The position numbers and the translations under genes are program-made. This document shows, piece by piece, positions 1-33,224 of a stretch of DNA of 33,224 nucleotides. Source of the stretch: Ignavibacteriota bacterium (GTDB lineage Bacteria > Bacteroidota > Ignavibacteria > Kapaibacteriales > UBA2268). The DNA is taken from the NCBI GenBank assembly GCA_024636855.1, contig JAGXGG010000078.1, forward strand, positions 1-33,224, written 5' to 3'. The notes under the pieces are model-generated. The model ran no database searches, was not told the DNA's origin, and was given only the letters and a program-made list of their open reading frames with translations. Position 1 is the stretch's first letter, and the number at the start of each line of letters is the position of its first letter.

Positions 1-41
1 ATCGTAAATGTCAGTAATGCTATTACTAAAATTTTCTTCAC
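1..41 (-). CDS. 5' end of a further small lipoprotein paralog (truncated by window edge)
   Basis: A leftward GTG start at 39-41 opens a frame reading MKKILVIALLTFT before the window ends. TTAGGAG lies a few bases upstream and is a good ribosome binding site. The peptide closely resembles the signal-peptide start MKKILVIVMLIFAFG of the five complete lipoproteins that follow, and it lies in the same orientation. I infer it is the next, most promoter-distal member of that array. Only 13 codons are visible, so the lipobox and mature part cannot be checked. Confidence 0.5.
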   Translation of the reverse strand, partial: MKKILVIALLTFT

Positions 42-149
42 ACCTAACTCCTAAATAATTTCAATTATTAAAATATAATATTCGAAAAATAGTAAACTAT
101 GTTCGTTAATTCAAAAAACAATCCCTTTACCATTAAAACCATAAAAAAA

Positions 150-185
150 GGCAAGAACACCGTCATCGCCTCCTAGTGGATTGCT
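150..185 (-). repeat. Array spacer element copy 1
   Basis: The plus strand reads GGCAAGAACACCGTCATCGC then CTCCTAGTGGATTGC. The same stretch recurs in all five spacers of the lipoprotein array. GCAA at the start can pair with TTGC at the end and CAC with GTG inside, giving a weak hairpin. It lies downstream of member 1, before the partial member at the window edge. Confidence 0.75.
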
Positions 186-215
186 CTCACTTACTAGTTA
201 ATCATTATCAGCTTG

Positions 216-629
216 TTATTCTTGTTCTAATACTACATCATAACTGTAATAGAACAGTAATAATAAATTATTACGAGCACAATCATCTTGTATTCTTATA
301 AGTTTAAGGCCATTATCTCTAAATTCAAACTTATATCCCCCTTTAAAATCCCCACAAGCATTATTTGTAATAGTCAAGATTTCATCAGATATAGTATATG
401 TACCTTTTTCATTAACAGTGAACTCGCTTGATGGATCTACAGATAGATTAAAAGTTCCATCGCTATTAAAGTCAAGAATTAATAAAGCTGTTGATGACTT
501 TCCTTCCTCGTCAACACGAGTAAAATAAGATTTCCACTTACCTACAAGTTCTGATTCTATAGGTGCGGTAGCATCATCGCTACACCCGAATGCAAAAATC
601 AACATTACTATCACTAAAATCTTTTTCAT
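216..629 (-). CDS. Small lipoprotein, array member 1 (lipocalin-like size)
   Basis: The 137-aa product has an SPII signal peptide, MKKILVIVMLIFAFGC, with lipobox A-F-G-C and Cys16 as the predicted lipidation site. The mature part has a G-K-W-K motif followed by alternating strand-like segments (LxLDFNSDGTF, GTYTISDEILTI, GYKFEFRDNG) and two Cys (NNACG and DDCAR) about 26 residues apart, probably a disulfide. Length and W/G pattern recall lipocalin-like lipoproteins of Bacteroidota, but I cannot assign a family. Start: ATG with AAGGAG six bases upstream. It is about 30-45% similar by eye to its neighbours in the mature part, but nearly identical in the signal peptide. Probably inner-leaflet outer-membrane or surface anchored; function unknown. 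Confidence 0.85.
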   Translation of the reverse strand: MKKILVIVMLIFAFGCSDDATAPIESELVGKWKSYFTRVDEEGKSSTALLILDFNSDGTFNLSVDPSSEFTVNEKGTYTISDEILTITNNACGDFKGGYKFEFRDNGLKLIRIQDDCARNNLLLLFYYSYDVVLEQE

Positions 630-653
630 ACTCTTCTCCTTATTATTATAAAA

Positions 654-689
654 GGCAAGAACACCGTCCTCGCCTCCTAGTGGATTGCT
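654..689 (-). repeat. Array spacer element copy 2
   Basis: Nearly identical to copy 1, located between members 2 and 1. Here the flanks extend pairing to GCAAG/CTTGC. The element runs to within about 25 bp of the start codon of member 1. Confidence 0.75.
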
Positions 690-710
690 TGCGCTTATTA
701 GTTCATGTTT

Positions 711-1112
711 CTATTTCAATATTGTCTCTGTATACTTCTCATAAAAGCCGACTAAGTATTCTCTTGCTTCACATTCGTCTTCTTTTAAGATAAATTCGAC
801 ACCATTATTTTTAAACTCGAATCTATATTTCCCTTTGATGATTTCGCATTGACCACTAACTATCTCAATCTCATTACCATCAATGCTATAACTTCCCTCA
901 TCTAGTATCTTTGGCTCAAAAATAACATCAACTGATAGAGTAAACTTTCCATCATTTGTAAATTCAACTACTAATAAAGATTGATTAATTTCCCTTTCCT
1001 TACTCTCATCTTTACTCCACTTACCAACTATCGTATTTTCGCTCGGCTCGGTCTCGTCATCGCTATATCCGAATGCAAAAATCAACATTACTATCACTAA
1101 AATCTTTTTCAT
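711..1112 (-). CDS. Array member 2: lipoprotein paralog with lipobox Cys replaced by Tyr
   Basis: The 133-aa product starts at the ATG of MKKILVIVMLIFAFG, which has AAGGAG upstream as in its siblings; an in-frame ATG nine codons earlier lies before that site and is less likely. The signal peptide is the array type, but the lipidation cysteine is a tyrosine: FAFGYSDD instead of FAFGCSDD. The change is TGT to TAT next to a GGG to GGA change. The mature part keeps the G-K-W start, the strand pattern and the two internal Cys (SGQCE and EDECE). It therefore probably cannot be acylated; it may be cleaved by signal peptidase I, stay membrane anchored, or be on its way to decay. Function unknown. Confidence 0.8.
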   Translation of the reverse strand: MKKILVIVMLIFAFGYSDDETEPSENTIVGKWSKDESKEREINQSLLVVEFTNDGKFTLSVDVIFEPKILDEGSYSIDGNEIEIVSGQCEIIKGKYRFEFKNNGVEFILKEDECEAREYLVGFYEKYTETILK

Positions 1113-1134
1113 ACTCTTCTCCTTGTTATTATAG

Positions 1135-1171
1135 ATCACTAGAACACCGTCCTCGCCTCCTAGTGGATTGC
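1135..1171 (-). repeat. Array spacer element copy 3
   Basis: Between members 3 and 2. The core ACACCGTCCTCGCCTCCTAG is kept, but the left flank is ATCACTAG rather than AGGCAAG. It pairs with CTAGTG(G)AT on the right, so the hairpin is stronger and uses different bases from copies 1, 2 and 5. Confidence 0.75.
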
Positions 1172-1184
1172 TTTCGCTCTCTAG

Positions 1185-1553
1185 TTACTCTATATACTTC
1201 TCAAAAAAGCCAGGCATAACTTCATTTCTATTGCATTCATCCTCAACCAAAACAAATTCTATACCTTCATTCTTTCTCTCAAAACTATATTTACCTTCTT
1301 GATCTTTACATTTTGGATCATTCATGATTATTATATTACTTGAAATTAAGTAAGTTCCATTAACTACTATTTCTTGTTCTTCTTCTAATTCAATCGAAGT
1401 CGTATATTTGCCATCCTGAGTAAATTCGATAACAAATATTCTCTCTTCAATTTCTTTCATCCACTTACCTATAACAGTTCCTTCTTCAGGACCTGTAGAA
1501 TCGCTACACCCGAATGCAAAAATCAACATTAGTATCACTAAAACTTTTTTCAT
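1185..1553 (-). CDS. Array member 3: small lipoprotein
   Basis: The 122-aa product starts at MKKVLVILMLIFAFGCSD, with a lipobox ending in Cys16 and AAGGAG six bases upstream; the earlier in-frame ATG (nine codons longer) precedes the ribosome binding site. It is the shortest complete member: the region between the first W and the first internal strand is reduced. The mature part retains G-K-W-M, strand segments FVIEFTQDGKYTTSIE and GTYLISSNIIIM, and the two internal Cys (DPKCK and EDECN). Same family and orientation as its neighbours. Function unknown. Confidence 0.82.
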   Translation of the reverse strand: MKKVLVILMLIFAFGCSDSTGPEEGTVIGKWMKEIEERIFVIEFTQDGKYTTSIELEEEQEIVVNGTYLISSNIIIMNDPKCKDQEGKYSFERKNEGIEFVLVEDECNRNEVMPGFFEKYIE

Positions 1554-1574
1554 ACTCTTCTCCTTGTTAATATA

Positions 1575-1613
1575 AATCACTAGAATACCGTCCTCGCCTC
1601 CTAGTGGATTGCT
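1575..1613 (-). repeat. Array spacer element copy 4
   Basis: Between members 4 and 3. AATCACTAG on the left pairs with CTAGTGGATT on the right with one bulged G, about a 9-bp stem over a 17-base loop. Otherwise the same element as copies 1-3 and 5. Confidence 0.75.
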
Positions 1614-1622
1614 TTCGCTTTG

Positions 1623-2036
1623 TTATTTCTCTATCTCGGCATCAAAATTATAATAAAAATCAGATAGTATATGATTTCTCTCACAGTCATCTTCTTTAAG
1701 TTTAATCTCAAAACCATTATCATCAAATAATACTTCATATTTACCTTCAATACCTAGACATTCGTTGTTTAAAATAGTCAATTCATTATTTGAAATAGTA
1801 TATGTACCACTATCATTAAGAAGATCAAGCTCTTCATCCTCATGATAAAATGAATATGTACCATTATTATTAAACTCTAGTACTCTATAAGTATTTACGA
1901 GAGTTCCATCTTCTAATGCTAATATAAATAATTCACTTTTCCACTTCCCGACTATCGTATTCTCACTCGGCTCGGTCGCATCATCGCTACACCCGAATGC
2001 AAAAATCAACATTACTATCACTAAAACCTTTTTCAT
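1623..2036 (-). CDS. Array member 4: small lipoprotein
   Basis: A 137-aa SPII lipoprotein (MKKVLVIVMLIFAFGCSDD, Cys16). The mature domain has G-K-W-K, YRVLEFNNNGTYSF, GTYTISNNELTI, internal Cys in NNECLG and DDCERN, and a C-terminal FYYNFDAEIEK shared almost exactly with member 5. Members 4 and 5 are thus the closest pair, pointing to the most recent duplication. AAGGAG precedes the ATG by six bases. No enzyme motif is visible; probably a single small beta-barrel domain tethered to a membrane. Confidence 0.85.
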   Translation of the reverse strand: MKKVLVIVMLIFAFGCSDDATEPSENTIVGKWKSELFILALEDGTLVNTYRVLEFNNNGTYSFYHEDEELDLLNDSGTYTISNNELTILNNECLGIEGKYEVLFDDNGFEIKLKEDDCERNHILSDFYYNFDAEIEK

Positions 2037-2060
2037 ACTCTTCTCCTTATTATTATAAAA

Positions 2061-2096
2061 GGCAAGAACACCGTCATCGCCTCCTAGTGGATTGCT
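2061..2096 (-). repeat. Array spacer element copy 5
   Basis: Between members 5 and 4; matches copy 1 (GGCAAG left flank, TTGC right flank). No copy precedes member 5. Confidence 0.75.
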
Positions 2097-2105
2097 TTCA
2101 CTATA

Positions 2106-2540
2106 TCATTTATCTATCTCGGCATCAAAATCATAATAAAAATCAGATATAAAATGGTTTCTGTTGCAATCATCCTCTATTATCATGAATTCTACACCAT
2201 TATCTTTAAACTTAATCTTATATGTTCCTTCTATGTTCTCACATTTATTATTTACAACTGTTAGTATATCATCTGAAATTGTATATTTTCCTTCATCTTG
2301 ATATATAAATTTTTCAGGTATCTCTTCACCAGGTAACTCTTCAAATGATATTTTATAGTTGCCTATATTATCAAAATCAAGAATAACTATGCCTGGATAA
2401 GTTTGACTATTTTCTTCAGCAAATGTTATAAAAGTCTTCCACTTCCCAACGATCGAATCCTCATTTGGCTCTGGATTAGTCCCATCATCACTACACCCAA
2501 AAGCAAAAATCAACATTACTATCACTAAAACCTTTTTCAT
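2106..2540 (-). CDS. Array member 5: small lipoprotein, promoter-proximal
   Basis: A 144-aa SPII lipoprotein (MKKVLVIVMLIFAFGCSDDG, Cys16), first in transcription order and the longest of the array. The mature domain shows G-K-W-K, VILDFDNIGNYKISFE, GKYTISDDILTV, Cys in NNKCEN and DDCNRN, and C-terminal FYYDFDAEIDK. The upstream sequence AGGAGAAGTAA-ATG differs slightly from that of the other members, and the conserved spacer element is absent here, as expected if this is the operon head. The promoter presumably lies in 2541-2750. Function unknown. Confidence 0.85.
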   Translation of the reverse strand: MKKVLVIVMLIFAFGCSDDGTNPEPNEDSIVGKWKTFITFAEENSQTYPGIVILDFDNIGNYKISFEELPGEEIPEKFIYQDEGKYTISDDILTVVNNKCENIEGTYKIKFKDNGVEFMIIEDDCNRNHFISDFYYDFDAEIDK

Positions 2541-2751
2541 TTACTTCTCCTGATAATTTATAAATTTTAAGATTCAATATAAGAAATCTAGCTAATAAAT
2601 TCCACTTTCATAAAGTAAGTTAAGCCATTTATATATGAAATATGTAGGTATTATTAATTAAATTTTTGTCAAGTTTTCAAATAAAATTTCATATTATTTG
2701 ATTAATTAGTAACTTACTATTTATTATTAATATCATATTACGAGGACCAAT
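2541..2751. promoter_or_regulatory. Divergent AT-rich intergenic region (promoters inferred)
   Basis: Very AT-rich non-coding DNA between the leftward lipoprotein array and rightward genes. It must hold the array promoter and probably that of the rightward pair at 2752-3563, since no other gap does. I see no convincing -33/-7 Bacteroidota box, riboswitch or terminator. Confidence 0.35.
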
Positions 2752-2850
2752 ATGACTCAACACTTGCTAACTGAATTTCGTGTAGCCACTTTGCCCACTA
2801 GAAACTCCTTTACGCCAACTAGAATAGCCTTTTCGGCGGGGGAATTATGA
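2752..2850 (+). CDS. 32-aa upstream ORF, stop overlaps next start
   Basis: ATG at 2752, with AGGA eight bases upstream, opens a 32-codon frame (MTQHLLTEFRVATLP, then TRNSFTPTRIAFSAGEL). It ends in a TGA overlapping the ATG of the 238-aa gene as ATGA, the usual sign of translational coupling. The DNA is more GC-rich than what follows and contains a 21-bp direct repeat (GCCCACTAGAA at 2793 and GCCAACTAGAA at 2814), read as PTRNSFT-PTRIAFS. It may be a leader peptide, a real microprotein, or a repeat remnant that happens to be open. Confidence 0.35.
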   Translation: MTQHLLTEFRVATLPTRNSFTPTRIAFSAGEL

Positions 2851-3563
2851 AAGTAACAATTACTGAAAGATTATCATATTTAGAACAAATTAAGTTAATT
2901 AAAAAAGATTCCTTTAATGAATCCATGTATGAGAAGTCTAGTTTATTTAATAAATTTATAAATGATGATATAAATGATTCAGGTATTTATACAAATAATC
3001 TTCAAGAATATCTTCGAATATTTACATACTTAAGAGTCTTTTCAAAAAAAAATGGTCAAACTATTGAAAATATATCTAAATCATTAGAAGATGAACACCT
3101 AATGCTAGAATTAAAAAAGGAAGCTAATGATTTGAAATTAAAGTATAAAGAGTTATATTTAATTGAAATTGATGAAGAGGATGCTAAAAAATTCGAAATG
3201 GAAATGGATGAATTTAGTTACTATAACTTTGAAGAAGATACTATATTTACAATTAAGAATCTGATTGAACAATTAATAGGTGAAATAAATAAATCAGAAG
3301 AGTTGACAGAAAGATTTAAAAAAGATTTTATAGAGAAACTGAATAAAATTTATAAAGATATAGATAATAATGTAAATGAGATTGGTGCTTTTTGGTCATT
3401 AATGGCTGATGCACAATATATATATTATAGCGTTGTACTAAACAAAACAGAAATACTAAAAAAATTAACTAAAATAATTAAACTAGGTATTAGAACACAA
3501 CAAACAGTTCAAGAACTAAATGGCGAGTCTATAATAAATTTATTAAATGAATTTGAAGATTAA
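2847..3563 (+). CDS. Unknown acidic/lysine-rich helical protein, 238 aa
   Basis: I do not recognise this protein. It is cytosolic (no signal peptide or membrane segment), rich in Glu, Lys, Ile and Asn, and almost entirely helix-forming. Residues about 75-115 (SKSLEDEHLMLELKKEAND on) and 135-175 (IKNLIEQLIGEINKSEEL on) look like coiled-coil or helical-bundle segments. The start ATG has GGGGGA three to four bases upstream, in a GC-rich patch, and overlaps the stop of the 32-aa ORF. The body is more AT-rich than neighbouring core genes. Downstream, palindromic element A begins eight bases after the stop. Single-gene accessory context and base composition suggest acquired DNA, but nothing shows function. 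Confidence 0.7.
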   Translation: MKVTITERLSYLEQIKLIKKDSFNESMYEKSSLFNKFINDDINDSGIYTNNLQEYLRIFTYLRVFSKKNGQTIENISKSLEDEHLMLELKKEANDLKLKYKELYLIEIDEEDAKKFEMEMDEFSYYNFEEDTIFTIKNLIEQLIGEINKSEELTERFKKDFIEKLNKIYKDIDNNVNEIGAFWSLMADAQYIYYSVVLNKTEILKKLTKIIKLGIRTQQTVQELNGESIINLLNEFED

Positions 3564-3570
3564 TAAATAG

Positions 3571-3720
3571 ACACCGAAAACCCTCCACTAGTGAGCGATT
3601 AGGGTCAGCCATGCCTTTGGCTTGGTAAACAAAGGAGCGAGCACTACGTTTTAGTCAGCGGCACTTCGACTCCGCTCAGTGACCGTAGTGGGCGAGTGGA
3701 GTGACGGCGTTAGCTAGGAT
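3571..3720. repeat. GC-rich palindromic element A
   Basis: A 150-bp GC-rich island in AT-rich DNA. It begins with the core GAAAACCCTCCACTAG shared with elements B and C. Nested inverted repeats are visible: CTCCAC (3583) with GTGGAG (3696), CACTACG (3642) with CGTAGTG (3684), GTC-AGCGG with CCGCT-GAC inside, plus AGCCA/TGGCT near 3607. It contains CACTTCGACTCCGCTCAGTG, a wording common to dispersed bacterial palindromic repeats. Probably a REP/MITE-like non-autonomous repeat that could also act as a terminator for the gene before it. Confidence 0.75.
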
Positions 3721-3803
3721 CCAATTTAAAATAAATAAAACCATAATATGTCATATATATAACAATATTAACTCAACATGATAGATATAGGATTAATAAT
3801 TAT

Positions 3804-4313
3804 ATGTTAAATCAATTAGATGATAGTTTGAAAGTTCGTAGAGCGGACATAAATGATATACAGCCAATCTATGATTTTCTATGTGAGTTAGTAGATGAGG
3901 ATTTTGATTCCTATAAATTTAGTAGGGCTTTCATGATGAATATTGTTAAACCAAATAATGTATATCTAGTAGCCGAATACCAATCAAAAGTAGTGGGTTT
4001 TCTAAGTTTTAGCTCGCGTTTGGTTCTGCAACTTGGCGGAGAAAAAGTAGGCAAGATACTAGATTTGTATGTGCAACCCGAGATGAGAAAAAAGGGTGTT
4101 GGTAAGCTATTATTAGATAATATAAAGATGCAATGTAGGAGTTTAAAAGTAGTTCAGTTAGAGCTAACATCTGATGTAGCCCGAATAGAATCGCATAAAT
4201 TCTACTTAAGGGAAGATTTTGTTGAGAACCAAAAGAAATTCGTACATAAAATAGACCAAAATGAAAACGAAAACCCTCCACTAGGTAGCGAACACTTCGA
4301 CTCGGCTCATTGA
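3804..4313 (+). CDS. PhnO-like GNAT N-acetyltransferase with repeat-derived C-terminus
   Basis: A 169-aa GNAT-fold acetyltransferase that would move an acetyl group from acetyl-CoA to an amine. The acetyl-CoA site motif A is VQPEMRKKGVGKLLL (about 92-106; Q/RxxGxG/A type), and the C-terminal HKFYLREDF matches the family's H-x-FYxxxGF region. N-terminal IYDFLCELVDEDFDSYKF and YLVAEYQSKVVGF align well, from memory, with E. coli PhnO (aminoalkylphosphonate acetyltransferase, about 144 aa). No phosphonate genes are nearby, so the substrate is open. The family's usual end falls near KFVHKI; the remaining 19 residues are encoded by palindromic element B, which also supplies the TGA. No strong ribosome binding site precedes the ATG. 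Confidence 0.85.
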   Translation: MLNQLDDSLKVRRADINDIQPIYDFLCELVDEDFDSYKFSRAFMMNIVKPNNVYLVAEYQSKVVGFLSFSSRLVLQLGGEKVGKILDLYVQPEMRKKGVGKLLLDNIKMQCRSLKVVQLELTSDVARIESHKFYLREDFVENQKKFVHKIDQNENENPPLGSEHFDSAH

Positions 4314-4336
4314 CCAGGTCGGCGAGGGGGCGATAG
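4268..4336. repeat. Palindromic element B, overlapping the acetyltransferase 3' end
   Basis: Contains CGAAAACCCTCCACTAG, as in elements A and C, then CACTTCGACTCGGCTCATTG, then GGTCGGCGAGGG(G)GCGA, also in C. CCCTC (4274) pairs with GAGGG (4324). It overlaps codons 156 onward of the acetyltransferase and contributes its stop codon. Confidence 0.75.
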
Positions 4337-4385
4337 GTACATATGGATTTAGATATTTAGTAAATAGGTTAAGAGGTCAGCGAGT

Positions 4386-4490
4386 ATGGATATGAATTTG
4401 ATAATACTATTAATTATTTCCCTTTTTATAAGTTTGGGATTAATTTATTGGGACTTAAAAAGAAATAAAAAGAAGAAGGTTAAAAAATAG
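4386..4490 (+). CDS. 34-aa single-pass membrane microprotein (putative)
   Basis: The ATG at 4386 opens 34 codons: a hydrophobic stretch (residues 4-21, NLIILLIISLFISLGLIY) followed by a very basic tail (WDLKRNKKKKVKK) and TAG. The layout is typical of a small N-out/C-in membrane protein. AAGAGG lies nine to ten bases upstream, inside a GGTCAGCGAG stretch resembling the GGTCGGCGAG of elements B and C. No family recognised. It lies between elements B and C, so it may be incidental; the clean hydrophobic-plus-basic architecture is the only positive evidence. Confidence 0.4.
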   Translation: MDMNLIILLIISLFISLGLIYWDLKRNKKKKVKK

Positions 4491-4519
4491 AAGGTATTGA
4501 ATGTTATTTAAAAAAGATA

Positions 4520-4625
4520 GAAAACCCTCCACTAGTGTGCGGAATTGGTCGGCGAGGGAGCGAAGTTGGTATCCGAGTGAGATTACCACGTCGCTACGCT
4601 CCTCGTAATGACATTTATTAGGGCG
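4520..4625. repeat. Palindromic element C with widespread GTCATTACGAGGAGCG-type repeat
   Basis: Starts with GAAAACCCTCCACTAG and GGTCGGCGAGGGAGCGA, shared with element B. It then carries GATTACCACGTCGCTACGCT plus CCTCGTAATGAC (4581-4612), a variant of the dispersed palindrome known from many bacterial genomes (GTCATTGCGAGGAGCGAAGC type). GATTAC/GTAATGA-like ends and CGTCG/CGACG-like centres make it self-complementary. It lies 13 bp from the 3' end of the broken beta-barrel gene. Confidence 0.7.
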
Positions 4626-4637
4626 AAAGTCCTCTTC

Positions 4638-5273
4638 TTAAAAGATATAAACCAGTGCTAGCTTCGCGTTTATATGGTCTAGCGATAGCTGAGCACCATC
4701 TCTGGATTCCATGAATATAATATTATAATCCAAAGATATATCTACAGCAAAGTTTTGCCCGAAAGGGGAGCGAGCTTTGATATTAGGGATTATCCCGAAG
4801 CCATTAGTTGCGTATTTATTTCTAAGTCTGTAGCGTCGCTGATTTGTTGTGTACTGTATATCATCAACTATATACTCACCATAGATATATGCAACCCCAA
4901 TACCAGCATATATTTCCAGTTCATTCATTTCTCCGAGCTTATTCTGAAAATTTAGTATCAGTGGATAAATATCGTATCTATACTCTCTATCTATTTGTGA
5001 GATTTCTGGTCTTGGAAAGTAGGCTAGGTAGTTAGCTGTTAATCCTATTAGGTAATCTTCGTTGATATTATAGTTAAAACCAACACCAAAGTTGAATCCG
5101 TTATCCCAGAAGATGGATTTTTAGTGAGTGATTATACTATACCCACCATTGACAGCAAATTCTAGAGTTCTATTATTGTCAGGATAAGGGTCGTAATCAT
5201 CCGCTTGCAAGTGATTGGGTATTGCTAGTAATAGTAAGAAGTACGCTAGGTTCAGAATGATGTTTTTTTTCAT
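4638..5273 (-). pseudogene. Outer-membrane beta-barrel protein, broken by one in-frame TAA
   Basis: Reading leftward from the ATG at 5273 gives a signal peptide (MKKNIILNLAYFLLLLAIPN then HLQA) and a 50-residue start ending SIITH. A TAA follows at 5121-5123, and the same frame then continues without shift to 4638: KSIFWDNGFNFGVGFNYNI, then LIGLTANYLAYF and on to LALVYIF. Alternating aromatic/hydrophobic strands and the terminal Phe are typical of OmpA-like or PorT-like small barrels (211 codons if read through). A single C-to-T change (CAA to TAA) would explain it. An internal ATG at 4928 could at most give the last 96 residues, without a signal peptide. Either a young pseudogene or a sequencing/assembly error. 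Confidence 0.75.
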
Positions 5274-5437
5274 AATTATTCAATGATTCAGTGAAAGTTG
5301 AGTACAAAGTTAATATTATTTGAATAAGTCTTCAAGAAGATATTAATATTGTCGAATTAGTTGCTTGATGTTATTAGAAATTAAACGAGATAATCCTTAT
5401 TTTAGTAGGAATTAGAAAATAAAAAATGCTATAAAAG

Positions 5438-8400
5438 ATGACTCAAATGCAAGAAATACAAGTTTATAAGCCTAAACATCATATTCGTATAGTAACAGCA
5501 GCCTCGCTTTTCGATGGACATGACGTAGCTATCAACATAATGCGAAGAATTTTGCAATCTACTGGTGCCGAAGTGATCCATTTAGGACACAATCGTAGTG
5601 TTGCAGAAATCGTAGATTGTGCTATACAAGAAGATGCTCAGGGAATCGCCCTAACTTCTTATCAAGGGGGACATACTGAATACTTGAAGTATATGTATGA
5701 CCTAATAAAAGAACGTGGTGCTAATATAAAAATATTTGCTGGTGGTGGTGGGACTATACTTCCTGAGGAAATAGATGAGCTACAGGCTTATGGTATAGAC
5801 CGAGTTTACTCACCAGACGATGGCCGTTCTATGGGTTTACAGGGAATGATAAATGATGTTATGACTGGATGTGATTTTTCTACTCTTAAATCTAAAAATG
5901 AAAATGTTGAAGAGGTGATTAATGAATCATTAGAGAGTCTGACTCCATCTAACTCGAAGGCAATAGGTAAGTTAATAACGACAGCTGAGAATTACAATGA
6001 AGATTATGAGAAAATACAAGATAAAGTATTAGCAAAGATTTCTAGAACTATTCCAATCCTAGGTATCACCGGGACTGGTGGAGCAGGTAAGTCTTCATTA
6101 ATTGATGAGCTTGTCAGACGCTTCTTAATGGATTTCGATGATAAATCAATAGCAGTTATATCAATCGACCCGTCTAAGAGAAAGACTGGTGGTGCACTAT
6201 TGGGTGATAGAATTAGGATGAATTCTATTGACAGTGATAGAGTTTATATGCGTTCATTAGCTACTAGACAATCTAATCTAGCGATGAGCAAACACGTTCA
6301 GCATGCGATTGATATATGTAAAGCAGCTAATTTTGATATGATAATCGTTGAGACATCTGGTATAGGTCAATCAGATACTGAGATTGTAGAGCATTCTGAT
6401 GCTTCTATGTATGTTATGACTGCGGAATATGGAGCCGCAACTCAGTTAGAGAAAATAGATATGCTTGATTTTGCTGATGTTATAGCTATCAATAAGTTTG
6501 ATAAGCGTGGTTCTCAAGATGCACTTAGAGATGTAAAAAAGCAATTCAAAAGAAATCATTTGCTTTTTGATACTCCAGATGAGAAGATTCCAGTATTTGG
6601 TACGATTGCTTCACAATTCAATGACCCAGGTACAAACGTTCTTTACAAGAATTTGATAGATACTTTAGTTGCTAAAACAGGTGTTGAACATCTAACAAGT
6701 ACTTTTGAAATATCAGAAGAAATGTCGAAAAAAATATTCATTATTCCTCCTGATAGAGTTCGTTATTTATCTGAAATAAAAGAGAGTAGTGCACAATATG
6801 ATGAATTTATTGAAAAGCAAAGCACAATAGCAAGAAAAATGTATCAGCTAAGAGGAACAATTGATATTATCAACGAGTCTATCGGCGAAAAGAAAATCAA
6901 GGTTGAAGAAGAAGACGGTGTAGTAACAGCAATAGAAACTAAAAAAGAAGCACCTGGTTATCTGAATGAGCTGTTAAATGAATTCAAAAAGCTAAGTGCT
7001 CAATTAGACCCAGAATGCAAGAAAACTATAGACGATTGGGAAAAAACAGTTGCTAGATACAAAGCAGATAAATACCAATTTAAGGTAAGAGATAAGATAA
7101 TTGAGCAGGACTTATATACTGTTTCGTTGGCTGGAACTAAGATTCCAAAAATTTCTTTACCTAAATACAAAGATTGGGGAGATATATTACGTTGGGTATT
7201 GACCGAGAATGCTCCTGGATTCTTCCCATATTCAGCGGGGGTTTTCCCACTGAAAAGAGTTAACGAAGATCCTACTCGTATGTTTGCTGGTGAAGGTGGA
7301 CCTGAAAGAACTAATAGACGTTTTCACTATGTCTCTTCGGATATGGATGCTAAGAGATTATCTACTGCATTCGACTCTGTTACTTTATACGGAGAAGACC
7401 CAGACCACAGACCTGATATATATGGAAAAATTGGGAACTCAGGTGTAAGTATTGCCACTTTAGATGATGCAAAGAAACTATATTCGGGCTTTGATTTATC
7501 TAGTCCTATGACTTCAGTGTCTATGACAATCAACGGACCTGCACCTATGTTGCTTGGATTTTTCATGAATGCTGCAATAGACCAGCAATGTGAGATGTAT
7601 ATAAAAGCCAATGGTTTAGAGGCAGAAGTTGAGAATAAAATCAATGCGATATATAAAGAGAAAGGAATTGCAAGACCAACTTATAATGGTGAACTACCAA
7701 AGACAAATAACGGCTTAGGTCTTATGCTTTTGGGTGTAACCGGAGATGAAGTATTAGACAAAGAAGTCTATGATAAAATCAAAGCTGATACTTTAAATAA
7801 AGTTCGTGGAACTGTCCAAGCAGATATCCTAAAAGAAGATCAAGCGCAGAATACTTGTATTTTCTCGACTGAATTCGCACTTAGAATGATGGGTGATATC
7901 CAACAGTATTTCATTGACGAATCAGTAAGAAATTTCTATTCAGTATCAATTTCTGGGTATCATATAGCCGAAGCTGGTGCTAATCCTATTACTCAATTGG
8001 CATTAACACTGTCGAATGGTTTCACTTATGTTGAATATTATTTGAGTAGAGGAATGCATATTGATGACTTTGCACCAAACCTTTCTTTCTTTTTCTCAAA
8101 CGGAGTTGATGCAGAATACTCAGTGATTGGCCGTGTTGCTAGAAGAATTTGGGCAAAAGCGATGAAGTACAAGTATGGGGGAGACTCACGTTCTCAGAAA
8201 TTGAAATACCATATTCAAACTTCTGGTCGTTCACTTCATGCACAAGAAATTGCATTCAACGATATTAGAACAACATTACAAGCACTTTACGCTATATTTG
8301 ATAACTGTAATTCATTACACACAAATGCTTATGATGAAGCAATTACAACTCCGACAGAAGAAAGTGTAAGAAGAGCAATTGCTATACAGATGATTATTAA

Positions 8401-8905
8401 CAAGGAATTGGGTCTTGCAAAAAACGAGAATCCGATTCAAGGTTCGTTTATAATAGAAGAGCTAACTGATTTGGTGGAGCAAGCCGTATTAACAGAATTC
8501 CAAAGTATTTCGGAAAGAGGCGGAGTACTTGGAGCTATGGAAAGAATGTACCAACGTTCTAAAATCCAAGAAGAGTCTATGTATTACGAACACAAGAAAC
8601 ACAGCGGTGAATTGCCACTTATTGGTGTTAATACCTACTTGGATCCTAATGGTTCACCTACTATAGTGCCTAAGGAAGTAATACGCTCTACAACTGAAGA
8701 GAAAGAGTTTGCAATAACAACTCTTAATCAATTCAAAGAGAGAAATAAACCAGCAGCTGCTGAAGCTATTAAGAAGCTGAAAAAAGCTGCTATAGAAAAC
8801 AAAAATACTTTCGAAGAGCTGATGGAAGCAACAAAAGTTTGTTCATTAGGTCAAATCTCTGCTGCACTCTACGAAGTTGGCGGTCAGTACAGAAGAAATA
8901 TGTAG
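5438..8905 (+). CDS. icmF: Fused isobutyryl-CoA mutase IcmF (B12-dependent)
   Basis: An adenosylcobalamin enzyme interconverting isobutyryl-CoA and n-butyryl-CoA, with its own G-protein chaperone. Order in the 1155 residues: B12-binding domain (about 15-145; DGH with His28 as the likely cobalt ligand), MeaI-type GTPase (Walker [10 protein letters not shown] at 212-220), linker, and the TIM-barrel mutase domain (about 550-1150) ending in the family signature [10 protein letters not shown]. Substrate-determining positions are of the isobutyryl type: Phe603 in AGVFP where methylmalonyl-CoA mutase has Tyr, and Gln804 in AQNTCIF where it has Arg. His842 in SGYH is kept. Slightly longer than the roughly 1090 aa usual for the family. 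No strong ribosome binding site; ATG at 5438 chosen, with another in-frame ATG three codons later. The gene leads an apparent operon with an electron-transfer protein. Confidence 0.95.
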
Positions 8906-9004
8906 TAGGTAAATATGTCAGCTTTTCAACAAATCATTGTGATTAAAGAAAAATAGATTTATTTTATAATAATAAATTGAAGTTAAATTAAGATTGATAA
9001 TTAT

Positions 9005-11047
9005 ATGTTCGAATTCGGAATAAAAAACATTGCATTTCTAATAATATTCATAGCTGCAGCACTCTTTTTCACGAAGAATGTTAGTCGTTTAATTAGCTGG
9101 CTTAAGCTCGGTAAAGCTGATAATCGTTTCGATAATATCGGAGCTAGAATCAAGCAAACTTTAATTGTAGCTATAGCCCAGAAGAAGATACTAAGAGACA
9201 AGAAAGCAGGTCCAATTCACGCTGGTATTTTCTGGGGATTTTTAATATTATTATTCTCAGCGGCTAATTCGGTGTTGACTGGATTCGGTATTATAAACAT
9301 ATTCAATTATCTAGGCCCAATTTATAGTGTTATTACTATACTAACTGATCTGTTTATTGCTTTGATTATGCTAGCTGTATCTGGTGCAATTTATAGACGT
9401 TATGTATTAAAAATAGAAAGATTACCGAAAGATAAAGATGAGAAAGTAGAAGCTTTTGCTATATTGTTAACAATCTTCTTCATCGTAACTTCATTGCTAT
9501 TTGAAAATGCAGCAATGATTGCTATGGGAACACATCCATCTTGGGCTGTTAATCCATTAGCAAGTGCATTATCAACTATTATCAGTACTTCTTCTGCTCC
9601 TATTATCTATAATATTGGTTGGTGGTTGCATATTATTCTGATTTTAGCATTTATGAACTTCCTACCGTATTCTAAACATTTACACGTACTTACATCAGTA
9701 CTAAATGTGTTTTTCTCAAATCTAGGTCCGACTAATAAATTAGAAAAAATTGATTTTGAAGATGAAACTGCTGAGAAATTTGGTATTGTAGATATAGATG
9801 ACCTTTCTTGGAAAACTATAATGGATGGATACACTTGTACACATTGTGGTAGATGTACTAGTGTTTGTCCAGCAAATCAAACTGGTAAAGTATTAGATCC
9901 GAGAGAGATAATAGTTCAAATAAGAAACAGAACAGAAGACGTAGCTCCTATTATGATAAAACAGAAGGAAGCTACTGCAGCTGGCACTGAATATCAACCG
10001 ACTGAAGACGAGCAAACTATATTAGATAAAAAATTAGTTGGTGATTATGTTAATCCTGAAGCTCTATGGCAATGTACTACTTGCTCTGCATGTATGGAAG
10101 AATGTCCAGTTAATATTGAACACGTACCAGCTATTGTAGGTATGCGTCGTTCATTAGTTATGATGGAAGCTGACTTCCCACAAGAACTAGCTGGAGCATT
10201 TAATAATATCGAGAATAATGCAGCTCCTTGGGCATTCCCACAAGAAGAGAGAGCGAATTGGGCAGAAGGAATGGATATACAAGAAGCAGCCGAAAAACCT
10301 GAATTTGATATTCTATTTTGGGTTGGTTGTTCTGGTAGTTTCGACGATAGATCTAAGAAAATTACTCAATCATTCGCTACTTTGATGAACACTGCAGGTA
10401 TTAACTTTGCGATTTTAGGAAAAGAGGAGTCTTGTACTGGTGACCCTGCTAGACGTGGTGGAAACGAATACTTAGCAGATACATTTGTAAAGATGAATAT
10501 CGAAACATTAGGTAATTATAATGTTAAGAAAATAGTGACGACTTGCCCTCATTGCTTCAATACCCTCAAAAATGAGTATCCAGAACAGGGAGGTAACTAC
10601 GAAGTAATTCACCATTCAGAATACTTAGAGCAATTAATTGAAGAAGGTAAGCTACCATTTAATCATGATATTAAGAAAGAACTTAGTGTAGTAATGCACG
10701 ATTCTTGTTATCTAGGTAGATTGAATTCGAATTATGATTCACCAAGAAATACTATCAAGAGTATTCCGGGACTAACTGTTTTAGAACCAGAACGTAACAA
10801 AGATAAAGGTTTTTGTTGTGGTGCTGGTGGTGCTAGGATGTTTATGGAAGAGACTGAAGGTAAGCACATTAATATCGAGCGTACAGAAGAGTTATTGAGA
10901 ACTGGTGCAAAGACTATTGCTCTTAATTGTCCATTCTGTATGACTATGATTAACGATGGTGTCGGTACTACAGGCGCTGAGAATATACAAGTTAAAGATA
11001 TTTCAGAAATACTATTAGAACATATAGAAGCAAACCAAAAGGATTAA
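9005..11047 (+). CDS. Membrane Fe-S oxidoreductase with CCG domains (ETF:menaquinone oxidoreductase type)
   Basis: A 680-aa membrane electron carrier. The N-terminus has about five to six membrane helices (about 8-25, 70-92, 105-127, 150-168, 200-222) with NarI-like His residues (H72, H209, H225/H227) that could bind heme b. Two 4Fe-4S motifs follow: CTHCGRCTSVCP (C278-C288) and CTTCSACMEECP (C357-C367). Two HdrD-like cysteine-rich domains come last; the second is canonical (C568, C604-C605, C642-C645), while the first has a single Cys477 at its centre. This architecture matches DUF224-type proteins that pass electrons from electron-transfer flavoprotein to menaquinone during acyl-CoA oxidation. 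Its place 99 bp after icmF fits a route from isobutyryl/butyryl-CoA to the quinone pool. The exact partner is inferred. Confidence 0.88.
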   Translation: MFEFGIKNIAFLIIFIAAALFFTKNVSRLISWLKLGKADNRFDNIGARIKQTLIVAIAQKKILRDKKAGPIHAGIFWGFLILLFSAANSVLTGFGIINIFNYLGPIYSVITILTDLFIALIMLAVSGAIYRRYVLKIERLPKDKDEKVEAFAILLTIFFIVTSLLFENAAMIAMGTHPSWAVNPLASALSTIISTSSAPIIYNIGWWLHIILILAFMNFLPYSKHLHVLTSVLNVFFSNLGPTNKLEKIDFEDETAEKFGIVDIDDLSWKTIMDGYTCTHCGRCTSVCPANQTGKVLDPREIIVQIRNRTEDVAPIMIKQKEATAAGTEYQPTEDEQTILDKKLVGDYVNPEALWQCTTCSACMEECPVNIEHVPAIVGMRRSLVMMEADFPQELAGAFNNIENNAAPWAFPQEERANWAEGMDIQEAAEKPEFDILFWVGCSGSFDDRSKKITQSFATLMNTAGINFAILGKEESCTGDPARRGGNEYLADTFVKMNIETLGNYNVKKIVTTCPHCFNTLKNEYPEQGGNYEVIHHSEYLEQLIEEGKLPFNHDIKKELSVVMHDSCYLGRLNSNYDSPRNTIKSIPGLTVLEPERNKDKGFCCGAGGARMFMEETEGKHINIERTEELLRTGAKTIALNCPFCMTMINDGVGTTGAENIQVKDISEILLEHIEANQKD

Positions 11048-11048
11048 T

Positions 11049-11717
11049 ATGTCAGTCAAAAATGTAATTGGTGTACTTTTCATCCTATTTGGGATTGGTT
11101 ATTTATTAAATGCATTTGATGTATTAGACTTTAGCATAGGGAATTTCTTTCATACTTGGTATCCTATTCTAATCATTCTATTTGGGATTCATCTTATTTC
11201 GAATAAGAAATTTATATTTGGTGGGATTGTTTCTTTTTTTGGTGCGTTATTACAATTAGAACAACTAAACATAATTGATATTAGTGTTTGGCAGTTAGTT
11301 TTTCCTTTTGCATTGGTAGGCATTGGGATAAATATGATTATTAAAAAGAATAAACATAGCTCTAGAACATTGAATGACTATAATGTAGATAAGAACTTCG
11401 AGATTAACAATGTATTCAGTAGTGATGAAAGAAATGTAAATTCTGCTTCTTTGGAAAGAGGAGAAGTGTTCTCTATTTTTGGTAGTGCAACTGTAGATAT
11501 GTCAAATTCTATAATCTCAGATAATGATTTCAAACTTGAAATGACTGCTATATTTGGCTCTATTGATATTCGATTACCAGAAGATTGTAGAATTGAGTTA
11601 AAAGGTACGCCTATTTTTGGGAGTATTGACGACAGAACTAGAGCTAATCCAATATCCACAAAGAAAGTTATATTAGATTGTACTTGTGTTTTCGGTGGAA
11701 TTGATATACGTAATTAA
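11049..11717 (+). CDS. LiaF/DUF5668-like membrane protein with IFGS repeats
   Basis: A 222-aa protein starting one base after the preceding stop codon. Residues 1-100 hold about four short hydrophobic segments (NVIGVLFILFGIGYLL, WYPILIILFGIHLIS, FGGIVSFFGALL, VFPFALVGIGINMII), as in the LiaI/LiaF-like N-terminal domain. The C-terminal 100 residues carry repeated turns (FSIFGSATVDM, TAIFGSIDIRLP, TPIFGSIDDR, CVFGGIDIR) typical of the LiaF-like 'cell wall-active antibiotic response' beta domain. In Firmicutes such proteins damp envelope-stress signalling; in this phylum they are often orphan, and no LiaRS-like pair is seen here. The role is unknown. The gene overlaps the convergent DCC gene by four bases. 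Confidence 0.75.
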   Translation: MSVKNVIGVLFILFGIGYLLNAFDVLDFSIGNFFHTWYPILIILFGIHLISNKKFIFGGIVSFFGALLQLEQLNIIDISVWQLVFPFALVGIGINMIIKKNKHSSRTLNDYNVDKNFEINNVFSSDERNVNSASLERGEVFSIFGSATVDMSNSIISDNDFKLEMTAIFGSIDIRLPEDCRIELKGTPIFGSIDDRTRANPISTKKVILDCTCVFGGIDIRN

Positions 11718-12100
11718 CGATACTTACTTATATTACAAGCATTTAATCCAAACCGAATAGATATTTTTGTTCTATTTTTTGACACCCAATCGTAGACAGG
11801 GTTTGTTATGAAAACTACGATTGGATTGCTTAGTATAAACCCAAGAGGTTTGTAAATACCTCTCATTCTTTTCATAGTCTCGAATACCCCTTTAGAGCGG
11901 TTATAAAGTTTACCTTCTTTAGTTAAAAGATAAAGCGATTTAGAAGTTCTTTCCTCATTCAAATCTGGATGTAGATTCTGTAAATTTAATATTTGATATG
12001 GTTTGACTTGAAGTTTTAATTCCCTCGAATTCCGTTGTACAAATTCAGAAGAGGATGTACAAATACCACAATCACCATCAAATATTAATAAATCTATCAT
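11714..12100 (-). CDS. DCC-family (DUF393) thiol-disulfide oxidoreductase-like protein
   Basis: A 128-aa protein with the family signature near its N-terminus: LIFDGDCGICTSSSEFVQ, with Cys11 and Cys14 in a D-x-x-C-x-x-C arrangement like a thioredoxin-type active site. The C-terminal NPVYDWVSKNRTKIS is also typical, where the family has VYRWIAKNR. These proteins are predicted redox-active, but their substrates are not established. The ATG overlaps the purD stop codon as ATGA, so the two are probably translated together. The 3' end overlaps the convergent LiaF-like gene through a shared TTAA. Confidence 0.85.
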   Translation of the reverse strand: MIDLLIFDGDCGICTSSSEFVQRNSRELKLQVKPYQILNLQNLHPDLNEERTSKSLYLLTKEGKLYNRSKGVFETMKRMRGIYKPLGFILSNPIVVFITNPVYDWVSKNRTKISIRFGLNACNISKYR

Positions 12101-13371
12101 TTTATTGCACTATCCGCTATGTCTGTTCGATAATATTTATTTTCAAAATAAATGCCTTCTGCCAAGCTATAAGCATTCTCTTTAGCTTCCTTTAAAGAGC
12201 TTGCTAATGCTGTTATGCCTAATACTCTTCCACCATTATTAACTATTTTGTTGTTTTCTTGTTTAGTTCCAGCATGGAATATAAACTTATCCTTAAGAGT
12301 TGAGTTGTTTTGAAGTCCTTTTATTTCAAATCCTTTATTGAAGTTCTCTGGATAACCTTCCGATGCTAATATTACAGTACAAGCAAATTTATCTCTCTTT
12401 ATTTTTATACTATTCTTCTCAATAGCACCTCTTGCTGCTGAATAGAATAGATTAGCCACGTCGCCTTCAATCAGCGAGAGAACTGACTGGGTCTCAGGGT
12501 CACCGAATCTAACATTGAATTCAATTACCAAAGGCTCATCGTCTACTATCATAATACCTACGAAAAGACAACCAACAAAGGTATTCTTTCGAGATTTCAT
12601 CCCTTTTAGCACTTGCTCGACTATTTTAGTTATTACTTTCTTGATTATGTTATCATCAACATATGGAGTAGGGCTAAACGAACCCATACCTCCAGTATTG
12701 AGACCCAAATCACCATCTTTGGCTCTTTTATAATCTTGCGAAGCGGGAAGTAATACAAAATCCTCGCCATCACAAATTGCAAAGATAGAAGCTTCAACAC
12801 CATCTAAAAATTGTTCTATTACAATTTTCTTACTCGCCTCACCAAATTTCCCTTCAAAAAAGTCTTCTACGATATTCTTCGCTTCTTCTTTATTGTCAGT
12901 TATATATACACCCTTTCCACCAGCTAATCCATCAGCCTTTATAACAATTGGCATATCACTTTTATCAATATATCTTCCACAATCACTCATGTCTATGGCT
13001 TCGAAAGTTTTGTATTCAGCCGTTGGAATGTTAAACTCATCCATGAATTCTTTTGCAAATGACTTTGACGATTCTAATTGAGAGGCATACTTGCTTGGTC
13101 CAAAACAATTGATATTGTTTTGTCTAAGTATATCTGCTATTCCGTCCGCTAATGGTTGCTCAGGTCCAACAACAACAAGATTAATCTTATTATCTCTACA
13201 AAAATTAACTAGAGTTTTTTTGTTTTTAATATCAAAATCTACATTCTTAGCAACTTGTGTAGTTCCAGGGTTACCTGGATTGCAATAAATATTATTGTCA
13301 TTATTAGATTCGTGTAGTTTTAAAGCAAGTGCGTGTTCTCTTCCACCACTTCCTATTAATAATATGTTCAT
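12097..13371 (-). CDS. purD: Phosphoribosylamine-glycine ligase (GAR synthetase)
   Basis: Second step of de novo purine synthesis: ATP-dependent joining of 5-phosphoribosylamine and glycine. The 424-aa length is normal. Visible motifs: GSGGREHAL (7-15), GPEQPLADG (69-77), ATP-grasp loop IKADGLAGGKGV (144-155), NTGGMGSFSP (225-234), EFNVRFGDPETQ (284-295; metal and ATP binding), and C-terminal GRVLGITALASS. Cytosolic. No other pur gene is nearby. It is transcribed leftward from the region it shares with recA, and is coupled to the DCC-family gene. Confidence 0.97.
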   Translation of the reverse strand: MNILLIGSGGREHALALKLHESNNDNNIYCNPGNPGTTQVAKNVDFDIKNKKTLVNFCRDNKINLVVVGPEQPLADGIADILRQNNINCFGPSKYASQLESSKSFAKEFMDEFNIPTAEYKTFEAIDMSDCGRYIDKSDMPIVIKADGLAGGKGVYITDNKEEAKNIVEDFFEGKFGEASKKIVIEQFLDGVEASIFAICDGEDFVLLPASQDYKRAKDGDLGLNTGGMGSFSPTPYVDDNIIKKVITKIVEQVLKGMKSRKNTFVGCLFVGIMIVDDEPLVIEFNVRFGDPETQSVLSLIEGDVANLFYSAARGAIEKNSIKIKRDKFACTVILASEGYPENFNKGFEIKGLQNNSTLKDKFIFHAGTKQENNKIVNNGGRVLGITALASSLKEAKENAYSLAEGIYFENKYYRTDIADSAIK

Positions 13372-13578
13372 ATTTTCTTATTCTAGTTTTGTTTAATTCT
13401 GAATTAGAAATTATAAATTTTATACTACTTTGAATAATGATTTTAAAAACTTTAGTTGATTTACAGTAATTTGTTTCCTGTTGAAAAGTATATACTATTA
13501 TAGTGTCTATTAGCTTAGAGTTACTGACTATTATTTATTAAGTTAGTATAGAATAATTTGCAAAAAGGAATGTTAAAA
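13372..13578. promoter_or_regulatory. Divergent purD/recA promoter region
   Basis: 207 bp of AT-rich DNA serving both genes. A perfect 10-bp palindrome, AGTATATACT, lies at 13487-13496 and a -10-like TATAGAAT at 13547-13554. Neither is a known LexA box of this group that I can confirm. SOS control of recA is therefore possible but not shown. Confidence 0.35.
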
Positions 13579-14637
13579 ATGGCTAAAAACGATAAAGTAT
13601 CGAAAATTGGTGTAGAAATAAATCCCGATAAAATGAAAGCAGTTAACCTTGCTATGGATCAGATAGAACGTCAACACGGTAAGGGTTCTATTATGAGATT
13701 GAGTGATCAGCAAGTAGTTGATGTAGAAGTAATACCAACTGGTTGTATCTCTTTAGACGCAGCTATAGGAGTAGGTGGTATTCCTCGTGGTAGAATAATA
13801 GAAATTTTTGGTCCGGAATCTTCTGGTAAGACAACTGTTTGTCTTCATGTAATAGCTGAAGCACAAAAGAAAGGTGGTTTGGCTGCCTTCGTGGATACTG
13901 AGCATGCTCTAGATATCAATTACGCACAAAGATTAGGTATAGACTTAAATAATCTATTATTATCACAACCAGAATTCGGTGAGCAAGCACTTGAAATAGT
14001 AGAAACACTTGTTAGAAGTGGTGGAATAGATGTAGTAGTGATTGACTCTGTAGCAGCTCTTACACCTAGAGTAGAGATAGAAGGCGATATGGGTGATGCT
14101 CAGATGGGTTCACAAGCTCGTTTGATGTCTCAAGCTATGAGAAAACTAAATGCAGCTATAGGAAAATCAAAGACTACAGTTATCTTCACAAACCAATTAA
14201 GAAGTAAGATTGGTGTGATATATGGTAACCCTGAAACAACTACTGGTGGTAACGCTTTGAAGTTCTACGCTTCAGTTAGACTTGACATCAGAAGAAAGGA
14301 AGTACTCAAAGATGGATCTGAGATTATTGGTAATAGAGTAAGAGTAAAAGTAGTTAAGAACAAAGTTGCTCCTCCATTTAAAGAGACAGAATTCGATATT
14401 ATGTATAACGAAGGAATATCTAAAGTTGGTGATTTGGTTGATGTTGCGACTGAAAATGGTATTGTTAATAAATCTGGATCTTGGTACACATTCCAAGAGG
14501 AACGTGTACAGGGGAGAGACGCTCTCAAAAAACTGATAAGTGAAGATGAAAATCTTTTCGAATCTTTAAAAGTGAGTGTTTTAGAAGTTATAAGCCCTAA
14601 GAAAAAGAAAGAAGAAAAAGTAGAAGAAAAAAAATAA
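13579..14637 (+). CDS. recA: Recombinase RecA
   Basis: An ATP-dependent strand-exchange protein for homologous recombination and SOS signalling, 352 aa. Start chosen at the ATG of MAKNDKVSK, which matches the family N-terminus and has AAGGA nine bases upstream; in-frame TTG (13558) and ATG (13570) lie too far or too close to it. Motifs: Walker [10 protein letters not shown] (78-86), Walker B VVVIDS (152-157), L1 region [13 protein letters not shown], and L2 region [21 protein letters not shown] small oddity is [10 protein letters not shown], where the family nearly always has DP rather than DI. The tail is lysine/glutamate rich ([13 protein letters not shown]). recX follows three bases after the stop. 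Confidence 0.98.
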
Positions 14638-14640
14638 ACA

Positions 14641-15267
14641 ATGCACAAGGTTTACTCAATCAAGAAAAAGAGATACTCTAAAAAGTATTTTGTAAACTTT
14701 GTAGATTTCACACATGATTCTATAGAACTGGGTCTAGACGTTATAATGAAATTCAATATAACTAAAGACTTAGAAATTGAAGATGATGTAATAGAAGAAG
14801 CTATTTCTGAGCAGTCGGTAAAAGATGCAAAACTTGCAGCTTATAATTATGTTTCTTATAAGCCAAGAAGTGAATTTGAAGTTAGAGAGAAACTAAGAAC
14901 TAAAGATTATAGCCAAGATAATATTGACTTGGCTATTTTATTTTTATATGAATTCAAACTATTAGATGATGAACAGTTCGCACAAAGCTATATAGAAGGA
15001 TATATAAGAAATAAGCCCTCAGGTAAGTATAAACTAATCCATGAATTGAATAAAAGAGGGGTTGAGGAGTCATTGATTAGTAAATCAATAGATAAATACT
15101 ATCCTGATGAAAATGCTCTTGAATTGGCTCTATTAGCTGCTAAAAAACATTTGAAGAAAGTAGCATATAAACCGAAAGAAAAGCAGAAAAAACTTACTAC
15201 TGACTTTCTTTCTAGGCGAGGGTTTGATTGGGATATTATCAATAAAGCAATAGATAAACTTCAATAA
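14641..15267 (+). CDS. recX: RecX-family regulatory protein
   Basis: A 208-aa RecX, which binds RecA filaments and moderates their activity. It starts three bases after the recA stop, the usual arrangement. The helical three-repeat core is visible from about residue 60: YVSYKPRSEFEVREKL, then ILFLYEFKLLDDEQFAQSYI with RNKPSGKYKLIHELNKRGV, and C-terminal LTTDFLSRRGFDWDIINKAI. The first 60 residues (MHKVYSIKKKRYSKKYFVNF on) form the extra N-terminal region common in this phylum. The bidirectional terminator follows immediately. Confidence 0.92.
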   Translation: MHKVYSIKKKRYSKKYFVNFVDFTHDSIELGLDVIMKFNITKDLEIEDDVIEEAISEQSVKDAKLAAYNYVSYKPRSEFEVREKLRTKDYSQDNIDLAILFLYEFKLLDDEQFAQSYIEGYIRNKPSGKYKLIHELNKRGVEESLISKSIDKYYPDENALELALLAAKKHLKKVAYKPKEKQKKLTTDFLSRRGFDWDIINKAIDKLQ

Positions 15268-15296
15268 AAAAAAAGCCGGTTTTACCGGCTTTTTTT
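15266..15296. terminator. Bidirectional rho-independent terminator (recX / Cys-repeat lipoprotein)
   Basis: AGCCGGT (15274-15280), loop TTT, ACCGGCT (15284-15290), flanked by nine A on the left and seven T on the right. It serves recA-recX on the plus strand and the convergent lipoprotein gene on the minus strand. Confidence 0.95.
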
Positions 15297-15317
15297 AATT
15301 CTAAATCAATTTTCTAA

Positions 15318-17558
15318 TTATTTCTTCATCCAAAAATGTTCCTGGAAAGTATCGCACTTCTCAACGTTCCAAGTAGTTTCAATTGTGTTATAACCATCTT
15401 TTTCAATGATTACAGTATATTTACCCTTGCATAATTCTTTTGCTAAGTATTCGCCTTCTTTGTCGGTAGCTTTTTTCTCATATATTACTTTTCCATTTAG
15501 CTTTAAAGTAACTTTTGCTCCTTCTATAGCAGACTTCGTTTCATTATCCATAACAATGAATTTTAATACGGCATCACAACAATCGCTAATTGGTTCCATC
15601 CAAAAGTTTTCTTGGAAAGTATCACATTTCTCAACACTCCAAGTAGTCTCAATTCTATTATAACCGTCTTTTTCTATGATTACAGTGTATTTGCCCTTGC
15701 AAAGTTCTTTTGCTAAGAATTCACCTTCATTATCTGTAGCTTTTTTCTCATATACTACTTTACCATTTAGTTTTAAAGTAATCTTAGCTCCCTCAAGTGC
15801 GGACTTAGATTTACCATCTTTAACAATGAATTTTAGAATTGCATCACAACATTCTGACTTAGTTTTCAATGCTTTTTCGAAATTTAATTCTTTATTACAT
15901 CCTAAATCAAATCCAAATTCAAAATCTTCATGTTCTTCTGAAATAATAGAAATACTATAATCATTTCCTTCACATAGGTCACCGAATTCAACAATTCCAT
16001 TATCATTAGTTTTTACTTCCTTAAGTTTTGATGAACCTTTCCAAAGTCGAACGGTTTTATTCTTTAATAGATTGCCATTCTCATCTGTTACTTTAAGTCT
16101 TACAAAGCCATCACAGCAATCTTTATCAGATTCCATCCAGAATTGCTCTTGGAAAGTGTCACATTTCTCAACATTCCAAACTGTCTCTATAGTCTTATAA
16201 CCTTCTTTTTCTATTATAACAGTGTATTTACCTTTACAAAGTTCTTTTGCTAAATACTCACCTTCATTATCCGTAGCCTTTTTCTCATAAATTACTTTTC
16301 CATTTAGTTTTAAAGTAATTTTAGCTCCTTCTATAGCCGATTTACTTGAATTATCTTTAACTATAAATTTCAATATTGCATCGCAACATTCTTCTTTTGC
16401 ATTTAGTGATTTTTCGAATGTTAATTCTTTATTACAATCTACATCAAAATCAAATTCATACTCCTCAAATCCATCAGCAAAAATAGATATACTATATTCA
16501 TTACTTTCACAAAGTTCTTTGAACTCCACATATCCATTTGCATCTGTTTTAAGTTCTGTTAGTTTAGTAGAGCCTTTCCAAAGTCTTACGGCTGCATTTT
16601 TTAAAACATTTCCATCTTTATCTTTTACTGTTAATTTTACTTTTCCTTCACAACAATCAAGATTCTTGTTCTCTAACGTATGTTCTAATGTTTTTTCTTC
16701 ATCACAACCAATTTCAACTTGTATCTCTTTATTATCATAACCTTCTAATTTATAAACTATTGTATATTTACCCTCGCATAAGCCGTCTTGAACAGCTTTA
16801 CCATTCTCAACTACAGGATCTTGTATTACTTTACCATCTTTATAAATATATACTTTAGTACCATTCAGAATATTCCCATCTTTATCCTTAGGTTTAAATA
16901 TAAAAACACCATCGCAACAAGTATCTTCTTCCGATTGAGTGCTAATCATCTTAAAATCAATAGTTTTAATCTCATCACAATTTTCAATAGTAACAATTTC
17001 TTCAATAACTTTAAAACCATCTATTGCTAATCTTAATTCATATTCTTCTAAACAAAGACCTTCAAACTTAACTTTACCATTTTCGTCAGATTTCCCTTTT
17101 TTGAGTACTTTCATATCTTGTCGAACTTTAACTTCGACATTTTTCAAAGCATTTCCATCTTCATCTTTAATAGATAACTCAATAGAACCACAACAATCTT
17201 TTTTATCTTCAAGTGTGACTGTTCCATTTTCCTTATTATCTATGTCAGAATATTTAAGATCTAAGCTAGTATATAGAGGATGAGATATTGAAAAAGTAAT
17301 ATTATCAGTTGGGACTGAAATATTATTAAATGAAATGAATCCACTCTCATCAGAAGTATCAGTTGCTATTACATCACTTTTATTATTTTCGTGAATATTA
17401 ACTATAGCGTTAATTACCGGGTTATTTTTAGTATCTATTAAATTAGTGGAATAACTAATCTCTGTGTCAGAAGGATTACTAGGCTGATCTTCCTTACAAG
17501 ATATGAACAGAATCACTGACAGTAATGATAGAGTTAAAATACGTATCATTGATTTCAT
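15318..17558 (-). CDS. Lipoprotein with seven four-cysteine Ig-like/carboxypeptidase-regulatory-like repeats
   Basis: A 746-aa SPII lipoprotein (lipobox FISC, Cys21; GAGG six bases before the ATG). Residues 33-115 form one Cys-free domain (DTKNNPVINAIVNIHENN), like the carboxypeptidase regulatory fold. Seven repeats of 88-92 residues follow, each with the pattern CC-x(~47)-LC-x(~24)-C. The CC pairs are at 122, 214, 302, 391, 481, 570 and 660; the last Cys of each is at 194, 285, 375, 466, 554, 645 and 735. Typical unit: CCDAILKFIVKD, GAKITLKLNGKVIYEKKATD, LAKELCKGKYTVIIEK, EGYKTIETVW. Repeats 3 and 5 are one subtype (VRLWKGS) and 4, 6 and 7 another, so a two-repeat unit was duplicated. No catalytic motif. 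Probably an elongated, disulfide- or metal-stabilised envelope stalk. Confidence 0.85.
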   Translation of the reverse strand: MKSMIRILTLSLLSVILFISCKEDQPSNPSDTEISYSTNLIDTKNNPVINAIVNIHENNKSDVIATDTSDESGFISFNNISVPTDNITFSISHPLYTSLDLKYSDIDNKENGTVTLEDKKDCCGSIELSIKDEDGNALKNVEVKVRQDMKVLKKGKSDENGKVKFEGLCLEEYELRLAIDGFKVIEEIVTIENCDEIKTIDFKMISTQSEEDTCCDGVFIFKPKDKDGNILNGTKVYIYKDGKVIQDPVVENGKAVQDGLCEGKYTIVYKLEGYDNKEIQVEIGCDEEKTLEHTLENKNLDCCEGKVKLTVKDKDGNVLKNAAVRLWKGSTKLTELKTDANGYVEFKELCESNEYSISIFADGFEEYEFDFDVDCNKELTFEKSLNAKEECCDAILKFIVKDNSSKSAIEGAKITLKLNGKVIYEKKATDNEGEYLAKELCKGKYTVIIEKEGYKTIETVWNVEKCDTFQEQFWMESDKDCCDGFVRLKVTDENGNLLKNKTVRLWKGSSKLKEVKTNDNGIVEFGDLCEGNDYSISIISEEHEDFEFGFDLGCNKELNFEKALKTKSECCDAILKFIVKDGKSKSALEGAKITLKLNGKVVYEKKATDNEGEFLAKELCKGKYTVIIEKDGYNRIETTWSVEKCDTFQENFWMEPISDCCDAVLKFIVMDNETKSAIEGAKVTLKLNGKVIYEKKATDKEGEYLAKELCKGKYTVIIEKDGYNTIETTWNVEKCDTFQEHFWMKK

Positions 17559-17635
17559 AACATCCTCAAGTTAATTTTTAAAATATGATTTACAAATATA
17601 ATAAATAACACATCAAATCAATTTTTGTCACATAT

Positions 17636-19483
17636 TTAGTTAAAAGAAATGATATTTGTATCAATTTCAGGTGAAATCGGTGCATTTCCTAATGAGTCAA
17701 GTTTTGGTTTTTGAATTAGATTTCTTTCAGGATAAAAGAATTCTAGCAATAATTCTTTTGCTATAGGAGCACATACACGGCCTCCGCAGCCAGCATTTTC
17801 AACCATAACAGCCATTGCAATCTTCGGATTATCTCTCGGAGCAAAACAAGTAAACCATCCATGATCCTTACCATGTGGATTCTGAGCTGTTGATGTTTTA
17901 CCACAGACATCAAGACCAACTATTCGAGCATTACCCGCAGTACCACCCCCAGCATTTACCACTTGCCACATTCCTTCCTTTACAATTTCTATTGTATTAG
18001 GGGATAATTTTAAATCTCTTTTTTCGTATTGTATATTTTGAAAGGTTCTTGTGACATTATTATATATTTTTTTGACTGCATGTGGTTGAATCCAAGTACC
18101 TCCATTAGCAATTGCTGCAATATAAGAAGCCATTTGAACTGGTGTGACTAAGATTTCTCCTTGACCTATACCAAAGTTCATTAACATCCAACCAGGTACT
18201 TTATTATTAAATCGTTTGTTCATAGTAGCTAAGTCATCAAAATTACCTCTTTTCTCACTTGGTAAATCAATTCCTGTTAACTGTCCGAAGTTAAGTAATC
18301 TGCCATAATTAACAACATTATCAGCTCCCAATTTTAAAGATAATTGGTAGAAAAAGGCATTGCAGGATTTTTTGATGGCAGTTTTTACATCTATACTACC
18401 ATGATGACCTAAGCATTTGAAAAATCTGTTACCATATTGATACCCACCATTACAAGTAAAATGAGAAGTTTCTGTAATTACACCTTCTTCTAGTCCTGCT
18501 AGTGCTATTAGCATTTTCCAAGATGAACCCGGGGGATACTCACTATTAACCGTCCTATCCAAAAAAGGTTTATCTGGGTCAGTCATTAATGAATTATAAT
18601 AACTCGATGATATTTTACCACTAAACTCTGTTAAATCATAAGTTGGAGAACTTGCCATAGCAAGAATTTCTCCTGTTGATGGATCGATTGCCACTATGGC
18701 ACCTCGCTTTCCTTCAAGTAATTTTTCGGCTTTTGCTTGTAATCCAGATTTTATACCCAAGTATAAATCAAATCCATTCTTAGATATCTTATCTTTTTTA
18801 CCATTTTCATATTGAAATACTTGTTGTCCAAATTTATTAACAGCAACAAATTTAACTCCTTGATTTCCTTTTAGTAAACCTTCATATTCTTTTTCAATCC
18901 CTTGTTTACCAATAGCGTCACCAGGTCTATAATACTGATATGTCTCTAATTCTTTAGGAGAAATTTCTTTTGTATAACCAAGTAAATGAGCCATATAAGC
19001 TTCTGATTGATATAATCGTTTTGATTCTATTATTACATCAATTCCTCGTAGATATTCTGAATATTCCTCAATTCCTGAAATTGTTTCTAAATCAACATCT
19101 CTTTGGAATTTGATAGGTAGAAAAGGGGAGAAGGCACTATATTTTTTAAAAGATTTACTAAGTTCTGTACTATCCATATCAATTAACGAAACTAAAATTG
19201 GAAATGACTCATCTCTCCATAGATTTGGGGTGAAACTAAGAGCGAATGATGATTTGTTATGAACGATAAGATTACCGTCTGTATCAAAGATATTTCCTCT
19301 GAAAGGTTCCTGTATTATCTGTTTAATTGCTTGAGCTTCACTAGCTTCTTTGTAAAGTAAGCCTTTTACAATCTGTAAATGAGCCAATTTGAGAGTATAC
19401 AGAGTACATACCAATATAACAATTACCTTGAATATACGGACTCTAGGTGTAGATATAAATTTTTCTGAATAATTGTTATCCAT
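17636..19483 (-). CDS. mrdA: Penicillin-binding protein 2 (class B transpeptidase)
   Basis: A 615-aa D,D-transpeptidase that cross-links peptidoglycan with the elongasome. One N-terminal anchor (about 17-34, VIVILVCTLYTLKLAHLQ) and a PBP dimerisation domain with FRGNIFDTDGNLIVHN are followed by the transpeptidase domain: SxxK as S320-S-W-K323 in YPPGSSWKM, SxN as S373-C-N375, and K-T-S at 529-531 in GKTSTAQNPHGKDH. GSSWK where many relatives have GSTFK, and KTS for KTG, are mild variants. It starts nine bases after the polysaccharide ligase gene, so envelope polymer and wall synthesis are probably co-transcribed. rodA is not in the window. Confidence 0.93.
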   Translation of the reverse strand: MDNNYSEKFISTPRVRIFKVIVILVCTLYTLKLAHLQIVKGLLYKEASEAQAIKQIIQEPFRGNIFDTDGNLIVHNKSSFALSFTPNLWRDESFPILVSLIDMDSTELSKSFKKYSAFSPFLPIKFQRDVDLETISGIEEYSEYLRGIDVIIESKRLYQSEAYMAHLLGYTKEISPKELETYQYYRPGDAIGKQGIEKEYEGLLKGNQGVKFVAVNKFGQQVFQYENGKKDKISKNGFDLYLGIKSGLQAKAEKLLEGKRGAIVAIDPSTGEILAMASSPTYDLTEFSGKISSSYYNSLMTDPDKPFLDRTVNSEYPPGSSWKMLIALAGLEEGVITETSHFTCNGGYQYGNRFFKCLGHHGSIDVKTAIKKSCNAFFYQLSLKLGADNVVNYGRLLNFGQLTGIDLPSEKRGNFDDLATMNKRFNNKVPGWMLMNFGIGQGEILVTPVQMASYIAAIANGGTWIQPHAVKKIYNNVTRTFQNIQYEKRDLKLSPNTIEIVKEGMWQVVNAGGGTAGNARIVGLDVCGKTSTAQNPHGKDHGWFTCFAPRDNPKIAMAVMVENAGCGGRVCAPIAKELLLEFFYPERNLIQKPKLDSLGNAPISPEIDTNIISFN

Positions 19484-19492
19484 TTAATATTC

Positions 19493-20917
19493 TTAGTTTA
19501 AAACTTTGTTTTTGTAATTGACTTCGACATAATTTACCAAAAAGAAAAGTATTGCGTTGATAATTAGTGTATCTCTGAATATAAATGTCATAGTAAACAT
19601 ACCTGTAATAATCAATGAGATAACAGATAGGAATACTCCTATCATTAAAGCTTTATAGAATAGATCAATTCTCAATTTGATGCTATAATAAACGGATTTG
19701 ACGAACATAACACCAAAGAGACCGAAAAACATTAATGTTAGTGGAATCCCAATTCTAAAGAAAAAATGTAAAAAGCTATTATGTATTACGGACGAATATC
19801 CCATTTTACCAGTTATTGGGTTCCGAAAAGTAAATACAGCTCCAAATCCATTTCCAATAAATGGTGATTCCTTTATTTTTTCAATAACCACTTTCCACTC
19901 TTCAAATCGAGAAATTGCTGATATATCTTCAGTTCCTTGTGATGTAGATTCGAATCTAGATTCTAAAGCAAATATTACAAATTTGAAAATATCACCAAAA
20001 AATATAGATGCAATTAGATAAGCGAGGACAATAGAGATTACAAAATATGAGAAAAATCGAATTTTTTCTTTTACATTAAGCAATAGAAAAATTGTAAGAA
20101 TGTTCACAAATGCAGCAGCCCAAAAAATCCTAGCAAAAGTAGAAGTAAGTGCCCCTAATGTCAATATCATAATAATTGTAAGTAGTACTCTGTATTTAGT
20201 TTCTTTTTGATAGAATATAAAAATACAGCTGAAAGTAGTTCCTATAACATACATATAAGTATTATTTCTTATTGTAGAACCAGCCTCGTAAGCATAAGTA
20301 ATATTAGAAAGTATTTCTTTATAAATATAAAATTGTAATACATCCGAGAATAATAGTGTTATTGTGAAGACGATAAGTAATATTACTACGTCTTTATGAT
20401 TTGTAAAGTATTTTTTCATTGGAAAATATAGGAGCATCAATGATAGCAAACTAAATTCTCTAATCCATTCAAAAAAGACAGTTTTCTCATGAAAAACGTT
20501 GATTAGTGTCAAAGTAGTAAGTATAAAAAATGCTAAGAAAAACCATTCAGTTTTAGACTGAATTAGCTTTTCTTTTTTGATCATCACTTGCCAAATTATC
20601 CATAAGTATAGAAAGATATTAAGATATATAGAAAATACGACATCTATGGCACTCACACCTCCACCTGTGGTGGAAGAAAAAACTCCAGAGACTAATATTA
20701 CAGAGTAAATCCATAATTTAGGGTTATAAACTAAAAGGGTTAAAAAAAGAAGAGAAACCCCCAATACTATATATATTATAGGAGTGCCTGTCTGACCAAT
20801 AGAAATATTGAGTACAAATATTGATACTAATCCAGCAAATAGAATAAATAGTATCTGAGGAAATGAAAAATTTGTTGGATTATATTTATTTAGTTCAAGA
20901 CTATCAATTTTTGACAT
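19493..20917 (-). CDS. O-antigen ligase/polymerase-like membrane protein (Wzy_C type)
   Basis: A 474-aa polytopic inner-membrane protein with about ten to twelve hydrophobic helices. The large periplasmic loop near residues 320-385 carries the usual signature: FEEWKVVIEKIKESPFIGNG, FGAVFTF and VIHNSFLHFFFRIGIPLTL, i.e. the G-x-G-x-G then H-N-S-F-L pattern of the O-antigen ligase/polymerase superfamily. It may polymerise or ligate an exported polysaccharide. It starts eight bases after the Wzz-like gene, its natural partner in chain-length control. Sequence alone cannot separate ligase from polymerase. The substrate is unknown because no glycosyltransferases are present here. Confidence 0.82.
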   Translation of the reverse strand: MSKIDSLELNKYNPTNFSFPQILFILFAGLVSIFVLNISIGQTGTPIIYIVLGVSLLFLTLLVYNPKLWIYSVILVSGVFSSTTGGGVSAIDVVFSIYLNIFLYLWIIWQVMIKKEKLIQSKTEWFFLAFFILTTLTLINVFHEKTVFFEWIREFSLLSLMLLYFPMKKYFTNHKDVVILLIVFTITLLFSDVLQFYIYKEILSNITYAYEAGSTIRNNTYMYVIGTTFSCIFIFYQKETKYRVLLTIIMILTLGALTSTFARIFWAAAFVNILTIFLLLNVKEKIRFFSYFVISIVLAYLIASIFFGDIFKFVIFALESRFESTSQGTEDISAISRFEEWKVVIEKIKESPFIGNGFGAVFTFRNPITGKMGYSSVIHNSFLHFFFRIGIPLTLMFFGLFGVMFVKSVYYSIKLRIDLFYKALMIGVFLSVISLIITGMFTMTFIFRDTLIINAILFFLVNYVEVNYKNKVLN

Positions 20918-20925
20918 TCGGTTTT

Positions 20926-22080
20926 CTATTGATTTTCTTTGAAATTTCTTAATCTAAGTTTTACATTATTATACATATTCAAGAATAATACTAAGACTAT
21001 AGATAATATAAATGATCCTGCGAAAGTTCCCATTACTATATATGAACGTTTTGGTCTATCTTTATTCTCAGCTGGTATTGCATCATCTACTACAAAAAGA
21101 TAATTATTATTAGTAACTAAATCCAATTTTGTCTTTTCTAAAGTAGGCATTAGATAGATTTTCATTTTAGAATGAGCTTCATACTCAGTGTATAATCTCA
21201 TATATTCCATCCCTACTTTACTTACGTCGTTTAACGAGAAATTACCAATTAAACCAGGTTCAGTTTTAGATTCTTGTAATTTTTTTCTTGCCTCACCTAC
21301 GTAGTCTTTCAGCATCTTAGTATAAGGGTCATTTTCACCAAGTTTGTTTTTAGTAATTTCGTATTCTGTTTCAGCTTTCATTACTGTCGCTGTCAAATCA
21401 GAAAGTGCTTCACTATATACAGATGCTTGATCTTCGGGTGAATATATTTGATATTTTTTAGAATAGATAGAAAGTGAATCACCTAATTTAGAGATAATTT
21501 CATCTGTATGAGTTAATCGTTGTTCCAAATACTTAATATTAGCAGCAGCTTCTTTTTGGTTCATAATTACAGCTTTTGCATTTACAATTTTCACATACTC
21601 ATTAGCCATTTCTGCGGCTCTTTCTGGATTTCCATCCCATACTGAAAACTCAATATTACCTTCTTTGTAATTAACAATTTCAACATTACTGCGGAAAATT
21701 TTTCTCGCAAGTTCTTTACTCTCTTTCTCCACTTTGTAAGATTTGATAAGATCGAATCTATTTACCATTGAATCAAGTACAGTTCTACTTTCCATAAGCA
21801 CTGATAAATCATAACTCTGACCTCCACTTCCACCTCCTGCAACTTTAGTTATCCCAAAATCTTTCAGTTTGGATGAAATTCCACTTAAAGCTCCTCCTAA
21901 AAGTCCATCAGCAGAATTACTAGGAGGTACTACATTTACAGTTGATTTGTACTGTACATCCATATTCATAGCAAAGAATACTGAACCTAAAGTAAGTACT
22001 AAAGTGAAGATTATAATAACCCATTTATGTTTGAGTAAAGTTGCTAATACTTCAATACTCTCATTTTCTCTTATTATCAT
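20926..22080 (-). CDS. Wzz-type polysaccharide chain-length determinant
   Basis: A 384-aa polysaccharide co-polymerase without a kinase domain. It has two membrane helices (about 19-38, WVIIIFTLVLTLGSVFFAMN, and about 350-370, IVMGTFAGSFILSIVLVLF) flanking a large periplasmic helical region (about 155-330) with coiled-coil character. The Pro-rich stretch PAENKDRPKR before the second helix is the family mark. A glycine-rich insertion (GLLGGALSG and AGGGSGGQSYD) follows the first domain. Adjacent to the ligase/polymerase and PBP2. It would set glycan length at the inner membrane. Confidence 0.88.
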   Translation of the reverse strand: MIIRENESIEVLATLLKHKWVIIIFTLVLTLGSVFFAMNMDVQYKSTVNVVPPSNSADGLLGGALSGISSKLKDFGITKVAGGGSGGQSYDLSVLMESRTVLDSMVNRFDLIKSYKVEKESKELARKIFRSNVEIVNYKEGNIEFSVWDGNPERAAEMANEYVKIVNAKAVIMNQKEAAANIKYLEQRLTHTDEIISKLGDSLSIYSKKYQIYSPEDQASVYSEALSDLTATVMKAETEYEITKNKLGENDPYTKMLKDYVGEARKKLQESKTEPGLIGNFSLNDVSKVGMEYMRLYTEYEAHSKMKIYLMPTLEKTKLDLVTNNNYLFVVDDAIPAENKDRPKRSYIVMGTFAGSFILSIVLVLFLNMYNNVKLRLRNFKENQ

Positions 22081-22113
22081 ATTATAAGTAAGTTAAGTGT
22101 AGATTTTAAAAAA

Positions 22114-23871
22114 TTAATTGTTATTATTTACGTACGGAGGACGTTTAAAGTCCTCTTCCATTAAATGTAGTTCTGCATCTTCGAATAGTAAATCTGGTAA
22201 AGTAATACTCGCAGGTAAATAACTATCACCACCTGTTAAATATGGTGATATAACTGCAGGAGCAAGATAATTCATTGTATATAAATTGTCACTAGTGCTT
22301 ACTATGTCTTTGAATAATAATACATTCATTGTAGGAATTATCATTCCACTGAATTTCTCTTTTCTACCATCCGAGTATACTTTGTATCCATCCATAACAT
22401 AGTTCTTTTTACCGAATGGAATTTCTATATTACCATTTAAAATTCTGTAAAGTGAAGTATATCTTATATTTGCATCTAATATTTTTGTAACTACAATCCC
22501 AAAATCAAGTTCACGTTTTTTTACAAATTCTAACATTTTTGATTCTAGCTTTTTGCTACTGAGTTTTTTCTCTGAATTATTATTTTCTAAAATAATATTA
22601 CTAAACATAATGGAACCTCCTCTTTTATGAGCATTTGATTCCTTGATTCTTTTTGTTGGTACTCTATCAGATAGGAGTGTTTCTAAATATCCATTTATGA
22701 CTAATTCAACATCTTGAGATTCTAATCCATCATCGTCTATTTTGTATGCACCTATCAAATCAACTCCGTTCAATTTGCTTTCATTTGGTTTATCAGCTAT
22801 GCTTAGAAACTCAGGTAATACTCTACCTCCAACCTTTCTTTGGAATACAGCATCCTCATTTTCCGAAGAAAATCCACCATCTGTTAATGGTTCTCTCTGT
22901 GAAACCAACTTTGGTAAGAATGATTGAGCAAAAATTTGTCCAGCTGCTTGTCCTGAAAAAATAATAGGACCTACATAAAAATCATCAAGTTGAGGTATTT
23001 TTAATCTATCAGAAATATTATCAGCTACTTGTTTTGCTGCTTTTATTAAAGAATCTTTCGAAGGCAAATCACCTGGATTGATTGAATAAGCAGTATAATG
23101 ATCGAATACAGGCATTCCTTCTTTGTTTTGGCTAGCAGCAACTACTTCAAATCCTGTGTAATACGTATCTTTTATATATTCAACACCCTCCGAATTTATA
23201 TAATAAATTCTTTGCGGTATAAATTCAATACTTACTCCTGAAGTATAAATAGCGGGATAATTATTAAAAATAGATGAAACGGATTCAATAATGTCTTTAT
23301 ATTTATCTATTTTAAATTCTGGGACTTCCTTTATATCACGTAATTTATTTATTGATTCTAATCTATTAAAATCCGGTATTGTATCTTTACGCATTCTGTT
23401 TTTCAATATAGCTTGTTTCTTTGAATATAACTCTGCAGTTTGTTTATAAGCGGCGTCTGTAGCTAACCAAAATTCCTTTCTTAAATAATTAATACTTGGT
23501 TCATAACTAATAGAGCGTTTTTTGAACCCTTCTTCATCATCACTACTTCCAAAGAATCCTAATCCAACATCGAAAAAGTTAGTATTATCAAAACTATAAT
23601 CACCAACCCTTACTCCAACACTTATGTAAGCAGATTTTGAGTTATTGGCTGCTTCTATACTGCCCATAGAGCCTCTAATACTAGATGCATCATACTCAAT
23701 GTACTTATATTCTATGAAATAAGGACTTTCTAAGTCATTTATCTTTAACTCATTCATAGAGCGGGAAAGTTCATTTTTCATAGCAAAGATTATATCCTCA
23801 TTTGGCTTTTCAAAAGAACTGCCTGTTGATTGGATTAATAAGACTAAAATTAATGTGATAATAATTTTCAT
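22114..23871 (-). CDS. Exported TldD-family paralog lacking the zinc ligands (TldE/PmbA-like partner)
   Basis: A 585-aa TldD/PmbA-family protein with an N-terminal signal peptide (MKIIITLILVLLIQSTGSSF). It aligns along its length with the TldD at 24434: YFIEYKYIEYDASSIRGSMG, RVGDYSFDN, GPIIFSGQAAGQIFAQSFLP and GVDLIGAYKIDDDGLESQDV all have counterparts. Where TldD has FFHEIFGH, this protein has IFAQSFLP, and the C-terminal zinc Cys region is SPYLTGGDSYLP, without Cys. It is therefore probably catalytically dead, like TldE in the TldD/TldE heterodimer, but clearly closer to the TldD next door. The signal peptide implies periplasmic or outer-membrane location, unlike the cytosolic E. coli pair. 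Confidence 0.82.
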   Translation of the reverse strand: MKIIITLILVLLIQSTGSSFEKPNEDIIFAMKNELSRSMNELKINDLESPYFIEYKYIEYDASSIRGSMGSIEAANNSKSAYISVGVRVGDYSFDNTNFFDVGLGFFGSSDDEEGFKKRSISYEPSINYLRKEFWLATDAAYKQTAELYSKKQAILKNRMRKDTIPDFNRLESINKLRDIKEVPEFKIDKYKDIIESVSSIFNNYPAIYTSGVSIEFIPQRIYYINSEGVEYIKDTYYTGFEVVAASQNKEGMPVFDHYTAYSINPGDLPSKDSLIKAAKQVADNISDRLKIPQLDDFYVGPIIFSGQAAGQIFAQSFLPKLVSQREPLTDGGFSSENEDAVFQRKVGGRVLPEFLSIADKPNESKLNGVDLIGAYKIDDDGLESQDVELVINGYLETLLSDRVPTKRIKESNAHKRGGSIMFSNIILENNNSEKKLSSKKLESKMLEFVKKRELDFGIVVTKILDANIRYTSLYRILNGNIEIPFGKKNYVMDGYKVYSDGRKEKFSGMIIPTMNVLLFKDIVSTSDNLYTMNYLAPAVISPYLTGGDSYLPASITLPDLLFEDAELHLMEEDFKRPPYVNNNN

Positions 23872-23895
23872 TTATATTCTTTTAATTTATTTATA

Positions 23896-24429
23896 TTAAA
23901 TCATATTTTTTTTTAAACTTTCGACTACTGTAGTTAATTCTTCAGCTTTCTGAGTACCTAATAGTAGTTCAAAACCGTCCTTCAACTTTATTCTGAGTCC
24001 CTTATTTTTACTTACATTTAGACATAATCCTCGTCCCTTCATTGAAAATCTATATCCCCAGCCTCCGTATTCCATTATAGGTCTGTATTTTTCTACTTCT
24101 ATACTATAAACTGATTGAATAGGAATGACTTTATATTCTCTTATGAAAGGCCAAAATTTATACTTTATAGTCCTCTCATCTATTATAGTTTCTAAACGTA
24201 TTGAGTAAAAGAACCAAGATAGAAATACAGCAAATCCAATTACTAATACAAATCCAATAAATAAAGCACTATCACTCATAGGTTTATCACCAAACTGCTC
24301 ATTAACAATTACTTGATTAAAGAGTGCAATACCAAATAGTACAATGGAACCACCTGTAATAACAGTTAGTAGTATCCATAGTGCTTTTTGTCTAAATGCT
24401 TGAGATTCTTGAAATAGTAATTTTGACAT
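23896..24429 (-). CDS. Two-helix membrane protein with PH-like cytosolic domain
   Basis: A 177-aa protein starting four bases after the tldD stop. Two hydrophobic helices (about 17-38, ALWILLTVITGGSIVLFGIA, and about 54-76, SALFIGFVLVIGFAVFLSWF) are followed by a soluble domain rich in beta strands (LETIIDERTIKYKFWPFIRE, VIPIQSVYSIEVEKYRP, GGWGYRFSMKGRGLCLNV, GLRIKLKDGFELLLGTQKAE), as in bacterial PH-like (DUF6141/bPH type) proteins. The family assignment is by pattern. It lies between the two TldD-family genes in one transcription unit, so it may help localise or assemble them, but nothing proves this. Confidence 0.7.
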   Translation of the reverse strand: MSKLLFQESQAFRQKALWILLTVITGGSIVLFGIALFNQVIVNEQFGDKPMSDSALFIGFVLVIGFAVFLSWFFYSIRLETIIDERTIKYKFWPFIREYKVIPIQSVYSIEVEKYRPIMEYGGWGYRFSMKGRGLCLNVSKNKGLRIKLKDGFELLLGTQKAEELTTVVESLKKNMI

Positions 24430-24433
24430 AATA

Positions 24434-26104
24434 TTAATCTGTTGTTACTTGTTTTGGCGCCTCTAATATAGGCGGTTTTGCTTGTGATTTTTTCTTCTTT
24501 TGTACTTCTATTTTAGAAACTAATATATCTGGTGAAGATGCAGATACTGGAACTCCACCTGACTCAGCACCACATATTCCGTTGAATACACCTACTCTCT
24601 TTGAAGTAGCTAAAATATTGCTAAAAGTAGATAGGGGAGTACCAATCAAATCGACCCCTCTAACTAATTCATTTGCTCTTCCGTCTGCATATATTTTGTA
24701 TACAACTAAAGGCAAAACATTAAAAGCATTTGGTACAGTTCTACCAGTGAAAGTGAATCCTCCTTGTACTGTTTTGAAGTACAATCCAAACTCTTTTTCT
24801 TGTTTTTTACATTCTTCTCTAAGTAGTTCTATTAATTCTTGATCATCAACTTTGTTACTACTTTCTACAATTAAGTTTGATTGTCTCGATACTGCATTGT
24901 AACCAGCTTGTTTACGCCCGTGTCCATTAGAATGATCAAACCCTTCAATTGGAGATCTAGCCATCAAAAAGCTTCTAAATATACCATCATCGACAGAAAC
25001 TACTTTTTCAGATTTTACACCTTGATCATCAAACTTATAAAAACCAGAAAGTTCAGTTCCATTTCTTTCTTTAATAGTAGGGTCAAATACAACATCTATA
25101 AAGTCAGGCAATATAGACTCACCTACAGATTTTTTAAATGTCTGACTTGATGAAGGGTCCTTTTCTCTATGCCCTTCAACTCTATGACCAAAAATCTCAT
25201 GGAAAAATACTCCAGAGGCTTCACCAGAAAGTATAGCTGGACCAGAGTAAGTATCCATCAAAGGGGCTTCTCTTAGTTCATTAAGTAATGCGATTATACT
25301 AAGAATGTCAGACTCTATTTTCCCCAAAGGTGGTAAGGATTCTGGTGTAAAAGCAAAATATGATTCATATAAAGGTAAACTCATACCGTCTGTTGCTTTT
25401 GTTTTAGCATAAACGAAAACTCTAATTGACGATTCATCAAATTTAAGTTGGCTACCCTCAGAGTTTACAAAATATTTAGTTTTGTTTTCTAATAGGAAGG
25501 AAACCGAGCCATCATATATCAAAGGATCTGAATTGAATAGATTAGATAATTGCTTTACGTAGCTAACCCATTTAGCCCTATCAATTTTTAGTTTATTTAC
25601 TGATTCACTAAAATTAACATGCTTTTCTTTAGAAAAATCAGCTGATTTATCTTCTTGTTCTACTTTTACAGCAGCATTTGATTTAGCTTTTTCGAAAGTT
25701 TCGATTGCTTCTTTATAGACTTTATCGGTAGAGTACCATATTTTTCGTTTAATCGCTTGAGCATTATTATCAAGGGGAAGAAACTCGAAACCACTACCGC
25801 CACCGAAGTTAAATGAACTTCCTCTAATTATATGAGTATTGTCAAATTTATAATCACCAACCCTAAGGTCAATATCTAATATACGTTGACTTATACTATC
25901 GTTACTAATCAAATTACCAAACGATGCATTAATTGAGATTTTCTCTATATCGGTGATATTATAAGAAATATAATACGGGGGAGTGCTTTCTTTCTGAAGT
26001 TCACTAAAGTTTCGTTTAAGTTCTGTACTTGCAATATCTAAAATAGATTCAGATTTACTTACAGTAAACGAAATAAATAATATTGCGATTGCTATTTTAT
26101 ACAT
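24434..26104 (-). CDS. tldD: Exported TldD-family zinc metallopeptidase
   Basis: A 556-aa TldD-type peptidase. The metal site HEIFGH (His302, Glu303, His307) stands in GEASGVFFHEIFGHRVEGHR, and Cys511 in ICGAESGGVPVS matches the third zinc ligand of E. coli TldD. The start MYKIAIAILFISFTVSKSES is a signal peptide, so the enzyme should act outside the cytoplasm, unlike classical TldD. The C-terminus has a basic/proline tail (KKKKSQAKPP). Start chosen at ATG 26104, overlapping the gpmA stop by eight bases; in-frame TTG 26113 and GTG 26110 are alternatives. TldD/TldE pairs degrade unfolded peptides or process RiPP precursors; no precursor gene is visible here. Confidence 0.88.
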   Translation of the reverse strand: MYKIAIAILFISFTVSKSESILDIASTELKRNFSELQKESTPPYYISYNITDIEKISINASFGNLISNDSISQRILDIDLRVGDYKFDNTHIIRGSSFNFGGGSGFEFLPLDNNAQAIKRKIWYSTDKVYKEAIETFEKAKSNAAVKVEQEDKSADFSKEKHVNFSESVNKLKIDRAKWVSYVKQLSNLFNSDPLIYDGSVSFLLENKTKYFVNSEGSQLKFDESSIRVFVYAKTKATDGMSLPLYESYFAFTPESLPPLGKIESDILSIIALLNELREAPLMDTYSGPAILSGEASGVFFHEIFGHRVEGHREKDPSSSQTFKKSVGESILPDFIDVVFDPTIKERNGTELSGFYKFDDQGVKSEKVVSVDDGIFRSFLMARSPIEGFDHSNGHGRKQAGYNAVSRQSNLIVESSNKVDDQELIELLREECKKQEKEFGLYFKTVQGGFTFTGRTVPNAFNVLPLVVYKIYADGRANELVRGVDLIGTPLSTFSNILATSKRVGVFNGICGAESGGVPVSASSPDILVSKIEVQKKKKSQAKPPILEAPKQVTTD

Positions 26105-26714
26105 TTTCACCAAGGTATTTCTTTGATATTAATTTTAAAGATTCATCGAATTCATATACATACGGTTTTCCAGTCGGAATGTTTATATCTGAAATATCTT
26201 CCTTACTTACACCTTCTAAGTGCATAGTTAATGCTCTTAAAGAATTACCATGTGCAGATATTAATATATCTTTACCTTCCTTAAGTAATGGAACTATATG
26301 ACTTTCGTAATATGGAAGAACGCGGTCAAGGGTATCTTTCAAAGATTCTCCTTCTGGTGGGGCTACATCGAAGCTTCTTCTCCAAATGTGTAACTGCTCA
26401 GCACCTACTTTCTCTCCAATTTCTGCTTTATTTAGTCCTTGCAAATCTCCGTAATGACGTTCGTTAAGTGCTTCGTTAGAAATCATTTCAATATTTGTAA
26501 AACCAGCAACCTCTGAAATTATTTCGGCAGTTTTGATTGCTCTTTTTAATCCTGAAGTAAATATTTTATCGAATTTAAATCCTTTTAGAAGTTCACCTGC
26601 TTCTTCAGCTTCTTCTATTCCGAGTTCCGATAACTCTATATCTACCCATCCTGTGAATCTATTCTCTTTATTCCATTGAGATTGACCATGTCGAACACAA
26701 ACTAATTTTGACAT
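26097..26714 (-). CDS. gpmA: 2,3-bisphosphoglycerate-dependent phosphoglycerate mutase
   Basis: A glycolytic enzyme interconverting 3- and 2-phosphoglycerate through a phosphohistidine. The 205-aa product has the catalytic RHG at 8-10 (VRHGQSQWNKENRFTGW), ERHYGDLQGLNKAE with the catalytic Glu, RRSFDVAPPEGESL, and the second His in SAHGNSLRAL, plus IPTGKPYVYEFD. This is the short, dimeric-length GpmA typical of Bacteroidota. The 3' end overlaps the tldD start by eight bases, and the gene starts 17 bases after the uridylyltransferase fusion, so it sits inside the long operon. AAAGG lies about nine bases before the ATG. Confidence 0.95.
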   Translation of the reverse strand: MSKLVCVRHGQSQWNKENRFTGWVDIELSELGIEEAEEAGELLKGFKFDKIFTSGLKRAIKTAEIISEVAGFTNIEMISNEALNERHYGDLQGLNKAEIGEKVGAEQLHIWRRSFDVAPPEGESLKDTLDRVLPYYESHIVPLLKEGKDILISAHGNSLRALTMHLEGVSKEDISDINIPTGKPYVYEFDESLKLISKKYLGENV

Positions 26715-26731
26715 TTCTAATACCTTTCTTT

Positions 26732-27931
26732 TTATTTCAATTTATTTATTAATTCTTTTGGAGCTTGAACTAATTCTATTAAAACGCCTTCACCTGAAAT
26801 TGGAGAGTCTTCATTACCTTTAGGATGAATAAAGCATACATTATGTCCTGATGCACCTTTTCTTATCCCCCCTGGAGTGAATCTTACTCCATTAGCTTCC
26901 AGATATTTATAAGCGGATTCTATATCATCTACCCATAATCCTATATGATTCAAAGTCGGTGTATGAACTGCCGGCTTTTTATTTATATCAATTGGTTGCA
27001 TTATATCTAATTCAATCTCAGCAATGTCTTTACCTAACTTTAATATATCTTCATTGACATTTTCAAATTCACTTTGATATTCTCCAACCTTTGGTAAACC
27101 AAATAGATTTTGCCATAATGTTGAATGTTTTGATTTGTCTTCAGAACCAATTGCTATTTGTTGAAGTCCAAGAATATTGAATACCCTGCTAGTATTTTTC
27201 AATTTCTCTTCAGCTATTTTCAAATCTTCTATCGAATTTATACCTTGTATTTCATCAATATTCGAAGTAGAAAATGCCATTACTTTATAGCCATCATTCT
27301 TGATTATTTCTACAATGTCTGTAAGATAATACTCTCCTTGTGCATTTGTATTATTAACACGTTCTAGTGCTGAGAATAATAAATTTGATTTAACTAGGTA
27401 AGTACCACTATTAATTTCATTAACTGACTTCTCTTCTTCATTAGCATCTTTTTGTTCTACTATTCGAATAAAATTATTTGATTCATCTCTTATTATTCTG
27501 CCATATCCAGTAGGATTAGGGGCAATAGCAGAGAGCACTGTCAAAGCACTTTCATTTTCTTTATGATAATTTATAAATGAATTTAGAGTATTTAACGTTA
27601 ATAAGGGAACATCTCCACAGAGAATCATAACTTCTGAATCTGAATCAATTAACTCATTACTTGTTTGATCTACTGCATGACCAGTACCTAATTGAGGTTC
27701 TTGGACTACAGTTTCGATATTCGAAAATTTATTTTCATTTAAAAATTTTTTTACTTTCTCTTTTTCATGTCCTAATATAACTACAGTTTTAAATGAATTT
27801 AATTGCTCTATTGTCTCTAGTACGTAGCTTAGGAGAGGTTTATTGTTCATAGGAACTAATACTTTTGGTAAATCAGGTACATTCATTCTAGTACCTTTTC
27901 CTGCTGCTAATATTGCTATGGTGAGTTTCAT
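26732..27931 (-). CDS. GlmU-type nucleotidyltransferase fused to a methylmalonyl-CoA-epimerase-like VOC domain
   Basis: A 399-aa two-domain protein in one unbroken frame. Residues 1-245 are the GlmU uridylyltransferase domain (UDP-GlcNAc from UTP and GlcNAc-1-P): LAAGKGTRM (8-16), LGTGHAV (81-87), CGDVPL (105-110), YGRIIRD (143-149), EINSGTYLV (172-180), QGEYYLTD (198-205). The left-handed beta-helix acetyltransferase half that normally follows is absent. Instead, residues 250-399 form a two-module VOC domain: [76 protein letters not shown]. These match methylmalonyl-CoA epimerase, with metal-ligand candidates His329 and Glu386 kept. The usual first His is Gln257/258. It heads the long envelope operon. 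Whether the second domain is active is unknown. Confidence 0.85.
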
Positions 27932-28016
27932 TTAAAATTATTTTATATTTTTGAGATAATAAGTTTAGTAAAATACAGTTTTAAAAATTGAACTCAAAGA
28001 TAAGTGGGAAATTGAG
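27932..28016. promoter_or_regulatory. Divergent promoter gap (envelope operon / secreted protein)
   Basis: 85 bp of AT-rich DNA between two outward-reading genes. It must carry the promoter of the long leftward operon and that of the gene at 28017. I cannot assign exact boxes. Confidence 0.4.
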
Positions 28017-28577
28017 ATGAAAAATATCATTATAGTTTTAGCAATATGTTTAATTACAAATTATTCCTATTCGAAGGAAAATTTTACTTTAGTAAAAGAA
28101 ATTGATTTAAATACTCTAAATACTAAAAGCAAGAAAAGAATGACTATTGAATTTAAGTCAGGTAAGAAACTTGTATCGAAAAGTAAGGCAATAGATATAA
28201 ATGAGATAATTGAAATCTGTGATAATTGTTTTGCAGAAATAGAAGATAAGAATGGTAGATTATATTATATTAGTAATAATGATTTGAATAAACAGATTAA
28301 TAATCAACAGGCACTTTTATTATTTAATGATGAGTTCTCTAGTCTAGGTGATACCTTAGTAATTGGAGAAGATGATTTGAGTAAGTTAGAAGGAAATAAA
28401 TTGCTAAATATAGAATTAGGATCTATGACTAACGCAAGCTATGGATTAAACTCAAAAAATTGGTCTAACGAAAATAAAAAGAAGTACTTCAAGCCTTATA
28501 CATTAGTTTTTCCATTCGACAATAACACAACTAGATGGATCACTGATATAAGAAAAATTCGAATATATAAAAGATAA
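28017..28577 (+). CDS. Secreted protein of unknown function, 186 aa
   Basis: Not recognised. An N-terminal signal peptide (MKNIIIVLAICLITNYSYSK, cleavage likely after residue 19) is followed by a soluble, lysine/asparagine-rich domain. A CDNC (C-x-x-C) motif occurs near residue 72 (IIEICDNCFAEIED), and the C-terminus is strand-like and basic (WITDIRKIRIYKR). No lipobox. It stands alone between a divergent gap and the convergent histidine kinase gene, whose stop codon is one base away. The CxxC could be a redox or metal pair. I would not assign a function. Confidence 0.75.
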   Translation: MKNIIIVLAICLITNYSYSKENFTLVKEIDLNTLNTKSKKRMTIEFKSGKKLVSKSKAIDINEIIEICDNCFAEIEDKNGRLYYISNNDLNKQINNQQALLLFNDEFSSLGDTLVIGEDDLSKLEGNKLLNIELGSMTNASYGLNSKNWSNENKKKYFKPYTLVFPFDNNTTRWITDIRKIRIYKR

Positions 28578-28578
28578 G

Positions 28579-29841
28579 CTAAATATCGTCTATATCAATA
28601 TCTGCAATTGGCAATAATAATGTTACTTTTGTGAAATTTCCAACTTCACTTTTGAAATTTATTTTTCCCTTATATATATCCATAATCTTTTTAACAATAG
28701 CCAGCCCAAGTCCAGATCCTTGTTGCTCATTTGCTAATCTATCAAACTGAATATAGGCATCAAGCATATATATTTTTTCGAGTGGCATTCCAATACCATT
28801 GTCTCTAATAGTTATTTTGTAATTTGAATCAATAACTTTTGAAGAAATAATGACTTTGGTTTCATTGTTTCCAAATTTGAATGCATTATCTACAAGTTCG
28901 TAAATTAGTTTATTGAAATGTTCTTCAGATATTTGTAGCGGTGAATCCTCTAGTTTCAGTTCAATACGGTCGTTCTTCTCATATCTATAAGAAATATTCA
29001 TAGCAGTTTCATATATAAGTGATTCGGCAGAATAAATTGTTGATTCTTGAAGTTTCTCTAGTTCTTCTATGTTATATGAGTTGATTGTTAATGCAGACAA
29101 ATATAAATAATTTTCGAATAATCTACGTAACCTAACTGCAGAGGAGTGTACATCTTCTAGAATCTCTAAAGTCTCTTCTTTGTCAACTTCGTCTAAACTT
29201 TGTTTCAAATAGTCAGTTAAGCCAAGTATCTGATTTAATGGCGTTCTAACTTCATGTGGTAAAGTCATAAGTAAGCTTGATTTAAGTTGTTCTACTTTTT
29301 CACTTATTTCCTTCTTTTTCTCCATAAGTTCTCTTGTTTGAACTGCAACAAGCTGATCTATTTTGTTTTCAAAGAGTTTACTCTCATTTTCTAGTTTCAA
29401 TCCATTTATACTTGATGCTAAGTATCCAGTGAAGTTTTTCATTAAAAATCTGGTTTCTTTATCCAATTCTTTTTTAGACTTATCATACTCGATAAGACCA
29501 AAACCCAATGCTCCTTTTGAACTAATTAGTGGAGCAAGTAGAATAGAATTAGTATCATCTATATCGCGAAGAATTAGTTCATTAGAATTCATTACTTCAC
29601 CTATTAAACCTGGTTCAATAGATTTCTCAAAAATTGCTAAGCAATTTTCTTCTTCTTCTTTTGGATAACAACTATTTAATATTGGTTCAAATGTATCCGT
29701 ATTAAAAAGAAATATTGCTGTGAATTGTGGTTGTAACAAGTTATAATAAAGATCGTTTGAACTTTCAATTACTGTTTCTATGGTTGGATTATTGACCAAT
29801 GCTTTATTAAAGCTCTCGAAAATATCTAAGTTTAATTCCAT
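28579..29841 (-). CDS. Cytosolic GAF-domain sensor histidine kinase
   Basis: A 420-aa kinase without membrane segments. A GAF-like sensor domain spans about 10-150 (PGLIGEVMNSNELILRDIDD, then APLISSKGALGFGLIEYD). A coiled-coil linker follows (155-190), then HisKA with phospho-acceptor His196 in LPHEVRTPLNQILG, and HATPase_c with N-box ELVDNAFKFG (Asn319), G1 DNGIGMP (347-353) and G2 GSGLGLAIV (375-383). No receiver domain and no response regulator adjacent. It is third in a leftward module: small protein, HDOD protein, kinase. The HDOD gene ends six bases before this start, so joint expression is likely. Confidence 0.9.
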   Translation of the reverse strand: MELNLDIFESFNKALVNNPTIETVIESSNDLYYNLLQPQFTAIFLFNTDTFEPILNSCYPKEEEENCLAIFEKSIEPGLIGEVMNSNELILRDIDDTNSILLAPLISSKGALGFGLIEYDKSKKELDKETRFLMKNFTGYLASSINGLKLENESKLFENKIDQLVAVQTRELMEKKKEISEKVEQLKSSLLMTLPHEVRTPLNQILGLTDYLKQSLDEVDKEETLEILEDVHSSAVRLRRLFENYLYLSALTINSYNIEELEKLQESTIYSAESLIYETAMNISYRYEKNDRIELKLEDSPLQISEEHFNKLIYELVDNAFKFGNNETKVIISSKVIDSNYKITIRDNGIGMPLEKIYMLDAYIQFDRLANEQQGSGLGLAIVKKIMDIYKGKINFKSEVGNFTKVTLLLPIADIDIDDI

Positions 29842-29847
29842 AATATT

Positions 29848-30696
29848 CTAGTTTATTATTAATATTTCATTAGCTTGTTCGTAATCAGTCTTTATTCTAT
29901 CATAGAATGAATTCTTATCAAACTTTGTAATGTCTAACCTACGCCAGAGTAATTGGTTAGGTTGAGAAATTTTATCACATCCCGAATGACCTAGTCGAAG
30001 TAGTTTTGCAAGAATATTTGCTACATGAACTACTCCAACTAATTGATCATAATTTGATCCAACTAATCCATCATTATGATATCTTATTACATCCAATATA
30101 TTCTGATCTAAATTCCATGATTCAGCAACTCTAAGTCCTATTTCTTGATGGGTAATTCCTAAAACTTTATGTTCTGCTTCTAGTAGAGATATTCCTTCTT
30201 TTTCCATAATTATAAATACAACGTTGTACTCAGAACCTAAAATTTTAATTAAAACTAATTTACCAATATCATGTGTAATTCCGGAAAGCAAATACTCATC
30301 TAGATTCTTTTGCCCCAATTCTTGAGCTATTATTCTCGAAATCGCTCCAACAGCTATAGAATGTTTCCAAAACTCAACCAAATCAAATTTTGAATTAGAA
30401 TTTATATCAGAGAATACTTCAATTATCTTAGTTGAAAGTATTATGTTTTTTAATTCTCTGAATCCAAGATGGAATATAGCTTTGTCAATAGAATTAACTT
30501 TGGTACTGAGTCCATATATACTTGAGTTTACTATCTTTAATAGTTTAAATGACAAAGCAATATCTGTAGAAACTAGATTCGAAAGGTCTTTTATAGTAGT
30601 TGAAGTATTCGATAAAGCGTCAACTAGTTTATAATAAATAGTTGGTAATGTTGGGAAATCATCAAAATTTTCAATTTTTTCTAGTAGTTTATTCAT
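29848..30696 (-). CDS. HDOD-domain signalling protein
   Basis: A 282-aa HDOD protein. The HDOD region runs through most of it: FPTLPTIYYKLVDALSNTST near the start, IVNSSIYGL, IDKAIFHLGFRELKN, FWKHSIAVGAISRIIAQELG, SGITHDIGKLVLIKI, and ITHQEIGLRVAESWNLDQ. HD-like residues (THDIGK) are partly kept, but these proteins are usually signalling scaffolds rather than phosphodiesterases. Start chosen at the ATG of MNKLLEKIENF (30696), which overlaps the previous gene by eight bases; the longer TTG start at 30711 is less likely. Such proteins commonly act with kinases in motility, adhesion or c-di-GMP circuits; which applies here is unknown. Confidence 0.88.
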   Translation of the reverse strand: MNKLLEKIENFDDFPTLPTIYYKLVDALSNTSTTIKDLSNLVSTDIALSFKLLKIVNSSIYGLSTKVNSIDKAIFHLGFRELKNIILSTKIIEVFSDINSNSKFDLVEFWKHSIAVGAISRIIAQELGQKNLDEYLLSGITHDIGKLVLIKILGSEYNVVFIIMEKEGISLLEAEHKVLGITHQEIGLRVAESWNLDQNILDVIRYHNDGLVGSNYDQLVGVVHVANILAKLLRLGHSGCDKISQPNQLLWRRLDITKFDKNSFYDRIKTDYEQANEILIIN

Positions 30697-31018
30697 TATT
30701 AATCTTCCCAATGCTACTCAAAACGGCAACATCAAATAATAACTTGTCATTTTGATTTTTTATATTCCAACCTATTTCATCCAGTAGTGTAGACTCAATA
30801 TTCGCAATTTCTTCAATATTCACAGAAGCACTAGAGGCATCGACTAAATCATCAAAAATTGAAATCTCATTGATACCCCACATTTTTAGAACTCTAATGT
30901 GAGATTCAAGATTTAATGAAGTACCTTTCTTTATAAGTATTTGGTCATATTTATTAGACAGAGTTTCTGCTAAAATTTGACCTTCTTCTATATCGTCTAT
31001 TTTTACTTTTCTTGGCAT
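30689..31018 (-). CDS. Small protein resembling the HD-GYP N-terminal domain
   Basis: A 109-aa protein. The first 60 residues (VKIDDIEEGQILAETLSNKY, ILIKKGTSLNLESHIRVLKM, WGINEISIFDD) read like the DUF3391-type domain found in front of HD-GYP phosphodiesterases, where the pattern is V-x-x-L-x-x-G-M-x-L-A-x-x-x, L-L-x-x-G-x-x-L, then G-I-x-x-V-x-V. Here it is a stand-alone protein with a helical tail. It is first in the three-gene signalling module and overlaps the HDOD start. A sensory or interaction role is inferred; there is no catalytic motif. Confidence 0.72.
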   Translation of the reverse strand: MPRKVKIDDIEEGQILAETLSNKYDQILIKKGTSLNLESHIRVLKMWGINEISIFDDLVDASSASVNIEEIANIESTLLDEIGWNIKNQNDKLLFDVAVLSSIGKINNE

Positions 31019-31143
31019 ATACCTAAAACTACTATTTCTAATAATTGAATTTAGTGATTACTATAAACTTTTGAACATTTAATTTATTAACATCTGTTAA
31101 ATTCTACTTAAACTATAAAGTTTTTTAATTTTCGGAAGTTAAT
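31019..31143. promoter_or_regulatory. Divergent promoter gap (signalling module / formiminotransferase)
   Basis: 125 bp of AT-rich DNA between outward-reading genes. GGAAG five bases before 31144 is a usable ribosome binding site for the rightward gene. No operator or riboswitch is recognisable. Confidence 0.4.
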
Positions 31144-32793
31144 ATGTATTATAACTTAAAAGAATTGATCATGAAGAAAATTATAGAATGCGTTCCAAAT
31201 TTTTCAGAAGGAAAAAATAAAGAAATAATAGAAGCAATTGCAGATGCAATACGGAAAACTGAAGGATGCACTTTGTTAGATGTTGATCCTGGTGCATCTA
31301 CTAACAGAACAGTTTATACATTTGTTGGTGATGAAAACTCAGTTATAGAAGGTGCAATAGCATCAGCAAAAGTTGCAAAAGAATTAATAGATATGCGTAC
31401 TCAAAAAGGGGAGCATCCTAGAATGGGTGCAATGGATGTTTGTCCTTTTGTACCTGTGTCTAATGTAACTATGAGTGAATGTGTTGTGATTTCTATAAAG
31501 TTTGCTAAAAGAGCTTCGAAGGAGCTTGGAATAGCATTTTATCTATATGAAGAGGCTTCTGAAAAAGATTATCGCAGAAGATTACCTGATATACGAAAAG
31601 GTGAATATGAAGCAATGGCAGAAAAAGTAAGAAAAGAAGGTTGGGAACCAGATTATTGGTCGGGAAGTTTTGATCCAAAATGGGGAGTTACTGCAACTGG
31701 TGCAAGAAAATTCTTGATTGCTTATAATATAAATGTATTGGGTACTTGGAATCAAGCACATAGAATTGCACTTAATTTGAGAGAAGCGGGAAGGGAAGAG
31801 GGAGACACTGGTAGATTGAAAGAGACTAAAGGACTTGGTTGGCATGTAGATGAGTATAATATGGCTCAAATATCGATGAACCTAAATGACTATCATGTTA
31901 CTCCCATCCATATTGCCTATGAAGAAGCAAAGAAAGATGCTATTGAATTAAATTTAGGATTAGCAGGGTCAGAAATAGTTGGATTAGTACCACTTGAAGC
32001 AATACTTATGGCAGCTGATTACTATATTGAAAAAGAAAATCTATTTGTAATTGCAGAAGATCAGAAAATAAAATTAGTAATTGATAGATTAGGACTAAGC
32101 TCTATTCAATACTTTGACCCTCAGAAACGAATAATCGAATATATCATCAAAGAGGATAAAAATGAACCATTAGCTTCACTTTCTGTTAGAGATTTTATCG
32201 GCTCAGTTGGTGCTCGCACTTCTGCTCCTGGTGGTGGTAGCGTCTCTGCTGCTGTTGCTTCACTAGGTGCTGGATTAGGTGCGATGGTTGCTTGGCTTAC
32301 ATTTGGGTATAAGAAATATGAAGAGTATGATGGTCAATTAAGAAGAATAATACCAAATTTGGTTAAAACATCTGAAGATTTAATTCCACTAATTGATGCT
32401 GATACAAATGCTTTTAGTGATTATATGGAAGCAATGAGATTACCTCAAAATACTGAAGAAGAGAAAATTGCTCGAAATAAAGCGATGGAAGAAGGAATGA
32501 AAGTAGCTATAGAAGTACCTTTGAAAACAATAAAAACAGCTGACAAAATCTGGGATGATTTAATTGAAGTTGCAAAAATTGGAAATTTCAGTAGTCGCTC
32601 TGATCTAGAAGTTGGAGCTAGAACCCTTGAAGTCGGTATATGGGGGGCTTATAGAAATGTAATTATAAATTTATCTGGAATAAGTGATTCTAATTATGTA
32701 GAAAAAACTAAATTAGAAGCCGAATCACTCTCCAAGAGAGCTAAAGAAAAAATGCAAGAAATACTAGTAATTATTGAAAACAGAAATAGTTAA
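31144..32793 (+). CDS. ftcD: Bifunctional glutamate formiminotransferase / formiminotetrahydrofolate cyclodeaminase
   Basis: Histidine-breakdown and one-carbon enzyme of 549 aa: moves the formimino group from formiminoglutamate to tetrahydrofolate, then releases ammonia to give methenyl-THF. The N-terminal formiminotransferase subdomains begin ECVPNFSEGKN and include RMGAMDVCPFVPV and GWEPDYWSGSFDPKWG; the second holds ARKFLIAYNINVLGTWNQAH and KGLGWHVDEYNMAQISMN. The cyclodeaminase half (about 355-549) starts SVRDFIGSVGARTSAPGGGS and contains TNAFSDYMEAMRLPQ. Start: 31144 has GGAAG upstream; ATG 31171 (MKKIIECVPN) matches family starts and is the alternative. Fused as in animals and many Bacteroidota. 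No other hut genes are in the window. A terminator follows the stop directly. Confidence 0.94.
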   Translation: MYYNLKELIMKKIIECVPNFSEGKNKEIIEAIADAIRKTEGCTLLDVDPGASTNRTVYTFVGDENSVIEGAIASAKVAKELIDMRTQKGEHPRMGAMDVCPFVPVSNVTMSECVVISIKFAKRASKELGIAFYLYEEASEKDYRRRLPDIRKGEYEAMAEKVRKEGWEPDYWSGSFDPKWGVTATGARKFLIAYNINVLGTWNQAHRIALNLREAGREEGDTGRLKETKGLGWHVDEYNMAQISMNLNDYHVTPIHIAYEEAKKDAIELNLGLAGSEIVGLVPLEAILMAADYYIEKENLFVIAEDQKIKLVIDRLGLSSIQYFDPQKRIIEYIIKEDKNEPLASLSVRDFIGSVGARTSAPGGGSVSAAVASLGAGLGAMVAWLTFGYKKYEEYDGQLRRIIPNLVKTSEDLIPLIDADTNAFSDYMEAMRLPQNTEEEKIARNKAMEEGMKVAIEVPLKTIKTADKIWDDLIEVAKIGNFSSRSDLEVGARTLEVGIWGAYRNVIINLSGISDSNYVEKTKLEAESLSKRAKEKMQEILVIIENRNS

Positions 32794-32794
32794 A

Positions 32795-32829
32795 TAAAAA
32801 AAGGGGCTAATGAAATTTAGCCCCTTTTA
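32795..32829. terminator. Bidirectional rho-independent terminator (ftcD / S9 peptidase)
   Basis: AAAAGGGGCTAA (32799-32810), loop TGAAAT, TTAGCCCCTTTT (32817-32828), a 12-bp perfect stem bounded by A and T runs. It lies two bases after the ftcD stop and four bases beyond the convergent peptidase gene's stop. Confidence 0.95.
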
Positions 32830-32832
32830 TAA

Positions 32833-33224
32833 TTATCTACCAATATTGTATTTTCCTTTATACCTGAAACCTTCTAGCATCCATTTAGGCATATCACCAC
32901 CGAAAACATAATAATCCATAAACTGCTTCATTCTCATGGAGTAGTCTAGTTGATTTTGAATCTTTTTAGGGTGATGTGGCTCACCTTCATATTGTAGGAA
33001 AATACAATTCTTATCAAATCTACGCATTGCTAAATAAAGCTCTATACCTTGTTGCCAAGGCACTGCTTCATCAATGTCACCAAACATCACAAGTAAGGGT
33101 GTATTCATCTTATCTGCAAAGAAAATAGGGGAGTTTCTTATATATGAGTCTAATGAATCGATTATATTTCCACCTATTCTACTTTGTTCTTTCTCATATT
33201 GGAATTGTCTGGCTAATCCTGAAC
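32833..33224 (-). CDS. S9-family (prolyl oligopeptidase-like) serine peptidase, C-terminal part
   Basis: The frame is open to the window edge, so only the last 130 residues are seen; the ATG at 33108 is internal, since the residues before it (YEKEQSRIGGN, SYIRNSPIFFADK) already fit the family. Catalytic Asp stands in VMFGDIDEAVPW and catalytic His in QYEGEPHHPKK, as in alpha/beta-hydrolase peptidases of the DPP4/S9 type. The nucleophile Ser would lie upstream, outside the window. The C-terminal FFDYYLxG-like segment appears as FMDYYVFGGDMPKWMLEG. Such enzymes of this phylum are usually secreted dipeptidyl or oligopeptidases. Location cannot be judged without the N-terminus. Confidence 0.88.
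   Translation of the reverse strand, partial: SGLARQFQYEKEQSRIGGNIIDSLDSYIRNSPIFFADKMNTPLLVMFGDIDEAVPWQQGIELYLAMRRFDKNCIFLQYEGEPHHPKKIQNQLDYSMRMKQFMDYYVFGGDMPKWMLEGFRYKGKYNIGR

Follow-up and report, generated by a model that had tools for sequence, protein, structure and literature searches.

A single gene on the reverse strand of the window (the whole 33,224-nucleotide stretch of contig sequence from an Ignavibacteriota bacterium that we analyzed) joins the uridylyltransferase domain of GlmU to a VOC domain related to methylmalonyl-CoA epimerase (MCE). Judged by sequence, the VOC domain belongs to a separate clade of epimerase-like proteins that has no name and is unfused outside the genus of the window genome. 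We refer to it as the QQ clade and describe its putative metal shell as Gln/Asp/His/Glu. The likely explanation is that two adjacent operon genes fused to yield a bifunctional enzyme, in which a GlmU uridylyltransferase is paired with a working QQ-type epimerase that would be the only epimerase of its genome. The catalytic activities of both halves and the metal ligands of the VOC half are predicted from sequence comparison.

The fusion gene occupies positions 26732–27931 and is one open frame of 399 codons followed by a stop (table 1). The genus includes three further genomes, each of which carries this 399-aa frame uninterrupted, at 82–87% identity, and both domain matches fall within it, so the joining of a GlmU N-terminal domain to a VOC domain, first proposed in a preliminary description of this DNA, is real. 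That description had also named a stop or frameshift near position 27190 as a sign of two separate genes. We found neither: codons 240–261 are uninterrupted, contain no ATG or GTG, and include a single TTG at residue 244, and the frames of the three relatives are open as well. An artefact of assembly or sequencing could be suspected of having joined two genes, given that the records of three of the four fused genomes are metagenome assemblies. However, the frame has an identical length in four separate genomes at this level of divergence and, because it is intact in all of them, an assembly error can in practice be dismissed as the source of the fusion in this genus. Both halves are under purifying selection, with dN/dS of 0.05–0.17 within the genus (computable for 11 of 12 pairs of halves, with dS mostly near saturation). 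Between the counterparts in genomes G001 and G002, dS is far lower in the VOC half (0.26; window positions 26735–27184) than in the GlmU half (1.03; 27197–27931), a contrast suggestive of recent recombination in the 3′ part.

Table 1. Positions in the window of the fusion gene, its domains, predicted site residues, and downstream neighbor.
Feature	Position	Strand	Evidence
Fusion gene, glmU with QQ-type mce, 399 aa	26732..27931	(-)	Single open frame; intact in 4/4 genomes of the genus
GlmU-type N-acetylglucosamine-1-phosphate uridylyltransferase domain, residues 4–247	27191..27922	(-)	TIGR01173, 3.4e-78; phmmer to GlmU 4aaw, 1.9e-53
VOC domain of the QQ MCE-like clade, residues 250–399	26735..27184	(-)	PF13669; predicted model; structure matches
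Gln258, position of the first metal His	27158..27160	(-)	Q in 66 and H in 1 of 67 rows; aligns with His of MCE
Glu294, aligned to Glu43 of Streptomyces coelicolor MCE	27050..27052	(-)	E in 67/67 rows
Asp309, at the position of Gln60 of S. coelicolor MCE (Gln/Glu position)	27005..27007	(-)	D in 67/67 rows
His329, putative second metal His	26945..26947	(-)	H in 67/67 rows
Glu386, putative last metal Glu	26774..26776	(-)	E in 67/67 rows
gpmA-type 2,3-bisphosphoglycerate-dependent phosphoglycerate mutase, downstream of the fusion	26097..26714	(-)	Open reading frame; counterpart in genome G003 scores 262 bits with TIGR01258 (cut-off of 82)

The N-terminal half has the same uridylyltransferase domain and motifs as bifunctional GlmU. 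Its match to TIGR01173 stops at profile position 239 of 452, and a 31-residue stretch and the N.GTY stretch align with GlmU 4aaw, in agreement with the earlier observation that the uridylyltransferase motifs are present. What differs from bifunctional GlmU is the C-terminal half: the beta-helix acetyltransferase domain is absent from the fusion, and a VOC domain, matching its family at residues 257–367 and starting at about residue 250, stands in its place. Across the order, a GlmU match was found in 119 of 123 genomes and the open frame is shorter than 350 aa in 114 of the 119; the five longer frames are those of the four genomes of the genus and of G099, a genome discussed below. The acetyltransferase half had thus already been shed, and the VOC domain is not what displaced it. 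The preliminary description had deduced that acetylation of GlcN-1-P must be done by another protein. A candidate for this role is present. A beta-helix search of the window genome, covering the separate acetyltransferase that had been predicted, located an alt_bact_glmU on contig C109 (TIGR03991, 376 bits against a cut-off of 225; alignment over residues 6–404 of 410). It is likewise a nonstandard GlmU but is a protein separate from the fusion with beta-helix repeats of its own, and going by its family name, it can supply the GlcN-1-P acetyltransferase.

The VOC half is more distant from MCE than first thought. Pfam Glyoxalase_4 (PF13669) matches residues 257–367 (the E-value of 1.9e-25 refers to the whole protein), and the MCE profile TIGR03081 matches residues 257–389 with an E-value of 1.1e-13 and a score of about 52 bits (51.8–52.7), relative to a cut-off of 114.95. 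MCE-type relatives matched in the order are 22–29% identical to the VOC half; its nearest relatives there are unfused QQ proteins from six genomes of g19 and g25, two other genera of the same family, at 57–61% identity. The claim that this half closely matches MCE was consequently dropped, given a score below the cut-off and the low identity to MCE-type relatives of its own order. The other earlier observation, a Gln at residue 258 where the first metal His is expected, was borne out and extends to the entire clade, as seen in an alignment of 67 rows (65 distinct). At this position the fusion is unlike all five solved MCE sequences that were aligned.

Other positions of the predicted site are conserved without exception in the alignment (table 1). 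According to PMC6525113, human MCE is a dimer with His50, His122, and Glu172 as metal ligands, which the paper terms strictly conserved among VOCs. In S. coelicolor MCE, Glu43 is mutated in PDB entries 6xbr and 6xbs, and Gln60 in 6xbt (from the PDB titles). Glu294 is presumably the catalytic Glu of the fusion, and His329 and Glu386 align with the second metal His and the last metal Glu of MCE. Human glyoxalase I has a Gln/Glu/His/Glu metal shell, counter to a strictly conserved His, and Gln as the first ligand therefore need not abolish metal binding. Glyoxalase I shares this first ligand with the QQ proteins but has a different reaction, and its Foldseek TM-score against the model of the VOC half is ∼0.3 compared with ∼0.7 for MCEs. 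The model of residues 245–399 has a mean pLDDT of 94, and its predicted fold is closest to MCE structures: the first 13 of 50 matches listed by VIA-align were 12 MCE structures and the unnamed protein 3oa4 (Z of 14.3–15.7), followed by a match with a Z of 13.2. In summary of this comparison, QQ-type VOC domains have in common with MCE (TIGR03081; PDB 1jc4, 6wf6, 3rmu, and 6bu2) the fold, the catalytic Glu, the second metal His, the last metal Glu, and a genomic pairing with the mutase family. They differ in that Gln replaces the first metal His and Asp occupies the Gln/Glu position, and also in a score below the cut-off and a separate clade; in the VOC half of the fusion, the last strand is preceded by seven additional residues.

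These site residues bear on the suggestion, made in the preliminary description, that the VOC half is a CoA-thioester sensor. Under that reading it would bind CoA thioesters to tune UDP-GlcNAc synthesis and would no longer be catalytic, consistent with its being joined to a sugar-nucleotide enzyme and with the loss of the first metal His. However, the same Gln is common to unfused QQ proteins encoded beside carboxylase genes, indicating that Gln258 did not arise with the fusion. Moreover, none of the 67 rows departs from the catalytic Glu or from the last two metal ligands, and the window genome has no other gene that reaches the MCE cut-off. We found no support for a sensor and regard it as highly implausible.

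The QQ clade extends well beyond the order. A scan of genome contigs yielded 273 relatives of the VOC half, the best 80 of which were retained as loci. The unfused members (loci L066–L142) are small glyoxalase-like proteins from several phyla, with Gln at the first metal position and invariant Glu, Asp, His, and Glu. A GlmU match is present at three of the 80 loci, all from the genus of the window genome. A tree with 57 relatives, labeled as Pseudomonadota, Spirochaetota, Bacteroidota, Myxococcota, Actinomycetota, and Verrucomicrobiota (in addition, one label of Thermodesulfobacteriota is doubtful and one relative is unlabeled), splits the QQ clade from canonical MCE with support of 100/100; depth and rooting are unsure, as long branches meet and the bootstrap has not settled. 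The simple reading that the VOC half descended from the mce adjacent to glmU in relatives was rejected because the VOC half is much nearer to the QQ genes of g19 and g25 and because the tree separates the two clades. A shared origin of the QQ genes of genera g1 (that of the window genome), g19, and g25 was also considered and found no support; the QQ tree and the GlmU tree both leave g1 ungrouped with the other two. One locus, L122, comes from a record titled Desulfobulbaceae (CROMO_A_116) and is the same in match position and protein as contig C36 of G100, a genome of the window order; the title is likely a naming error.

The distribution of epimerases and mutases suggests a role for the clade. 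In the order, 94 of 123 genomes have a canonical MCE that scores above the TIGR03081 cut-off, but none of the 10 QQ-type genomes does, and each of the 10 has a match to the mutase family PF01642 at 1e-214 or lower. The same pattern was found in genomes sampled from the 80 QQ loci: a canonical MCE above the cut-off in none of 46 (genomes for which completeness is not given) and a PF01642 match in all 46, with a best E-value of about 1e-212 or lower in 43 and weaker or partial matches in three. PF01642 includes other acyl-CoA mutases too, and the two sets amount to 55 distinct genomes, as L122/G454 and G100 are a single record. For the order, the association has a Fisher P of 1.3e-7, a value that overstates the evidence because lineages are not independent. 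A mutase need not be accompanied by a recognized epimerase, since an MCE above the cut-off is missing as well from 19 of the 113 genomes of the order that are not of the QQ type (three of the 19 have fragments), and most of the 19 have a mutase-family match. Four genomes of the order (G016, G026, G029, and G088) have a mutase-family match and neither a canonical nor a QQ epimerase that we could detect; their assemblies are incomplete or they have a further type of epimerase.

The gene content of the window genome is in line with this pattern. It encodes a mutase that scores 1,235 bits with PRK09426 (cut-off of 876), and a search for a separate epimerase, raised as a check in the preliminary description, returned no other gene that reaches the TIGR03081 cut-off. 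Its carboxyltransferase has, at the threshold used, a single NCBIfam match, to methylmalonyl-CoA decarboxylase and below cut-off. The QQ clade looks like a replacement for the canonical epimerase, and the VOC half of the fusion is probably the only MCE of the genome. The preliminary description had allowed for an active epimerase merely carried along; the predicted activity is kept, and what was thought to be carried along is now probably the sole epimerase, because the rest of the genome contains no gene at or above the cut-off.

Neighboring genes point in the same direction at a portion of the loci. Among the best 80 of 273, a PccA-like gene is present at 42 loci (on the same strand as the QQ gene at 39), a PccB-like gene at 36 (same strand at 35), and a MeaB-like gene at 19, with the PccB and MeaB names assigned by eye. 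NCBIfam assigns the PccA-like protein to the biotin carboxylases, a level at which acetyl-CoA and propionyl-CoA as substrates are not told apart. By our reading of the search results, 13 of 46 genomes have a mutase gene that shares the strand of the QQ gene and lies within 8 kb of it. The carboxylase context is mostly that of Burkholderiales; none of the four context genes is present at 38 of the 80 loci, some of which have short flanks, and in G035 and G027, the g19/g25 genomes that were read, the QQ gene is not beside carboxylase-type genes (by eye). That the VOC half carries out some other VOC reaction, such as that of an ethylmalonyl-CoA epimerase or an unknown lyase, would fit its score below the TIGR03081 cut-off, its long branch from canonical MCE, and its altered ligands. 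We nevertheless judge this to be rather improbable, as all 46 QQ genomes without a canonical MCE have a mutase-family match, QQ genes reside in carboxylase operons in Burkholderiales, and the top structural matches are MCEs.

The location of the fusion correlates with a gene order that is widespread in relatives. Of the 93 genomes of the order that have both genes, 83 (including G099 with its fused pair) carry the canonical mce downstream of glmU, on the same strand and at a distance of no more than 1 kb. G097 and G099 share the arrangement panD-glmU-mce-gpmA-tldD (names mostly by eye), with the phosphoglycerate mutase gene next after glmU-mce, and in G035 and G027, gpmA directly follows glmU and the QQ gene is elsewhere (by eye). 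In the genus of the window genome, gpmA and a tldD-like gene come after the fusion. The QQ epimerase is therefore fused at the position that the canonical mce has in the operon; it may have arrived there by replacing mce, or by insertion with a later loss of mce.

A second fusion appears to have formed at this position with the other epimerase clade. In G099, which is from another genus of the same family, glmU and a canonical MCE form a single 392-aa frame (contig C49; L171:2070–3248) that scores 134 bits with TIGR03081, above the cut-off. In four other genomes of its genus (G097, G098, G031, and G011), glmU and mce are separate and adjacent, and the epimerase half of G099 clusters in the tree with the separate mce of G097. 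The junction in G099 has a Met codon where mce starts in G097. There appear, then, to be two fusions that involve two epimerase clades at one operon position, the second seen in one genome, where an indel could mimic a fusion. Long open frames in G056 and G050 were considered as further cases and rejected; there are stops between the genes. The search for the same domain pair that the preliminary description had recommended thus gave the four genomes of the genus and G099, the latter with a canonical MCE in place of a QQ epimerase, and no others among the matches listed from 391 genomes of the class (E-values up to 1e-40) and 395 of the phylum (up to 1e-80). These genomes were drawn from larger groups and partly overlap, and a more diverged GlmU fusion could escape such searches. 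In open-licence literature, we found no paper on a GlmU-epimerase fusion or on the QQ clade.

The adjacency of glmU and mce throughout the order and the two fusions with different epimerase clades raise the possibility that the halves influence each other, such that flux through propionyl-CoA and methylmalonyl-CoA is coupled to the supply of UDP-GlcNAc. However, co-expression alone can yield both adjacency and fusion, and confidence in the full-length model is lowest where the halves meet (mean pLDDT of 71 for residues 241–250; pTM of 0.68). We know of no ligand that the two halves share. We think a regulatory coupling, and with it a bifunctional enzyme of this interdependent kind, unlikely.

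We favor instead a bifunctional enzyme whose halves work side by side. The N-terminal half would convert UTP and GlcNAc-1-P to UDP-GlcNAc, and a different protein, probably the alternative GlmU, would acetylate GlcN-1-P. As a member of a distinct MCE clade whose metal shell is Gln/Asp/His/Glu, the C-terminal half would interconvert the epimers of methylmalonyl-CoA between propionyl-CoA carboxylase and methylmalonyl-CoA mutase. The fusion would mainly represent fixed co-expression rather than regulation. GlmU normally trimerizes via the acetyltransferase domain. Because this domain is missing here and MCE is dimeric, the fusion may be a dimer held together by its VOC half.

Both kinds of enzyme joined in the fusion are known, and the more useful finding is the unnamed epimerase clade. 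A clade of proteins identified generically as glyoxalases, whose metal site is altered, probably supplies the epimerase that seems to be missing from genomes that have the mutase family and no recognized epimerase. The pairing of glmU with mce is unexpected and could not be predicted from the pathways, yet it is kept across the order and was apparently fused twice, which amounts to a hint of the Rosetta-stone type. A broader proposal, which we offer tentatively and consider doubtful, is that an epimerase with a Gln/Asp/His/Glu shell has replaced the canonical one in several phyla and that selection for proximity to GlmU drove two lineages of this order to fuse GlmU with epimerases of different clades, implying a link between propionyl-CoA metabolism and cell-wall precursors.
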